64,000 nt of DNA, taken from Nocardioides kribbensis. GTDB lineage: Bacteria; Actinomycetota; Actinomycetes; Propionibacteriales; Nocardioidaceae. A program made the position numbers and the translations under genes. Where the stretch lies: NCBI RefSeq assembly GCF_015070375.1, contig NZ_JADCLL010000002.1, positions 124,001 through 188,000 on the forward strand. Direction: 5' to 3'. Below are positions 1 to 64,000 of the stretch, one piece after another. The notes under the pieces are model-generated. The model saw nothing but the letters and a program-made list of their open reading frames with translations. It was not told where the DNA came from and ran no database searches. Numbering within the stretch: the first letter of the stretch is position 1; every line of letters begins with the position of its first letter.

Positions 1-1
1 G

Positions 2-1078
2 GCCCGCAACCAGCTGATCTGGATGACCCTCGGCGCGGTGCTCTTCATGGTCACCCTCGTCGTGCTGCGCGACCACCGGGTGCTGACCCGCTTCACCTAC
101 ACCGCCGGGCTCAGCGCGATCGTGCTGCTCCTGCTGCCGATGATGCCGGTCCTCGGCACCGAGATCCGCGGCGCTCGGATCTGGATCTCGCTGGGCCCCT
201 TCAGCTTCCAGCCCGGCGAGGTGGCCAAGGTCCTGCTGGTCATCGCCTTCGCGGGCTACCTCGTGCTCCACCGCGACGCGCTCGCGCTCGCGGGGCGCCG
301 CGTGCTCTTCGTCGACCTGCCCCGCGGGCGCGACCTGGGCCCGATCCTCGGCATGTGGCTGGTCAGCCTGGGCATCCTCGTCTTCCAGAAGGACCTCGGC
401 TCGAGCCTGCTCTTCTTCGGCCTCTTCCTGGTGATGCTCTACGTCTCCACCGAGCGGCCCGGGTGGCTCGTGGTCGGCGGCGCGCTCTTCCTCGGCGGCG
501 CCCTCACCGCCTGGCGGCTCTTCGGCCACGTGCAGACCCGCGTGTCGGTGTGGCTGGACCCCTTCGCCTACTACGGCGAGGGCACCAACGACACCGGCTT
601 CCAGAACGTCGAGGGCCTCTTCGGCATGGCCTGGGGCGGCCTGCTGGGCCGCGGCTTCGGCGGCGGCGACCCGACCCGCATCCCGATCGTGGAGTCCGAC
701 TTCATCATCGCCGGCCTCGGCGAGGAGCTCGGCCTGACCGGCGTCATCGCCATCCTGCTGCTCTACGGCCTCATCGTGGAGCGCGCGCTGCGCGCCGCGA
801 TCATCTCCCGCGACGGCTTCGGCAAGCTGCTGGCCACGGGCCTGGGCAGCGTCTTCGCGCTGCAGGTCTTCGTCGTCATCGGCGGCGTCACCGGCCTCAT
901 CCCGCTCACCGGGCTCACCACGCCCTTCCTGTCGCAGGGCGGGTCCTCGCTGGTCGCCAACTGGGTGGTCATCGCCCTGCTGCTGCGCATCTCCGACCTC
1001 GCCCGGAGCCCGGTGCCCGACCTCACCGCCGACGCCGAGGACGACGCCGACGAGTCGACCCAGGTGATCAAGCTCTGA
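2..1078 (+). CDS. FtsW/RodA/SpoVE family peptidoglycan polymerase (5' partial)
   Basis: This is a SEDS-family multi-pass membrane glycosyltransferase that polymerises lipid II, working with the class B PBP that follows. The reading frame is open to the left edge (ARNQLIW precedes the first Met), so the N-terminus lies outside the window and 358 codons are visible. Seen motifs are FQPGEVAK, QKDLGSSLLF, ESDFIIAGLGEELG and the signature TGLTTPFLSQGGSS. About eight hydrophobic segments remain, with an acidic tail (AEDDADES). The next gene starts 76 bases downstream on the same strand, giving the classic actinobacterial order (Stp)-RodA/FtsW-PbpA-PknA-PknB. By that position it corresponds to the RodA/FtsW-like protein of the pknAB operon rather than the division-cluster FtsW. 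The exact paralogue cannot be fixed from a partial sequence. Confidence 0.93.
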   Translation, partial: ARNQLIWMTLGAVLFMVTLVVLRDHRVLTRFTYTAGLSAIVLLLLPMMPVLGTEIRGARIWISLGPFSFQPGEVAKVLLVIAFAGYLVLHRDALALAGRRVLFVDLPRGRDLGPILGMWLVSLGILVFQKDLGSSLLFFGLFLVMLYVSTERPGWLVVGGALFLGGALTAWRLFGHVQTRVSVWLDPFAYYGEGTNDTGFQNVEGLFGMAWGGLLGRGFGGGDPTRIPIVESDFIIAGLGEELGLTGVIAILLLYGLIVERALRAAIISRDGFGKLLATGLGSVFALQVFVVIGGVTGLIPLTGLTTPFLSQGGSSLVANWVVIALLLRISDLARSPVPDLTADAEDDADESTQVIKL

Positions 1079-1154
1079 CCACCCCGACCCGCCGACCGAG
1101 CGCCACCCCCGTCAGCGCCCCCGCCAGCACCCGCCCAGGAGAGGAGCACCACCG

Positions 1155-2654
1155 GTGAACAAGCCCATCCGCACGGTCTCGGTCGGCATCATGCTGCTGT
1201 TCCTCGCCCTGATGCTCAACGTGACCTACCTGCAGTACTGGCGCGCCGACAGCCTCGACAGCGACCCCGAGAACCGCCGCGCGGTCGACGCGACCTTCTC
1301 CCAGGAGCGGGGCGCGGTGCTCGTGGGTCGGCAGGCCGTCGCCGAGAGCGTGCCCTCCGACGACCGCTACGAGTTCCAGCGCACCTACGCCAAGCCGCTG
1401 CTCTACGCCCACGCCACGGGCTGGTTCAACTACTACAACGCCCAGTCCAGCGACTGCACGACCTGCCAGCAGTGGATCGAGCAGACCCAGAACGACATCC
1501 TCTCCGGCGACGACGACCGGCTCTTCGTGACCCGGCTGGTCGACCTGCTCAGCAACCAGGGCCAGAAGGGCGGCAACGTCCAGCTCACCCTCGACCCCGA
1601 GGCGCAGCAGGCCGCCTTCGACGGCCTGCGCCAGACCATCGGGCCCGACGGCCAGGGCTCGGTCGTCGCGCTCGACCCGCGCACCGGCAAGGTCCTCGCG
1701 ATGGTCTCGCTGCCGTCCTTCGACCCCAACCGGCTGGCCTCCCACGACCTCAGCGAGGTCAACGCCGCCTACGAGCAGCTCGACGCCGACGAGGACGACC
1801 CGCTCAACAACCGCGCCATCCAGACCACGCTCCCGCCGGGGTCGACCTTCAAGATCGTCACGGCCGCCGCGGCGATCGAGAGCGGCGAGTACACCGCCGC
1901 CGACCAGGTGCCCGGCGGTGCGACGTACCAGCTGCCGCTGACCTCGGGCGAGACCGGGCTGATCGACAACGAGGGCCGCTCCTGCGGCACGAGCCTCATC
2001 CCCTTCGCCCAGGCGATGGAGCAGTCGTGCAACACCACCTTCGCGCGCCTGGCCGTCGAGGTCGGCGCCGACGCGATGCGCGACCAGGCCGAGGCGTTCG
2101 GCTTCAACGAGGAGTACTTCGACGACCTGCAGCCGCAGGCCGAGTCGGTCTTCCCCACCGACATGAACGAGCCGGAGACCGGCCAGAGCGGCATCGGCCA
2201 GTTCGAGGTGCGGGCCACGCCGCTGCAGATGGCCATGGTCGCGGCCGGCATCGCCAACGACGGGAAGGTCATGCGGCCCTACCTCGTCGACGAGGTGCAG
2301 TCGCCGGAGTTCGAGCGGATCGAGGCCACCGAGCCCGAGCTGCTCTCCGAGGCGGTCAGCGAGTCGACGGCCAACCAGGTCACCGAGCTCATGGTCTCCA
2401 CCGTCGACAACGGCACGGCCTCGCCGGCCGCGATCGACGGCATCAGCGTGGCCGGCAAGACCGGCACGGCCCAGAGCGGCATCGACGACGTGCCGCCCTA
2501 CGCCTGGTTCACGTCCTTCGCCCCGGCCGACGACCCCCAGGTCGCCGTGGCCATCGTCATCCAGAAGGCCCCCGGCATCGACCGCGGCGAGATCGCCGGC
2601 GGCCTGCTCGGCGGGCCCATCGCCAAGGCCGTCATGGAGGCCGTGATCCGATGA
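1155..2654 (+). CDS. pbpA: Class B penicillin-binding protein, PbpA-type transpeptidase
   Basis: This D,D-transpeptidase of 499 residues cross-links peptidoglycan outside the membrane. An N-terminal membrane anchor (about residues 8-25) is followed by a dimerisation/pedestal region and a transpeptidase domain. The catalytic set is visible: STFK (Ser230, Lys233), SCN (Ser291) and KTG (Lys435). The GTG start at 1155 is preceded by an AGGAGAGGAG-type ribosome site. Its stop overlaps the start of the following kinase (ATGA), so the two are probably translationally coupled. Partner of the SEDS polymerase upstream. Its length and position match mycobacterial PbpA, which PknB phosphorylates; phosphorylation here is inference. 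Confidence 0.94.
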   Translation: MNKPIRTVSVGIMLLFLALMLNVTYLQYWRADSLDSDPENRRAVDATFSQERGAVLVGRQAVAESVPSDDRYEFQRTYAKPLLYAHATGWFNYYNAQSSDCTTCQQWIEQTQNDILSGDDDRLFVTRLVDLLSNQGQKGGNVQLTLDPEAQQAAFDGLRQTIGPDGQGSVVALDPRTGKVLAMVSLPSFDPNRLASHDLSEVNAAYEQLDADEDDPLNNRAIQTTLPPGSTFKIVTAAAAIESGEYTAADQVPGGATYQLPLTSGETGLIDNEGRSCGTSLIPFAQAMEQSCNTTFARLAVEVGADAMRDQAEAFGFNEEYFDDLQPQAESVFPTDMNEPETGQSGIGQFEVRATPLQMAMVAAGIANDGKVMRPYLVDEVQSPEFERIEATEPELLSEAVSESTANQVTELMVSTVDNGTASPAAIDGISVAGKTGTAQSGIDDVPPYAWFTSFAPADDPQVAVAIVIQKAPGIDRGEIAGGLLGGPIAKAVMEAVIR

Positions 2655-4351
2655 CCACCTCGATGCCCGAGATCGGCGGCTCCGCCGACGACGCTGGCCG
2701 CTACCGCCTCGACGCCCGCATCGCCACGGGCGGCATGGGCGCGGTCTGGCGGGCCACCGACACGACGCTGGGTCGCACGGTGGCGGTCAAGCTGCTCAAG
2801 AGCGAGTACGCCGACGACCCGTCGTTCCGGTCGCGCTTCGAGACCGAGGCCCGCCACGCGGCCTCGCTGCACCACCCCCACATCGCCGCGGTCTACGACT
2901 TCGGCGAGGCGCAGAGCGCCGACGGGTCCGGCGTGCCGCGGCCCTACCTCGTGATGGAGCTCGTGGAGGGCCAGCCGCTCTCGGCGCTGCTGCGCCCGGG
3001 CCAGCCGATGGACCCCGACGTCGCCCGCGACCTGGTGGCCCAGGCCGCCGACGGCCTGGCCGCGGCCCACGCCGCGGGCATCGTGCACCGCGACGTGAAG
3101 CCGGCGAACCTGCTGGTCACCGCCGACCGGCAGGTCAAGATCACCGACTTCGGCATCGCCCGCGCGGCCCAGTCGGTCGGGCTGACCCAGACCGGCCAGG
3201 TCATGGGCACGCCGCAGTACCTCTCCCCCGAGCAGGCCCGCGGCACCACCGCGACCGGCGTCTCCGACGTCTACAGCCTCGGCGTCGTGGCCTTCGAGTG
3301 CCTGGCCGGGCGTCGTCCCTTCCAGGGCGACACCCCGGTCACCACCGCCCTGGCCCACCTGAACCAGCCCGTGCCCGACCTGCCGGCCGCGGTGCCCGCA
3401 GACCTCGCCCGCGTCGTGCGCCGGGCCCTGGCCAAGGAGCCCGCCGAGCGGTACGCCGACGCCGCGGCCTTCGCCGCCGCGCTGCGCGACCCCTCCTCGC
3501 TGGGCCCCGACGCGCCCTCGGCCGCCTCGACCCAGGTGCTCGCCCCCGGGGCGGTGCCCGCCGACCGCACCCAGGTGATGACCGGCGTCGGCGCCCCCGT
3601 GGCGCCCGACCCCACCCCGACGCCCGCATCCACCCCGCCGCCGGCCGACGACGAGCGCCGCAGGGGCACCGCCGGCTGGGTGTGGGCCCTGGTGCTGCTC
3701 GCGCTGCTAGCCGTCGGCGCGCTGGTGCTGTGGCTGGCCCTCTCCGGCGGCGGTGACGACACCGAGGAGACCCCGGAGCAGCGGCCGAGCCCGACGCGCA
3801 CGCAGCAGAGCCCCAGCGAGTCGCCGAGCTCCAGCCCGACCGAGGAGGCCCCGGCCACCGTCGAGGTCGACCCCGACCAGTACGTCGGGCGGGACTACCG
3901 CGACGTCCAGGAGGCGCTGGAGGCCCTCGGCCTCAACGTCACCCTCAACGAGGTCGACAACCCGGGCGAGGAGGAGCAGGGCATCGTCGACTCGGTCAAC
4001 CCCACCGGCGCCCTCACCGAGGGCGACACCGTCACGGTGAGCTTCTGGGGCGCCGCCCCCGAGCCCGAGCCCACCCCGACCCCGACGCCCACCCCGACGC
4101 CCACTCCCACACCGACCCCGACGCCGACCCCGACCCCGACCCCGACCGCCGCGTCGCCGGCCGACGGACGGGCCCCGGCCGACCCCGCCGCACCTCCCGC
4201 CCCCGACACCGCCCCCGGGGCCACCGACCCGGCCGCCACGACGACCAGCCCCTCGACCGCCACCGGGACCGCCGGGACCACCACCTCCGGTCGCTCCGCC
4301 GACACAGCCGACACCGCCGACACCGCCCGCACCGAAGGGACCACGCCATGA
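2651..4351 (+). CDS. Ser/Thr protein kinase with one PASTA domain (PknA position)
   Basis: This Hanks-type receptor kinase of 566 residues has an intact catalytic core: glycine loop TGGMGAVW, ATP-binding Lys47 (VAVKLL), HRDVKPAN with Asp148, DFG with Asp166 and SPEQAR. A membrane helix at about residues 341-363 is followed by a single extracellular PASTA domain (about 406-466), which in this family binds muropeptides or lipid II. A Pro-Thr dipeptide run (about 469-499) and an Ala/Thr/Pro-rich tail end the protein. By position it is the PknA equivalent, but mycobacterial PknA lacks PASTA domains, so this is a variant arrangement. The ATG at 2651 overlaps the pbpA stop, and its own stop overlaps the next kinase start. 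Substrates are likely to be division and wall-synthesis proteins, by homology. Confidence 0.92.
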   Translation: MTTSMPEIGGSADDAGRYRLDARIATGGMGAVWRATDTTLGRTVAVKLLKSEYADDPSFRSRFETEARHAASLHHPHIAAVYDFGEAQSADGSGVPRPYLVMELVEGQPLSALLRPGQPMDPDVARDLVAQAADGLAAAHAAGIVHRDVKPANLLVTADRQVKITDFGIARAAQSVGLTQTGQVMGTPQYLSPEQARGTTATGVSDVYSLGVVAFECLAGRRPFQGDTPVTTALAHLNQPVPDLPAAVPADLARVVRRALAKEPAERYADAAAFAAALRDPSSLGPDAPSAASTQVLAPGAVPADRTQVMTGVGAPVAPDPTPTPASTPPPADDERRRGTAGWVWALVLLALLAVGALVLWLALSGGGDDTEETPEQRPSPTRTQQSPSESPSSSPTEEAPATVEVDPDQYVGRDYRDVQEALEALGLNVTLNEVDNPGEEEQGIVDSVNPTGALTEGDTVTVSFWGAAPEPEPTPTPTPTPTPTPTPTPTPTPTPTPTAASPADGRAPADPAAPPAPDTAPGATDPAATTTSPSTATGTAGTTTSGRSADTADTADTARTEGTTP

Positions 4352-6222
4352 CGGGCTCGCAGCCGATCCTCATCGGCGGGCGCTACCAGATCGGTGAGCT
4401 GCTCGGTCGCGGCGGCATGGCCGAGGTCCGCAAGGGCACCGACACCCGGCTGGGCCGGGTGGTGGCCGTCAAGCGCCTGCGCACCGACCTGGCCAGCGAC
4501 GCCACCTTCCAGGCCCGCTTCCGCCGCGAGGCGCAGTCGTCGGCCTCGCTCAACCACCCCTCGATCGTGGCCGTCTACGACACCGGCGAGGAGCCGGCCG
4601 CCGACGGCTCGGGGGTGCAGCAGCCCTACATCGTCATGGAGTTCGTCGCCGGCCGGACGCTGCGCGACATCCTGCGCGAGGGCCGCAAGATCCTGCCCGA
4701 GCGGGCCCTGGAGATCACCAGCGGCGTGCTCTCGGCCCTCGACTACAGCCACCGCGCGGGCATCATCCACCGCGACATCAAGCCCGGCAACGTCATGCTG
4801 ACCCCGTCGGGCGACGTCAAGGTCATGGACTTCGGCATCGCCCGCGCCATCAGCGACGCCTCCTCCACGATGACCCAGACCGCCGCCGTCGTGGGCACCG
4901 CGCAGTACCTCTCCCCCGAGCAGGCCCGCGGTGAGACCGTCGACTCCCGCTCCGACGTCTACTCCGCCGGCTGCCTGCTCTACGAGCTCCTCGCCGGCCG
5001 CCCGCCCTTCGTCGGCGACAGCCCGGTCGCCGTGGCCTACCAGCACGTGCGCGAGCAGGCCCAGCCGCCCTCGGACCACGACACCTCGCTGCCGCCGGAG
5101 ATCGACGCCATCGTGATGAAGGCGCTGGCCAAGCGGGTCGAGGACCGCTACCAGTCCGCGGCCGCGATGCGCAGCGACATCGAGCGCTACCTCGCCGGCC
5201 GCCCGGTGCAGGCCACGCCCCCGCCGCCGATCGTGCCCGTCTCGCAGACCCCTCCGCCGCGGCCGATGCCGGTCGCCGCCCCGGCGCCGACGCCCGACGC
5301 CACCGGCGAGGAGGAGTCCTCCTCCTCGCGCGGCGGTCTGGTCGTGGCCCTCGTGCTGCTGCTGATCGGGCTGATCGTGGCCGGCGTGCTGCTGTGGCCG
5401 CGACTCTTCCCCACCGCGCCCGAGCAGACCCAGGTGCCCGACGTCGTGCGCACCAACATCGACCGCGCCCGCGCCGCCATCGGCGAGGCCGGGCTGACCC
5501 TCGGCGACATCAACTACGTCGCCAACGAGAATGTCGCCGCCGACCGCGTCATCTCCCAGGACCCCTCCGGCGACAGCTTCGTCGACCCCGGGAGCACCAT
5601 CGACCTCACCGTCTCCACCGGCACCCCCGAGGTGCCGGTGCCGAGCGTGGTCGGCCTCCAGCAGCGCGCCGCCGTCGCGGCGCTGGAGGACGTCGACCTC
5701 GTGGCGCGGGTCGCCGAGACCCAGTCCGACCTGCCCGCGGGCCAGGTCGTCTCCACCGCTCCCGAGGCCGGCCAGCAGGTCGAGTCGGGCTCCACGGTGA
5801 CCCTCACCGTCTCCGACGGCCCCGAGACCGTGCCCTCGGTCGAGGGTCTCACCGAGGCCGAGGCCCGGCGCCAGATCATCGCGGCCGGCTTCAACCCCGT
5901 GGTGCGCGAGGAGGACGGCGAGACCGACGCCGAGACCGGCACCGTGGTCGACCAGGTGCCCGAGGCCGGCGAGGAGCTGGCCCAGGGCAACGACGTCTAC
6001 ATCTTCGTCACCACCTTCGAGGAGCCCACCGAGGAGCCCTCGGAGTCGCCGTCGGAGTCGCCCAGCGACGACCCGTCGGGCTCGCCGTCGCCGAGCCCCG
6101 GCGACACGACCTCGCCCGGGCGCGGCGGTGGCCGCGCCCTGCTCCCGGCCACGCCCTCCCGGCGTACGGCGGGGCGGCGCGCGCGTCGCGGGCCGGCTCA
6201 GCCCTCGAGCGGCTCGGCGTAG
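4348..6222 (+). CDS. pknB: Ser/Thr protein kinase PknB with three PASTA domains
   Basis: Receptor kinase of 624 residues that senses cell-wall fragments and regulates growth and division. The catalytic core is complete: GRGGMAEVRKG loop, Lys42, HRDIKPGN with Asp143, DFG with Asp161 and SPEQAR. A transmembrane helix lies at about 328-350. Three PASTA repeats follow (about 358-424, 427-489 and 492-555), against four in mycobacterial PknB. A Glu/Ser/Pro-rich stretch and a basic tail (RRTAGRRARR) end the protein. The ATG overlaps the upstream kinase stop. The last 25 bases run into the 3' end of the convergent DUF881 gene. The basic tail is unusual for this family, so the exact C-terminus is less certain than the rest. 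Confidence 0.95.
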   Translation: MTGSQPILIGGRYQIGELLGRGGMAEVRKGTDTRLGRVVAVKRLRTDLASDATFQARFRREAQSSASLNHPSIVAVYDTGEEPAADGSGVQQPYIVMEFVAGRTLRDILREGRKILPERALEITSGVLSALDYSHRAGIIHRDIKPGNVMLTPSGDVKVMDFGIARAISDASSTMTQTAAVVGTAQYLSPEQARGETVDSRSDVYSAGCLLYELLAGRPPFVGDSPVAVAYQHVREQAQPPSDHDTSLPPEIDAIVMKALAKRVEDRYQSAAAMRSDIERYLAGRPVQATPPPPIVPVSQTPPPRPMPVAAPAPTPDATGEEESSSSRGGLVVALVLLLIGLIVAGVLLWPRLFPTAPEQTQVPDVVRTNIDRARAAIGEAGLTLGDINYVANENVAADRVISQDPSGDSFVDPGSTIDLTVSTGTPEVPVPSVVGLQQRAAVAALEDVDLVARVAETQSDLPAGQVVSTAPEAGQQVESGSTVTLTVSDGPETVPSVEGLTEAEARRQIIAAGFNPVVREEDGETDAETGTVVDQVPEAGEELAQGNDVYIFVTTFEEPTEEPSESPSESPSDDPSGSPSPSPGDTTSPGRGGGRALLPATPSRRTAGRRARRGPAQPSSGSA

Positions 6223-7070
6223 CTGAGGTCGAGCAGGCCGTCGAAGGCGGGCGCGACGACGTCGGACTCGGCGGCGAAGTCCCAGCCGATCTGCACGTCG
6301 GGCAGCTCGCTCTGGGCGCGGTAGCGCGCGAGGTAGTCGTCGCCCTCGATGGAGGCGGCCAGCGCGGAGGGGTCGCCGACGGCCTCGATGACGTAGGGCT
6401 GGGGGTAGGGCACGTTCTGCAGCAGCACGGAGTTGCCCTCGCACTTGATGCCGGTGGTCGACACGACCCGCTGGCCCGCGACGGTCACCGCCGTCGCCCC
6501 GCCGCGCCACATGGCGTTGACGACGGCCTGGATGTCCTGCTGGTGCACCACGAGCAGCTCGAGCGGCTGCTCGGTGACCTGGGCGACCTCGAGGGGGGCG
6601 TCGGCCAGCGTGACCGAGACACCGGCGCCCTCGCGCGGCTCGAGACCCGCGGGGTCGCGCAGCGTCTCGATGCGCTCCTGCACCCGCCGGGTGTCGGCGT
6701 CGCCGACCTGGGCGCCGAGGGTGGCGACCTCGCCGGTGAGGTCCTGCACCCGCTGGCGCAGCTCGTCGTACCGGTCGGCCTCCGCGCCCACGAGCGACGA
6801 CAGGTCGGTGTAGCGGCCCGGTCGCAGGTCGGTGCCCTCGCTGGACTGGGCGCTGATGACGAAGAGCGACCCGCTGAGCAGCACCACCAGGGGGGTGCCG
6901 ACCCGCCACGCCAGCGGACGTCCGCCGCCCGGCCGGCGGCGCGCACGCAGCGACGCCGCGACGCGGTGCCACCCGGCCACGGCCCCCGAGCCGTCCTGCG
7001 GCTCCCGCTGCCCCGACTGCCCCGACGGGTCCGGCGGCTGCGGCGGCGCGGCGTGGGAAGTCGGGGTCAT
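6198..7070 (-). CDS. DUF881 family membrane-anchored protein
   Basis: A protein of 290 residues with a proline-rich cytoplasmic N-terminus, one membrane helix (GTPLVVLLSGSLFVISAQ), a coiled-coil-like stretch (EADRYDELRQRVQDL) and an extracytoplasmic DUF881 domain (VTLADAPLE, LLVVHQQDIQAVVNAMWRGGA). DUF881 genes commonly sit beside crgA or near division clusters in actinobacteria, but the function is unknown. A TACCTT box ends seven bases before the ATG at 7070, so the mRNA is probably leaderless. This favours 7070 over an in-frame start at 7094. It is divergent from the crgA-like gene, and its 3' end overlaps that of pknB by 25 bases. Confidence 0.85.
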   Translation of the reverse strand: MTPTSHAAPPQPPDPSGQSGQREPQDGSGAVAGWHRVAASLRARRRPGGGRPLAWRVGTPLVVLLSGSLFVISAQSSEGTDLRPGRYTDLSSLVGAEADRYDELRQRVQDLTGEVATLGAQVGDADTRRVQERIETLRDPAGLEPREGAGVSVTLADAPLEVAQVTEQPLELLVVHQQDIQAVVNAMWRGGATAVTVAGQRVVSTTGIKCEGNSVLLQNVPYPQPYVIEAVGDPSALAASIEGDDYLARYRAQSELPDVQIGWDFAAESDVVAPAFDGLLDLSYAEPLEG

Positions 7071-7077
7071 GCCGACT

Positions 7078-7083
7078 AAGGTA
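7078..7083 (-). promoter_or_regulatory. Candidate -10 box of a leaderless DUF881 transcript
   Basis: Read on the minus strand the bases are TACCTT, matching the actinobacterial TANNNT -10 consensus. Seven bases separate the box from the ATG at 7070, so transcription would begin at or next to the start codon. No Shine-Dalgarno-like purine run precedes that ATG. Confidence 0.45.
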
Positions 7084-7162
7084 ACCCGCGACAAGCGACG
7101 GGACCCCGTCCCCGCCCACCCCGAACCCCGAGGCGTCCGCGCCCTCGACGAGGAGCACCACC

Positions 7163-7621
7163 GTGAAGTTGAAGGACAAGGACCCCTTCGCCGAACCCCG
7201 CCAGGGCCCGGCGGTCGGCCCCCGCTTCGTCGTCGCGCTCCTGCTCGTCGCGGCCGGCATCGCCTGGATCGCCTACTACTACCTCGGGGTCCGCGCCGAC
7301 CCGACCGTGCTCGACGCCGAGGCCTCGGGCCCGGCCTTCATGGGCGACATCGAGCGATGGAACTACGTCATCGGCTTCGGCCTGGTCCTCCTCGGACTCG
7401 TGGTCTCGGCCCACCCCTCGACCCCGCTCGGTCGCGGCCGTGGCGTCGTCGTCGGCATGCTGGGCTGCTTCGTGGTCGGCCTGATCTGGATCTGCACGTT
7501 CTACGTCTTCAGCAACGACCTCACCGACGTGCCGGTCTTCAACGACCTCAACCAGTCCAACCTCATCGTCGGCATCGCCTTCATGGCCGTCGGCTTCGTC
7601 TTCGCCACCCGCTGGGAGTGA
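7163..7621 (+). CDS. crgA: CrgA-like cell-division membrane protein with apparent internal duplication
   Basis: CrgA is a small actinobacterial membrane protein that interacts with FtsZ, FtsQ and PBPs at the septum. The usual family member is about 80-95 residues with two helices; this one has 152 residues and four hydrophobic segments (about 21-43, 67-83, 94-116 and 132-149). The first half holds the CrgA-like GIAWIAYYY and WNYVIGFGLVLLG. The second half holds GLIWICTFYVF and IVGIAFMAVGFVFATRW. Both look like CrgA units, which suggests tandem duplication or internal expansion. The ATG at 7163 follows AGGAGCACC. A hairpin terminator lies immediately downstream. Confidence 0.85.
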   Translation: MKLKDKDPFAEPRQGPAVGPRFVVALLLVAAGIAWIAYYYLGVRADPTVLDAEASGPAFMGDIERWNYVIGFGLVLLGLVVSAHPSTPLGRGRGVVVGMLGCFVVGLIWICTFYVFSNDLTDVPVFNDLNQSNLIVGIAFMAVGFVFATRWE

Positions 7622-7626
7622 GTCCC

Positions 7627-7650
7627 CCGGGGGCCTTCGCCGGCCCCCGG
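7627..7650 (+). terminator. Hairpin terminator after crgA
   Basis: CCGGGGGCC pairs with GGCCCCCGG around a six-base TTCGCC loop, six bases after the crgA stop. No strong T-run follows, which is usual in such GC-rich genomes. Confidence 0.6.
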
Positions 7651-7705
7651 ACCCGTCCCCGCCGCAGCGCCCGCACCGCCCGTCGTCCCCCCGGACGGCG
7701 GGCGG

Positions 7706-7783
7706 TTCTGCACATCTGGGGACAAACATGTGGAGAACTACACGCGTGTAGTTCTCCACATGTGATTCCACAGCTGTGGACAA
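7706..7783. promoter_or_regulatory. Cluster of DnaA-box-like sites around a 38-bp perfect palindrome
   Basis: A perfect palindrome with 19-base arms spans 7726-7763, its centre between 7744 and 7745. Each arm holds the 9-mer TTCTCCACA (7752-7760 on plus, 7729-7737 on minus). Nearby are TTCTGCACA (7706-7714), TGGGGACAA (7717-7725) and TGTGGACAA (7775-7783). The last is the exact reverse of TTGTCCACA, the actinobacterial DnaA-box consensus. The same TTCTCCACA variant occurs upstream of dnaA and parA in this window. There is no gene here; the site lies about 20 kb from oriC. DnaA binding is inference. Confidence 0.5.
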
Positions 7784-7798
7784 CTAGCCCCGCACCCC

Positions 7799-8067
7799 GG
7801 TGGTTGAGGAGCGAGCGCCAGCGAGCGTCTCGAAACCACGGACCGCCACGGTGGTTGAGGAGCGAGCCCTTCGAGACGCTCGCTGCGCTCGCTCCTCAGG
7901 AACCACGCCAGCGAGCGTCTCGAAACCACCCGCACCCCGGTGGTCGAGGAGCGAGCCCTTCGAGACGCTCGCTGCGCTCGCTCCTCAGGAACCACGCCAG
8001 CGAGCGTCTCGAAACCACGAACCACGGTGGTTGAGGAACCACGCCAGCGAGCGTCCCGACGCCACCC
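7799..8067. repeat. Block of four nested-palindrome dispersed repeats
   Basis: Copies begin at 7799, 7850, 7939 and 8026 with GGTGGTTGAGGAGCGAGC or a close variant, and most end with GTCTCGAAACCACC. Complete copies are about 80 bases. They have terminal inverted repeats GGTGGTT/AACCACC and inner palindromes, GAGGAGCGAGC with GCTCGCTCCTC and TTCGAGACGCTCGC with GCGAGCGTCTCGAA. The first and last copies are shorter deletion forms. The same family recurs at 14121-14287. No protein is convincingly encoded. I interpret it as a REP- or MITE-like non-autonomous element. Confidence 0.8.
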
Positions 8068-8102
8068 CGCACCCCGGGTGGCCGGAGAAGGTGAGGCTCG
8101 GC

Positions 8103-9038
8103 TCAGACGGTGAGCAGCCGCAGCACGACGGCGGCGGCGAGCACGGCGACGACGCCGGCGAGCCCGGCGGCCTGGACGACGGAGCGTCGGGGTCCGCGGG
8201 GGGAGTAGACGAGCACGGCGGCGACGGCGGCGCCGCCGAGGAAGCCGCCGAGGTGGCCCTGCCAGGAGATGTAGGGCACCGTGAAGGTGATCAGCGCGTT
8301 GAGGCCGACCCACAGCAGGATCTGCTGGACGTTGCCGCCGACCTTGTAGGCGATGACGAGCGTGGCGCCGAGCAGCCCGAAGATCGCGCCGGAGGCGCCG
8401 AGGGTGAGCGTGTTCTCGTCGGCCGCCCAGAGCACCAGCGTGGACCCGGCGAGCAGCGACACGAAGTAGAGCGCGAGGAAGCGGGTGCGGCCCAGCGCCA
8501 CCTCGAGCTGCGGGCCGAGGGCGTAGAGGGCCAGCATGTTGAGCCCGATGTGCAGGATCGAGGCGTGCAGGAAGCCGTTGCTGAGCAGCTGCCACAGCGC
8601 CCCGTCGGCCACGCCGGGGGCGAAGTAGGCGCTGCTGGGGCCCGCGCCCTCGCACACCGCCTGCGTGACCCCGGGGAAGTAGCGGCCGTCGGGCAGCTCG
8701 CAGCGCCCGAGGGTGTGCTGGCCGAGGTAGGCGACCAGCTTGCCGGCGGTGCCTCCCGAGGCCAGGGCCATCAGGAAGACGACCACGTTGACGCCGATGA
8801 GCACCATCGACGTCGTCGACGCCTTGGTCGGGCGCAGCCCGCCGTACGCCGTGCGCCCGCTCCTGGTGCTCTTCGCCCCCTCCGCCACGCACGACGGGCA
8901 CTGGAACCCGACCGCTGCGTCACGCATGCAGTCGGGGCAGATGGGCCGGCCGCACCGCTGGCACCGGATGTAGGTCTCCCGGTCGGGGTGCCGGTAGCAG
9001 GTGGGCACCCCGGTCTGGGAGGTCGGGTCAGCGGTCAC
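8103..9038 (-). CDS. Rhomboid-family intramembrane serine protease with N-terminal zinc finger
   Basis: A polytopic protease of 311 residues that cuts substrates inside the membrane. The N-terminus carries a B-box-like zinc-binding module (Cys14, Cys26, Cys29, Cys34, Cys37, Cys47, Cys50), common in actinobacterial rhomboids. Membrane helices begin near residue 76. The catalytic dyad is visible as GASG (Ser217) and GHLGG (His262), and the family motif appears as HIGLNMLALYALG. Start at ATG 9038. The cyclophilin gene lies 63 bases upstream on the same strand, so the two may be cotranscribed. The substrate is unknown. Confidence 0.93.
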   Translation of the reverse strand: MTADPTSQTGVPTCYRHPDRETYIRCQRCGRPICPDCMRDAAVGFQCPSCVAEGAKSTRSGRTAYGGLRPTKASTTSMVLIGVNVVVFLMALASGGTAGKLVAYLGQHTLGRCELPDGRYFPGVTQAVCEGAGPSSAYFAPGVADGALWQLLSNGFLHASILHIGLNMLALYALGPQLEVALGRTRFLALYFVSLLAGSTLVLWAADENTLTLGASGAIFGLLGATLVIAYKVGGNVQQILLWVGLNALITFTVPYISWQGHLGGFLGGAAVAAVLVYSPRGPRRSVVQAAGLAGVVAVLAAAVVLRLLTV

Positions 9039-9101
9039 GGCTCGGCCTGGTCGTGGTGTCGGAGCGGGGGCGAGGAGTCAGGAGCGGGCGTCGGGGAGGG
9101 C

Positions 9102-9614
9102 TCAGCCCTCGCGGATCTCCACCGACTCGAAGACGACGGGCTCCACGGGGCGGTCGCCCGGGCCGGTCTTCGTGGCGGCGATCTTGTCGACGACGTCGCG
9201 GGAGGCCTGGTCGGCCACCTCGCCGAAGATCGTGTGCTTGAAGTTCAGCCACGGGGTCGCGCCCACGGTGACGAAGAACTGCGAGCCGTTGGTGCCCGGG
9301 CCGGCGTTGGCCATCGCGAGCAGGTAGGGCTTGTCGAAGGTGAGCTCGGGGTGCGGCTCGTCCTTGAACGTGTAGCCCGGACCGCCGGTGCCGGTGCCGA
9401 GGGGGCACCCGCCCTGGATCATGAAGCCGGCGATGACGCGGTGGAAGCCGAGACCGTCGTAGAACGGACCGGTCTTGCCGTTGCCGGCGTCGTACTTCTT
9501 CTCGCCGGTCGCGAGACCGGTGAAGTTGGCCACCGTCTCCGGGGCGTGGTCGGGGAAGAGGTCGAGGACGATGTCGCCCTGGTTGGTCTTGAGGACCGCC
9601 TGCGGCTGCGCCAT
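9102..9614 (-). CDS. ppiA: Peptidyl-prolyl cis-trans isomerase, cyclophilin type
   Basis: A cytoplasmic cyclophilin of 170 residues that catalyses proline isomerisation. Motifs FHRVIAGFMIQGG (catalytic Arg), GTNGSQFFVT and NFKHTIFGEV are all present, and there is no signal peptide. The ATG at 9614 follows AAAGGCAGTC. It is the usual actinobacterial PpiA, found near gyrA and the rhomboid gene in many genomes. Its promoter must lie in the 165-base region shared with the divergent gene at 9780. Confidence 0.95.
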   Translation of the reverse strand: MAQPQAVLKTNQGDIVLDLFPDHAPETVANFTGLATGEKKYDAGNGKTGPFYDGLGFHRVIAGFMIQGGCPLGTGTGGPGYTFKDEPHPELTFDKPYLLAMANAGPGTNGSQFFVTVGATPWLNFKHTIFGEVADQASRDVVDKIAATKTGPGDRPVEPVVFESVEIREG

Positions 9615-9779
9615 GACTGCCTTTCGCGCTGATTGGGTACTTCGGGGTGTGCGCTACGTGCCCACCCGTGCGGGACGATCCTCGCACGAGCCGCAAGAGC
9701 AGGCCCGTGCCGGCCGGGCTCGCACCGCCGCTGCGGGCGTGGTCTGATGGCTGAGCACCCGACGAGAGGAAGTGGCGCG

Positions 9780-10583
9780 ATGCGTCTGCGCAAGAAGAAG
9801 ACCCTGATCGAGCAGGCGGGTGACTACGTCGAGTCCGTGCGGCCCCAGATCGAGGCCGCCGTCTCCACCGCCCGCGACGAGGCCGTGCACCTGCTCGGCG
9901 AGGCCCGCGACAAGGCCGCCCCCTACGTCTCCGACGCGCGCGACAAGGCGGCCCCCTACGTCGCCGACGCCCGCGACAAGGCCGCCGAGCGCGCCGCCGA
10001 CGCCCGCAGCAAGGCCGCCGACCTGAGCGCGGAGGCCCGCAGCAAGGCCGCCGAGCGTGCCGCCGACGCCCGCAGCAAGGCCGCCGAGCTGGGCGCGGAG
10101 GCCCGGAGCAAGGCCGCCGACACCGCCTCCTCCGTCTCCAGCGACGCCAAGACCAAGGCCGCGGCGCTCGGCGCCACCGGCACGGCGCTGGCCAGCAGCA
10201 AGGCCTCCGACCTGCAGGACCTCGCGCAGGCCAAGATCGCCCAGGTCAAGGGCGAGCCCGCCCCCTCGAAGGGCGGCAAGCTGAAGAAGCTGCTCCTGGT
10301 CGTCGTGCTCGCCGCCGTCGGCGGCGTCGTGGCCAAGAAGCTCCAGGGCGGCAAGCAGGCCGACAACTGGCAGTCCTCGTACGTGCCGAGCCCCGCTCCC
10401 GCGGCCCCGGCGACCCCGGCCTCCCCCGCCGCGCCGCTGGCCGGTGTCAGCGAGGACGACGCCGACGACGCCGCCGGCTCCTCGCCCGACGAGGCCATCG
10501 CAGACCGCGCCGAGGCCGCCCACCCCATCACCACCCCCGACGAGCCGGCCGAGGTCGTCGACCTCGACGGCGACAAGAAGTAG
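9780..10583 (+). CDS. Membrane protein with seven 11-residue amphipathic repeats
   Basis: A protein of 267 residues that I do not recognise as a named family member. The ATG at 9780 has a strong ribosome site (GAGAGGAAG) and is preferred to an in-frame ATG at 9747. Residues 42-118 are seven consecutive 11-mers of type ARDKAAPYVSD, ARSKAAERAAD and ARSKAAELGAE. These resemble LEA-group and apolipoprotein 11-mers that form amphipathic helices on membranes. A further Ala/Lys helix leads to a single hydrophobic segment (KKLLLVVVLAAVGGVVAKKL, about residues 166-185). A Pro/Ala-rich and then acidic C-terminus follows. It ends facing the PlsC-like gene across a shared terminator. Confidence 0.8.
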   Translation: MRLRKKKTLIEQAGDYVESVRPQIEAAVSTARDEAVHLLGEARDKAAPYVSDARDKAAPYVADARDKAAERAADARSKAADLSAEARSKAAERAADARSKAAELGAEARSKAADTASSVSSDAKTKAAALGATGTALASSKASDLQDLAQAKIAQVKGEPAPSKGGKLKKLLLVVVLAAVGGVVAKKLQGGKQADNWQSSYVPSPAPAAPATPASPAAPLAGVSEDDADDAAGSSPDEAIADRAEAAHPITTPDEPAEVVDLDGDKK

Positions 10584-10639
10584 CACCCGGGGCCGCCCAC
10601 CGCGGCCCGCACGACCCGGCACGACCCGGCACCGCCACA

Positions 10640-10670
10640 AGGGCGCCGGACCACCACGGTCCGGCGCCCT
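10640..10670. terminator. Bidirectional hairpin terminator between convergent genes
   Basis: A perfect 13-base stem AGGGCGCCGGACC pairs with its complement around an ACCAC loop. It lies between the 3' ends of the plus-strand 11-mer-repeat gene and the minus-strand acyltransferase gene, so it can serve both. Confidence 0.75.
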
Positions 10671-10707
10671 CGTCGCGTCCGGGCCCGGCCCCGGTCAGCG
10701 GCCGGCG

Positions 10708-11763
10708 TCAGCGGCGACGGGCCGGCAGGTCCTCGGGGCGGTGCTCCTCGACCCAGGCGTCGATGCGCTCCCACCAGTCGTAGAGCCAGGCGATCTGCTC
10801 CTCGCGGTCGGTGGGGATCTCGGAGCGCGGCACCTGCCACCACCGCATCGTGATCCGCTTGTCCATCGGCAGCTCGCGCCACAGGTCTCGCACGCCGAGC
10901 ACGTGGTCGAGGCCGGTGTGGGCCACCATCACCACGTCGGCCTCGGGCGCGGCCTCGAGGGCGGCCAGCAGCCCACCCGGCTTCGGTGCGAGCACGTGGA
11001 GCATCGCCTCGGCGCGCCCGGCCATGGCGTGCAGGCCGAGGCGGTGCAGCCGGGCGATGGCGCGCTCGCGCCGCTCGGGGGAGAAGTTGCCGCCCTCGGG
11101 GAAGATCACGAAGGCGTCGTCGCGGTCGAGGCCGGTGGCCAGCGAGGCGATCTGCGACTCCAGGTCCTCCCCGTCGCCGGGGCTGGGGGAGATGAAGCGC
11201 GCCGGCAGCCGGGTGAGCAGGCAGCCGATGACGGGGTCCCACGCGAGGGTGTCCTTGAGCACCACCCGCGGCTCCCTGTCGTACCAGTCCATGAGGGCGT
11301 GCACGAGGGTGAAGGAGTCACCCGGCCCGGCGTGGCGGCAGCACACGAGCAGCGGGTGGCCGGGGTGGGCGTCGGGCGCCGGGCCGACCGTGGTGATCGA
11401 CAGGTGCAGCACCCGGCGCGCCTCGGAGAACAGCACCCACATCACGCCCTGCACGAGGTCGTAGTGGATCCCCTCGAAGTACGGCGTGCGCAGGCGCCGC
11501 CCGAAGCCTGAGGAGAGCCACAGCCCCAGCAGCACCGCGAGCAGCACCGTCTCCATGGTCAGGTAGACCACCGCCAGCCAGGCCAGGCGCAGCGCGCGCC
11601 AGCGCCCGGGCACCCACGGCGAGACCGCCGCGGCGCCGAGCAGCCACAGCGGCAGGGCCAGCCAGAGCACCGCCGTGAGGCCCACGACGAGCGGGGCCAC
11701 CAGCCCTAGGCGCAGCACGCGGGCCGCCCCGGCAGGCAGGCGGCGGCGACCGGCCGTGCTCAC
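10708..11763 (-). CDS. PlsC-like lysophospholipid acyltransferase family protein
   Basis: A membrane-associated protein of 351 residues with two or more N-terminal hydrophobic segments (about residues 15-45 and 60-85). The acyltransferase motifs are modified but recognisable: RHAGPGDSF in place of NHxxxxD, and FPEGGNFS in place of FPEGTRS. It probably transfers acyl groups to a lysophospholipid or another lipid acceptor; the acceptor is unknown. Its ATG overlaps the stop of the patatin-like gene by four bases. It is the last gene of a SURF1-DUF3817-patatin-acyltransferase operon. The pairing of a lipid hydrolase with an acyltransferase suggests acyl-chain remodelling, which is inference. Confidence 0.85.
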   Translation of the reverse strand: MSTAGRRRLPAGAARVLRLGLVAPLVVGLTAVLWLALPLWLLGAAAVSPWVPGRWRALRLAWLAVVYLTMETVLLAVLLGLWLSSGFGRRLRTPYFEGIHYDLVQGVMWVLFSEARRVLHLSITTVGPAPDAHPGHPLLVCCRHAGPGDSFTLVHALMDWYDREPRVVLKDTLAWDPVIGCLLTRLPARFISPSPGDGEDLESQIASLATGLDRDDAFVIFPEGGNFSPERRERAIARLHRLGLHAMAGRAEAMLHVLAPKPGGLLAALEAAPEADVVMVAHTGLDHVLGVRDLWRELPMDKRITMRWWQVPRSEIPTDREEQIAWLYDWWERIDAWVEEHRPEDLPARRR

Positions 11764-12617
11764 GGCAGGTGCTCGCGCAGGTAGTCGCGGGAGGCCTCGT
11801 AGGTCAGCTGCACCCGGGTCTCCACGTCGCGGAAGTCGCTGCCGGCCCGCAGCCCGTCGTCGCGGCTGCTGGTGCCGCGGGCCGGGAGCACGTGGGCCTC
11901 CACCCCGGCGGGCAGCTCGGCGAGCTCACGGGTGAAGCGGTGGCGCCGGGCCACCTCGAACGACACCCGGGCCACCTCCCAGGGCCGCCGCGGCGGTCGC
12001 AGCGGGCGGTCGAAGCGACCGACCTGCAGCACGAAGACCCGCGTCGCGCCCAGCTGGTGGGCGCGCGCCAGCGGCACGGAGTTGACGATGCCGCCGTCGA
12101 GGAAGTGCTCCCCGCCCACGCGCGCAGGCGGGAGCAGGCCCGGCACCGCGGCGCTGGCCATCACCGCGTCGACCACCGGCCCGGAGTCGAACCAGTGCTC
12201 CGCCGCGCGCTCGATGCTGGCCGCGCACACCTGGAGCGGCACGGCGAGCTCGGCGAAGGTGACCTCGCCCAGCTCCGCGCGCAGCCGACGCTCCAGCGGA
12301 CCGGCCGACCACAGGTGGGTGCCGCTGGCCACCGCCCGCCGCACGCTGCGCAGCGGGCGGTCGCCGAACACCGCCTCCTCGCGGGCACGCCGTACGCCGC
12401 TCGCCGCGCCGGCCGCGGCCTGCCACAGCCCGGTGAGGTGCTCGACGACGTCGAGGGTGGGCTCGCGGGCCACCAGGGCGCCGTTGAGGGCGCCGACGCT
12501 GGTGCCGAGCACGAGGTCGGGGCGCACGCCGTGCTCGAGCAGGGCCCGGAGCATGCCGACCTCGACGGCGCCCAGGGCGCCGCCCCCGCCGAGGACGAAG
12601 GCGGTGGTGATGCTCAG
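11760..12617 (-). CDS. Patatin-like phospholipase family protein (apparent CTG start)
   Basis: A serine lipase/acylhydrolase of about 285 residues. It has the patatin oxyanion loop VLGGGGALGAVEVGML, nucleophile motif GTSVGAL and DGG (FLDGGIVNSVPL) supplying the catalytic Asp. The family homology begins at once (ITTAFVLGGGG), but no ATG, GTG or TTG exists in frame nearby. The only near-cognate codon is CTG at 12617-12615, which overlaps the DUF3817 stop as CTGA. That mimics the ATGA/GTGA coupling used elsewhere in this window. The next gene downstream overlaps by four bases. The start assignment is uncertain; the domain assignment is not. Confidence 0.85.
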   Translation of the reverse strand: MSITTAFVLGGGGALGAVEVGMLRALLEHGVRPDLVLGTSVGALNGALVAREPTLDVVEHLTGLWQAAAGAASGVRRAREEAVFGDRPLRSVRRAVASGTHLWSAGPLERRLRAELGEVTFAELAVPLQVCAASIERAAEHWFDSGPVVDAVMASAAVPGLLPPARVGGEHFLDGGIVNSVPLARAHQLGATRVFVLQVGRFDRPLRPPRRPWEVARVSFEVARRHRFTRELAELPAGVEAHVLPARGTSSRDDGLRAGSDFRDVETRVQLTYEASRDYLREHLP

Positions 12618-13054
12618 GCCACCGGGTCGGGCACGGTGAGCGCGCGGGTCGCGCGGGTGGCGCGGCGCTCGGCCCAGAAGCTCAGCAGCGGCACGGTGCC
12701 GCACAGCAGCGTGACGACGGTGAAGCCGGGCTCCCAGCGCGCCTTGCGGGCCAGCAGGAAGGCGGTGACGAGGAAGATCATGTAGAGCCAGCCGTGGGCG
12801 ACGCCGAGGTACTCGGTGATGTCCTCGCCCACCTGCTGCACGCCCGAGCCCGGGGTGACCAGCTCGGGGGTGCCGGGGATGAAGCCCCACATCGCACTGC
12901 CGTCGAAGTTGGCGAGGGGCACGCCGACCAGGATGAGCACGACGAGCAGCACGCCGACGACGCTGGCCATGATCCGGTAGCGCAGCAGCGTGCCGCGCAC
13001 CTCCGACTCGGTCAGCGTGGTCGTGCGGCGGGACGAGGCGGGTGCGGTGCTCAC
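12614..13054 (-). CDS. DUF3817 domain integral membrane protein
   Basis: A small membrane protein of 146 residues with three or four helices (RIMASVVGVLLVVLILVGVPLA, GVAHGWLYMIFLVTAFLLA, FTVVTLLCGTVPLLSFW). DUF3817 proteins are found in actinobacteria, often near respiratory or SURF1 genes; the function is unknown. The start overlaps the SURF1 stop by four bases, and the stop overlaps the presumed patatin start. It is therefore the second gene of the operon. Confidence 0.88.
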   Translation of the reverse strand: MSTAPASSRRTTTLTESEVRGTLLRYRIMASVVGVLLVVLILVGVPLANFDGSAMWGFIPGTPELVTPGSGVQQVGEDITEYLGVAHGWLYMIFLVTAFLLARKARWEPGFTVVTLLCGTVPLLSFWAERRATRATRALTVPDPVA

Positions 13055-14037
13055 GGCTTCGACGGTACCGGGTCGGCCACCGGCCGGGTGCCGGCTCCCG
13101 GGGCGGCGGCGTCGTCGATGTCGGCCACCTCACCGCTCCCGGCGCGGGCGGGCTCACCGGGCCCCGGGGCGGGGTCTCCCCCGGGCTCGTCTCCGGTGTC
13201 GCCTCCAGGGCCGTCGCCCTGCCCGTCCTCGTCGAGGGGCTCGGCCTCGTCCTCGGGCTCGGCGGTCACCTCGCGCACGTAGCGCCACCACACGAAGGCC
13301 GCGAAGGCGGCGAAGATCCACCACTCCAGGGCGTAGAGGAAGTTGCGCAGCCCGGTGAACCGGTCGGCGGCCGGCAGCTGCTCCAGGGTCGCGGCGGAGA
13401 GGCCCTCGGTGCCGTCGTTGACGGCGGTGTCGCCGGTGGGCCAGTCGCCGGGGGCCACGTCGGTGGCGACGACGCCGTAGGCGCCGTAGAGGTCCTGGTC
13501 GACGCGCTGGATCAGGTCGGCGGTGCGCACCTGCGGGATGATGTCGTCGCTGCGGTCGGTGTCGGCCTCGCCGGTGCCCTCCGCGGGCTGCAGCCAGGCG
13601 ACCATCTCGGCCGCGCCCTCGGGCGGCGCGGGCGCCTCGGCCGGGTCGGCGGTCCAGCCCCGCACGATCGGCAGGGCGGGGGCGTCGCCCGCGCCCGGCT
13701 CGTCGGCGGCGTCGACCGGCCCGATCGCCAGCGGCGTCACGACCCAGTAGCCGTCCTGCCCGTCGAGCTCGCGACCCGAGACGTAGACGGTGCCGTCGGG
13801 CACCCACACCCCGCTCACCACGACCGGCTGCCCGACCTTGTCACCGGGGAACCGGTCGTCGGCCCCGATCACGTCGGCCAGCGGCTCGGGGTCGAGCCGG
13901 GTCAGGTCGGAGGCCTCGGCCGCACGCTGGGCCTGCCACGAGTCGAGCTGCCACATGCCCAGCCCCGACGCCGCCACGATCGCGGCGACCCCCAGGGCGT
14001 GCACGCCCCACAGGCGCGGGGCGAGCGGCGACGACAC
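13051..14037 (-). CDS. SURF1 family protein
   Basis: SURF1-type factor of 328 residues, a family linked to assembly of haem-copper cytochrome oxidases. The architecture is typical: an N-terminal membrane helix (ALGVAAIVAASGLGMWQL), a periplasmic-side domain (GQPVVVSGVW, GRELDGQDGYWVVTPL, ALPIVRGW) and a C-terminal helix (LEWWIFAAFAAFVWW). A long Asp/Glu/Gly/Pro-rich cytoplasmic tail (about residues 265-328) follows and is not part of the conserved domain. It is the first gene of the operon. The repeat-filled gap lies upstream. Confidence 0.92.
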   Translation of the reverse strand: MSSPLAPRLWGVHALGVAAIVAASGLGMWQLDSWQAQRAAEASDLTRLDPEPLADVIGADDRFPGDKVGQPVVVSGVWVPDGTVYVSGRELDGQDGYWVVTPLAIGPVDAADEPGAGDAPALPIVRGWTADPAEAPAPPEGAAEMVAWLQPAEGTGEADTDRSDDIIPQVRTADLIQRVDQDLYGAYGVVATDVAPGDWPTGDTAVNDGTEGLSAATLEQLPAADRFTGLRNFLYALEWWIFAAFAAFVWWRYVREVTAEPEDEAEPLDEDGQGDGPGGDTGDEPGGDPAPGPGEPARAGSGEVADIDDAAAPGAGTRPVADPVPSKP

Positions 14038-14120
14038 GCCCCCAGTCTACGAAGCCCCCCACGCCGCACCGCCCCGCCGAGGCCGGCGGCCCCGCTCCTC
14101 GTGAGCCACGACTCAGCCGC

Positions 14121-14287
14121 GGTGGTCGAGGAGGGAGCCCCACAGCCGCACGGTGGTCGAGGAGGGAGCCCCACACCACACGGTGGTTGAGGAGGGAGCC
14201 CTTCGAGACGCTCGCTGCGCTCGCTCCTCAGGAACCACGCCAGCGACCGTCTCGAAACCACCCCACCACGGTGGTCGAGGATGGGGC
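14121..14287. repeat. Second block of the nested-palindrome repeat family
   Basis: Copies start at 14121, 14152, 14182 and 14270 with GGTGGTCGAGGAGGGAGC or close variants. Only the copy at 14182-14262 is full length, ending in GTCTCGAAACCACC; the other three are short 5' fragments. Relative to 7799-8067 it uses GAGGGAGC rather than GAGCGAGC. It lies just upstream of SURF1 in a gene-free interval. Confidence 0.8.
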
Positions 14288-14445
14288 GCGAGCCACCGGC
14301 GCTCCCATGGATCGTCACGTCGTGACCCGTCGGCGCCCGCGTAGTCGGTGGAGGTCTCGAGCACCCGGCCCCGGACGGTCGGTCACCGCGAGCGCCGCCG
14401 ACCGGCCACGCGCGGCTGCCTCGCCTCCCGGCCGGGGCGCCCGAG

Positions 14446-14917
14446 AAGTGGCGGCGTACGACCTGTCGAGGGCCGCCGCAGCTGTCGTCTCCCGCCACTA
14501 CGCACGCTCGGTCACCACGAGCGCCGCCAGCACCGGCCCCGCCACGCGGGGCTGCCTCGCGTCCCCCGGCCGGCCCGCGCGAGAAGTGGCGGCATACGAC
14601 CGGTCAACGGCCGCCGCAGGTGTCGTCTCCCGCCACTACGCACGCTCGGCCACCACGAGCGCCGCCAGCACCGGCCCCGCCACGCGGGGCTGCCTCGCGT
14701 TCCCCGGCCGGCCCGCGCGAGAAGTGGCGGCATACGACCGGTCGACGCCCGCCACAGGTGTCATCTCCCGCCACTTACCGCACAATCGGTCACCGCGAGC
14801 GCCACCAGCACCGGCCCCGCCACGCGCGGCTGCCTTCCGTCCTCCGGACCGCCTCGCCCGAAAAGTGGCCGCAAACGACCGGTCGACGGCCACCGCAGGT
14901 GTCGTCTCCCGCCACTT
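14446..14917. repeat. Tandem array of four 55-bp inverted-repeat units, period about 138 bp
   Basis: The units lie at 14446-14500, 14584-14638, 14722-14776 and 14863-14917, with spacings of 138, 138 and 141 bases. Each begins AAGTGGCGGCATACGAC or a variant and ends with GTCGTCTCCCGCCACTT or a variant. This gives inverted arms of consensus AAGTGGCGGNNNACGAC, i.e. eight half-sites. The 83-86 bases between units are also repeated (with GCCGCCAGCACCGGCCCC). Because 138 is a multiple of three, several frames stay open, but none looks like a protein. The gap 14038-15174 otherwise holds only the block at 14121-14287; nothing is recognisable in 14930-15174. Confidence 0.85.
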
Positions 14918-15174
14918 GCCGACGCCGGCCATCGGGCCGGGCGGCGGGTCGACCCGCGTGCGGACACGGATCGGCCGAGATCCCGATCAGGTCGGCACCT
15001 CCGACCGGCCCGGGCCGGAAGCCACCAGCGGACAGGTCGGTCGAAGGCACGAAGCCGGTCTCATAACGAGTCACACCCGCAGCCACCAGACCACAGCCCC
15101 TCACCGACGGGACGGCAACGCGATCCTCACAGCCTCGTCACCCCCGTACCCCGACCGACCGGCCTTGAGCCCGA

Positions 15175-16083
15175 TCAGTCGCAGGAGGCCACCGGCACGT
15201 CACCCGAGGCGACCAGGTCCGCCGCCGCGGGCGGGTCGCTGAGCCGAAAGCCGATGCGCCCCGTGGAGGGGTCGGCCACCCCGTCGGTGAAGCTGCGCGC
15301 GAAGCTCGTCGAGGCCTCGGCCACCTCCAGCCGGTCGAAGAGGTCGGCCCGGTCGGGGCCCAGCGTGGCCGTGGCCAGGCCACCCTGGAAGGACATGGCC
15401 CACACCTGGAGGTCGTCCAGCCCCGACACGTCCGCCCCCTCGGGGTCGAGGCAGCCCCGGGCGAGATAGGTCGAGATCGCCGGCGCCCCGACCAGCGCGA
15501 CGACCGCCGGGTCGTCGGCGTACGAGCCGCCGGAGGCGTCGAGCCCCTGCACGATGACGCTGTCCTCGGCCACCACGCTCGCCCCGGCCAGCGGGCCCAC
15601 GCCCGCCTCCACCGCGCGGGTCAGCGCCTCGGGGTCGACGACCCGGTCGATGCCGAGCACGAAGCCGGTCTCGGTGCCGTCCTCGTCGAAGACGTGCGCC
15701 TCCCAGGAGACGTCGGCCTGCCCGAACCCGAAGCGCCGCACGAGCTGGTCGTCGACCGGCAGCAGGGTGCCGTCGGTGAGGGCCGCGGTCTCGGCCGTCG
15801 TACGCCGCTCGAAGGCCGCCCGGTCGGCCGCGGGGTCCTGCGAGGTCGGGTCCTCGACGCCCAGCTGCACCGCCACGCGGGCGAAGTCGGTGACCTCGAG
15901 GCGCGCCGCGTCGGCCGGCACGTACGGCAGCGCCAGCACCGCGGGCTCCGGCACGCCGGCGGCGACCACCGCCTCCACCGCGGCGGGCGGCGGCTGGTCG
16001 GCATCGGGCGGCGGGATCTCCTCGGCGCACCCGCCGAGCAGCAGGGTGGCCGCGCAGACGGCGAGAGTCAGGCGGGGAAGCAC
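15175..16083 (-). CDS. Putative secreted lipoprotein of unknown function
   Basis: A protein of 302 residues with a signal peptide ending in a lipobox (VCAATLLLGGC, Cys at about residue 18). This should place the mature protein on the outer face of the membrane by lipid attachment. The GTG start at 16083 puts the signal at the true N-terminus; an in-frame ATG at 16206 would add 41 non-conserved residues. The mature part is rich in Ala, Val and Asp, with alternating strands (VLGIDRVVDPEALTRAVEAG, LVGAPAISTYLARGC). I recognise no domain. It stands alone between the repeat array and the nuclease-like orphan. Confidence 0.75.
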   Translation of the reverse strand: MLPRLTLAVCAATLLLGGCAEEIPPPDADQPPPAAVEAVVAAGVPEPAVLALPYVPADAARLEVTDFARVAVQLGVEDPTSQDPAADRAAFERRTTAETAALTDGTLLPVDDQLVRRFGFGQADVSWEAHVFDEDGTETGFVLGIDRVVDPEALTRAVEAGVGPLAGASVVAEDSVIVQGLDASGGSYADDPAVVALVGAPAISTYLARGCLDPEGADVSGLDDLQVWAMSFQGGLATATLGPDRADLFDRLEVAEASTSFARSFTDGVADPSTGRIGFRLSDPPAAADLVASGDVPVASCD

Positions 16084-16234
16084 GCGCGGCAGTCTGCCAC
16101 CCGGCCACCGTGGGCGGGCCGAGTCCGCCGAAGTCCGCCCAGCCGTCGTGGACAGCGGACCCGACACGGTCCCGGTCGACCGACCGCATGGTTTCCCGTG
16201 GAACATCGGGAGGGCGGCCCGTCCGGACCAGCGG

Positions 16235-16768
16235 CTAGTAGGCGAAGACGTGGACGCTCAGGACGTCGATCTCACGCCGTTCGTCGCCGAAGAAAGCCCC
16301 CAGCCGACGAGAGACGGTGAGGAACGGGCGCTCTCTGGGCCGGCCGTCCTCGCGCCAGTTGTTGTGAGGGACGATCAAGAACAGGTGGTGTGCGTCAGCC
16401 GCCACGTGGGCCTTCCACAGGTCCTTGAGATCGTGGTTGTTGGTGATGGTGCCACCGCGCTCGACCTCGGCGATGATTCCCCGCTGCTCCGCGAGCGTGA
16501 AGAAGAAGTCCGGCCGGGCCTGCGTGACGAGCCCCGTCTGGGGAGTCAGCACCACCTCCTCCCCGAATCCCAACTCCTCGCGCAGGAGGACGGCGAAGTG
16601 ATCCTGGATGGCCTTGCTCTTCGCATTGTGGACGTGCAACGTCGCGATCTCGTCAGCTGTCGATGCGATGTGGGCGAGCAACCGAGCGGCGAGGGCGTCG
16701 ACGGCCTGCATCTCGAGGGCTTGGTCCGGGGAGAGGGACGCCTTGACGTGCCGCGCATAGCCCTCCAT
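16235..16768 (-). CDS. Orphan PD-(D/E)XK nuclease-like hypothetical protein
   Basis: A protein of 177 residues of no family I can name. It has a helix (HNAKSKAIQDHFAVLLREEL) followed by RPDFFF, a short gap, then IIAEVERG. This spacing resembles the PD-(D/E)XK nuclease core, with Glu in place of the usual Lys. Next is a polar helix with NNHDLKDLWKAHV and the strand HLFLIVPHNN. Base and codon use are visibly less GC-biased than in neighbours, suggesting transfer. It lies on the 3' side of tRNA-Ala, a common integration site. No methyltransferase or other partner is seen, so a restriction role is unsupported. Function is unknown. Confidence 0.7.
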   Translation of the reverse strand: MEGYARHVKASLSPDQALEMQAVDALAARLLAHIASTADEIATLHVHNAKSKAIQDHFAVLLREELGFGEEVVLTPQTGLVTQARPDFFFTLAEQRGIIAEVERGGTITNNHDLKDLWKAHVAADAHHLFLIVPHNNWREDGRPRERPFLTVSRRLGAFFGDERREIDVLSVHVFAY

Positions 16769-16886
16769 CGGCCGAAGCTTCGCAGCTCGCCCACCAAGAA
16801 GCTAGTCGTCCAGCGCGAGCACGGTGCGGCGGACTCCGGCGGGCTGGCGCGTCGAGCAGAGAGGGGTCATGAGGGCGACCGAGTGG

Positions 16887-16959
16887 TGGAGCCTAGGGGA
16901 CTCGAACCCCTAACCCCCTGCTTGCAAAGCAGGTGCGCTACCAATTGCGCCAAGGCCCC
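16887..16959 (-). tRNA. tRNA-Ala (anticodon TGC)
   Basis: A full 73-base cloverleaf on the minus strand: acceptor GGGGCCT pairs with AGGCTCC, anticodon loop CTTTGCAAG with TGC, and T-loop GGTTCGAGTCC. The discriminator base is A, and CCA is encoded immediately after (16884-16886). Confidence 0.97.
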
Positions 16960-17027
16960 GTACGGCGTGAGCCGCGGGTGTGGCCGCGGGGGCCACCGGG
17001 TGGATCAGTCGGTGGGAGGCCGAGGCC

Positions 17028-17153
17028 TCAGGAGCGGGCGACCGGGTCGGTGGCCTCGGCCCACAGGGCCTGCTCCGAGCGGCTCTCATCGAGCTTGCGC
17101 TTGGTGAGGACGGCTCCGGCGGCGGCGAGGGCCAGCAGGACGATCTTCTTCAC
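17028..17153 (-). CDS. DLW-39 family small protein
   Basis: A 41-residue protein with an N-terminal hydrophobic helix ([16 protein letters not shown]), a charged stretch ([12 protein letters not shown]) and the diagnostic ending [10 protein letters not shown]. This matches the DLW-39 family, a tiny actinobacterial protein usually encoded beside the tRNA genes near gyrA. The GTG start at 17153 follows GGAGGCACACC. The function is unknown. It lies between tRNA-Ala and tRNA-Ile on the same strand. Confidence 0.88.
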
Positions 17154-17229
17154 GGTGTGCCTCCGCAGTGGTGGGGCGATCGGTGACTCCGGCTGTGCCT
17201 CGTGGAGCGGGAGGCGGTGGTCGTGCTGG

Positions 17230-17303
17230 TGGGCCTAACAGGACTTGAACCTGTGACCTCTTCCTTATCAGGGAAGCGCTCTAACCGTCTGAGCTATAGG
17301 CCC
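17230..17303 (-). tRNA. tRNA-Ile (anticodon GAT)
   Basis: A 74-base cloverleaf on the minus strand: acceptor GGGCCTA pairs with TAGGCCC, anticodon loop CTGATAA with GAT, and T-loop GGTTCAAGTCC. The discriminator is A, and CCA is encoded (17227-17229). The tRNA-Ile/tRNA-Ala pair downstream of gyrA is standard in actinobacteria. Confidence 0.97.
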
Positions 17304-17375
17304 TCTTCCCGACCTGGATCGGGGTGGACGCCGGGCGACCGAGGCGTGACGTTACCCCACCGCGCCGGGCCGGGA

Positions 17376-17409
17376 CAAAACGGGCCGCGGCCGGTGCTCC
17401 GGCCGCGGC
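17376..17409 (-). terminator. Intrinsic terminator of the gyrB-gyrA-DUF3566 unit
   Basis: On the minus strand, GCCGCGGCCGG pairs with CCGGCCGCGGC around a four-base loop (17384-17409). It is followed by CGTTTTGTCC, a short T-run. It lies 12 bases beyond the DUF3566 stop. Confidence 0.85.
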
Positions 17410-17420
17410 GCCGCGAGGTG

Positions 17421-17965
17421 TCAGTTGTCCTCGGAGAGGGTGACCTCGATGCCGCCGAGGAGCGCGGCGGCCATGTTGTAGAGGAACGCACCGAGGGTGG
17501 CGACGGCGGTGATCAGCACGACGTCGATGGCGGCCACCAGCATCGTGAAGCCCAGGACGCGGGAGGTGCCGACGTAGTTCTCGACGTCGAAGTCGCCGGC
17601 CTCCTGGCCGCCGATCATGTTGCGCACGGTCTCGTTGATCGACTCCCAGACCCCGGCGGCGCCGAGCACCGACCAGACCATGAGCACCGAGACGACGGTG
17701 ACCACGGCGAAGGCGATGGCCAGCAGGAACGACGTCTTCATCACCGACCAGGGGTCGATGCGGGTCAGCCGCAGTCGCGCCCGGCGCGGGCCCCGGGAGG
17801 TGGCGCCGGCGCCCGGGGTGACGGTGGTGCCGGTCGCCTTGGCCTTCTTCTCCTGCGTCATCGAGGAGAAGGCCGACTGCACGCGGTCTGTGAGCGCCGG
17901 CCGCGTGGCGGTGGCATCGGGGTCGTCGGTGCGGGTCGAGCCCCGCTCGGCGGGTCGGTCGGTCA

Positions 17966-17966
<1 letters not shown>
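17421..17966 (-). CDS. DUF3566 domain transmembrane protein
   Basis: A protein of 181 residues with an unstructured polar N-terminus, then the conserved block RLRLTRIDPWSVMKTSFLLAIAF. Two membrane helices follow (about residues 83-106 and 139-165). The conserved tail reads NMAAALLGGIEVTLSED. DUF3566 proteins are almost always encoded directly after gyrA in actinobacteria and have no established role. The ATG shares one base with the gyrA stop (TGATG), so it is translationally coupled. Confidence 0.93.
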
Positions 17967-20725
<2,759 letters not shown>

Positions 20726-20779
20726 GTGTCTCGGTCTCTCTGGTCGGTTCTACCGGAATCTAGCGATCTCGCGAGAGAG

Positions 20780-22888
<2,109 letters not shown>

Positions 22889-23146
22889 GTCCACCTCTTC
22901 AGACTCCGGCTCCGCGAGGAGCGTGACATGAGCAGGGTCGCGCGAGGCGACCCAGGGGCCCATGATAGCCCGCTGAGGGCCTCTGCTCACGCAGGCGTCC
23001 CCAGCCGGGGGTCCTCACTGTGGAAAAAACCGCCCTGAGCGCTCCCTGAGGGCCTCGTGGAGCGCACGGGAGGGGGTCGGACAGGGACGGGTACGCCGGA
23101 GCCGCTCCGTGGGGCGCCGAGCGGCGCCGAGCGACGCGGCCGCTGG

Positions 23147-23752
23147 TCAGCCGTAGGTGTCGCGCGGGCCGCGACCGTCGCGCACCGAGCGCGGGCCCTT
23201 CTTCCACGTCGGCCCGTGGGGGCCGAGCACCTCGATCACCACGACCGTGCCGTGGCCCAGCTCCTCGTTGAGCCGGCGCACCAGCGTCGGCGCCAGCAGC
23301 TTGAGCTGGGTGGCCCAGGCGGTGGAGTCGGTGCGCACGACCAGGCGCCCGTCGGCGAACGACTCCGGCGTGCAGTGCGAGGAGACCTCCTGGCCGACCA
23401 GCTCGGGCCAGCGCCCGAAGACGCCGTGCACCCGCAGGTCGAGCTCCCAGCCGTGGTCGCCCACGAGCCGCGCCAGCGTGGCGTCGAGCAGCTGGGGGTC
23501 ACGGTCGTCGGGGTGCGAGCCGCTGACCCGCCCGCCGCTGCCGCGGTCGCGGCGCGGCTTGCGCCGGCGCGCCGCCGACGTCGTGCCGGCCGTGGCCCGT
23601 GCGATCGCCCGGGCCAGCTCCAGCCCGTCGGGGCGGTGCTCCGGCTGCTCGTCGGGCCCCGCCGCGGTCGGGCCGTCGGAGGAGGCGGGGCCGGCGGGCC
23701 GCTCGGGGCGGTCCGGTCCGCGGGGGTCGGCGGGGTCGGTGGGGTCAGGCAT
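23147..23752 (-). CDS. DUF721 family protein, DciA-like
   Basis: A protein of 201 residues. A Pro/Asp-rich N-terminus and a basic stretch ([17 protein letters not shown]) lead to a DUF721 domain (about 85-180: [43 protein letters not shown] in outline). DciA proteins load or operate the replicative helicase DnaB in bacteria lacking DnaC, and the recF-DUF721-gyrB order is standard in actinobacteria. The start overlaps the recF stop by eight bases, so translation is probably coupled. Confidence 0.9.
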
Positions 23753-24989
23753 CGTCGCGGCGTACCTTCCCCTCCCCCACCAGGAACCTCGCCCCGGCCA
23801 GCGCGGCGGGCACGTCGGCGGCGACGGCCGCGGTCACCAGTACCTGCTCGGCCCCCGCGACCAGCTCGGCGAGCTGCGCCCGCCGCTCGGTGTCGAGCTC
23901 GGCGAAGACGTCGTCCAGGATCAGGATCGGGTCGTCGCCGTCGGAGCGCAACAGGTCGTAGGAGGCCAGGCGCAGCGCCAGCGCGAACGACCACGACTCG
24001 CCGTGGGAGGCGTAGCCCTTCACCGGCAGCCGCGGCCCGCCGCTGGTCGGGGCCTCCTCGCCGTCACCGGCGCCGGGGTCGGCGTCGGCCTCGGCCGCCT
24101 CGTCGGTCGAGGCGCCGGTCGCGGGACCGGCGCCGTGGCCGATCGTGAGCAGCAGCTCGTCGCGGTGGGGTCCCACCAGCGAGATGCCGCGGTCGAGCTC
24201 GTCCTTGCGACGCCGCTCCACCTCGGCCAGCAGCGCCTCGGCCAGCTCGGGCTGGGTGCGGGCACCGCCGAGCTCGAGGCTGGGGCGGTACTCGATGTCG
24301 GCGTCGTCGCGGCGCGCACCCCGCGCGACGGTCGCGTAGGCGGAGCCGACGTAGGGCCGCAGCTGCTCGACCAGCGCCAGCCGCTCGGCGAGCAGCTCGG
24401 CGCCGGTCGTGGCCAGGTGGGAGTCCCACACGCCGAGCGTCGACAGCGCGCCCTCCTGCGCCGAGCTGCCGCGGCGCGCGGCGCCCGCGGTCTTGAGCAG
24501 CGAGTTGCGCTGGCGCAGCACCCGGTCGTAGTCGGAGCGGACCCCGGCCAGGCGCGGGGTGCGCAGCACGAGCAGGTCGTCGAGGAACTTGCGCCGGTCC
24601 GACGGGTCGCCCTTGACCAGCGTGAGGTCCTCCGGCGAGAAGACCACGGTGCGCACCAGGCCGACCAGGTCGCGGGCCCGCGGCAGCGGGGAGCGGTTGA
24701 TGCGGGCGCGGTTGCTCCTGCCGGGGTTGAGCTCGACCTCGAGCACCGCCGTGCGCCCGTCGCGCACGACGGCGGCCCGCACGATCGCCTGCTCCGCGCC
24801 GGCCCGGATCAGCGGGGCGTCGCTGGCCACCCGGTGCGAGGCCAGGCGCGAGAGGTAGTCGATCGCCTCGACCAGGTTGGTCTTGCCCTGGCCGTTGCGG
24901 CCGATGAAGGCCGTGACGCCCGGCTCGAGCGCGACGTCGGCCGCGGGGTAGGAGCGGAAGTCGTGGAGGGTGAGGTGGGAGACGTACAC
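23745..24989 (-). CDS. recF: DNA replication and repair protein RecF
   Basis: A SMC-like ATPase of 414 residues that helps load RecA at single-strand gaps. Walker A is GRNGQGKT (residues 30-37), followed by [10 protein letters not shown]. The Walker B/D-loop is [17 protein letters not shown], and a signature-type [14 protein letters not shown] precedes it. An insertion rich in Thr/Glu/Ala/Asp (about 295-325) lies between the conserved parts. Start ATG 24989, 13 bases after the gnd stop. Confidence 0.97.
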
Positions 24990-25002
24990 CCGGCGGCCGG
25001 GC

Positions 25003-25920
25003 CTAGCCGCCGCGGACGTCGGGGTTGGCGTCGCCGCCGACGGGGGCCTCGGTGTGCACGGCGTGACCGCCGAACTGGTTGCGCATCGCCGCGATCGCCT
25101 TCATCGCCGGGCTGTCGTCCTGGCGCGAGGTGAACCGGGCGAAGAGCGAGGCGGCGATGACGTTCATCGGCACGGCGTTGTCGATGGCCGCCTCGACCGT
25201 CCACCGGCCCTCGCCGGAGTCGTCGGCGTAGCCGCGCAGCTGGTCGAGGTGGGTGTCGTCCTCGATGGCGGCGACGAGCAGGTCGAGGAGCCACGAGCGG
25301 ATGACGGTGCCGGAGCGCCAGGAGTCGAAGACCGCCGGGACGTCCTCGACGAGGTCGACCTTCTCCAGCAGCTCCCAGCCCTCGGCGTAGCTCTGCATCA
25401 TGGCGTACTCGATGCCGTTGTGGACCATCTTGGCGAAGTGGCCCGCGCCGGGCTTGCGGCCGGCGTGGACGAACCCGCCCTCGGCGGGCTTGAGGGCGTC
25501 GAGGGCCGGCTGGACCTTGGCGACGTCCTCGTCGGAGCCGCCGCACATCAGCGCGTAGCCGTTCTGAAGGCCCCACACACCGCCGGAGACGCCGCAGTCG
25601 ACGAAGCCGACGCCCTTCTCGGCGAGCATCGCGGCGTTGGCCTGGTCGTCGGTCCACTTGGAGTTACCGCCGTCGACGACCAGGTCGCCCTCGCCGAGCA
25701 GCTCCCCCAGGGCCGCGACGGTCTCGCGGGTGGGGTCGCCCGCGGGCACCATCACCCACACGACCTTCGGCGAGGGCAGCTGCTCGACCATCGAGGCCAG
25801 GCTGTCGGCGTCGGCCAGGTCGGGGTTGCGGTCGTAGCCGACGACGGTGTGGCCGGCCTCCCGCAGGCGCGAGCGCATGTTGCCGCCCATCTTCCCGAGT
25901 CCGACGAGTCCGATGTCCAT
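25003..25920 (-). CDS. gnd: 6-phosphogluconate dehydrogenase (decarboxylating), short GntZ type
   Basis: A cytoplasmic oxidoreductase of 305 residues converting 6-phosphogluconate to ribulose 5-phosphate. The dinucleotide fold begins at once ([13 protein letters not shown]). The substrate region is seen as [16 protein letters not shown] and the catalytic Lys in [12 protein letters not shown]. The length matches the short, often NAD-dependent class rather than the 470-residue enzyme. The ATG at 25920 follows GGAGGTACTC. Its position between dnaN and recF is conserved in actinobacteria. Confidence 0.96.
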
Positions 25921-25978
25921 GAGTACCTCCGGGTGCGCGGGCAGGGGTGGGCCCCGGCGGGGGCCGAGGGGTGGTGGG

Positions 25979-27118
25979 TCAGGAGAGCAGGCGGCGCGGC
26001 ATGAGCAGGTAGCGGAAGCCGGTGTCGGTGCCCGCCTCGGCCGGCGACCCGCTGATGACGACCGGCTTGGCGGCCTGGGTGAAGGCCAGCTCGACGATCG
26101 GCTCGTCGATGGCGCTCAGCCCGTCGAGCAGGAACTGGGGGTTGAAGCCGGTCGTGATGTCGTCGCCCTCGATCTGGGCCTCGATCGACTCCGAGGCCTG
26201 CGCCTCGTCGCCCGACCCGGCGTCGAGGGTGAGCACACCGTCGCTGAAGGCCAACTGCACGGCGGTGTTGCGCTCGGCGACGAGCGAGACGCGCTTGACC
26301 GACTCGATCAGCGCCGCCTTGTCGACCTTGGCCACGGTGAGGTGCTCGCTGGGGAAGAGGCTGCGGACCTTGGGGAACTCACCGTCGAGCAGTCGCGTCG
26401 TCGTACGCCGCACCCCGCCCGGCGCCGCGCCCTCGAAGCCGATGATGCCCTCGCCGCTGCCGCTGGCGGCCAGCGCGATGACGACCTCGCTGCCCGCGGT
26501 CAGCGACTTGGCGGTGTCGCCGAGCACCTTCGCCGGCACCAGCGCAGCGAGGGTCTCGTCGGGGGTGCGGGGGTCCCAGCCCAGCTCGCGCTGGGAGAGG
26601 CGGAAGCGGTCGGTGGCCAGCAGCGAGATGCTCGAGCCGTCGATCTCGAGCCGCACGCCGGTCAGCACCGGGAGCATGTCGTCGCGCCCTGCCGCCGTGA
26701 CGGCCTGGGCCACCGAGTGGGCGAAGACGTCGCTCTGCACCGTGCCGGTCGCCGCGGGCATGTCGGGCAGCGACGGGTAGTCGGCCACCGGCATGGTCTG
26801 GAGGCTGAAGCGGGCCGAGCCGCAGGTGAGGGACACCCGTGAGCCGTCGAGCACCATCTCGACCGGCTTGGCCGGCAGGCTGCGGCAGATGTCGGCGAGC
26901 AGCCGGCCGCTGACCAGGGCGCGGCCCTCGGTGGTCACGTCGGCCTTGAGCGTGGCGCGGGCCGAGGTCTCGTAGTCGAAGGTCGAGAGCACCAGGCCCT
27001 CGTCGTCGGTCTCGATCAGCAGGCCGGCGAGGACGGGGACGCTCGGACGGACCGGCAGGCTGCGGGCAGCCCAGGCGACGGCATCGGCGAGCACGTCGCG
27101 TTCGACGCGGAACTTCAC
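25979..27118 (-). CDS. dnaN: DNA polymerase III beta sliding clamp
   Basis: The ring-forming processivity factor of the replicase, 379 residues from GTG 27118 with ribosome site GAAGGACACACC. An in-frame ATG at 27166 would add 16 residues lacking homology. Clamp landmarks are seen: N-terminal VKFRVERDVLADAVAWAARSLP, VSGRLLADICRSLP in domain 1, and the C-terminal RYLLMPRRL ending. The putative oriC is directly upstream. Confidence 0.98.
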   Translation of the reverse strand: MKFRVERDVLADAVAWAARSLPVRPSVPVLAGLLIETDDEGLVLSTFDYETSARATLKADVTTEGRALVSGRLLADICRSLPAKPVEMVLDGSRVSLTCGSARFSLQTMPVADYPSLPDMPAATGTVQSDVFAHSVAQAVTAAGRDDMLPVLTGVRLEIDGSSISLLATDRFRLSQRELGWDPRTPDETLAALVPAKVLGDTAKSLTAGSEVVIALAASGSGEGIIGFEGAAPGGVRRTTTRLLDGEFPKVRSLFPSEHLTVAKVDKAALIESVKRVSLVAERNTAVQLAFSDGVLTLDAGSGDEAQASESIEAQIEGDDITTGFNPQFLLDGLSAIDEPIVELAFTQAAKPVVISGSPAEAGTDTGFRYLLMPRRLLS

Positions 27119-27579
27119 GGTGTGTCCTTCGGGTGCGGCTGGGCTCTGGGGGGCTGATCCTGCCACGTCGTCCCGGCCGCTGGGAGTCCGGTGCGTCCTG
27201 TCGTGCTCCGTGCACCGGGTGCTCGCCCTGCGCTCATCGGTCCGTCACAGGCGCCGGGCGGAGGAGTTGTGCACAGGCAGGGGGGTCGGAACATGTTCAC
27301 GGAGGATCTGGACGTCTGGAGGTACGGAGGAGTCATAGCAGCGGTGGAATCTGTGGACAGCCAGCGTCTGCGCAGGTCAGGCCGCGTGGCGCTCGCTCAC
27401 AGGCCCTGTGCACGACGCCGTGGAACCACAAGGACCGGTGTGCAGTCGCGGGCGGCCGGTGAGTTCCGTCCACCGCTCGTCCACAGCCTCTCCCGGCGAT
27501 GCGGGGCCGGCGCACAGGCGGCTCCACATCCCACAACGGTGTAGTTCACCCGCGCACCGACGAGGTGGCGACGGGCGGA
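27119..27579. other. oriC: Putative chromosomal replication origin (oriC)
   Basis: A 461-base gene-free stretch between dnaN and dnaA, the standard actinobacterial oriC position. Candidate DnaA boxes include TTGTGCACA (27267-27275), TGTGGACAG (minus strand, 27352-27360) and TCGTCCACA (27477-27485). Weaker ones lie near 27398 (CTGTGCACG) and 27472 (CCGTCCACC). The bases around 27295-27360 are less GC-rich than the surroundings and include the palindrome AACATGTT. I see no long AT-rich unwinding element, which fits high-GC origins. Confidence 0.85.
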
Positions 27580-29013
27580 TCAGACCTGACGGGCCTGCAT
27601 CTTCACGCGGTTGGTGAGCTCGCTGACCTGGTTGAAGACGGCCCGGCGCTCGGCCAGCAGCTGGTTGATCTTGCGGTCGGCGTACATGACCGTGGTGTGG
27701 TCGCGGTTGCCGAACTGCGCGCCGATCTTCGGCAGCGAGAGGTCGGTGAGCTCACGGCACAGGTACATGGCGATCTGGCGGGCCATGACGAGGTGCCGAC
27801 CGCGCGAGGGGCCGGTGAGCTCCTCGATGGACAGACCGAAGTACGCCGCCGTCTGGGCGATGATCAGCGCAGCGGTGATCTCGGGCTCCCCGCCCTCGGG
27901 GATCAGGTCCTTCAGCACGATCTCGGCCAGGGTCATGTCGACCTCCTGGCGGTTGAGGTTGGCGAAGGCCGTCACCCGGATCAGCGCGCCCTCCAGCTCG
28001 CGGATGTTGGTCTGGATCTTCGAGGCGATGAACTCCAGCACGTCCGGCGGCGCGGTCAGGCGGTCCATGGCGGCCTTCTTGCGCAGGATCGCGATGCGCG
28101 TCTCGAGGTCGGGGGGCTGGACGTCGGTGATCAGCCCCCACTCGAAGCGGTTGCGCAGCCGGTCCTCGAGCGCCTCGAGCCGCTTGGGCGCGCGGTCGGA
28201 GGTCAGCACGATCTGCTTGTTGGCGTTGTGGAGGGTGTTGAACGTGTGGAAGAACTCCTCCTGGGTCTGGGTCTTGCCCTCCAGGAACTGGATGTCGTCG
28301 ATCAGCAGCACGTCGACGTCGCGGTAGCGCCGCTTGAAGCGGTCCTGCCGGTCGTCGCGGATCGCGTTGATGAACTCGTTGGTGAACTCCTCGCTCGACA
28401 CGTAGCGCACCTTGGCGCCGGTGTAGAGCGAGCGCACGTAGTGGCCGATGGCGTGGAGCAGGTGGGTCTTGCCCAGCCCGGAGTCGCCGTAGACCAGCAG
28501 CGGGTTGTAGGCCTTGCCGGGAGCCTCGGCGACAGCGACGGCCGCCGCGTGGGGGAAGCGGTTGGACGAGCCGATGACGAACGTCTCGAAGGTGTACTTG
28601 GGGTTGAGCCGCGTCTCCAGCGCGCTCGTCTGGCGGCTGCCCGCCTGCTCCGCGACGGGGGCGGGCTCGGCGCGTCGTGTGTCTATGTCGACATGTCGAT
28701 CAATGGTCTCGACCGGGGTCGGGTCGGGACTGGTGGGGCGGGGCTCGTCCTCGAGCTGGGGGTTCACCGTCACCGCGATGCGGATCTCCCGGCCGAAGGA
28801 GACCGTGAGGGCGTCCTCCAGCTGACCGCGCAGCCGGCCCTCGAGCTGCCCGCGCGTGAAGTCGTTGGGCACCGCGATGATCGCCGTGTTGCCGTGGAGG
28901 GTCACCGGCTCGCTGGCGTTGAGCCAGGCGCGCTGGTTGGGCTGCAGGTCCGCCACCACCGAGCGCCAGGCCGGGCCGAGCTCCGGGGGCGTCTGGTCCA
29001 CGTCTTGGTCCAC
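27580..29013 (-). CDS. dnaA: Chromosomal replication initiator DnaA
   Basis: The initiator ATPase, 477 residues from GTG 29013; a second in-frame GTG at 29001 is possible. Domain I occupies about residues 8-85. A variable Pro/Thr/Asp linker follows, then the AAA+ domain with Walker A GDSGLGKT (Lys182) and Walker [11 protein letters not shown]. The DNA-binding domain carries the signature [16 protein letters not shown]. Two DnaA boxes in its leader (29095-29115) and one upstream of the -35 suggest autoregulation. Confidence 0.98.
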
Positions 29014-29094
29014 GTCCTTGCCGCCTTCTGGTTGACCTTCTGGTTCGGTCCTCCGAAGGGGACCTCGGCCCGGGCGGGCCGCACGGTGCTCTGC

Positions 29095-29115
29095 TTCTCC
29101 ACACCTTTGTCCACA
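29095..29115. promoter_or_regulatory. Pair of DnaA boxes in the dnaA leader
   Basis: TTCTCCACA (29095-29103) and the consensus TTGTCCACA (29107-29115) lie three bases apart, between the presumed dnaA transcription start and its GTG. A third site, TCATCCACA (29324-29332), lies just upstream of the presumed -35. Confidence 0.7.
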
Positions 29116-29289
29116 GGTTGTGAAACTCCGTCGCGACCTCGTCGTCGCCGCGGTGCCGAGGCGCCGGGTGCGTCCGCCCTCCGCAACGTCTTCGCAGGTC
29201 AGAGGGGTGATGCGAGGGTGCTGCGGCGCGGTGCTCCGGTGCTGGCCACCTCGTCGGCGCCGTGGGTGCACGGGTCATCGGAGACCGCG

Positions 29290-29319
29290 AACGTAACGCG
29301 GTGCGCGAGCCCCGAGCAA
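29290..29319 (-). promoter_or_regulatory. Candidate dnaA promoter
   Basis: On the minus strand, TTGCTC (29319-29314) and TACGTT (29295-29290) are separated by 18 bases. Both fit the vegetative actinobacterial promoter pattern. Transcription would start near 29283, leaving a leader of about 270 bases that carries the DnaA boxes. Confidence 0.45.
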
Positions 29320-29370
29320 GACGTCATCCACAGGCTGGGGCGACCCCGTAGGCTGAGGTCGCCCGAGGGT

Positions 29371-29400
29371 TTGACCCTGTGGAATTCGAACGCGTACCGT
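29371..29400 (+). promoter_or_regulatory. Candidate rpmH-rnpA promoter
   Basis: TTGACC (29371-29376) and TACCGT (29395-29400) with an 18-base spacer match the -35/-10 consensus. They point towards rpmH, whose GTG lies about 165 bases downstream. The rest of 29014-29568 holds no gene. Confidence 0.5.
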
Positions 29401-29568
29401 TTGCCGGTCATCCGGCGTCGACGGGTGCCGCATGTCCAGGTCCTGCAGTGGACCTGGGTGGGCGGTGCCAGCCGACAGGTGCGTCGGGGCCCCGGTCCGC
29501 CGGGCGCTCCCGGGGTCCGGGCTCGCAGAGCCGTTGACCGCCAGTCCCTTGAACCGAAAGAGAAGCTC

Positions 29569-29706
29569 GTGAGCAAGCGTACGTACCAGCCGAACAACCG
29601 TCGTCGCCACAAGGTGCACGGGTTCCGCCTGCGCATGCGCACCCGCGCCGGCCGGTCGATCCTCTCCTCGCGCCGCCGCAAGGGCCGCAAGAGCCTGGCC
29701 GTCTGA
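29569..29706 (+). CDS. rpmH: 50S ribosomal protein L34
   Basis: A basic 45-residue protein with the complete L34 pattern ([19 protein letters not shown] then [19 protein letters not shown]). The GTG at 29569 is set by homology and preceded by AAAGAGAAG. It is divergent from dnaA, the universal arrangement, and rnpA follows after 25 bases. Confidence 0.98.
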
Positions 29707-29731
29707 GCCTGACGACGGCCTCGGCCACCCG

Positions 29732-30064
29732 GTGCTCCCCCGCGACCACAGGCTCCGCGACTCGGACTCGTTCCGACGCGCGGGGCGTGGTCGGCGCGCG
29801 GGGAGCCGCACGCTCGTGGTGCACCTGAGCACCCCGGACGCCGCGGGTCCGGCACGGGTCGGCTTCGTCGTCAGCAAGGCCGTCGGCAACGCCGTGGCGC
29901 GCAACAGCGTCAAGCGGCGTCTGCGACACCTCGCCCGGGAGCAGCTCGACACGCTCCCGGGCGCTGCTGTGCTCGTGGTCCGTGCGCTGCCGGCCGCCGC
30001 GAGCGCCCCCAGCGCGGAACTCCGCTCCGACCTCGAGCGTTGCCTCCAGCGGGTGATGGCGTGA
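29732..30064 (+). CDS. rnpA: Ribonuclease P protein component
   Basis: The 110-residue basic protein subunit of RNase P, which matures tRNA 5' ends together with its RNA. The signature lies in [20 protein letters not shown] followed by RLRHLARE. Start GTG 29732 ([17 protein letters not shown]). The stop overlaps the yidD start as GTGA, so translation is coupled. Confidence 0.96.
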
Positions 30065-30330
30065 AGTACCTGCTCATCGGCTTCCTCCGGCTCTACCGCG
30101 CGGTGGTGAGCCCGCTCTACGGTCAGGTCTGCCGCTACCACCCGTCGTGCTCCGCCTACGCGCTGGAGGCGGTGACCGTGCACGGCAGTGCCCGCGGCAG
30201 CTGGCTCGCGGCACGGCGTGTGGCACGGTGCCACCCGTGGGCCGCCGGCGGCTACGACCCCGTGCCACCCTCTGTCCGTCCCACCCGCCGCTCGGCGGGA
30301 CCCGTCTCGACATCCCAGCAAGGAGCCTGA
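30061..30330 (+). CDS. yidD: Membrane protein insertion efficiency factor YidD
   Basis: A protein of 89 residues with the family core: [35 protein letters not shown] and [18 protein letters not shown]. YidD helps YidC insert membrane proteins and sits between rnpA and yidC in most genomes. The GTG overlaps the rnpA stop. The three conserved Cys residues are present. Confidence 0.96.
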
Positions 30331-30333
30331 TCG

Positions 30334-31335
30334 GTGGGCGCAATCGGCGACTTCTTCACCTTCATCGCGACCCCGCTCTACTACGCGATCTCGGGCGTGC
30401 TGATCCTGTGGCACAAGCTGTTCACGGCCCTGGGTCTCGACCCGGCCGGTGGTGCCTCGTGGGCGCTGTCGATCGTGGGCCTGACGCTGGTGATCCGCGC
30501 GGCGCTGATCCCGCTGTTCGTCAAGCAGATCAAGTCCAGCCGCAACATGCAGCTGATCCAGCCCAAGGTCAAGGAGCTGCAGAAGAAGTACGGCCACGAC
30601 CGGGAGCGTCTCGCGCAGGAGACGATGAAACTCTACAAGGACACGGGCACCAACCCGTTCGCCTCGTGCCTGCCGATCCTGCTGCAGATGCCGATCTTCT
30701 TCACCCTGTTCCACCTGCTCAACGAGGCCGCGAAGGACTACACGGCCCGCGGCTTCCTGACCAGCACGCTGGCTCGTCAGTTCGGTGACTCGAAGCTCTT
30801 CGGGTCCATCCCCCTGGCCGACAGCTTCTGGGGCTCGGGCGTCTGGCGCGAGGGGGGTGGCGACCTCAGCGTCATGCTCCTGGCGCTCTTCCTGGTGCTC
30901 GCCATGACCGCCACGACGTTCTTCACCCAGCGTCAGCTGATGAGCAAGAACATGCCTGCCGACGCCCTCTCGGGACCCTACGCCCAGCAGCAGAAGCTGC
31001 TGCTCTACGTCCTGCCCGTCGCCTTCGGCCTCGGCGGCGTGGCCTTCCCGATCGGCGTGCTCCTCTACTGGACCACCTCCAACCTGTGGACCATGGGTCA
31101 GCAGTTCTACGTCATCCGCAACAACCCCGCGCCCGGCACGCCGGCCTTCGCGGCCAAGGCGGACCGCGACAAGGCCAAGGCCGCCAAGCACGGCACGGTC
31201 GTCGAGGAGGTGGAGGCGCCCGTCGAGGAGCCCCGCCGTCCCGCCGTGCGGCAGCAGCCCAAGAAGACCACGAAGCAGCAGCGCAAGTCGGGCGGCAGCA
31301 AGCCCGGCGGCGGCACCCAGGGAGGCAAGAAGTGA
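30334..31335 (+). CDS. yidC: Membrane protein insertase YidC
   Basis: An Oxa1-type insertase of 333 residues with five membrane segments, lacking the large periplasmic domain of Gram-negative YidC. Conserved parts are TLVIRAALIPLFVKQIKSSR (with the groove Arg), the cytoplasmic hairpin KVKELQKKYGHDRERLAQE and FASCLPILLQMPIFF. The basic, Lys/Gly-rich C-terminal tail probably contacts the ribosome. GTG start, three bases after the yidD stop. The stop overlaps the jag start (GTGA). Confidence 0.97.
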   Translation: MGAIGDFFTFIATPLYYAISGVLILWHKLFTALGLDPAGGASWALSIVGLTLVIRAALIPLFVKQIKSSRNMQLIQPKVKELQKKYGHDRERLAQETMKLYKDTGTNPFASCLPILLQMPIFFTLFHLLNEAAKDYTARGFLTSTLARQFGDSKLFGSIPLADSFWGSGVWREGGGDLSVMLLALFLVLAMTATTFFTQRQLMSKNMPADALSGPYAQQQKLLLYVLPVAFGLGGVAFPIGVLLYWTTSNLWTMGQQFYVIRNNPAPGTPAFAAKADRDKAKAAKHGTVVEEVEAPVEEPRRPAVRQQPKKTTKQQRKSGGSKPGGGTQGGKK

Positions 31336-31955
31336 CGCAGGAGTCCGCCCAGCAGGAGGCCCTCGAGGGCGAGGAGCAGGCCGCCTCGGCCGACGACGCC
31401 CGGACCTCGACCGTCGCCGGCGTGGAGGAGGTCACCCATGACCTCACCGCCCAGGCGGCCCAGGGGCCCGGCAGCGAGTCGTCGGCCGCCGAGCGTCGCC
31501 TGGCCGAGCTCGAGGCCGAGGGTGACATCGCCGCCGACTACCTCGAGGAGCTCCTCGACATCGCCGACCTCGACGGCGACCTCGACATGGACGTGGAGGG
31601 TGACCGGGCGTCGGTCTCCATCGTCGGTGCCGACCTCAGCCAGCTCGTCGGGCAGCACGGCGAGGTGCTCGACGCCCTGCAGGAGCTGACGCGTCTCGCG
31701 GTCTACCGCGAGACCGGCGAGCGCTCGCGTCTCATGCTGGACATCTCCGGCTTCCGCGCGCAGAAGCGGACCGAGCTGGAGGCCCTCGCGGCCGACAGCG
31801 TGGCGCAGGTGCGCGAGTCCGGGGAGCGTCTCTCGCTGCAGCCGATGTCGCCCTTCGAGCGCAAGGTCGTCCACGACGCGGTCGCCGAGGCCGGGCTGTC
31901 CTCGGAGTCCGAGGGTGTCGAGCCCCGGCGCTACGTGGTGGTGCTGCCGGAGTGA
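31332..31955 (+). CDS. jag: Jag/KhpB-like R3H domain RNA-binding protein
   Basis: A protein of 207 residues with an acidic, low-complexity N-terminus (about 1-65), a KH-like region (about 70-125: SIVGADLSQLVGQHGEVLDALQ in outline) and a C-terminal R3H domain with PMSPFERKVVHDAVAE. Jag/KhpB proteins bind RNA and affect cell shape and division in Gram-positive bacteria. The yidC-jag-rsmG order is conserved. The GTG overlaps the yidC stop. Confidence 0.92.
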   Translation: MTQESAQQEALEGEEQAASADDARTSTVAGVEEVTHDLTAQAAQGPGSESSAAERRLAELEAEGDIAADYLEELLDIADLDGDLDMDVEGDRASVSIVGADLSQLVGQHGEVLDALQELTRLAVYRETGERSRLMLDISGFRAQKRTELEALAADSVAQVRESGERLSLQPMSPFERKVVHDAVAEAGLSSESEGVEPRRYVVVLPE

Positions 31956-32000
31956 CCGTCCACTCCCCCGCCCGCGGTCGGGCCGCCTCGGTGGACCGGC

Positions 32001-32753
32001 GTGTCCGAGGCTGACGTTCCACGTGAAACACCCTCCCCGCCCGACGTGGCCGGGAGGGTGTTCTCGCTCGACCGCCTTCCCCTGGCCGTCCGGCTGTGGG
32101 AGCTGCTGGCCGACGCCGGCGTGGTCCGGGGGCTGATCGGCCCGCGCGAGGTCCCGCGGCTGTGGGACCGCCACCTCCTCAACTGTGCGGTGCTCGCCGA
32201 CGCCCTGCCGGCGGGGTCCTCGGTGTGCGACATCGGGTCCGGGGCCGGCCTGCCCGGGCTCGTGCTCGCAGTGCGGCGGCCCGACCTGAGGCTGACCCTG
32301 GTCGAGCCGTTGCTGCGGCGCACGACGTTCCTCGACGAGGCGGTGGAGGAGCTCGGCCTCGACACCGTGGTCGTGCGCCGTGGACGCGCCGACGACCTCC
32401 ACGGCGAGCAGACCTTCGACGTGGTCACCTCCCGGGCCGTGGCGCCGCTGGAGCGGCTTCTGGGGTGGTCGATGCCCCTGGTGGCGCCGGAGGGCGCCCT
32501 GGTGGCGATGAAGGGGTCCTCGGTGGCCGACGAGGTGGAGGAGGCGCGCGGCGCGCTGCAGCGCTGGGGATGCGCGGAGCCTGAGGTGCTCACGCTGGGA
32601 GCAGGCACCGTTGATCCCCCGACCACGGCCCTCCGGGTGGCCTGGTCCGACCCGGCGACGGTACGTTGGCCTCCTGCGCCGACGCGCGACGAGCCCCGCA
32701 GACCCGCCCGCGGGGCGTCCGCCCGTCGTCGTGGCAGTCGCCGCCCCCGCTGA
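32001..32753 (+). CDS. rsmG: 16S rRNA (guanine-N7) methyltransferase RsmG
   Basis: An AdoMet-dependent methyltransferase of 250 residues modifying the 530-loop guanine of 16S rRNA. Motif I is CDIGSGAGLPGLVLA; VTSRAVAPLERLLGW and AMKGSSVADEV are typical further down. The N-terminal residues VPRET are encoded by a parS site, so the DNA element shapes the protein there. The C-terminal 40 residues are a basic, Arg/Pro-rich extension (PARGASARRRGSRRP). GTG start at 32001. Confidence 0.95.
   Translation: MSEADVPRETPSPPDVAGRVFSLDRLPLAVRLWELLADAGVVRGLIGPREVPRLWDRHLLNCAVLADALPAGSSVCDIGSGAGLPGLVLAVRRPDLRLTLVEPLLRRTTFLDEAVEELGLDTVVVRRGRADDLHGEQTFDVVTSRAVAPLERLLGWSMPLVAPEGALVAMKGSSVADEVEEARGALQRWGCAEPEVLTLGAGTVDPPTTALRVAWSDPATVRWPPAPTRDEPRRPARGASARRRGSRRPR
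32015..32030. promoter_or_regulatory. parS: parS site 1
   Basis: CGTTCCACGTGAAACA matches the consensus TGTTTCACGTGAAACA at 14 of 16 bases. It lies in the first codons of rsmG and is the expected ParB nucleation site for origin segregation. Confidence 0.9.
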
Positions 32754-32765
32754 GGGGCACCGGAG

Positions 32766-32850
32766 TTATCCACCGGGACGCGCCCCTGCATTCCGCCTGT
32801 TCCACGCTCAGAGAGGCCAGTTCTCCACAGATGGCACACCATTCTCCACA
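32766..32850. promoter_or_regulatory. DnaA-box-like cluster before parA
   Basis: TTATCCACC (32766-32774), TTCTCCACA (32821-32829) and TTCTCCACA (32842-32850) lie between the rsmG stop and the parA 5' end, the last inside the presumed parA N-terminus. The TTCTCCACA variant also occurs upstream of dnaA. The spacing suggests real sites, but binding is inferred. Confidence 0.5.
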
Positions 32851-33880
32851 GGGCGTACCGACGTCGTCAGACCAGTCCGTTTCACGTGAAACGGGAGCGG
32901 CGAGCAGCGGCCCCGGGTCCGCGGGGTCGTCGGGCTACACGGTGAGGACGGCGGGCGAGATGGCGGCGTACGAGCCCTCGCTGCACGACGACGCCACTCC
33001 CCTGGCCCGCGCGGCCGAGCACACGGTGCTGGCACGCGAGGGACGGCGCACGGGACCGGCACTCCCCCGGCCCCGTGAGACCCGCGTCTTCGTGGTGGCC
33101 AACCAGAAGGGCGGGGTCGGGAAGACCACCTCCACGGTGAACGTCGCCGCCGCCCTGGCCCAGCTGGGCCAGAAGGTGCTGGTGGTCGACCTCGACCCTC
33201 AGGGCAACGCCTCGACCGCGCTGAACATCGAGCACCGGCGCGGTGTCGCGTCGACCTACGACGCCCTGGTCGACGGCGCTCCCCTGGAGGAGGTCGCCGT
33301 GGCGTGCCCCGACGTGGCGGGCCTCATGGTCGTGCCGGCGACCATCGACCTGGCCGGCGCCGAGATCGAGCTCGTGAGCGTCGTGGCGCGCGAGGGCCGG
33401 CTGCGCAAGGCCATCCACGGCCATCCCCTGGTCGGCAGCCTCGAGGAGATCGGGGACGAGCGCATCGACTACGTGCTCATCGACTGCCCGCCGTCCCTGG
33501 GGCTGCTCACCCTCAACGCCCTGGTCGCCGGGGACGAGATGATGATCCCGATCCAGGCGGAGTACTACGCGCTGGAAGGGCTCGGACAGCTCCTGGAGAC
33601 CGTCGACATGGTGCGCAAGCACCTCAACCCGGAGCTGTCGGTCTCCACCATCCTCATCACCATGTACGACGCGCGCACCCGCCTGGCCGCCGGCGTGGCC
33701 AGCGAGGTGCGCGAGCACTTCGGGGAGCAGGTGCTCCGCACCAACATCCCCCGCTCGGTGCGGGTCTCCGAGGCGCCGTCCTACGCCCAGACCGTGATGA
33801 CCTACGACCCCGGCTCCCCCGGCGCGCTCAGCTACCTGGAGGCGGCCCGGGAGATCGCGACGAAGGCGGTGGCGGTGTGA
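32831..33880 (+). CDS. parA: Chromosome-partitioning ATPase ParA
   Basis: A Walker-type ATPase of 349 residues that moves ParB-parS complexes over the nucleoid. The deviant Walker A is KGGVGKTT (Lys98), with DLDPQGNAST and DCPPSLGLLTLNAL further on. A long N-terminal extension (1-85) carries VSRET, encoded by parS, and the stretch DATPLARAAE, resembling actinobacterial ParA leaders. The ATG at 32831 has no clear ribosome site; GTG 32942 and ATG 32960 are alternatives. The stop overlaps the parB start (GTGA). Confidence 0.94.
   Translation: MAHHSPQGVPTSSDQSVSRETGAASSGPGSAGSSGYTVRTAGEMAAYEPSLHDDATPLARAAEHTVLAREGRRTGPALPRPRETRVFVVANQKGGVGKTTSTVNVAAALAQLGQKVLVVDLDPQGNASTALNIEHRRGVASTYDALVDGAPLEEVAVACPDVAGLMVVPATIDLAGAEIELVSVVAREGRLRKAIHGHPLVGSLEEIGDERIDYVLIDCPPSLGLLTLNALVAGDEMMIPIQAEYYALEGLGQLLETVDMVRKHLNPELSVSTILITMYDARTRLAAGVASEVREHFGEQVLRTNIPRSVRVSEAPSYAQTVMTYDPGSPGALSYLEAAREIATKAVAV
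32878..32893. promoter_or_regulatory. parS: parS site 2
   Basis: CGTTTCACGTGAAACG is a perfect 16-base palindrome matching the parS consensus at 14 positions, with only the outermost bases differing. It lies in the parA 5' coding region. Confidence 0.95.
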
Positions 33881-34929
33881 GCGGCTCCCGGCCTCCCGCG
33901 CGTCGGGGCCTCGGACGCGGCCTGGGCTCGCTGATCCCGACCTCGGCCCCGCCGGCGGAGGCCGACGACGCCTCGACATCCCCTGACGCCAGCCCGGGAC
34001 GCGCCGCCGCGGGCTCGGCCCCGACCCACGCCGTGGACGGCGCGGCGCCCGCGCAGGCCGACGTACGCCGGCCCGCGCCCGGGAGCACCGGTGAGGAGCT
34101 GGCCCCGGTGGCGGGCGCCTACTTCGCCGAGATCCCGCTCGACCAGGTGCACCCCAACCACGCGCAGCCACGGCAGGTCTTCGACGAGGAGGCGATGGCC
34201 GAGCTGGTCCACTCGATCTCCGAGGTCGGGCTGCTGCAGCCCGTGGTGGTGCGGCGCACGGGGTCGGAGTCCTACGAGCTGGTGATGGGGGAGCGGCGCT
34301 GGCGCGCCTCCCAGCAGGCCGGCACGGGCACCATCCCGGCGATCGTGCGCTCCACCGACGACACCGACATGCTGCGCGACGCGCTGCTGGAGAATCTCCA
34401 CCGCAGCCAGCTCAACCCGCTCGAGGAGGCCTCGGCCTACGCCCAGCTCCTCGAGGACTTCGGCTGCACCCACGACGAGCTGGCGCAGCGGATCGGACGC
34501 TCGCGCCCGCAGATCAGCAACACGCTGCGGCTGCTGCGGCTGAGCCCGGCGGTCCAGCGGCGCGTGGCCGCGGGCGTGCTGAGCGCGGGCCACGCCCGCT
34601 CGCTGCTCGCCGTGGCCGACGCCGACGCTCAGGACCGGCTCGCCAGCCGGGTCGTGGCCGAGGGCATCAGCGTGCGCGCGCTGGAGGAGATCGTCGCGCT
34701 GGGGGAGACCGGCGGCGAGGACGAGCCGCGGGTGCGGCGCCGTAAGCCGACGGCACCGGGTCTGGCCGACCTGTCGGACCGGCTGGCCGACCGGCTGGAG
34801 ACCAGGGTGAAGATCGACCTGGGCAAGAGCAAGGGCCGGATCACCGTGGAGTTCGCGACGCTGGAGGACCTGCAGCGGATCATCGACCTCATGGACCCGG
34901 ACGCCTCGACGCCAGCGATTGATCGTTAG
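33877..34929 (+). CDS. parB: Chromosome-partitioning protein ParB
   Basis: A CTPase/DNA clamp of 350 residues that loads at parS and spreads. The N-terminus carries the ParA-contact peptide (RRGLGRGLGSLIP), followed by a variable linker. The core has PNHAQPR, VMGERRWRASQQAG (CTP-binding box), ENLHRSQLNPLEEA and an HTH (ELAQRIGRSRPQISNTLRLL). A C-terminal dimerisation segment ends the protein. GTG start overlaps the parA stop. A 34-base palindrome covers its last codons and stop. Confidence 0.97.
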   Translation: MSGSRPPARRGLGRGLGSLIPTSAPPAEADDASTSPDASPGRAAAGSAPTHAVDGAAPAQADVRRPAPGSTGEELAPVAGAYFAEIPLDQVHPNHAQPRQVFDEEAMAELVHSISEVGLLQPVVVRRTGSESYELVMGERRWRASQQAGTGTIPAIVRSTDDTDMLRDALLENLHRSQLNPLEEASAYAQLLEDFGCTHDELAQRIGRSRPQISNTLRLLRLSPAVQRRVAAGVLSAGHARSLLAVADADAQDRLASRVVAEGISVRALEEIVALGETGGEDEPRVRRRKPTAPGLADLSDRLADRLETRVKIDLGKSKGRITVEFATLEDLQRIIDLMDPDASTPAIDR

Positions 34930-34957
34930 ATCGCTTTGTCGACAAAGCCATCTAACG
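34924..34957. terminator. 34-base near-perfect palindrome at the parB 3' end
   Basis: CGTTAGAT-C-GCTTTGTC faces GACAAAGC-C-ATCTAACG, giving two 17-base arms with a single C/C mismatch and no loop. The local sequence is strikingly AT-rich for this genome. It overlaps the parB stop codon and probably terminates parB and the convergent acyltransferase gene. A protein-binding site is an alternative, since there is no T-run. Confidence 0.55.
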
Positions 34958-35022
34958 ACTTATAGTCAGTGTTAGGCGCGCAGTCAGCGGCCGGAAGGCT
35001 CCGGAGGGGGCTTTCGAGTTCG

Positions 35023-35793
35023 TCAGGAGCGATTCTGAGCGCGCTTCGCCGCGCGCCGCGCCGCGCGATCGCGCTTCTCGGCCGCGTCGAGCTCCTCAGC
35101 GCGCTCGGGAGTGGGCGCCGAACCGCCGTGACGGGCGGGGAGCCACCACGATCCGGGCGGCTGCTCGTCGGCGGGGTAGGCCGCGATGGTCTCGTCGAGC
35201 ATGCGCGACATCACCGAGCGCAGCTCGGCGGTCTCGCCCACGGGGTCGGCACCGGTCGGGTGCAGAGGGGCGCCGACGGTGAGGGCGATGGTCTTGCCGC
35301 GGGAGAAGTCGCGGGGGTGGTCCTTGGTCATCATCCGCTGGGTGCCCCACATGATGACCGGCACCAGCGGCACGCCTGCCTCCGCCGCGATGCGCACCGC
35401 GCCGGACTTGAACTCCTTGAGCTCCATGGAGCGGGAGATGGTGGCCTCGGGGAAGATGCCTACGGCCTCGCCCTCGCGCAGCCGGTCGACGGCGGTGCGG
35501 AACGACGCGACGCCCTCGCCGCGGTCGACCTCGATGTGGTGCAGCGAGCGCATCAGCGGTCCGCCCAGGCGGTGGTCGAAGATCTCCCGCTTGGCCATGA
35601 AGCGCACCAGGCGACCCGACGGGTTGGCGGCCAGGCCGCCGTAGACGAAGTCGACGTAGCCGATGTGGTTGTAGGCCAGCAGCACTCCGCCGCTGCGCGG
35701 CACGTGCTCGGTGCCCGTCATGACGAAGCGCTGCCCGAGCAGCTTGAAGCCGGTCTTGGCCGCGACGATGATCGGCGGGTAGGTGAGGTCCAT
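35023..35793 (-). CDS. 1-acyl-sn-glycerol-3-phosphate acyltransferase family (PlsC)
   Basis: A phospholipid-synthesis acyltransferase of 256 residues. It has a hydrophobic N-terminus, the catalytic NHIGYVDF (His43, Asp48), the acceptor motif FPEATIS and VPLVPVIMWGTQR. The C-terminal 30 residues are strongly basic and Ala-rich (KRDRAARRAAKRAQNRS). The ATG shares one base with the upstream aminotransferase stop (TGATG), so the two form an operon. Confidence 0.92.
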   Translation of the reverse strand: MDLTYPPIIVAAKTGFKLLGQRFVMTGTEHVPRSGGVLLAYNHIGYVDFVYGGLAANPSGRLVRFMAKREIFDHRLGGPLMRSLHHIEVDRGEGVASFRTAVDRLREGEAVGIFPEATISRSMELKEFKSGAVRIAAEAGVPLVPVIMWGTQRMMTKDHPRDFSRGKTIALTVGAPLHPTGADPVGETAELRSVMSRMLDETIAAYPADEQPPGSWWLPARHGGSAPTPERAEELDAAEKRDRAARRAAKRAQNRS

Positions 35794-37112
35794 CAGGACA
35801 GGTCCGTCCCGGGCGCGTCGTAGCCCTGGTAGGGACCGATCCCGCGCTCGGGGGCGGCGGCACCGAAGGTGGCCCGCAGCTCCATCTCGGCCTCGAGCAC
35901 GCCGGCGAGGCGGCGTACGCCCTCGCGGATCCGCTCGGGCGTGGGGTAGCAGAACGACAGCCGCATCGAGCTCGAGCCGTAGCCGTCGGCGAAGAACGCG
36001 GTGCCGGGCACGTAGGCCACCCGGGCGGTCACGGCGCGGGGGAGCATCGACTTCGCGTCGATGCCCGGGGGGAGGGTGAGCCAGACGTAGAACCCGCCGT
36101 CGGGGACGTTCCACTGGCAGGCCGCCGGCATGAGGTCCTCGAGTGCCGAGACCATGGCGTCGCGCCGCTCGCGGTACATCTCCCGGAACTGCTTGATCTG
36201 GCCCTGCCAGTCGTGGTTGGCGAGGTAGGCCGACACCGCCATCTGCGAGAACTGCGGCGGGCACAGCGTCGCGGACTCCTGGGCCAGCACGAGCTTCTCG
36301 CGCACCGGGTGCGGCGCGAGCGCCCACCCGACCCGGAAGCCCGGGGCGAAGGTCTTGGAGAACGACCCGAGGTAGATGACGCCCTCGGCCTCGTCGGCGC
36401 GCAGCGCGCGCATCGGCTCCTGGTCGAAGCCCAGCAGGCCGTAGGGGTTGTCCTCGAGCACCAGGACGCCCTCGCGGCGGCAGATGTCGAGGATGCGGGG
36501 GCGCCGCTCGGCCGAGAGCGTGATGCCGGCGGGGTTGTGGAAGTTGGGGATCGTGTAGAGGAACTTGATCCGGCGACCGGAGGCCTGCACCGAGGCGATG
36601 GCCTGCTCGAGGGCCTCGGGCACGAGCCCGTGGGCGTCCATCTCCACGTGCACGACGTCGGCCTGGTAGGCCTTGAAGACGCCGAGCGCACCGACGTACG
36701 ACGGGGCCTCGCACAGCACGACGTCACCGGGGTCGCAGAAGATCCGCGTGACCAGGTCGACGGCCTGCTGGGAGCCCACGGTGACCACGACGTCGTCGGG
36801 GTGGGCCTCGATGCCCTCGAGGCGCATGACGTCGGTGATCTGCTCGCGCAGCTCCGGCACGCCCTGGCCCGAGCCGTACTGCATCGCGACCGGGCCCTGC
36901 TGGGTCACGAGGTCGCCGATGGCGCTGCTCACGACGTCGAGGGGGAGCCCGGAGATGTTCGGCATGCCGCCGGCGAGGGAGACCACCTCGGGCCTCGACG
37001 CGACGGCGAAGAGAGCTCGGATCTCCGAGGCGGTCATGCCGGCCGTGCGCGCGGCGTATCGGTCGACGTAGGAGTCGAGACGGGACTGTGAGCGCGCAGG
37101 CGTGGATTCCAT
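35793..37112 (-). CDS. PLP-dependent aminotransferase, class I/II fold
   Basis: A fold-type I aminotransferase of 439 residues. MQYGSGQGVPELREQ, PNFHNPAGITLS, LEDNPYG and SFSKTFAPGFR (Schiff-base Lys) are visible. It resembles the 2-aminoadipate/valine-pyruvate and MocR-catalytic-domain group, but has no HTH domain. The substrate is unknown. The ATG at 37112 follows AGAGGGGTC. It is the first gene of an operon with plsC, near parB, an arrangement I cannot tie to one pathway. Confidence 0.9.
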   Translation of the reverse strand: MESTPARSQSRLDSYVDRYAARTAGMTASEIRALFAVASRPEVVSLAGGMPNISGLPLDVVSSAIGDLVTQQGPVAMQYGSGQGVPELREQITDVMRLEGIEAHPDDVVVTVGSQQAVDLVTRIFCDPGDVVLCEAPSYVGALGVFKAYQADVVHVEMDAHGLVPEALEQAIASVQASGRRIKFLYTIPNFHNPAGITLSAERRPRILDICRREGVLVLEDNPYGLLGFDQEPMRALRADEAEGVIYLGSFSKTFAPGFRVGWALAPHPVREKLVLAQESATLCPPQFSQMAVSAYLANHDWQGQIKQFREMYRERRDAMVSALEDLMPAACQWNVPDGGFYVWLTLPPGIDAKSMLPRAVTARVAYVPGTAFFADGYGSSSMRLSFCYPTPERIREGVRRLAGVLEAEMELRATFGAAAPERGIGPYQGYDAPGTDLS

Positions 37113-37265
37113 GACCCCTCTAGCATGAACGATGGAGGCGACTCGCGCACGCGCGGATCGCTGTTCGGTCGGCCACCTTTGCCCTGGCCCGTGACGCGGG
37201 CCTGCGTGGAGGCAGGGTCGAGCGGCCACGAGCCCCGCCCGGTGCGGGGGAGTCCGGGAGGTCCC

Positions 37266-37949
37266 ATGTCGCGCAGGGTCGTGCACCTCACCCTCGACCA
37301 CCTCGCCGCGCTCGACGCGCCGTGCCGCGACTGCGTGTTCTGGCAGCTCGACCCGGTACGGCGCGCCCGCGTCGACCTGGAGGGCGACGCGGGGGAGGAG
37401 AAGCGGGCGTGGCTCTCGGCCGTGCTGCGCGACTGGGGCTCCTGCGGGCGGGTGGTGCTCGTCGAGGGACGGCCCGTGGGCCACGTGGTCTACGCGCCGC
37501 CGGCGCTGCTGCCGAGCGCCGACGCCTTCCCCACCTCGCCGGTCTCGCCCGACGCCGTCCTGCTCGCCTCGGCGTACGTCGACCCCGCGCACGCGGGCGC
37601 CGGGCTGGGCCGGCTGCTCGTGCAGGCGATGGCGCGCGACCTCGTGGAGCGCGGCGGCTACCGCGCGGTCGAGGCCTTCGGCCGGGTCGACGGCCCCGAC
37701 GCGGCGGGCCGGCGAGGACGGCAGTGCCTCCTGCCGGCCGACTTCCTGGGCCGCGTGGGCTTCGGCACACGCCGCGCCCATGGCGGGGTGCCGCGGATGC
37801 GGATGGACCTGCGCTCGGCGCTGACGTGGCGCGACGAGGTCGAGGTGGCGCTGGAGCGGCTGCGCGGGGTGGTGCGCCCCGCGCCCGCGCCGAGCCCGGA
37901 CGCACGCGTCCCCGGCACCCCACGAGGGGTGCCGGGGACGGAGGAGTGA
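37266..37949 (+). CDS. GNAT family N-acetyltransferase
   Basis: An acetyltransferase of 227 residues. The acetyl-CoA motif is LLASAYVDPAHAGAGLGRLLVQAMARDL in outline, with the glycine-rich turn AGAGLGR. A CRDCVFW pair of Cys lies near residue 20. The ATG at 37266 follows GGGAGG; upstream in-frame starts lack homology. The last 14 codons form a perfect terminator hairpin. The substrate is unknown. It converges on trxA. Confidence 0.85.
   Translation: MSRRVVHLTLDHLAALDAPCRDCVFWQLDPVRRARVDLEGDAGEEKRAWLSAVLRDWGSCGRVVLVEGRPVGHVVYAPPALLPSADAFPTSPVSPDAVLLASAYVDPAHAGAGLGRLLVQAMARDLVERGGYRAVEAFGRVDGPDAAGRRGRQCLLPADFLGRVGFGTRRAHGGVPRMRMDLRSALTWRDEVEVALERLRGVVRPAPAPSPDARVPGTPRGVPGTEE
37907..37940. terminator. 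Terminator hairpin inside the 3' end of the GNAT gene
   Basis: A perfect 15-base stem CGTCCCCGGCACCCC pairs with its complement around an ACGA loop. It lies within the coding sequence, nine bases before the stop, and can terminate both this gene and the convergent trxA. Confidence 0.75.
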
Positions 37950-37979
37950 GCCCGCGGCGACCGCGGGTGCTCCGGTGCG

Positions 37980-38309
37980 TCAGGCGTTGATGAAGTCCGA
38001 CAGCTCGTTGAGCAGCGTCGCCTTCGGGCGGGCGCCGACGATGGTCTTGACGACCTCGCCGCCCTGGTAGACGTTGATCGTCGGGATGCCGGTCACGCGG
38101 TAGGACGAGGGCGTGACGGGGTTCTCGTCGACGTTCATCTTCATGAAGGTGATCTTGTCGCCGTGGGCCGTGGCGATCTCGTCGAGGATCGGGGCGACCT
38201 GGCGGCACGGGCCGCACCACTCGGCCCAGAAGTCCACGAGGACCGGCTTGTCGGACTTGAGCACCTGAGCCTCGAACTCGGCGTCGGTGACGGCACTGAT
38301 GTTGGCCAC
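37980..38309 (-). CDS. trxA: Thioredoxin
   Basis: A cytoplasmic disulfide reductase of 109 residues, with active site WCGPC (Cys32, Cys35), VLVDFWAEW before it and the cis-proline loop GIPTINVYQGG. The GTG at 38309 is chosen because the fold begins directly (MANISAVTDAEFEAQV). TrxB precedes it on the same strand after 88 bases, as in the mycobacterial sigM-rsmA-trxB-trxC cluster. Confidence 0.97.
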   Translation of the reverse strand: MANISAVTDAEFEAQVLKSDKPVLVDFWAEWCGPCRQVAPILDEIATAHGDKITFMKMNVDENPVTPSSYRVTGIPTINVYQGGEVVKTIVGARPKATLLNELSDFINA

Positions 38310-38397
38310 GATGATCCCTACTCTCTCTGCTGACGTCTGTGGTGGTGGAACGCGGCGCGCGGGGTGGTTGTTCCCCGCGGCGGCCGCGTGGGGCGGC

Positions 38398-39423
38398 TCA
38401 GAGCCCGGCGGTCTTGACCGCGTCGGTGGCGGCGGAGCCGGCCACGGCGTCCTGGGCCTCGGCGCGGGTGGCCGCGGTGTGGTCGAGCTCGGCGACGTAG
38501 CGCTCGGCGTCGAGGGCTGCGGCGCAGCCCGTGCCGGCCGCGGTGATGGCCTGGCGGTAGTGGTGGTCGACCAGGTCACCGCAGGCGAAGACGCCGGGGA
38601 TGTTGGTGGCCGTCGAGGGGTGCTCGACCAGCACGTAGCCCTCGTCGTCGAGGTCGACCTGGCCGGTGAGCAGCTCCGAGCGCGGGTCGTGGCCGATGGC
38701 GATGAAGAGACCGGTGGCCTCCAGCGCGCGGGTCTCGCCCGTGGTGGTGTCCTCGAGGGTGAGCGACTCCAGCTTGTCGGCGCCGTGGATCTCCTTGACC
38801 GCGGAGTTCCAGACGATCTCGAGCTTGGGGTCGGCGAAGGCGCGCTCCTGCATGATCTTGGAGGCGCGCAGCTCGTCGCGACGCACGATGAGGGAGACCT
38901 TGGAGGCGAAGCGGGTCAGGAAGGTGGCCTCCTCGACCGCGGAGTCGCCGCCGCCCACGACCGCGATGTGCTGCTCGCGGAAGAAGAAGCCGTCGCACGT
39001 CGCGCACCACGAGACGCCGCGGCCCGACAGCTCGTCCTCGCGGGCGATGCCGAGCTTGCGGTAGCCCGAGCCGGTGGCGAGGATCACCGAGCGCGCGGTG
39101 TAGGTGTCGGTGGCCGTGCGCACCGTCTTGATGTCGCCGGTGAGGTCGACCTCGACGATGTCGTCGGAGACCAGCTCGGCACCGAAGCGCTCGGCCTGGG
39201 CGCGCATCTCGTCCATCAGCGCCGGGCCCATGATGCCGTCGCGGAAGCCGGGGAAGTTCTCCACCTCGGTGGTGTTCATGAGCGCACCACCGGCGGTGAC
39301 CGAGCCCTCGAAGACCAGGGGCTCCAGGCTCGCGCGCGCGGCGTAGACCGCGGCGGTGTAGCCGGAGGGACCCGAGCCGATGATGATGACCTGTCGGGTG
39401 ACGTCTGGGCGGGTGTCGGACAT
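38398..39423 (-). CDS. trxB: Thioredoxin-disulfide reductase
   Basis: An FAD/NADPH flavoenzyme of 341 residues that reduces thioredoxin. It has the FAD motif GSGPSG (residues 16-21), redox pair CATC (Cys140, Cys143), NADPH motif [12 protein letters not shown] and FAD-closing [16 protein letters not shown]. The ATG at 39423 follows GAGGAG. The C-terminal tail (about 315-341) extends past the conserved end. Confidence 0.97.
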
Positions 39424-39571
39424 GGAGTCCAGTCTCCTCGGGATGACGGGGGCGGTGCCTGGGAAGGGGTGCTGCGGCACCTGCGGGTGGAACCGATCCT
39501 AGGTGAGCGGCATTCCCGGGCCCGCGCCGTCGCCTCCGCGGGTCCGGGTCGCGGCGGTGTGTGGTGGCGGC

Positions 39572-40408
39572 TCAGCGCCGGGGGAGGGTGACCGAGCGGA
39601 GCACCTCGGCGGTGCCGCACTGGAGCAGGTCGACGACCTGGGTGTCGCCGGCCGGGCTGCGGAAGGCCAGCACCGCGGGCTCGCCGGCGTAGCGCACGCG
39701 CACCAGCAGGCCGGGCCCCCAGTCGGCGCTCTCGCAGACGTCCCACCCCGCGAGGGCGCGGGCGGCCCGCCGCGCCGAGCGCTCGGCGAGGGCGTTGAGG
39801 CTGCTGTCGTTGCTCGGACCGGCCAGCTCCTCGGAGCCGTCGTCCTCGGCGGCGAAGGCGTCGACGCGGCGGGCGGCGGCGGAGGCCTCGTCGCGCACCC
39901 GCGAGACCGAGCCGGTGAAGTCCCGCTCGGTGAGGCGGCGTACGCCGGGCACCGCCAGCTGGGCCGACTCGAGGAGGCCGTCGGCGGCCTCGGCGTCGGA
40001 CTCCGTGTCGGCCCGGTCCTCGGTGGCGGGAGCGGTCTGGGACGGGTCGGCGCCCGACCCGGCGGAGCCGGCCGCCTCCGCGCCGGCGTCGGAGGTGGAC
40101 TCGCCGGCGTCGCCCGAGCCGGCGGGGGTGAGCTCGGGGACGACCTGGGCGGCGCCGACACCGACCACGACGACGGCCGCGGCCGCCACGAGGAGCCGGG
40201 TGACGCGGCGTCGCCGGCGCGCCTGGTGGGCGGCGAGGTCGATCGGGGCCGGGGAGGTGGCGACGTCCTCGCCGGCGTCGAGACGGGCCAGCACCTGGTC
40301 GAGCCGCGCGGCGACGTCGACCGGGAGGGGCTCGGTGTGGCGGGCGTCGGCCAGCCGACGGGTCACCTCCCGCTGCTGCTCGGGGGTGAGGTCGGGGTCG
40401 TGGGCCAT
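39572..40408 (-). CDS. Putative membrane anti-sigma factor (RsmA position)
   Basis: A protein of 278 residues with a cytoplasmic N-terminus (1-65), one membrane helix (RLLVAAAAVVVVGVGAAQVV) and an extracytoplasmic region starting with a Ser/Ala/Asp-rich linker. It directly follows the SigM gene, and the layout matches single-pass anti-sigma factors. In mycobacteria RsmA holds SigM inactive from this locus. I see no HxxxCxxC zinc motif, so it is not a ZAS-type anti-sigma factor. Function is inferred from topology and position. Confidence 0.75.
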   Translation of the reverse strand: MAHDPDLTPEQQREVTRRLADARHTEPLPVDVAARLDQVLARLDAGEDVATSPAPIDLAAHQARRRRRVTRLLVAAAAVVVVGVGAAQVVPELTPAGSGDAGESTSDAGAEAAGSAGSGADPSQTAPATEDRADTESDAEAADGLLESAQLAVPGVRRLTERDFTGSVSRVRDEASAAARRVDAFAAEDDGSEELAGPSNDSSLNALAERSARRAARALAGWDVCESADWGPGLLVRVRYAGEPAVLAFRSPAGDTQVVDLLQCGTAEVLRSVTLPRR

Positions 40409-40549
40409 CGGGCTCCTCCTCTCGGTGCTGGCGGTGGTGGTGCTGCTGGTGGTGGGCGCGGAGCTGGTCGTGCTGGTCGTGCCGGTCGGGGGCCGGGTCA
40501 GGTGCCGGCGTCGGTCGGGGGCTGCTGGTCCAGTGTGGCGGGGGCCCGG

Positions 40550-41289
40550 TCAGGCCGGTGGGCCTCGTGGGTCGGCCTCGGATCGGACGGCCGCCGGCGT
40601 GGTCGGGTTCCGCGGCTCGGGGTGGTCGTCGTCACGCCGCTCGCGCAGCACCCCGAGCAGCGGCGCCAGCCGGGCCCGCCCGCGCGAGCACCGCGACTTC
40701 ACGGTGCCGACGGCGCAGTCGAGCACGGCGGCCGCCTCGGCCACCGAGTAGCCCTCCATGTCGACGAGCACCAGGGCGGCGCGCTGCTCCGGGGGCAGCG
40801 AGGCCAGCGCGGCGAGCACCTGTCGCCGCTCCTCGGCGCGCACCGACCGGTCGGCGGGGTCCTCGGCCTCCGGCGCGGCGGAGAGGCGCGAGCCGCGGTC
40901 GCCGTACTCCTCGAGGTCGTCGGGCAGGGCGTCGGTGCGGCGCACGCGCGCCGCGCGGAGGCGGTCGAGGCAGGCGTTGACCACGATGCGGTGCAGCCAG
41001 GTCGTCACGGCGGCGTCGCCGCGGAAGGACCCCGCGCGCCGGTAGGCCGCGATCATGGCGTCCTGCAGGCCGTCGGCGGCGTCCTCGGGGTGCCCGGTCG
41101 TGCGCAGGGCCACCGCCCACAGCCGGTCGCGGTGGCGGGCGAAGAGCTCGCCGAAGGCCGCGTGGTCGCCGGCGACGTGGGCGTGGAGGAGCTCGACGTC
41201 GCTGCGGGAGCCGACGCCGGCCTCGTCGGCAGTGGCGTCCTCGGGGGCCTCGGCGCCGTCGGGTCGCGGCCCCGCCGCCCCGGGCCCGC

Positions 41290-41293
<4 letters not shown>
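40550..41293 (-). CDS. sigM: ECF RNA polymerase sigma factor SigM
   Basis: An extracytoplasmic-function sigma factor of 247 residues. Region 2 is seen in AFGELFARHRDRLWAVALR, GLQDAMIAAYRRAGSFRGDA and TTWLHRIVVNACLDRLR. Region 4 is seen in LPPEQRAALVLVDMEGYSVA and VGTVKSRCSRGRARL. The GTG at 41293 overlaps the pseudokinase stop (GTGA). The order murJ-pseudokinase-sigM-anti-sigma-trxB-trxA supports SigM identity. A tail of about 25 residues rich in Arg/Asp/Pro follows region 4. Confidence 0.93.
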
Positions 41294-43488
<2,195 letters not shown>

Positions 43489-43756
43489 CGCGGTCCTGGC
43501 TCCTTCGTGCGCTGGGGGCGGGCGTCGGGCCCGGGCCAGCCGGGCGCGCGGGCGCCAGCGGCGCCCGGACCATGGTAGGCGCCCGGGTCGGGACGGGGCG
43601 ACCGACGTCGCACAGCCGCGAGACGCCCGCGCCGGTTGCCGTAGGCCGGATCCGGACCGCCTCTGGCCCGGGCGTCGGGCCGGTGGTGCCGGCTCCGGGG
43701 GAGGGCCGGGAGGGAGAGGCGCAGGGGAGACCGGGGGGAGTGCGGGGAGCCCCGGG

Positions 43757-45559
43757 TCAGCGGCGTCCGAGGCGCCCGGTCACGGTGGCCAGCACGTCGG
43801 TGACCTCGGTGAGCCGGAAGACCCGGGCCAGCGCCAGGAAGGCGACCACGTCGACCAGGGTCACCCCCACGCCGCGGGCCAGGGTCGGCAGCACGGCCGC
43901 GTCGAGCGGCAGGTCGCCCAGCAGCGCGGAGACGGCGTAGGCCAGGCCGGTGGACAGCGCGACCACCAGGCCCAGGCGCACCAGGAAGCGCGAGGTCGTG
44001 CGCCCGCCGAGGTCGCCGGTGCGGCGCTCGAGCACGGAGTAGGAGAGGGCGGTGCCGACGAGGTAGGCCGCGGCATAGGCGGTGGCCAGGGCGGCCGAGG
44101 TCGCGGCGGCGTCGGTGAGCGCCACCAGCACGACGGCCGCGCCGATGTTGGTGGCCGCGACGCCGCACTGGATCCAGAACACGGTGCGGGTGGCCTCGAG
44201 GGCGTAGAAGCCGCGCAGCATCAGGTAGTGGACGGTGAAGAGCACGATCCCGGGGCCGAACAGGGCCAGCGTCGGCACGGCGTTGGGCCACGACTGCGAG
44301 GCGGCGGCGTAGCCCCACACCACCCGGGCGACCTCGGGCGCGACCACCGGGAGCAGCGCGGCGAAGGGCAGCAGCACGGCCAGCGAGGTGCGCAGCGTCG
44401 CACCCAGCGAGCGGCCCAGCCCGGCGAGGTCGCCGTCGGCGGCGCGCTGGGAGAGCCGCGGCAGGATCGCCGTGGCCAGCGAGACCGTGATGATCGAGTG
44501 GGGCACCATCACGATGAGGAAGGCCGAGGCGTAGACGGCGTTGCCGGTGCCGTCGGCGCTGCCGTCGGCCACGCCGGTGCCGGCCAGGCGCACCACCACG
44601 GTGTAGGCGACCTGGTTGACGATGACGAAGGCCACCGTCCAGCGGGCCAGACGCAGGGTGTGGCCCAGGCCCGTGCCGCGGAAGTCGAAGCGCGGACGGA
44701 AGCGGAAGCCGGCCGAGCGCAGGTAGGGCACGAGGATGAGCAGCTGCGCGGCGATGCCGAGCGTCGACCCCAGGCCCAGCAGCAGCTCCTGGGAGGGGCT
44801 GAAGGGGCCCACGACCTCCGCACCGGAGGCGGCGCCGAAGACCACGAGGTAGACCACCAGCACCGCGACGGCGATGACGTTGTTGGCGATCGGGGCCCAC
44901 ATCATCGGCCCGAAGCGGCCGCGCGCGTTGAGGATCTGACCGACCAGCACGAACATGCCGTAGAAGAAGACCTGCGGCAGGCAGTAGCGGGCGAAGTCGA
45001 TCGCCGAGTCGCGCGCCTCGGGCGGCCACGAGTCGGGCAGGTAGATCGCCATCACCCAGGGCGCCACCGCCACCAGCAGGAGCGTCACCGCCCCGAGGAA
45101 CAGCAGCGCGAGGGTGACCACCCGGTTGGCGTAGGCCTCTCCGCCGTCGGGGTCGTGCTTCATCGAGCGCACGAGCTGGGGCACCAGCACCGCGTTGAAC
45201 ACCCCGCCGGCCAGCAGGATGTAGAGCATGTTGGGGATGGTGTTGGCGACGGTGAAGATCTCGCCGTGCAGCTGGATGCCCAGCGCCGCGGCCAGCAGGG
45301 CCGAACGCACGAAGCCGCTGAGCCGCGAGACCACCGTGCCGGCGGCCATGACCGCGCTGGAGGAGAGGATCGAGCGCTGCTCGGCCGCCGACGACTCGGC
45401 GGTGCCGGGGCTCCCAGGGGCCGAGGGGTCGGAGGGGTCGGAGGGGCGCGCCTCCTCGCGGGCGGCGCCCACCGCCTCGAAGGAGCCCGTGGGGTCGTCG
45501 ACGGCGTCGGCGGCGTCGCTGTAGCCGACGACGGGGGGGCCGGGGGCGCGGTGCCTCAT
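43757..45559 (-). CDS. murJ: Lipid II flippase MurJ (MviN)
   Basis: A membrane protein of 600 residues with about 14 helices that moves lipid II outward for wall synthesis. Landmarks are SGFVRSALLAAALG, FTVANTIPNMLYILLAGGVFNAVLVPQLVR and MVPHSIITVSLATAILPRLS. The N-terminal 55 residues are a soluble Asp/Ser/Pro-rich extension. There is no C-terminal pseudokinase fusion. The start overlaps the DUF6049 stop by four bases. A 268-base gap without recognisable content separates it from the pseudokinase gene. Confidence 0.96.
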   Translation of the reverse strand: MRHRAPGPPVVGYSDAADAVDDPTGSFEAVGAAREEARPSDPSDPSAPGSPGTAESSAAEQRSILSSSAVMAAGTVVSRLSGFVRSALLAAALGIQLHGEIFTVANTIPNMLYILLAGGVFNAVLVPQLVRSMKHDPDGGEAYANRVVTLALLFLGAVTLLLVAVAPWVMAIYLPDSWPPEARDSAIDFARYCLPQVFFYGMFVLVGQILNARGRFGPMMWAPIANNVIAVAVLVVYLVVFGAASGAEVVGPFSPSQELLLGLGSTLGIAAQLLILVPYLRSAGFRFRPRFDFRGTGLGHTLRLARWTVAFVIVNQVAYTVVVRLAGTGVADGSADGTGNAVYASAFLIVMVPHSIITVSLATAILPRLSQRAADGDLAGLGRSLGATLRTSLAVLLPFAALLPVVAPEVARVVWGYAAASQSWPNAVPTLALFGPGIVLFTVHYLMLRGFYALEATRTVFWIQCGVAATNIGAAVVLVALTDAAATSAALATAYAAAYLVGTALSYSVLERRTGDLGGRTTSRFLVRLGLVVALSTGLAYAVSALLGDLPLDAAVLPTLARGVGVTLVDVVAFLALARVFRLTEVTDVLATVTGRLGRR

Positions 45560-48066
45560 GCGGGGGTGCCTCTCGGCGCGGGCGCCGGGTCGCCGGCGCT
45601 GCCCGGGGTGGTGGCGGGGGTGGTGTCGGGGAGGTCGTCGGCCGAGCCGGCGTCGGACGGCCGGTCGGACGGCTGGTCGGACGGCCCGCCGCGCCGCGCG
45701 TCGCGGAGCCGGCGTACGAGGCGCAGGCCGATGGTGCCGAAGAGCAGCACCAGGCCGGTGCCCATGATCAGCCAGATCACCTGGCTGACCTGCGCGGAGC
45801 GCACCGCGAGGTCGTCGCTGGAGCCGAGCACGCGGCCCTCCTCGTCGGTGAGCACCAGACGCAGGTCGTGCACGCCGAGCTCCGAGGTGCTGGCGTTGAG
45901 CAGCACCGTGGTGGCGCTGTCGGCCGGCACCTCGATGCTGCCGGGCGGTCCCTCGATGGTCATCGGCCGGTCGGACTCGTAGCGCAGCCGGATCGTCACC
46001 GGCTGGTCGAGGCCGTTGACGATGGTGGCGCCGAAGCGCCCGCTCTCGCTCGACAGCGTCACCGCGCGGGGCGCCATCACGTCGACCTGGCCCCGCAGGG
46101 CGTCGATGCTCGCCTCCGCGGCGCCGGCCGAGGCGAGGGCGTCGAGCGGGGCGGTGCGCGCGGTGTAGGAGACCGAGGCCAGGGCCTGGTCGAGCACGGC
46201 GGTGCCCACCTGGTCGTTGAGCGTCAGCAGGTCCTGGAGCGACTCGCCGGCCGTGATGAGGTCGTCGGCGGCCTGGAAGCCCGAGGCGGGGAGCGTGATC
46301 TCGCGCTGGTGCTCGGGGTAGGTGAGGTCGTCGCCGGCCACCGAGGCGTCGCGCGCGGTCTCGTCGGCGGTGGCGTCCTCGACGGTGGCCAGGTCGACCC
46401 AGCCCTGGTCGAGGCCGGAGAAGAACTCCTCACCGTCCTCGGGGAGCCAGTCGAAGGGCAGCACGGTGACCAGCGGGTGGTGGCGTCCCTTGGCCAGCAC
46501 GCGCACGGCGGCCTCGGCCAGGATCCGCTGACGCATGGCGGTCGCGGTGCGCTGCTCGCCCGGTCCGGGTCCGCCCGCCACCGCGCCGGAGGAGGTGAGC
46601 ACGACCCGGCGACCGTCGACGGAGGCGACCGCGGGCAGGGTGCCGGCGTCGTCGCGCAGCTCGGCCGCCCGGTCGCGGGGCACGGCGCGATCGGTGAGGA
46701 GGACGGTCTCGCCGTCGACCGCACCCGCGACGGCGGCCCCGGGCAGGAAGCCCACCGGGGAGCCGATGGCCGGGGTGGTCTCCACGCCGAAGGGGGCGAG
46801 GGTCGACCCGCCGCGACGCCGGGCGCGGTCGTAGAGGTCGGGGTCGTGGGCCTGCGCTCCGGCCACGTCGACGTCGCCGTACGGCAGCGCCAGCACCTGG
46901 CTGTTGGCGCCCAGGGCGTCGCCGAGGTCGTCGAGCCAGGTCTGGCCGGTCTCGGCCGCAGCGGCCGTCACCGGGTCGAGCGGGTCGACGTCCTCGCCCT
47001 CGCCGCTGCTCCCGTCACCCGCGCCGGTCGTCGGGTCGCCGGGGCTCGTGGGCTCCGCACCGGCGGTGCCGAGGGAGGCGGAGGGGGAGCCCGACGCGTC
47101 GCCCGTGTCGCCGCCGGCGCCCGACCCGCCGTCGGCCGGGGAGTCCCCGTCGGAGCCCTCCCCGTCGCCACCGGGCTGCTGCGGGTCGATCGTGGGGGCC
47201 AGCGAGCGCTCGGGGTTGCCGGCCGCGAGGCGGGTGACGGCGTCGGTGAGCGCGGGGTCGACCAGCCAGCTCACCGGACGCGACCCGGCCGCGGCCCCGA
47301 AGTCGAGCAGCGACCGCAGCCGGCCGCCCTCGCCGAGGTCCTCGTCCCAGTCCGCGACGTCGTCGAGCGCGCCCTCGGGGGTGTAGTCGAGCTGGCGGCG
47401 CAGCGGCACGACGATGGAGACCGGCAGCGAGCGCTCCCGCAGCCTCACGAGGGGCAGGAAGGTGCGGGCGCGGCCGTCGGCGGTGTCCTCGCGACCGTCC
47501 TCGTTCTCGCCGTTGGCGTGCACGCCGAACCAGTAGACGCCCGGCTCGGTGACCTCGATGCGGTTGCTGGGCAGCGTGATCCGGTAGTCGGCGCTCTCGC
47601 CGGGGGCCAGGGAGTCGATCGTGTCGTAGGGCCCGGGGTCGGTGATCCGCTCCCCGACGTAGGACAGCGGGTCGGAGGCCACGGCGGCCCGGAGGTCGCC
47701 GGCGGTGGTCAGCGGCGCGTCGCCCACCACGGGGTAGAGGTTGATGGCCGACCACGCGGTGTCGTCGAGGTTGGTCACGGTGCCGGTCACGCGCACCGGA
47801 CCCGACTCGGGCACGACCGAGGGCGTCATCGACTCGATGGTCACCGACAGCGGCTCGACCGGCTCCTCCTCGGCGCGGCGCGGCAGGGGAGCGGTCGCCG
47901 GGCGCAGCACCGACCCGGGCTGCACGGTGGCGGGCTGCGGCGCGGCGGACAGGCTGGTCGGGGTGGACGCGACGGCGGGTGCGACGCCCGGCCCGAGTCC
48001 CGCGGCGCCACCGGCGACCGCGACCACCGCCGCGAGGGCAGGCAGCAGCGAGGACGGGCGGGACAC
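45556..48066 (-). CDS. DUF6049 family secreted/membrane protein
   Basis: A protein of 836 residues with an N-terminal signal (LLPALAAVVAVAGGAAGLGPGVAPAVA), a large extracytoplasmic part and one C-terminal helix (VIWLIMGTGLVLLFGTIGL) with a basic, Asp-rich tail. The conserved start of the family is seen (VTIESMTPSVVPESGPVRVTG). A Gly/Asp/Ser-rich insertion interrupts the middle (about 300-355). It is the counterpart of mycobacterial Rv3909, always upstream of murJ; the function is unknown but cell-envelope related. GTG start with TAGCAT six bases upstream, probably leaderless. Confidence 0.9.
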   Translation of the reverse strand: MSRPSSLLPALAAVVAVAGGAAGLGPGVAPAVASTPTSLSAAPQPATVQPGSVLRPATAPLPRRAEEEPVEPLSVTIESMTPSVVPESGPVRVTGTVTNLDDTAWSAINLYPVVGDAPLTTAGDLRAAVASDPLSYVGERITDPGPYDTIDSLAPGESADYRITLPSNRIEVTEPGVYWFGVHANGENEDGREDTADGRARTFLPLVRLRERSLPVSIVVPLRRQLDYTPEGALDDVADWDEDLGEGGRLRSLLDFGAAAGSRPVSWLVDPALTDAVTRLAAGNPERSLAPTIDPQQPGGDGEGSDGDSPADGGSGAGGDTGDASGSPSASLGTAGAEPTSPGDPTTGAGDGSSGEGEDVDPLDPVTAAAAETGQTWLDDLGDALGANSQVLALPYGDVDVAGAQAHDPDLYDRARRRGGSTLAPFGVETTPAIGSPVGFLPGAAVAGAVDGETVLLTDRAVPRDRAAELRDDAGTLPAVASVDGRRVVLTSSGAVAGGPGPGEQRTATAMRQRILAEAAVRVLAKGRHHPLVTVLPFDWLPEDGEEFFSGLDQGWVDLATVEDATADETARDASVAGDDLTYPEHQREITLPASGFQAADDLITAGESLQDLLTLNDQVGTAVLDQALASVSYTARTAPLDALASAGAAEASIDALRGQVDVMAPRAVTLSSESGRFGATIVNGLDQPVTIRLRYESDRPMTIEGPPGSIEVPADSATTVLLNASTSELGVHDLRLVLTDEEGRVLGSSDDLAVRSAQVSQVIWLIMGTGLVLLFGTIGLRLVRRLRDARRGGPSDQPSDRPSDAGSADDLPDTTPATTPGSAGDPAPAPRGTPA

Positions 48067-48072
48067 CCCCCG

Positions 48073-48133
48073 ATGCTAGACGGTGTCGCTGTGGCTCCCG
48101 GGGAGCGCGGCACCGCCCGGGCGCGGATAGACT
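48073..48133. promoter_or_regulatory. Divergent leaderless promoters of DUF6049 and the CCA-adding enzyme
   Basis: On minus, TAGCAT (48078-48073) ends six bases before the DUF6049 GTG. On plus, TAGACT (48128-48133) ends eight bases before the pcnA GTG. Both fit TANNNT -10 boxes placed for leaderless mRNAs, and neither gene has a clear ribosome site. Confidence 0.4.
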
Positions 48134-48141
48134 GCCCGCCC

Positions 48142-49605
48142 GTGTCGACCGACGATCCCGCACCGCTGCGCACCCCCGGCCCCCTCAGCGTGGTCGAGGT
48201 GCAACGGGCCGTCACGACCGAGCTCGACCGCATCGCCGAGGTCATCGACGAGCTGGGCCGCCGCTTCAGCGCCGCGGGCCACGAGATCGCCCTGGTCGGC
48301 GGGCCGGTGCGCGACGCCATGCTGGGCCGCGCCCACAACGACCTCGACCTCACGACCTCGGCGCGCCCGGAGGAGACCGAGCGGCTGATCAAGGGCTGGG
48401 CCGACGCGACCTGGGACATGGGGCGGGCCTTCGGCACCATCGGCTGCCGCCGCGGCGAGTGGCAGGTCGAGATCACGACGTACCGCTCCGAGGTCTACGA
48501 CCCGTCCTCGCGCAACCCCGAGGTGCAGTACGGCGACTCGCTGGCCGGCGACCTGGGCCGGCGCGACTTCACCGTCAACGCCATGGCCGTGCGCCTGCCC
48601 GGCCGCGAGGTCGAGGACCCCTTCGGCGGCGTCGTCGACCTGGCCCACCAGGTGCTGCGCACCCCCGGCACGCCGGAGGACTCCTTCTCCGACGACCCGC
48701 TGCGCATGCTGCGTGCCGCACGCTTCGCCGCCCAGCTCGGCTTCACCGTGGACCCGGGCGTCACCGCGGCGATGACGGCGATGGCCGACCGGATCTCGAT
48801 CATCTCCGCCGAGCGCGTGCGCGACGAGCTGGTCAAGCTCATCTGCGCCCCGCACCCGCGCCTAGGGCTGACCCTGCTGGTCGAGACCGGCCTGGCCGAG
48901 AAGGTGCTGCCCGAGCTGCCGGCGCTGGCGCTGGAGCGCGACGAGCACCACCGCCACAAGGACGTCTACGAGCACACCCTCACGGTGCTCGAGCAGTCGA
49001 TCGACCTCGAGGAGCGCCTCGGCGGCGGGCCCGACTTCGTGTCGCGCTTCGCCGCGCTCATGCACGACGTGGGCAAGCCCCGCACCCGCAAGTTCCTCGA
49101 CGACGGCACGGTCACCTTCCACCACCACGACGTGGTCGGCGCGAAGATGACCCGCAAGCGGATGAAGGCGCTGCGCTTCTCCAACGACCAGATCGAGGCG
49201 GTCAGCCGGCTGGTCGAGCTGCACCTGCGCTTCCACGGCTACGGCTCGGGGGAGTGGACCGACTCCGCCGTGCGCCGCTACGTGCGCGACGCCGGCGACC
49301 AGGTCGAGCGCCTCCACGTGCTGACCCGCGCCGACTGCACGACCCGCAACCGGCGCAAGGCCGAGCGGCTGCGGCGCACCTACGACGAGCTCGAGGAGCG
49401 CATCGCCGTCCTGGCCGAGGCCGAGGAGCTCGACGCCCTGCGCCCCGACCTCGACGGCAACGCGATCATGGAGCTGCTGGGCCTCCCGCCGGGCCGCGAG
49501 GTCGGCGAGGCCTACCGGTGGCTGCTGGAGCGGCGCATGGACCGCGGACCGGTCGAGCCCGAGGTGGCGCGCGAGGAGCTCCTCGCATGGTGGGCGACAC
49601 GCTGA
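48142..49605 (+). CDS. pcnA: CCA tRNA nucleotidyltransferase
   Basis: A class II nucleotidyltransferase of 487 residues that adds or repairs the tRNA CCA end. Active-site parts are LVGGPVRDAML and DLDLTTSA (metal Asp residues), DLGRRDFTVNAMA and DDPLRMLRAARFAAQLGF. A C-terminal HD domain (ALMHDVGKPRTR) is present, as in many actinobacterial members. Start GTG 48142. In mycobacteria a mutT4 gene lies between pcnA and the Rv3909 homologue; here the two are directly divergent. Confidence 0.96.
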   Translation: MSTDDPAPLRTPGPLSVVEVQRAVTTELDRIAEVIDELGRRFSAAGHEIALVGGPVRDAMLGRAHNDLDLTTSARPEETERLIKGWADATWDMGRAFGTIGCRRGEWQVEITTYRSEVYDPSSRNPEVQYGDSLAGDLGRRDFTVNAMAVRLPGREVEDPFGGVVDLAHQVLRTPGTPEDSFSDDPLRMLRAARFAAQLGFTVDPGVTAAMTAMADRISIISAERVRDELVKLICAPHPRLGLTLLVETGLAEKVLPELPALALERDEHHRHKDVYEHTLTVLEQSIDLEERLGGGPDFVSRFAALMHDVGKPRTRKFLDDGTVTFHHHDVVGAKMTRKRMKALRFSNDQIEAVSRLVELHLRFHGYGSGEWTDSAVRRYVRDAGDQVERLHVLTRADCTTRNRRKAERLRRTYDELEERIAVLAEAEELDALRPDLDGNAIMELLGLPPGREVGEAYRWLLERRMDRGPVEPEVAREELLAWWATR

Positions 49606-49625
49606 CGCGGGCGGCGTACTGACGG

Positions 49626-49631
49626 TACGGT
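49626..49631 (+). promoter_or_regulatory. Candidate leaderless -10 box of the SRPBCC gene
   Basis: TACGGT ends six bases before the ATG at 49638, with no ribosome site between. The spacing is the same as at other presumed leaderless genes in this window. Confidence 0.4.
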
Positions 49632-49637
49632 CCGGGC

Positions 49638-50111
49638 ATGACCGACACCACAGCCGCCCCCGACGAGCTGGAGGCCTCCATCGAGGTCTCCACCTCCCCC
49701 GCCCAGACCTGGGCCCTGGTCTCCGACCTGCGCCGCATGCGCGAGTGGAGCCCCCAGGTGCTGCGCACGTTCATCCCCGGCGGGCCGGTGAGGCTCGGCA
49801 GCCGCATGATCAACGTCAACCACCGCGGCGCGCTGGTGTGGCCGACGACCGCCAAGGTCGTGCGCTTCGAGCCCCACACCAGCGTGGCCTTCCGGGTCGC
49901 GGAGAACCGCACGATCTGGTCCTTCACCCTCGAGCCCACCGACGGCGGCGGCACGCGGATCGTGCAGCGCCGCGAGGTGCCCGACGGCATCTCGACGCTG
50001 TCCAACAAGCTGGTCGGCGTGGCCATGGGCGGGGTGCCGACCTTCGTCGGCGAGCTCCGGCAGGGCATGCGCCAGACGCTGGAGCGGATCAAGGCCGAGC
50101 TCGAGCGCTGA
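49638..50111 (+). CDS. SRPBCC family (polyketide cyclase/START-like) protein
   Basis: A soluble protein of 157 residues with the helix-grip pattern ASIEVSTSPAQTWALVSDLRRM, REWSP, SRMINVNHRGALVWPTTAKV and a long C-terminal helix (GGVPTFVGELRQGMRQTLERIKAELE). Such proteins bind hydrophobic ligands; neither ligand nor pathway is known here. It follows pcnA by 32 bases but seems to have its own promoter. Confidence 0.88.
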   Translation: MTDTTAAPDELEASIEVSTSPAQTWALVSDLRRMREWSPQVLRTFIPGGPVRLGSRMINVNHRGALVWPTTAKVVRFEPHTSVAFRVAENRTIWSFTLEPTDGGGTRIVQRREVPDGISTLSNKLVGVAMGGVPTFVGELRQGMRQTLERIKAELER

Positions 50112-50208
50112 GCCCGGGCCGTGGGGCCCTTGACCTTGACCCTGCGGCAGGCCGCACGGTCTCCTCACCGGTGGATCCCCCACCGGTGACGAGGACCCAG
50201 GAGGCGGC

Positions 50209-51375
50209 GTGGACGGACAGGCCGGCAGGAGCGGCGCCACGCGGCTGATGAGCATCGGCGACTTCGCGCGCGCCAGCGGGCTGACGCCCAAGGCGCTGCG
50301 GCTCTACGACGACTCGGGCCTGCTGGAGCCGGCCGAGGTCGACCCGCACACCGGCTACCGCTGGTACGCCGAGCAGCAGCTCGCCCGCGCCCGGCTGGTG
50401 GCGCGGCTGCGGCTGGTCGGCATGCCGCTGGCCCGCATCCGTGTGGTGGCCGGGCTCGGGCCCGCCGCCGCCGTCGCGGAGCTGGTCTCCTACGGGCGCC
50501 AGCTGAGCGCCGACACGGCCAGCGCCCGCGCCCTCCTGGCGTCCCTCGTCGACGAGCTCGGCCACGCGCCGGACGAGGAGACCCCGATGAGCACCGACGA
50601 CCGACGCACCACCCCGGACGGCAGCACCGACCACAGCACCGACCACGGCACCACCCCGGACCACGGCGGCCCCGTGCTCCCCGGGCCGACCCTGCGCTGC
50701 GCCGCCCGTCTCCAGCAGGGCGGCCGGGCCACCCAGGAGGACGCCGTCCTGGTCGGCACCCGGCTGGTGGCCGTCGCCGACGGCGTGGGCTCGGCGGGCG
50801 GCAGCGGCGAGCGCGCCGTGGCCGCCCTCGCGGCCGCCGAGCGCGACGGGCTCCTCGACCGCCGGCTCGACGGCGCAGCGCCGCTGGCCGCCGTCGAGGC
50901 GGTGCTCGCCCGGGCCGCGGCGGCGCTCGCGCCCGGTGACGCCACCACCTTGACGGCGCTGGCGCTGCACGCCGGTCAGCTGGTCGTGGCCCACGTGGGC
51001 GACTCGCGGGCCCACCTGGTGCGCGAGGGCCGCCTCACCCGGCTGACCCGCGACCACACGGTCGTGCAGACCCTCGTCGACGAGGGCCGCCTCACCACCG
51101 AGGAGGCCCGCTCCGACGAGCGGCGGGTGCAGCTCAACCGCGCGCTCGAGGGCGGCCGCCCCGCCGAGCCCGACCTCGCCGTGCACGCCGTGCGGCCCGG
51201 CGACCGGCTGGTGCTCACCACCGACGGTGTCCACGGACGCGTCGGACCGGCGGTGCTGGCCGACCTGCTCGCCGGTGGCGGGGACCCGCAGGAGGTCGCC
51301 GACGCCGTCGTCGCGGCGGTGGAGGCCGCCGGCGCCGACGACAACCTCGCCGTGGTCGTCGTCGACGTGGCCTGA
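50209..51375 (+). CDS. MerR-type regulator fused to a PP2C-family phosphatase
   Basis: A protein of 388 residues joining two domains. Residues 14-85 are a MerR winged HTH (MSIGDFARASGLTPKALRLYD, PHTGYRWY); 86-118 are a helix and 119-160 a Thr/Asp/His-rich linker. Residues 161-388 are a PP2C phosphatase with metal Asp motifs QED (Asp178), VADGVGS (Asp191), GDSRAHLV, TTDGVHG and ADDN. All key acidic residues are present, so it may be active. The GTG at 50209 has AGGAGG four bases upstream; ATG 50248 is an alternative. A hairpin terminator follows. Its sensory input and DNA target are unknown. Confidence 0.9.
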   Translation: MDGQAGRSGATRLMSIGDFARASGLTPKALRLYDDSGLLEPAEVDPHTGYRWYAEQQLARARLVARLRLVGMPLARIRVVAGLGPAAAVAELVSYGRQLSADTASARALLASLVDELGHAPDEETPMSTDDRRTTPDGSTDHSTDHGTTPDHGGPVLPGPTLRCAARLQQGGRATQEDAVLVGTRLVAVADGVGSAGGSGERAVAALAAAERDGLLDRRLDGAAPLAAVEAVLARAAAALAPGDATTLTALALHAGQLVVAHVGDSRAHLVREGRLTRLTRDHTVVQTLVDEGRLTTEEARSDERRVQLNRALEGGRPAEPDLAVHAVRPGDRLVLTTDGVHGRVGPAVLADLLAGGGDPQEVADAVVAAVEAAGADDNLAVVVVDVA

Positions 51376-51419
51376 CCCGACCAGGCCCGATCCGGCCCGG
51401 CCCGGCCGACGTACGACGA

Positions 51420-51451
51420 CAGCGCCGGTCCCCTCGCGGGGACCGGCGCTG
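51420..51451. terminator. Terminator between the MerR-PP2C and ino1 genes
   Basis: A perfect 14-base stem CAGCGCCGGTCCCC pairs with its complement around a TCGC loop, midway between two converging genes. Confidence 0.8.
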
Positions 51452-51492
51452 CCGGGTGCTGCTGGTGCTGCGGGGTGACCGGTGCTGCTAGG

Positions 51493-52578
51493 TCACTCCT
51501 CGCCGCGGATGAAGGCCTCCACGCGACGGCGGCCCTCGTCGTCGGGCAGCTGCACCGGCGGGGACTTCATCAGGTAGGACGAGGCCGAGATGATCGGGCC
51601 GCCGATGCCGCGGTCCTTGGCGATCTTCGCCGCGCGCAGCGCGTCGATGATGATGCCGGCCGAGTTCGGGGAGTCCCAGACCTCGAGCTTGTACTCGAGG
51701 TTGAGCGGGACGTCGCCGAAGGCGCGACCCTCGAGGCGGACGTAGGCCCACTTGCGGTCGTCGAGCCACTGGACGTAGTCCGAGGGGCCGATGTGCACGT
51801 TGCGGTCGTGGATCTTGTCCGCGAGCTCGCCGTGCAGGTTGGAGGTGACGGCCTGGGTCTTGGAGACCTTCTTGGACTCCAGGCGCTCGCGCTCGAGCAT
51901 GTTCTTGAAGTCCATGTTGCCGCCGACGTTGAGCTGGTAGGTGCGGTCCAGCGCGACGCCGCGGTCCTCGAACAGCTTCGCCATCACGCGGTGGGTGATG
52001 GTGGCGCCGACCTGGCTCTTGATGTCGTCGCCGACGATCGGGACGCCGGCGTCCTCGAACTTCTTGGCCCACTCGGGGTCGGAGGCGATGAAGACGGGCA
52101 GGGCGTTGACGAAGGCCACGCCGGCGTCGATGGCGCACTGGGCGTAGAACTTGTCGGCCTCCTCCGAGCCCACCGGGAGGTAGGACACGATGACGTCGGC
52201 CTGGGTGTCCTTGAGGACCTGGACCACGTCGACCGGCTCGGCGCCGCTCTCCTCGATGGTCTGGCGGTAGTACTTGCCGAGGCCGTCGAGGGTCGGGCCG
52301 CGTTGGACCTCGACACCGAGGGTCGGCACGTCGGCGATCTTGATCGTGTTGTTCTCGGAGGCGTTGATGGCCTCGGAGAGGTCCTTGCCGACCTTCTTGT
52401 CGTCGACGTCGAACGCCGCGACGAACTCGACGTCGCGCACGTGGTAGTCGCCGAACATCACGTGCATGAGACCAGGCACGGTGGTGTCGGGGGTGGCGTC
52501 CTTGTAGTACTCGACACCCTGGATGAGGGAGGTGGCGCAGTTGCCGACTCCCACGATGGCTACTCGAACCGAACCCAT
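51493..52578 (-). CDS. ino1: Myo-inositol-1(3)-phosphate synthase
   Basis: An NAD-dependent enzyme of 361 residues converting glucose 6-phosphate to inositol phosphate, the first step to phosphatidylinositol and mycothiol. The fold starts [60 protein letters not shown] and [16 protein letters not shown] are family blocks. Its length fits the short actinobacterial form. The ATG at 52578 has AAGGAAGGAATCC. It follows padR after 12 bases. Confidence 0.97.
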
Positions 52579-52590
52579 CGGATTCCTTCC

Positions 52591-53217
52591 TTACTTCTGC
52601 TGGTCGGCCGCGGGGCTCGCGGGCGGTGTGGTCGTGCTGGTCATGCGGTCGGGACGACGGGCGAGGTCGTCGGCGACCCGCTCCGCGTCGATGAGGTCGG
52701 AAAGCCAGCGCACCTCGCGCTCGACCGACTCGACCCCGTGTCGCTGGAGCTCGGCCGCGTAGCGGTCGACCTCCTTCTGCGTCATCGAGAGCTGGCCCTG
52801 GACCCGGTCCAGCCGCTCCTGGAGGCGGGTGCGCCGTCCCTCGAGCACCCGCAGCCGGATCTCCATGTCGGTGCGTCCGAAGAAGGCGAACCGGATGTCG
52901 AAGTTGTCGTCCTCCCAGGCGGTGGGACCGACCTCCGACATCAGCCGCTCGAACTCGCGGTGGCCGGCGTCGGTGACCTGGTAGACGATGCGCGGCCGGC
53001 GGCTGACCGGGGTGCCCGGTGCCTGCGTGGCCGCGACCTCCTCGATGAGGCTGCCCTTGAGCATCTTCTTCAGCGTGGGGTAGAGCGAGCCGTAGGACAG
53101 CACCCGCCCCCACCCGAGCATGAGGTTGAGCCGCTTGCGCAGCTCGTAGCCGTGCATGGGTCCCTCGTGCAGCAGCCCGAGGACTGCCAGCTCGATGGTC
53201 TCTCCACGACGTGCCAT
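52591..53217 (-). CDS. PadR family transcriptional regulator
   Basis: A protein of 208 residues with an N-terminal winged HTH (ELAVLGLLHEGPMHGYELRKRL, LSYGSLYPTLKKMLKGSLIEE, then PRIVYQVTDAGHREF). A C-terminal coiled region follows (LRVLEGRRTRLQERLDRVQGQ). PadR repressors usually control an adjacent operon; here ino1 follows after 12 bases, so it may regulate inositol supply. A TATCG-TAG-CGATA inverted repeat covers its -10 and may be its operator. Start ATG 53217, probably leaderless. Confidence 0.92.
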   Translation of the reverse strand: MARRGETIELAVLGLLHEGPMHGYELRKRLNLMLGWGRVLSYGSLYPTLKKMLKGSLIEEVAATQAPGTPVSRRPRIVYQVTDAGHREFERLMSEVGPTAWEDDNFDIRFAFFGRTDMEIRLRVLEGRRTRLQERLDRVQGQLSMTQKEVDRYAAELQRHGVESVEREVRWLSDLIDAERVADDLARRPDRMTSTTTPPASPAADQQK

Positions 53218-53223
53218 GCGACC

Positions 53224-53236
53224 TATCGTAGCGATA
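53224..53236 (-). promoter_or_regulatory. padR-ino1 promoter with inverted-repeat operator
   Basis: TATCG (53224-53228) and CGATA (53232-53236) flank TAG, forming an inverted repeat. On the minus strand the box TACGAT (53230-53225) ends seven bases before the padR ATG, so the mRNA is probably leaderless and the operator would cover the -10. Autoregulation is inferred. Confidence 0.45.
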
Positions 53237-53403
53237 TATCCGTCGAACGCGAACGCTGGACCTATCCAGGTCACCGTGTCGCGTGACACGTCGTACGCCG
53301 GTGTCGGCGCGCGCCGGGTGCGTACCCTGAGGGACGGTCCGGGGGCGCCGCGCGGCGCGCTGCGGGCCGGGACGGACCCTCGAGCACCCCCGGGAGAGAC
53401 GAC

Positions 53404-55773
53404 GTGAGTGGCAAGCGCAGGGCCGACGGGCCCCCCGTGACACGGGCCCCGAAGCAGAAGGGTGCCCTGAAGCGCCGCGTGCTGAAGACGGTGAAGTGGC
53501 TCTCGATCCTCGGGGTCGTGGGCCTGCTGCTGGCCGTCGGCGGCTTCTACTACCTCTACACCGTCACCGACATCCCCGACGCCAACGAGGACTTCGAGGC
53601 GCAGACGTCGTTCGTCTACTACGCCGGCGGCACCGAGGAGATCGGCAGCTACGCCACCCAGAACCGCGTGCCGGTCGCCTTCGAGGAGATCCCCCAGGAG
53701 CTGCGCGACGCCGTCGTCGCCGCCGAGAACCGCACCTTCTGGACCGACAGCGGCATCGACCCCAAGGGCATCGCGCGGGCGTTCCTCAACAACGCCACCG
53801 GCGAGTCGACCCAGGGCGCCTCGACGATCACCCAGCAGTACGTCAAGGTCCTCTACCTCACCCAGGAGCGCTCCTACACCCGCAAGGTGAAGGAGGCGAT
53901 CCTGTCGCTGAAGGTCGCGCGCCAGCAGAGCAAGACCGAGATCCTCACCAACTACCTCAACACCATCTACTTCGGTCGCGGCGCCTACGGCGTGCAGGCG
54001 GCGGCGCAGGCGTACTTCACCAAGGACGTCGGCGACCTGAACCTGCGCGAGTCGGCGGTGCTCGCCTCGGTGCTCAACAACCCGACCAACCTCGACCCCG
54101 ACAACGGCCGCGACGCCCGGCAGGAGCTCAAGGGCCGCTACGACTACGTGCTCGAGAGCATGGCCGAGCTCGACATGGTCGAGCCCGCCGCCGCCGAGAA
54201 GGCGCTCAAGCGGCTCCCGACGTTCCCCGAGATCGACGCCGAGAGCACCTACGGCGGGCAGAAGGGCCACGTGCTGACCCTCGTGCGCAGCGAGCTGCGC
54301 CGGCTGGGCTACTCCGACGAGGAGATCGACGGCGGGGGCCTCGAGGTGACCACCACGCTGACCCCGCAGGCGATGAAGGCCGCCGAGGACGGCGTGCTCG
54401 CGGCCAAGCCCGAGGGCTTCGGCGACAAGCAGCTGCACATCGCGGTGGCCAGCGTCGAGCCCGGCACGGGGGCGCTGCGCGGCTTCTACGGCGGCCAGGA
54501 CTACCTGCAGTCGCAGCTGAACTGGGCCGTCGAGGGCGGCATGGTGGGCTCGACCTTCAAGCCGTTCGCCCTGGCCACGGCGATCCAGCAGGGCTACTCC
54601 ATCCGTGACAGCTTCGAGGGCAACTCCCCCTACGAGTTCCCCGACGGCCTGCAGGTGCGCAACGAGGGCGTGGGTCCCGACGGGCTCGGCAACGACTACG
54701 GCTCGAGCGTCGACGGCGTCTACGCCATGGAGCAGTCGATCAACACCGCGTTCGTCGACATGTCGGCGAGCATGGACGACGGCCCGGCCAAGATCTACGA
54801 GACGGCCGAGAAGATGGGCGTGCCGCCGCCGGAGGCCGACCAGGAGTACCCCGGCATCCCGCGCACCAGCGTCGACCTGAGCCCCGAGGACACCCTCATC
54901 ACCCTCGGTCGCGCGCGGATCAGCCCGATCAACATGGCCAACTCCTACGCCACCATCGCCAACGGCGGCGAGCGGGCCGACGTGCACCTGATCGAGAAGG
55001 TCGTCAGCCCCACCGGCGACGACTACGAGTGGGACGGCCCCACCCGCCGCGCTCTCGACGAGGACATCGCCGCCGACGTGTCCTACACGATGGAGCAGAC
55101 CGTGCTCGAGGGCACGGGCGCCACCGCGAGCAACCTGGGCCGACCGGCCGCGGGCAAGACCGGCACGGCGACCAACGACGACGACGAGGTCTCCTCGGCG
55201 TGGTTCGTCGGCTTCACCCCGCAGCTGTCGACCGCGGTGATGTACGTGCGCGGCGACGGCGACGACCAGCTCGACGGCTGGCTGCCGTCGTACTTCGGCT
55301 CCGACTACCCCACCGACACCTGGCTGGCGGTGATGCAGCCGCTGATGGAGGGCCGCGAGGTCGAGGAGCTGGCCGACCCCGTCTACGTCGACGGCGACGC
55401 CCCCGACGGCCAGGAAGACTACGTGCCGCCGAGCACCGAGGCCCCCGAGCCGGCGCCCACGCAGCCCCAGCCGCAGCCGAGCCGGACCCCCTCGGCCCAG
55501 CCGACGCCCACCGAGGAGCCGACCCCGACCGAGGAGCCGACGCCCACCGAGGAGCCGACGCCCACCGAGCCGACCGACGACCCGACGATCCTGCCGCCGC
55601 CCCCGCCCGAGGAGCCGACGCCCAGCCCGACGCCCTCCCAGGGCGGGAGCCGGGGCGCGAGCCCCTCGCCCGCGGCCGACACGGGTCCCGCGCAGTGGCG
55701 TACGACGGCGACGGGGACTCCCGTGACGGCGGCCCGGTCACCCTGGACGACCGGCTGGCTCTGGCCGTGGTGA
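53404..55773 (+). CDS. Class A penicillin-binding protein (glycosyltransferase/transpeptidase)
   Basis: A bifunctional peptidoglycan synthase of 789 residues. It has a basic N-terminus, one membrane anchor (about 32-53) and a GT51 domain with Glu108 in AAENRTFW, QGASTITQQYVKVLYL and YLNTIYFGRGAYG. The transpeptidase domain has STFK (Ser383, Lys386), SIN and KTG (Lys585). The C-terminal 120 residues are PT/EEPTP repeats typical of wall-exposed tails. GTG at 53404 follows GGGAGAG. The next gene starts seven bases downstream. Confidence 0.96.
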   Translation: MSGKRRADGPPVTRAPKQKGALKRRVLKTVKWLSILGVVGLLLAVGGFYYLYTVTDIPDANEDFEAQTSFVYYAGGTEEIGSYATQNRVPVAFEEIPQELRDAVVAAENRTFWTDSGIDPKGIARAFLNNATGESTQGASTITQQYVKVLYLTQERSYTRKVKEAILSLKVARQQSKTEILTNYLNTIYFGRGAYGVQAAAQAYFTKDVGDLNLRESAVLASVLNNPTNLDPDNGRDARQELKGRYDYVLESMAELDMVEPAAAEKALKRLPTFPEIDAESTYGGQKGHVLTLVRSELRRLGYSDEEIDGGGLEVTTTLTPQAMKAAEDGVLAAKPEGFGDKQLHIAVASVEPGTGALRGFYGGQDYLQSQLNWAVEGGMVGSTFKPFALATAIQQGYSIRDSFEGNSPYEFPDGLQVRNEGVGPDGLGNDYGSSVDGVYAMEQSINTAFVDMSASMDDGPAKIYETAEKMGVPPPEADQEYPGIPRTSVDLSPEDTLITLGRARISPINMANSYATIANGGERADVHLIEKVVSPTGDDYEWDGPTRRALDEDIAADVSYTMEQTVLEGTGATASNLGRPAAGKTGTATNDDDEVSSAWFVGFTPQLSTAVMYVRGDGDDQLDGWLPSYFGSDYPTDTWLAVMQPLMEGREVEELADPVYVDGDAPDGQEDYVPPSTEAPEPAPTQPQPQPSRTPSAQPTPTEEPTPTEEPTPTEEPTPTEPTDDPTILPPPPPEEPTPSPTPSQGGSRGASPSPAADTGPAQWRTTATGTPVTAARSPWTTGWLWPW

Positions 55774-55779
55774 CCCCGC

Positions 55780-57291
55780 GTGGGTGAGGTCGCCGGCGAC
55801 GCCGGTGCCGCCGGCGCGAGCCCCGTCGACGGCCACGTCCACCCCACGCGCGACGACGCCGTGGCCCGCGCGCTCAGCGAGGGCCTCGGCGGCCCGGTGG
55901 GCGAGCACGCCGGGCGCCACCGGTGGTGGACGCCGGTGCGGGTGCTGCTCGCGCTCACCGCGGTGTGTTTCGCCCTGGGCATGGTGCAGAAGAGCGGGTG
56001 CTTCGAGCGGACCTGGCAGGACAACCAGGCCGGCTACGCCCAGATGTGCTACTCCGACCTGCCCTACCTCTACACCGGCCGCGGCCTGGTGGAGCGGGCC
56101 TGGCCCTACTCCGACGACCCGGCCGTGCGCGAGCGCTTCCCCGAGGTCATGGAGTACCCCGTGGGGATCTCCTACCTCGCCTACGGCACGAGCCTGCTCA
56201 CCCAGGCCGTGGTCGGGTGGCCCGACCTCGCGCCCCGTCAGGCGCTCGCGACCGACCAGCTCTTCGTCGACCCCGAGGTCAGCCAGGAGATCCGGTGGTT
56301 CATGGTCGTCAGCGCGCTGGTCTTCGCCGCGCTGGCCCTGCTCACGACGTGGTTCGTGGCCGGCACCCACCGGCGCCGCCCCTGGGACGCCGCGATGCTG
56401 GCCGCCTCGCCGACCCTGCTGCTGACCGGGCTGATCAACTGGGACCTGCTCGCCGTGGCCCTGACCGCCGGCGCGGTGTGGGCCTGGTCGCGCGACCGGC
56501 CCGTGCTCACCGGCGTCATGGTCGGCCTCGGCACGGCGGCCAAGCTCTACCCGCTCTTCCTGCTCGGCGGGGTGCTCGTCGTGTGCCTGCGCCAGCGGCG
56601 CTACCGCGAGCTCGCCGTCACCATCGCGGTGGCGGTGGCGGCGTGGCTGGTGGCCAACCTGCCGGCCCTGCTCACCGGGCCCGAGCAGTGGCGGGTCTTC
56701 TGGAGCTTCAACTCCGAGCGCGGACCCGACCTGGGCTCGCTGTGGCTGGTGGCGCGCGACGCCCTCGACACCGAGATCACCGCCCACACCGTCAACGTCG
56801 GCTCGTGGCTGTTCTTCGGCGCGTGGTGCCTGGGCGTGCTGGTGCTCGGGCTGCGCGCCCCGCAGACCCCGCGGCTGGCCCAGCTCGGCTTCCTCGTCGT
56901 GGTCGGCTTCCTGCTGGTCAACAAGGTCTACTCCCCGCAGTACGTGCTGTGGCTGCTCCCGTTGGCGGTGCTGGCCCGCCCGCGCTGGCGCGACCAGGTG
57001 GTCTGGCAGGGCGCGGAGATCCTCTACTTCGCCTCGGTGTGGTGGTACCTCGGCGGCTACCTCGCCCCGGGCGGCGGCGGCGACGCCGGCTTCTACTGGG
57101 TCGCGATCGTCGTGCGGGTCGCCGGCGAGCTCTACCTCACCGCGCTCGTCGTGCGCGACGTGCTGCGCCCGGAGCGCGACCCCGTGCGGGCCGCGCCCGA
57201 CCTGGGTCGGGGCTCAGCCGCGCCGGGCCCGCCGCCGGGCGGCGGGGCGGGTCAGGAGACGACGACGCGGTCGAACGACGTGGTGGTGTAG
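55780..57291 (+). CDS. Polytopic membrane glycosyltransferase (GT-C/GT87, DUF2029-like)
   Basis: A protein of 503 residues with about ten hydrophobic segments. An early extracytoplasmic loop carries YSDLPYLYTGRGLVERAWPY; GLINWDLLAVALTAGA and LGTAAKLYPLFLLGG resemble polyprenyl-phosphomannose-dependent mannosyltransferases of the GT87 group. NKVYSPQYVLWLLPL lies in the C-terminal half. It may add sugars to a lipid or wall polymer. GTG start seven bases after the PBP stop. Its last 40 bases overlap the convergent racemase-like gene. Confidence 0.85.
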   Translation: MGEVAGDAGAAGASPVDGHVHPTRDDAVARALSEGLGGPVGEHAGRHRWWTPVRVLLALTAVCFALGMVQKSGCFERTWQDNQAGYAQMCYSDLPYLYTGRGLVERAWPYSDDPAVRERFPEVMEYPVGISYLAYGTSLLTQAVVGWPDLAPRQALATDQLFVDPEVSQEIRWFMVVSALVFAALALLTTWFVAGTHRRRPWDAAMLAASPTLLLTGLINWDLLAVALTAGAVWAWSRDRPVLTGVMVGLGTAAKLYPLFLLGGVLVVCLRQRRYRELAVTIAVAVAAWLVANLPALLTGPEQWRVFWSFNSERGPDLGSLWLVARDALDTEITAHTVNVGSWLFFGAWCLGVLVLGLRAPQTPRLAQLGFLVVVGFLLVNKVYSPQYVLWLLPLAVLARPRWRDQVVWQGAEILYFASVWWYLGGYLAPGGGGDAGFYWVAIVVRVAGELYLTALVVRDVLRPERDPVRAAPDLGRGSAAPGPPPGGGAGQETTTRSNDVVV

Positions 57292-58334
57292 CGCACCCGC
57301 ACGTCGACCAGCTCGCCCACCTGCGGCACCCGGGCGCCGCCGGGCAGGAACAGCATCGAGGCCTGCATGTGCGGGGGCTCGGCGAAGAGCCGCTGCTTGC
57401 CGTCGGTGGAGAAGGGCGAGCGCACGAAGCCGACGGCGTCGAGGCCGCCCCGCGCCAGGGCGCCGGCGCGGGCCTTGATGCTCGAGTCGCCCGTGGGCGC
57501 CTCCAGGCCGATGCCGTGGGCGGTGCCGCCGGACACGATGAGCAGGTGGCCGTCCTTGGGCACGGTGCGCGAGCGGTAGCCGAAGGCGTCGCCCCGGCTG
57601 ACCGGGTGCACGTCCAGCACGGTCGAGGTCACCCGCATCGCCTCGCGCGCGCCCAGCCACAGCGCCGTGCCGATGCGCGGGCGCAGCCGGAAGTCGGGGT
57701 ACGCCGCGCGCAGCTCGGCCAGCTCGGCGTCGGTCAGGTGGCTGACCCAGATGGTGCGCGCGCCGGGGGTGTCGGGCAGCTCGGCGCCGGCCACGTCGGT
57801 CATGAGGCGGTGCACCTCGCCGACGTGGGAGCCCTGCTGCAGCGGCAGGTGGAAGGCGATGCCCTCGAGCCGGGCCCGGGGGTGGGAGCGCAGCTCGGCG
57901 GCGACGGCCCACAGGTCGCGTGCGCTCAGGCCGTGGCGCTGCATGCTGGTGAGGCGCTCCAGCACGAAGCGGGCGTCGGGCTGGCGCGCCAGCAGGTCGC
58001 GCACGTCCTCGGGGCGGCTCAGGGTGTGCACCAGGCGCCCCGACAGCGCGGGGTCGACCTCCAGCGCCGACTCGAAGGGCCGCCACGGGGTGAGCACCAG
58101 CAGGTCGCCGTCGAAGCGACTGGCCAGGTGCGGCAGCTCGTCGTAGGTGCCGACGGCGATGGTGTCGACGCCGTGGCCGCGCTCGTCGAGCCACTGGGAC
58201 CTGCGCGCCAGGCGGCCCAGCGTGAAGCCGTAGCCGTTGCCCTTGCAGACCGGCACCAGGCCGGGGTGCTTCTCGGCGGTGGCGAGCAGGTGCTGGCGCC
58301 AGCGCTCGCCGTCGACGGTCAGGGTGAGGCTCAT
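57252..58334 (-). CDS. Alanine racemase family PLP protein
   Basis: A fold-type III PLP protein of 360 residues. The start of the barrel reads LVPVCKGNGYGFT, where Lys31 takes the place of the pyridoxal Lys of alanine racemase. The C-terminal beta domain has SRGDAFGYRSRTVPKDGHLLIVSGGTAHGIG in outline. It diverges from canonical Alr and follows the FemAB gene after four bases. It may be a racemase for the amino acid used in the peptidoglycan bridge; the substrate is unknown. Confidence 0.8.
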   Translation of the reverse strand: MSLTLTVDGERWRQHLLATAEKHPGLVPVCKGNGYGFTLGRLARRSQWLDERGHGVDTIAVGTYDELPHLASRFDGDLLVLTPWRPFESALEVDPALSGRLVHTLSRPEDVRDLLARQPDARFVLERLTSMQRHGLSARDLWAVAAELRSHPRARLEGIAFHLPLQQGSHVGEVHRLMTDVAGAELPDTPGARTIWVSHLTDAELAELRAAYPDFRLRPRIGTALWLGAREAMRVTSTVLDVHPVSRGDAFGYRSRTVPKDGHLLIVSGGTAHGIGLEAPTGDSSIKARAGALARGGLDAVGFVRSPFSTDGKQRLFAEPPHMQASMLFLPGGARVPQVGELVDVRVRYTTTSFDRVVVS

Positions 58335-58338
58335 GTCG

Positions 58339-59508
58339 TCAGCGCCGCTTCATGTAGAGGTCGAAGGCCTTGTAGAGGACCGTGCTCAGCGGCAGGTCCC
58401 ACTCGCCGGCGTACTCGACGGCCTCGCCGCCGGTGCCGACCTTGAACTGGATCAGCCCGACGTGGGAGTCGTCGCTGTCGAGGGTGTCGGTGATGCCGCG
58501 CAGGTCGTAGACGTCGGCGCCGGCGGCCAGGGCGTCCTGCACCATCGCCCACTGGGCCGCGTTGGAGCCGCGCACCTCGCGCTTCTCGGTGGAGGAGGCG
58601 CCGTAGGAGTACCAGCTGTGCGCGCCGACGCGGATCGCGATGGTCGCGGCCACCAGGTCGCCCTCGTGGCGGGCCAGGAAGAGCTTGATCCGGTCGGGGT
58701 CCTCGGCGGCGAGGGCCTCGACCATGGTGCGGAAGTAGGACAGGGGTCGCGGGGTGAAGTGGTCGCGCTCCGCGGTGTGGACGTAGAGGGCGTGGAAGGC
58801 CTCGAGCTCGGCCAGCGCCTCGGCCGCGCCGGTGGTGGCGGTGACGACCACGCCCTCCTTGGCGGCCTTCTTGATGTTGCGCCGCCACAGCTGGTTCATG
58901 CCCTTGAGCACGTCGTCCTCGCTGCGGGGGCTGCCGTCGGCCGTGCGCAGCGGCACCTGGAAGACGTACTGCGGCTGGCCGGCGGCGAAGCCGCCCTCGA
59001 CCTGCTGCGGCACCCAGCCCAGCTCGCGCAGCTGGGAGACCACGCGCGCGCCGGTGTGGTCGCGCTCGGAGGGCGCGACCTGGCCCAGGGTGCGCACCCC
59101 GTCGTCGGCGATGCCGGCCTTGACCTGGGCGGCGCTCCACCGGCGGCAGACCACGGGCGGGCCCATGCGCACACCGAAGGCGCCCTGGCCGCGCAGGTGC
59201 TCGGTGAGCGGGTCGAGCCAGGCGCGCAGGTCGTCGCCGGCCCAGTCGATCACGGGCCCCTCGGGCAGGTAGGCGAGGTAGCGCTTGAGCTTGGGCAGCT
59301 GGCGGTAGAGCACGAGCGCGGCGCCGACGGGGGCGGCGCCGCCGGGCTCGAAGAAGCCGAGCGACTCGCGGCGCCACTCCGCCTTCACCCGGCCCCACGC
59401 GGGGGTCTGCAGGAAGCTGGCGGAGCGCTGCGTGGCCAGGAAGGCCAGGTGCTCCGCGTCGGAGATCGGGCGCACGCTCAGGGCGCTGGCGGTCTTGTCA
59501 CGGGGCAC
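58339..59508 (-). CDS. FemA/FemB-family peptidoglycan bridge aminoacyltransferase
   Basis: A protein of 389 residues with two GNAT-like halves, using aminoacyl-tRNA to add residues to lipid II side chains in this family. Family features are SFLQTPAWGRVKAEW near the N-terminus, LWRRNIKKAAKEGVVV in the coiled-coil region and the C-terminal YDLRGITDTLD and GLIQFKVGTGGEAVEY. The GTG at 59508 is the best start; no stop lies close upstream. It forms a two-gene unit with the racemase-like gene, next to a class A PBP. Confidence 0.92.
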   Translation of the reverse strand: MPRDKTASALSVRPISDAEHLAFLATQRSASFLQTPAWGRVKAEWRRESLGFFEPGGAAPVGAALVLYRQLPKLKRYLAYLPEGPVIDWAGDDLRAWLDPLTEHLRGQGAFGVRMGPPVVCRRWSAAQVKAGIADDGVRTLGQVAPSERDHTGARVVSQLRELGWVPQQVEGGFAAGQPQYVFQVPLRTADGSPRSEDDVLKGMNQLWRRNIKKAAKEGVVVTATTGAAEALAELEAFHALYVHTAERDHFTPRPLSYFRTMVEALAAEDPDRIKLFLARHEGDLVAATIAIRVGAHSWYSYGASSTEKREVRGSNAAQWAMVQDALAAGADVYDLRGITDTLDSDDSHVGLIQFKVGTGGEAVEYAGEWDLPLSTVLYKAFDLYMKRR

Positions 59509-59569
59509 GGCTGCGAGGCTACCGGTCCTCGCCGGCCGGTCCCGGCACCCCTCCGCGGGCTCCGTGTGG

Positions 59570-59760
59570 GCCGTGGTGCGGGCCACGGGGCGCCCGTCGT
59601 GGTGCGGGCGGTGGTGCGGGTCGTGATGCGGGCCCGGGGCCGGCTCGGGTGCGGGCGGTGGGTGCGGGCGGCTCGGGTGCGGGCCGTGGGTGCGGGCCAC
59701 GGGTGCGGGCCACGGGTGCGGGCCCGGTCGTGCGGGCGGCGGGTGCGGGACGGGGCCGGC
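59570..59760. repeat. GGTGCGGGC-type low-complexity tract
   Basis: The intergenic stretch between the nfo and femAB genes is made of imperfect repeats of GGTGCGGGC and GGTGCGGGCCAC. No gene is apparent. It could arise by slippage. Confidence 0.7.
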
Positions 59761-59765
59761 GTACG

Positions 59766-60590
59766 TCAGAGACGCGCGCGCAGCCAGGCGAAGTCGGCGA
59801 CGTGGGCCTCGGCGGGGCCGGGGGTCTCGCAGACGACCGGGGCGCCGGCGTCGCGGACCACCGCGGCGAGGAGGTCGGGGTCGATGCGTCCGGCGCCGAA
59901 GTTGGCGTGGCGGTCGGCGCCGGAGTCGAAGTCGTCGCGGCTGTCGTTGCAGTGCACGAGGTCGATGCGCCCGGTGATCGCGAGGACGTCGGTGACGACG
60001 CTCTCCAACGCGTTGCCGCCGGCGTGGGCGTGGCAGGTGTCGAGGCAGAAGCCGACGCGGTCGGCCTGCTCGGCGCCGGAGATCGCGTCCCAGACCCGGC
60101 CGATGCGCTCGAGGTGGCGGGTCATGGCGTTGTCGCCGCCGGCGGTGTTCTCGATCAGCAGCGGGACCTTGAGGTCGGTGGCCTCGACGGCCTTGCGCCA
60201 GTTGTCGAAGCCCTTCTCCGGGTCGTCGGCCTTGCCGACGTGCCCGCCGTGCACCACGAGCCCCCGGGCGCCGATCTCCGCGGCGGCGTCGACGTGCTGC
60301 TGGAGCAGCTTGCGGCTCGGGATGCGGATGCGGTTGTTGGTCGTGGCCACGTTGATGACGTAGGGCGCGTGCACGTAGAGGTCCACCCCCGCGGCCTCGG
60401 CGTCGGCGCGCAGCCCGGCCGCGCCGCCGGCGTAGGCCACCACCGGGCCCTTGTAGCTCTGCGGGTCGCCGAGGAAGAGCTGCACCAGCGGGGCGCCCCG
60501 CTCCTGGGCCTCGGTGATCGGGTCGACCTGGTCGACGTGGGCCCCGATCCTGATCCCTGCCTGCGCCGCTGCCTGGGTTGCCTCGCTCAT
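59766..60590 (-). CDS. nfo: Deoxyribonuclease IV (AP endonuclease, Nfo family)
   Basis: A zinc-dependent base-excision repair enzyme of 274 residues that nicks DNA at abasic sites. Metal-binding motifs are seen in order: YVHAPYVIN, VVHGGHVG, LLIENTAGG, CLDTCHAHAGG, HCNDSRDDF and DRHANFGAG. Start ATG 60590. It is flanked on both sides by repeat-filled gaps and appears to be monocistronic. Confidence 0.96.
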   Translation of the reverse strand: MSEATQAAAQAGIRIGAHVDQVDPITEAQERGAPLVQLFLGDPQSYKGPVVAYAGGAAGLRADAEAAGVDLYVHAPYVINVATTNNRIRIPSRKLLQQHVDAAAEIGARGLVVHGGHVGKADDPEKGFDNWRKAVEATDLKVPLLIENTAGGDNAMTRHLERIGRVWDAISGAEQADRVGFCLDTCHAHAGGNALESVVTDVLAITGRIDLVHCNDSRDDFDSGADRHANFGAGRIDPDLLAAVVRDAGAPVVCETPGPAEAHVADFAWLRARL

Positions 60591-60690
60591 GGCGCCACCC
60601 TACGAGCGCCCGCCGACGCCGGGTGTGGCCCGGCGGTGTGGCCCGGGGTGCGGCCGGCGGTGCGGCCCGGGGTGCGGCCCGGGGGTGCGG

Positions 60691-60828
60691 GGTCGTGGAT
60701 CGCGCAATTGCGCGGAGCGGGGCGGTGCTGGCTGCGGCCGCGTGGTGCTGGGTCGTGGATCGCGCCATTGCGTGAACCGGGTGGGCGACGGGGTGTGGGG
60801 TCGTGGATCGCGCAAGTGCGTGGAGCGG
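60691..60828. repeat. Three 30-base repeats with a GCGCAATTGCGC-type core
   Basis: Copies at 60691-60720, 60751-60780 and 60799-60828 share GGTCGTGGATCGCGCAATTG or a one- to two-base variant, followed by CG-GGA-CGG. The first copy contains the perfect palindrome CGCGCAATTGCGCG. The rest of the gap 60591-61018 is GGTGCGGCCC-like low-complexity sequence; no gene is seen. Confidence 0.7.
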
Positions 60829-61018
60829 ACGGGCTGCCGGGTGTGGCGTTGCGTGGTTCGCGCCGTCGCCGCCCGTCGAGGACCGCCGCAACCACGCAAA
60901 CCGTCCGCGGGCGCGCCTGACGGGCCCGCTCACCCGGTGCCTGTGGAGGAGCGGTCGCGCGCCGGCGGTTGCGGTGACAGCCTCGGAGGGTCAGGCCGGT
61001 CGACCGGGAGGGGGGAGC

Positions 61019-62539
61019 GTGACCCCGTGGCTTCCCGGTGACCCCGGTGACCCCGGTGACCCCGGCGACCCCGGCGACCCCGGTGTCCCCGGTGCTCCCG
61101 TCGCCGCCGGTGCCGCCCGGTGCGGCACGGCACGCCGTGCCGTCGTCGCCGCGGTGCCCGTGCCCGCGGTGCTCGTCGCCACGGTCCTCACTGCCGCGGT
61201 GCTCACCGCCGTCGTGCTCCCAGCCGCGGTGGCCGAGGCCCTGAGCCCCGCCGCGGCCGCCGCCTGGTCGCCCGGCTCCGCGTCGGGCGGACCGCTCACC
61301 GCGCGAGGGTCGGGCGGCGACGAGGGGCTCCGGCCGGTCGACGGGGCCGCCGGTCACCGGCGGCCACCGGTGCTCACGACCGGGCGCTACCGCGACCGCA
61401 CGGTGGAGCCGACCTCGCAGAACATCTACTCCGTGCGCCGCGCCCTGCCCGGCTCGACCGTGGTGGTGGGGGCCACCGTCACCCGCGGGCCGGGCGGGCC
61501 GGGTGGCAAGGGCGGCCAGGGCGCCGCAGGCGCGGGCGCCCCGGGGCCCGGGCGGCTGACCGTGCTCCTGGGCTACCCCCGCGCCGACGGTGGCGGCTTC
61601 GTGCCCTGCGGGCGCTCTGACCGCTCGCCGCTGACCCGCGCGGCGCGGATGCCGCTGTCCACCGACGTCGCCTGGTCGGTCGAGGCCCGCGGCTGCCCGG
61701 CCCGGGCCGAGCTCAGGGTCGCGGTCTTCGCCGTGCGGACCTCCGGGGTGCCGGTCGGCAGTGCCTACGAGCTCGACGTGTGGGAGGTCCCCGCCCCGGG
61801 TGGGAGGTCGCTGCCGGAGCCGGCCCCGGGCGCCGGGGCGCACCCCGACGCGGGTGTCGCCACCACCACGGTCGCTGCGGCCGCGTCGCCCGCCACGGCA
61901 CCGGTGCTCGAGCCGGGCGCGAGCGTCCACGTCGCGCTCGATCGCGGGCGGGTCGGCTGGCTCGGCGTACCGGTCGGGGTGGGGGAGGAGCTGGCGGTGC
62001 GCGCCGACGTCGACCCCCTGCCCGGCCGGCCGGCCGCGGAGCTGGCGCTGGTCGGCCCCGCCGGAGGGCTGGCCGGCCCGCCCGACGTCGGCTCCCGGGG
62101 CCGCGCCGGGCCCGGGCCGCTCGTGCTCGGGGCCGACGGGGCGGTGGTGACCCCCGCCTCCCGGGCCGGCGGCGACCCCGGCGCGGGCGCCGCGTCGGAG
62201 CCCGGGGTGCACCTCGTCGCCCTGTGGGTGGCGGGGTCGGGCACGGCCGAGGTCACGGTGACCACCGCGGCGGTGCCGGGCGCGCCACGCACCGGCGCCG
62301 GCGCGTCGTACGCCGGTCCGCCGCGGGCCCTGCCGCTCCCCACCGGAGCATCACCCGCGGCGTGGCCCGGCGCGCGCGGCGACGTCGGTGCTTCCGGGCA
62401 AGCGGACGCCTCCGGGGAGGCGGCGGCCCGGACCCCCGCGGTCCCGGGCCGCACGGTCGGCGGCGTGGCACTGCTGCTGGGCGCGGTGGTGCTCGGCGGC
62501 GCGGGGACGGCCCTGCTGCGCCGGGCCCGGCGTCACTGA
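61019..62539 (+). CDS. Membrane-anchored extracytoplasmic protein of unknown function
   Basis: A protein of 506 residues. The N-terminus is a collagen-like GDP repeat (residues 7-27), then a hydrophobic segment (AVLVATVLTAAVLTAVVLPAA). A large outer domain follows with the block [20 protein letters not shown] and a Cys pair (FVPCGRSD, EARGCPAR). It ends with a C-terminal helix (GGVALLLGAVVLGGAGTALL) and RRARRH. GTG at 61019 follows GGGAGGGGGGAGC. The block resembles exported actinobacterial proteins linked with VWA-domain partners, but no such partner is nearby. It converges on a kinase gene. Confidence 0.7.
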   Translation: MTPWLPGDPGDPGDPGDPGDPGVPGAPVAAGAARCGTARRAVVAAVPVPAVLVATVLTAAVLTAVVLPAAVAEALSPAAAAAWSPGSASGGPLTARGSGGDEGLRPVDGAAGHRRPPVLTTGRYRDRTVEPTSQNIYSVRRALPGSTVVVGATVTRGPGGPGGKGGQGAAGAGAPGPGRLTVLLGYPRADGGGFVPCGRSDRSPLTRAARMPLSTDVAWSVEARGCPARAELRVAVFAVRTSGVPVGSAYELDVWEVPAPGGRSLPEPAPGAGAHPDAGVATTTVAAAASPATAPVLEPGASVHVALDRGRVGWLGVPVGVGEELAVRADVDPLPGRPAAELALVGPAGGLAGPPDVGSRGRAGPGPLVLGADGAVVTPASRAGGDPGAGAASEPGVHLVALWVAGSGTAEVTVTTAAVPGAPRTGAGASYAGPPRALPLPTGASPAAWPGARGDVGASGQADASGEAAARTPAVPGRTVGGVALLLGAVVLGGAGTALLRRARRH

Positions 62540-62711
62540 CCCGAGGCGGAGCCCTCGCCCTCGTCCGAGCCCGCGCCGCACCGCACGTCCTCCTCGGGCC
62601 TGGTCCCGCAGGTGCCTTCGCCCGGGCCCTCCCCACGCCCGCGCTCTTCCCCGGGCCCGCGTCGGGGGCGGCCTCCGCCCGCGGAGGTGGGCGAGCGGGG
62701 CCCGGTGACGC

Positions 62712-63704
62712 TCAGCCGGCCAGCAGCCGGACGCCCGCGACGGCGAGGCCGCCGGCGCCACCGAGGCAGCCCGCGCCGGCCAGCCCGAGGGCCCAGCGGT
62801 GCGCGCGGCCGGGCGGGCGGTCCCGGGAGGGGTCCGTCACGGCCCGCGCCCCCGGCGGCGCCGGCCAGGGCGGGGGACCGATCCGGTCCACGACCACCGG
62901 GGGCCGGGGACCGTCCCTCCACGGGGCGCCCGACGGCACGCCGGCCCGCCGCAGCAGGCCCAGCGCCGCGGCCGCCGAGGCCGGACGTCGTCGGGGGTCG
63001 TGCGCGGTCAGGGCGTCGAGCAGCGGCACGAGACGCCCCGGGGGCGGCGTGGGCGGCGGTCCGGAGCGGGTCGGGGCACGCCCGCTGAGCAGCTGGAGGG
63101 CGACGACGCCGGCGGCGTAGAGGTCCTGGCCGGGGTCGGGGGGCTCGCCCGCCGCCTGCTCGGGGGCCATGTAGCCGTCGGTGCCGACGGCACCAGGGGT
63201 GCGGGTCAGGCGCACGTCCTCGGCGAGCGTGGCCACACCGAAGTCACCCAGGCGCACGTGCGGCCGCGCCGAGCCGGTCGCGTCGAGGAGCAGGTTGGCG
63301 GGCTTGACGTCGCGGTGCACCACGCCGGCCGCGTGCACGGCGGCGAGCGCCTGCAGCAGCTGGTCCAGCACGACGGCGACGAAGTCGGCGGGCAGGGGGC
63401 CGTGGGTCTCCAGCAGCGACTGCAGCGAGCCCCCGCGCACGAGGTCCATGGCCAGGACCACCAGGTCGTCGTCGGCGGCCCAGCCGTGGGGGGCGATCAC
63501 GTGGGGGTGGCGCACCCGCACCGACTGCTCGCGCACGAAGCGCAGCAGCAGCGAGGCGTCGTGCTGACCTAGCACCTTCACGGCGACGAAGCGCTCCTGG
63601 CGCAGGTCCCACGCCCGCCAGACGCTGCCCATGCCGCCGGCGCCGACCTGGTCGGCGAGCACGTAGCGACCCGCCAGGGGCGGGATCGGCGGCACCGGGC
63701 TCAC
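62712..63704 (-). CDS. Ser/Thr protein kinase with C-terminal membrane helix
   Basis: A Hanks-type kinase of 330 residues: loop GAGGMGSVWRA, Lys in VAVKVLG, HRDVKPANLLL, GDFGVATL and APEQAAG are intact. A proline-rich juxtamembrane stretch and one helix (WALGLAGAGCLGGAGGLAVAG) end the protein, leaving almost no outer domain. GTG 63704 is chosen; GTG 63722 is also possible, and neither has a clear ribosome site. Substrate and signal are unknown. It is divergent from rpsF. Confidence 0.88.
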   Translation of the reverse strand: MSPVPPIPPLAGRYVLADQVGAGGMGSVWRAWDLRQERFVAVKVLGQHDASLLLRFVREQSVRVRHPHVIAPHGWAADDDLVVLAMDLVRGGSLQSLLETHGPLPADFVAVVLDQLLQALAAVHAAGVVHRDVKPANLLLDATGSARPHVRLGDFGVATLAEDVRLTRTPGAVGTDGYMAPEQAAGEPPDPGQDLYAAGVVALQLLSGRAPTRSGPPPTPPPGRLVPLLDALTAHDPRRRPASAAAALGLLRRAGVPSGAPWRDGPRPPVVVDRIGPPPWPAPPGARAVTDPSRDRPPGRAHRWALGLAGAGCLGGAGGLAVAGVRLLAG

Positions 63705-63811
63705 CGGGACGACGCTAGCCACGGCGCCGGCGCGTCGCAGCGGCTCTCCACAGCCCCCCGACCGGGGGCGGGGCGGCCCGGGGGCCACCCCGGGGGCGTC
63801 CGGGACGGGGA

Positions 63812-63842
63812 TTGCCGGGCGGCGTCGGGGCGCTGGTAATCT
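63812..63842 (+). promoter_or_regulatory. Candidate rpsF promoter
   Basis: TTGCCG (63812-63817) and TAATCT (63837-63842) are separated by 19 bases. TAATCT is the best -10 match in the interval. The transcript would carry a leader of roughly 140 bases before rpsF. Confidence 0.45.
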
Positions 63843-63904
63843 CAGGCGTCCTCGTGCGCGCTCCCCACCGATGGGATCGGGCTCGCGCGGGACACGCTCG
63901 ATGT

Positions 63905-63920
63905 CCCCGGTGCGCCGGGG
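63905..63920 (+). promoter_or_regulatory. Hairpin in the rpsF leader
   Basis: CCCCGG and CCGGGG pair around TGCG. S6:S18 autoregulatory leaders are known upstream of rpsF in many bacteria, and this GC-rich stem lies in the right place. I cannot confirm the motif by eye. Confidence 0.3.
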
Positions 63921-63991
63921 CTCGGGCGACGCACAGCCCTCCTGCCACGGAGAGACCGTGGCCGCCGAGTCCAGAGGAGGTGGAGACCGCT

Positions 63992-64000
63992 ATGCGTGCT
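63992..64000 (+). CDS. rpsF: 30S ribosomal protein S6 (only first three codons)
   Basis: ATGCGTGCT encodes MRA, the usual start of actinobacterial S6. It follows a strong AGGAGGTGGAGACC ribosome site and a promoter-plus-leader region. The gene runs off the right edge. The identification rests on the start, the spacing and the known position near this gene set, so it is tentative. Confidence 0.6.

What the first reader, a model, noticed from the sequence alone, without database searches (positions are those of the whole stretch)
7706..7783. 38-bp perfect palindrome carrying inverted DnaA-box-like sites, away from oriC
Seen: a loop-less 38-bp perfect palindrome (7726-7763) whose arms each contain TTCTCCACA, flanked by an exact TTGTCCACA (minus strand) and two weaker boxes, giving about five sites in 78 bases and no gene. 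Known: DnaA-box clusters outside oriC (datA, DARS, Bacillus DnaA clusters) titrate or reactivate DnaA or regulate genes. Inference: this could be an actinobacterial DnaA-control locus about 20 kb from oriC, or a regulator of the divergent genes around crgA.
Basis: partly seen in the sequence, partly recalled or inferred. Interest (0 to 1): 0.7.

Follow-up and report, generated by a model that had tools for sequence, protein, structure and literature searches.

The report
Conserved DnaA control site beside crgA
The palindrome is one copy of a DNA switch found next to the cell-division gene crgA in many actinomycete families: a cluster of binding sites for the replication starter protein DnaA wrapped around the likely docking site of a second, still unidentified regulator that also marks genes for DNA building blocks and cell-wall cutting.

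Summary
In detail: a 38-bp perfect palindrome (7726-7763) inside a cluster of DnaA-like boxes. The gap lies between convergent genes (crgA, rhomboid), not divergent ones.

The perfection is incidental: 5 of 47 related sites are perfect over 32 bp. What is conserved is an array of inverted DnaA-box pairs around a core, YTACA-N4-TGTAR. Boxes and core follow crgA in most of 80 Nocardioides loci, and each occurs in 22 of 30 sampled actinomycete families. The place matches the M. tuberculosis Rv0010c-Rv0011c site, where DnaA binding is published (PMC7738170). In this genome it is one of three clusters of three or more such boxes; the others lie upstream of dnaB and nrdR.

The core is a separate signal. 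Core plus DnaA box recurs at nrdR, nrdHIE and rpmH-dnaA. In Nocardioides the core alone recurs at peptidoglycan-hydrolase genes, with no DnaA box within 200 bp at 13 of 13.

Best reading: an oriC-proximal DnaA control site gated by a second regulator. DnaA binding is inferred by homology; the partner and the titration or nucleotide-switch mode are inference. New variant of a site known in mycobacteria.

The parts
7706..7714 (+). weak DnaA-like box TTCTGCACA (outer left)
   Evidence: sequence; aligned relatives mostly read TTnTCCACA here
7717..7725 (-). DnaA-like box TTGTCCCCA, inverted partner of the outer left box
   Evidence: TGGGGA-type sequence common here in relatives
7729..7737 (-). DnaA-like box TTCTCCACA (inner left)
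   Evidence: third box position C 41, A 6 in 47 aligned sites
7738..7751 (.). core operator CTACA-N4-TGTAG, proposed site of an unidentified second regulator
   Evidence: at crgA in 22 of 30 families (looser pattern); at nrdR, nrdHIE and rpmH-dnaA; at PG-hydrolase genes without DnaA boxes; spacer free, half-sites nearly fixed
7752..7760 (+). DnaA-like box TTCTCCACA (inner right)
   Evidence: third box position C 30, A 12, G 5 in 47 aligned sites
7726..7763 (.). 38-bp perfect palindrome (incidental perfection; 5 of 47 aligned sites perfect over 32 bp)
7764..7772 (+). weak DnaA-like box GATTCCACA (outer right pair)
   Evidence: sequence..TTCCACAgcTGTGGA.. common here in relatives
7775..7783 (-). 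exact DnaA box TTGTCCACA (outer right pair)
7163..7621 (+). crgA, upstream neighbour; carries two CrgA-like units
   Evidence: (two PF06781 matches)
8103..9038 (-). rhomboid-type membrane protein gene, convergent neighbour (name from reading its sequence; no NCBIfam match at 1e-10)
   Evidence: orientation in relatives
27580..29271 (-). dnaA (longest ORF; the DnaA family match begins at residue 113, so the true start is probably near 28,980)
   Evidence: TIGR00362
25979..27166 (-). dnaN (oriC landmark)
   Evidence: TIGR00663

Best explanation
It is an oriC-proximal DnaA-binding control site, the Nocardioides form of an element that lies just downstream of crgA in many actinomycete families and is positionally equivalent to the mycobacterial Rv0010c-Rv0011c DnaA site. 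About six DnaA-like boxes in three inverted pairs surround an operator (CTACA-N4-TGTAG) for a second, unidentified, probably dimeric regulator. Proposed working: DnaA loads cooperatively on the boxes; because the site is about 20 kb from oriC it doubles right after initiation and so lowers (or switches the nucleotide state of) the free DnaA pool. The second regulator, whose core also marks nrd, dnaA and peptidoglycan-hydrolase genes, gates this so that initiation, dNTP supply and cell separation stay in step. Shown here: the anatomy, the conservation, the shared core motif and its targets. Published elsewhere: DnaA binding at the mycobacterial counterpart. Inferred: binding in Nocardioides, the partner protein, and the titration or nucleotide-switch mode.
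For: Four boxes in 67 bp, one of three clusters of 3 or more in 4.12 Mb. Nocardioides-type loci: template score 18 or more of 28 in 73 of 80 (best of shuffles 16, of upstream stretches 17); 170 boxes against 0.84 expected, and the core in 62 of 80 with 0 in upstream controls. Class panel: 206 boxes in 103 loci (1.33 expected), core by a looser pattern in 78 (1.56 expected), each in 22 of 30 families; upstream control stretches (63): 3 boxes, 0 cores. Held-out test with a matrix trained on 17 loci of the window's family: 43 of 73 loci outside that family at p<=0.01. M. tuberculosis Rv0010c-Rv0011c: DnaA binding by IDAP-seq and EMSA, homologous region in M. smegmatis ChIP-seq; recurrent clinical mutations fall mostly in a small palindrome of two DnaA-like boxes (PMC7738170, section 9); mutants have longer cells, and neither neighbour's expression changes in dnaA mutants (passages). 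Core plus DnaA box: 116 of 394 class genomes, reversed control in 4. Of 80 such sites inspected (not a random sample), 34 lie at crgA, 16 at nrdR, 14 at nrdH, 3 at rpmH-dnaA, 13 unassigned. Core alone: 23 of 23 Nocardioides genomes, 146 strand hits against 4 control. Of the 26 distinct loci handed out, 5 crgA and 7 nrdR, 3 NlpC/P60, 4 Rv2525c-like glycosidase, 3 amidase, 1 M23, 1 SpoIID, 2 unassigned. DnaA boxes within 200 bp: 6 of 6 crgA, 8 of 8 nrdR, 0 of 13 hydrolase, 0 of 3 unassigned sites (includes own-genome loci).
Against: No binding data exist for Nocardioides DnaA. The element is not universal: 12 of 80 Nocardioides-type loci have no TTNTCCMCA box in the 400 bp after crgA and 18 lack the core pattern (two loci have under 400 bp). 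Eight of 30 families show no core in the loci sampled, among them f18 and f20, 0 of 4 each, and f18 has 2 or more boxes in only 1 of 4. The core-to-box spacing shifts in some families (read by eye). A convergent rhomboid was found in only 7 of 18 f5 loci, so the neighbourhood is not fixed. At nrdR the composite matrix is significant in 6 of 30 loci not chosen for it (14 of those 30 come from f21 or f35 and only one of these passes) and in 10 of 10 that were. Outside the class the composite is near background: 11 genomes, while the reversed control hits 6 of the 198 searched. Nothing here distinguishes titration from nucleotide exchange. PMC7738170 reports an unchanged replication initiation rate in the mutants (passage), which does not fit a simple strong titration site. 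That Rv0011c is crgA is recalled.
Confidence: 0.6

Rival explanations
1. DnaA-only array: the core CTACA-N4-TGTAG is merely a pair of weak, tail-to-tail DnaA sites, and the whole element is a passive DnaA sink.
For: Half-sites end in ACA like DnaA boxes; flanking pairs have a similar tail-to-tail layout; f5 sites read TCACA-N4-TGTGA, closer to a DnaA box 3' half.
Against: The non-DnaA letter T in the left TACA half is kept in 45 of 47 sites while boxes beside it read CCACA. The core recurs in Nocardioides at 13 hydrolase loci, 0 of 13 with a TTNTCCMCA box within 200 bp.
Confidence: 0.13
2. DARS- or datA-like nucleotide switch: the site changes the ATP/ADP state of DnaA rather than titrating it, with the second factor playing the part that IHF/Fis play in E. 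coli.
For: Compact inverted boxes around a partner site; an oriC-proximal noncoding position; the M. tuberculosis counterpart's mutants behave like dnaA mutants with initiation rate unchanged (PMC7738170 passages).
Against: No IHF or Fis site was looked for; the box order of DARS/datA was not compared; no biochemical test.
Confidence: 0.2
3. It is a transcriptional regulatory site for crgA or the neighbouring gene.
For: It lies beside crgA, a septation gene; the same core lies upstream of genes elsewhere.
Against: It lies 3' of both genes in a convergent gap in 77 of 80 Nocardioides-type loci; no promoter-like match; [quoted passage not shown] Not excluded: PMC11205783 (passages) reports Rv0010c up-regulated without HigA2.
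Confidence: 0.08
4. It is an RNA hairpin, bidirectional terminator or cruciform.
For: Perfect palindrome between convergent genes.
Against: No terminator-like match in 7550-8150; arm columns 6, 9 and 14 are unpaired in 21, 22 and 24 of 47 sites, and 5 of 47 are perfect over 32 bp, although these sites were chosen by similarity to a symmetric template; Rfam gives only matches far below the gathering score, all to miRNA families.
Confidence: 0.03

Closest known systems
M. tuberculosis / M. smegmatis Rv0010c-Rv0011c DnaA interaction site (PMC7738170; section 9 read, other passages)
   Same: Same place (3' of crgA; Rv0011c = crgA is recalled), near oriC, cluster of DnaA-like boxes with an inverted pair. 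DnaA binding published there. f5 loci of the panel carry the core in 18 of 18 and 2 or more boxes in 9 of 18.
   Different: [quoted passage not shown] Here: many families, a separate core operator, a mirrored box layout in Nocardioides, and usually a convergent rhomboid neighbour.
HigA2 site at the same mycobacterial gap (PMC11205783, passages)
   Same: ATCAC(N)4-7GTGAT matches the core as read in f5 sequences.
   Different: HigA2 was studied in M. tuberculosis and bound this site in vitro at 8 uM; nothing links it to the wider core.
E. coli datA / DARS1 / DARS2
   Same: Noncoding DnaA-box clusters outside oriC.
   Different: Nucleotide effects on DnaA with IHF/Fis (abstracts seen in listings); not tested here.
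Streptomyces DnaA-box clusters H69, H24, D78 (recalled from Smulczyk-Krawczyszyn et al. 2006; not held)
   Same: Box clusters close to oriC that affect replication frequency (recalled).
   Different: Whether one of them is the crgA gap could not be checked; f20 panel loci keep boxes but lack the core.
NrdR boxes
   Same: In the own nrdR promoter the core lies between two NrdR boxes 31 bp apart (box positions in PMC9110341 passages, give the same spacing).
   Different: The window site has no such 10-bp box pair; the core has a 4-bp spacer.

Membership tests
crgA-gap DnaA site (Rv0010c-Rv0011c type) | lies between the crgA stop and the next gene | tested here: met
   same place in relatives
crgA-gap DnaA site (Rv0010c-Rv0011c type) | cluster of DnaA-like boxes with an inverted pair | tested here: met
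crgA-gap DnaA site (Rv0010c-Rv0011c type) | close to oriC | tested here: met
   19.4-19.8 kb from the dnaN-dnaA gap
crgA-gap DnaA site (Rv0010c-Rv0011c type) | DnaA binds it in vitro and in vivo | not testable with these tools
   published for mycobacteria
datA / DARS | IHF (and Fis) binding sites within the cluster | not tested
   no IHF/Fis model applied
datA / DARS | promotes ATP hydrolysis or ADP release by DnaA | not testable with these tools
   needs biochemistry
parS | GTTTCACGTGAAAC-like 14-mer (consensus recalled) | tested here: not met
   the three window matches (<=2 mismatches) are at 16191, 32016 and 32879
NrdR box pair | two 10-bp C..G boxes about three turns apart | tested here: not met
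   direct reading of 7700-7790 against PMC9110341 passages
intrinsic terminator | GC stem with loop followed by a T run | tested here: not met
   0 found in 7550-8150
Streptomyces DnaA-box clusters | high-affinity DnaA binding; deletion raises replication (recalled) | not testable with these tools
   paper recalled, not held

The most novel reading that the evidence does not exclude
YTACA-N4-TGTAR is the operator of an unidentified, widespread actinomycete cell-cycle regulator. It partners DnaA at the crgA gap, ribonucleotide-reductase and dnaA promoters, and acts without DnaA at promoters of cell-separation hydrolases. The crgA-gap element would be the hub where it meets DnaA, tying replication initiation, dNTP supply and septum splitting together.
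Probability: 0.47. Interest if true: 0.87.

Novelty: new variant of a known kind. Interest (0 to 1): 0.7.

Why it matters
The mycobacterial site is linked by clinical mutations to altered isoniazid susceptibility through an unexplained DnaA pathway (PMC7738170). Finding it as a widespread actinomycete element with a second operator, shared with nrd, dnaA and cell-wall hydrolase genes, gives that pathway a testable partner and harmless organisms in which to study it. It also offers a handle on how actinomycetes, which lack the best-known E. coli and Caulobacter controls (recalled), couple replication to division.

Tried and rejected
Divergent-promoter reading: rejected, genes convergent. RNA structure or terminator: rejected. 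Perfect palindrome as the selected feature: rejected (5 of 47). parS: rejected. Core as an NrdR box: rejected for the window site; at the own nrdR the core is distinct from the two NrdR boxes. Core as weak DnaA boxes: made less likely (0 of 13 hydrolase sites have a box within 200 bp).

Literature searches showed no listing that described this motif or a DnaA-box/nrdR link in actinobacteria; papers were seen as listings with abstract beginnings except PMC7738170 (outline, section 9, passages) and PMC11205783, PMC8613195, PMC6265350, PMC9610160 and PMC9110341 (passages). The library holds open-licence papers only.

One search used a wrong 10-base spacer and its zero means nothing. One search set the crgA end wrongly for one locus (L048); later calls used the right one. 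A first ORF choice near L124 was on the wrong strand and gave no family; corrected. Hits outside the class were not examined. The identity of the second factor was not found.

Full report
What is there. The window (G000:C7:124001-188000 of a 4.12-Mb genome in 15 contigs) holds a loop-less 38-bp perfect palindrome at 7726-7763, by far the longest in 64 kb (next 18 bp). It sits in the gap between crgA (7163-7621, +) and a rhomboid-type gene (8103-9038, -), which are convergent. TTNTCCMCA boxes occur 9 times in the window against 0.51 expected and 35 times in the genome against 12 for the reversed pattern. Three places have 3 or more within 100 bp: this one (4 in 67 bp), one at C7:193372-193459 just upstream of dnaB (4) and one at C9:281084-281167 upstream of nrdR (3).

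Conservation in Nocardioides. CrgA brought in 80 loci, most of them titled Nocardioides, a few only 'Actinomycetota' or 'Actinomycetes' MAGs (144 relatives were found, the best 80 kept). A 28-position template of the palindrome scores 18 or more in 73 of 80 loci, while the best of one shuffle per locus is 16 and the best of upstream stretches 17. Two of the seven misses, L064 and L117, have less than 400 bp of sequence after crgA. Boxes in the 400 bp after crgA: 170 in 80 loci against 0.84 expected and 0 in upstream stretches; 52 loci have 2 or more, 35 have 3 or more, 12 have none. The pattern YYACA-N4-TGTRRTT is present in 62 of 80 loci, 0 in upstream stretches.

What is selected. I aligned 47 sites (the 46 loci with template score 24 or more, plus the window; a choice that favours symmetric sites). 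Half-sites ACTACA-type and TGTAGT-type and both inner boxes are nearly fixed, except that the first base of the left half-site is C in 28 and T in 19. The spacer bases are much freer. The third box position is C or A on the left and C, A or G on the right, without matching across the axis (21 of 47 unpaired). 5 of 47 are perfect palindromes over 32 bp. So the perfection seen in the window is incidental; the constraint looks like that of protein sites on DNA, not of a hairpin. Reading the consensus outward there are three inverted pairs: TTnTCCACA..TGGGGAtAA, TGTGGAgAA-core-TTcTCCACA, and TTCCACAgcTGTGGA.

Across the class. CrgA is found in 385 of 394 sampled class genomes. I examined crgA-downstream DNA for a panel of 103 loci from 30 families (30 loci of the window's family handed out, 30, 40 chosen by me; two genomes appear twice: G121 as L178/L227 and G461 as L168/L222). 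They hold 206 boxes against 1.33 expected; a looser core pattern, YBACA-N4-TGTNR, is in 78 loci against 1.56 expected; in 63 upstream control stretches there are 3 boxes and 0 cores. 22 of 30 families have a locus with 2 or more boxes and 22 of 30 a locus with the core. A 23-column matrix trained on 17 of the 30 family loci reaches p<=0.01 in 43 of 73 loci outside that family with fixed spacing. Families f18 and f20 lack the core in 4 of 4 loci each; f20 keeps 2 or more boxes in 4 of 4, f18 in 1 of 4. Because the loci were partly my choice, and families whose crgA rows were cut from the capped list are missing, the family count is of what I sampled.

The published counterpart. PMC7738170 (section 9 read in full; passages of other sections) maps M. 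[quoted passage not shown] smegmatis ChIP-seq, and says that the Rv0010c-Rv0011c site has no obvious correspondence in other species. That Rv0011c is crgA is recalled; the paper does not use the name. All but one of the convergent clinical changes fall in a small palindrome of two DnaA-like boxes; the mutants tested are longer. f5 loci in my panel show the core after crgA in 18 of 18. In the present genome the dnaB-upstream cluster also matches that list, and so probably do boxes at 29095 and 29107: these lie inside the longest dnaA ORF but between the start of the DnaA family match (28935) and rpmH. PMC11205783 (passages) reports HigA2 binding ATCAC-N-GTGAT at the same mycobacterial place.

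The core has a life of its own. The composite ACA-N4-TGTAGTT-N-TCCACA with up to one mismatch is in 116 of 394 class genomes; the reversed pattern is in 4 (my count of the table). Phylum-wide it is in 15 of 198 genomes, 4 of them class members already known, and the reversed pattern is in 6 (my count), so outside the class it is near background. I inspected 80 sites in 80 loci (20 handed out, 20 of my choice, 40 still unassigned ones; not a random sample, and some genomes give more than one): 34 at crgA (33 by its end, 1 by a partial match), 16 at the start of nrdR, 14 at the start of nrdH (nrdHIE), 3 in the rpmH-dnaA gap, 13 unassigned, of which three show NrdR-box-like pairs by eye. Upstream of nrdR the matrix is significant in 10 of 10 loci fetched for the composite, but in only 6 of 30 not so chosen (many of these are one family, f21, in which a core with another spacing is visible by eye); DnaA-like boxes in the 40 number 45 against 1.27 expected. 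At the own nrdR promoter the core lies between two NrdR boxes 31 bp apart, the spacing given by the box positions in PMC9110341 (passages).

Core without DnaA boxes. TACA-N4-TGTA occurs at six places in the own genome against one for the reversed pattern: crgA gap, nrdR, upstream of an M23 peptidase, of an N-acetylmuramoyl amidase and of a peptidoglycan-binding Rv2525c-like glycosidase, and one place (C12:8717, L311) that I did not follow. AACTACA-N4-TGTAR is in 23 of 23 genus genomes, 146 strand hits against 4 (symmetric sites count on both strands). The 30 loci handed out are 26 distinct sites: 5 crgA and 7 nrdR, 3 NlpC/P60 and 4 Rv2525c-like, 3 amidase (L326, L336; L342 is L308), 1 M23 (L319 is L307), 1 between two SpoIID genes, 2 unassigned (L320, L332). 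TTNTCCMCA boxes lie within 200 bp of the core in 6 of 6 crgA and 8 of 8 nrdR sites, but in 0 of 13 hydrolase and 0 of 3 unassigned sites (own-genome loci included). Several hydrolase flanks carry GTGAC-type repeats (seen by eye) that resemble the MtrA direct repeat described in PMC6265350 (passages); this resemblance was not tested.

Mechanism. I commit to an oriC-proximal DnaA control site gated by a second dimeric regulator. Steps shown: anatomy, place, conservation, recurrence of the core at named genes. Step supported by homology: DnaA binding. Steps inferred: identity and role of the partner, and whether the site titrates DnaA or changes its nucleotide state. Against simple titration stands the unchanged initiation rate reported for the mycobacterial mutants. 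My odds: DnaA site about 0.85, real second factor about 0.78 (raised slightly), control of DnaA pool or state about 0.5.

Novelty. The mycobacterial site is known. Its wider extent, the separate core, the mirrored Nocardioides layout and the shared core at nrd, dnaA and hydrolase genes were not described in the listings or in the passages read. I rate it a new variant of a known kind.

Noticed in passing
7163-7621: CrgA here is about twice the usual length and matches the CrgA model twice in tandem (G000:C7:131211-131408 and 131445-131615); 20 of 22 genomes of the genus, own included, list two matches.
   Followed up: no
7799-8065 and 14243-14261: Dispersed repeats with GCGAGCGTCTCGAAACCAC fill much of the rest of the crgA-rhomboid gap (5 matches in the window with up to 3 mismatches, 0.04 expected).
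   Followed up: partly
L229:2870-2960 (G000:C7:193372-193459): Four DnaA-like boxes just upstream of dnaB, matching one of the five mycobacterial DnaA regions.
   Followed up: partly
L139:5950-6250 (G000:C9): nrdR promoter with three DnaA-like boxes, two NrdR boxes and the core operator; a possible DnaA-nrdR link in actinomycetes.
   Followed up: yes
32016-32029 and 32879-32892: parS-like 14-mers (1 and 0 mismatches) near two TTCTCCACA boxes at 32821 and 32842, a few kb from dnaA.
   Followed up: no
L307, L308, L312, L314, L315, L318: The core operator recurs upstream of peptidoglycan hydrolase genes, some next to GTGAC-type direct repeats that may be MtrA sites.
   Followed up: partly
L311:1500-1512 (G000:C12:8717): A sixth core-like site within or beside an ORF with an HTH_31 match; could be chance or a regulator gene.
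   Followed up: no
L098, 192 bp after crgA: An unrelated 28-bp perfect palindrome GTTCGCACGTGTTGCAACACGTGCGAAC in the same gap of one Nocardioides MAG.
   Followed up: no
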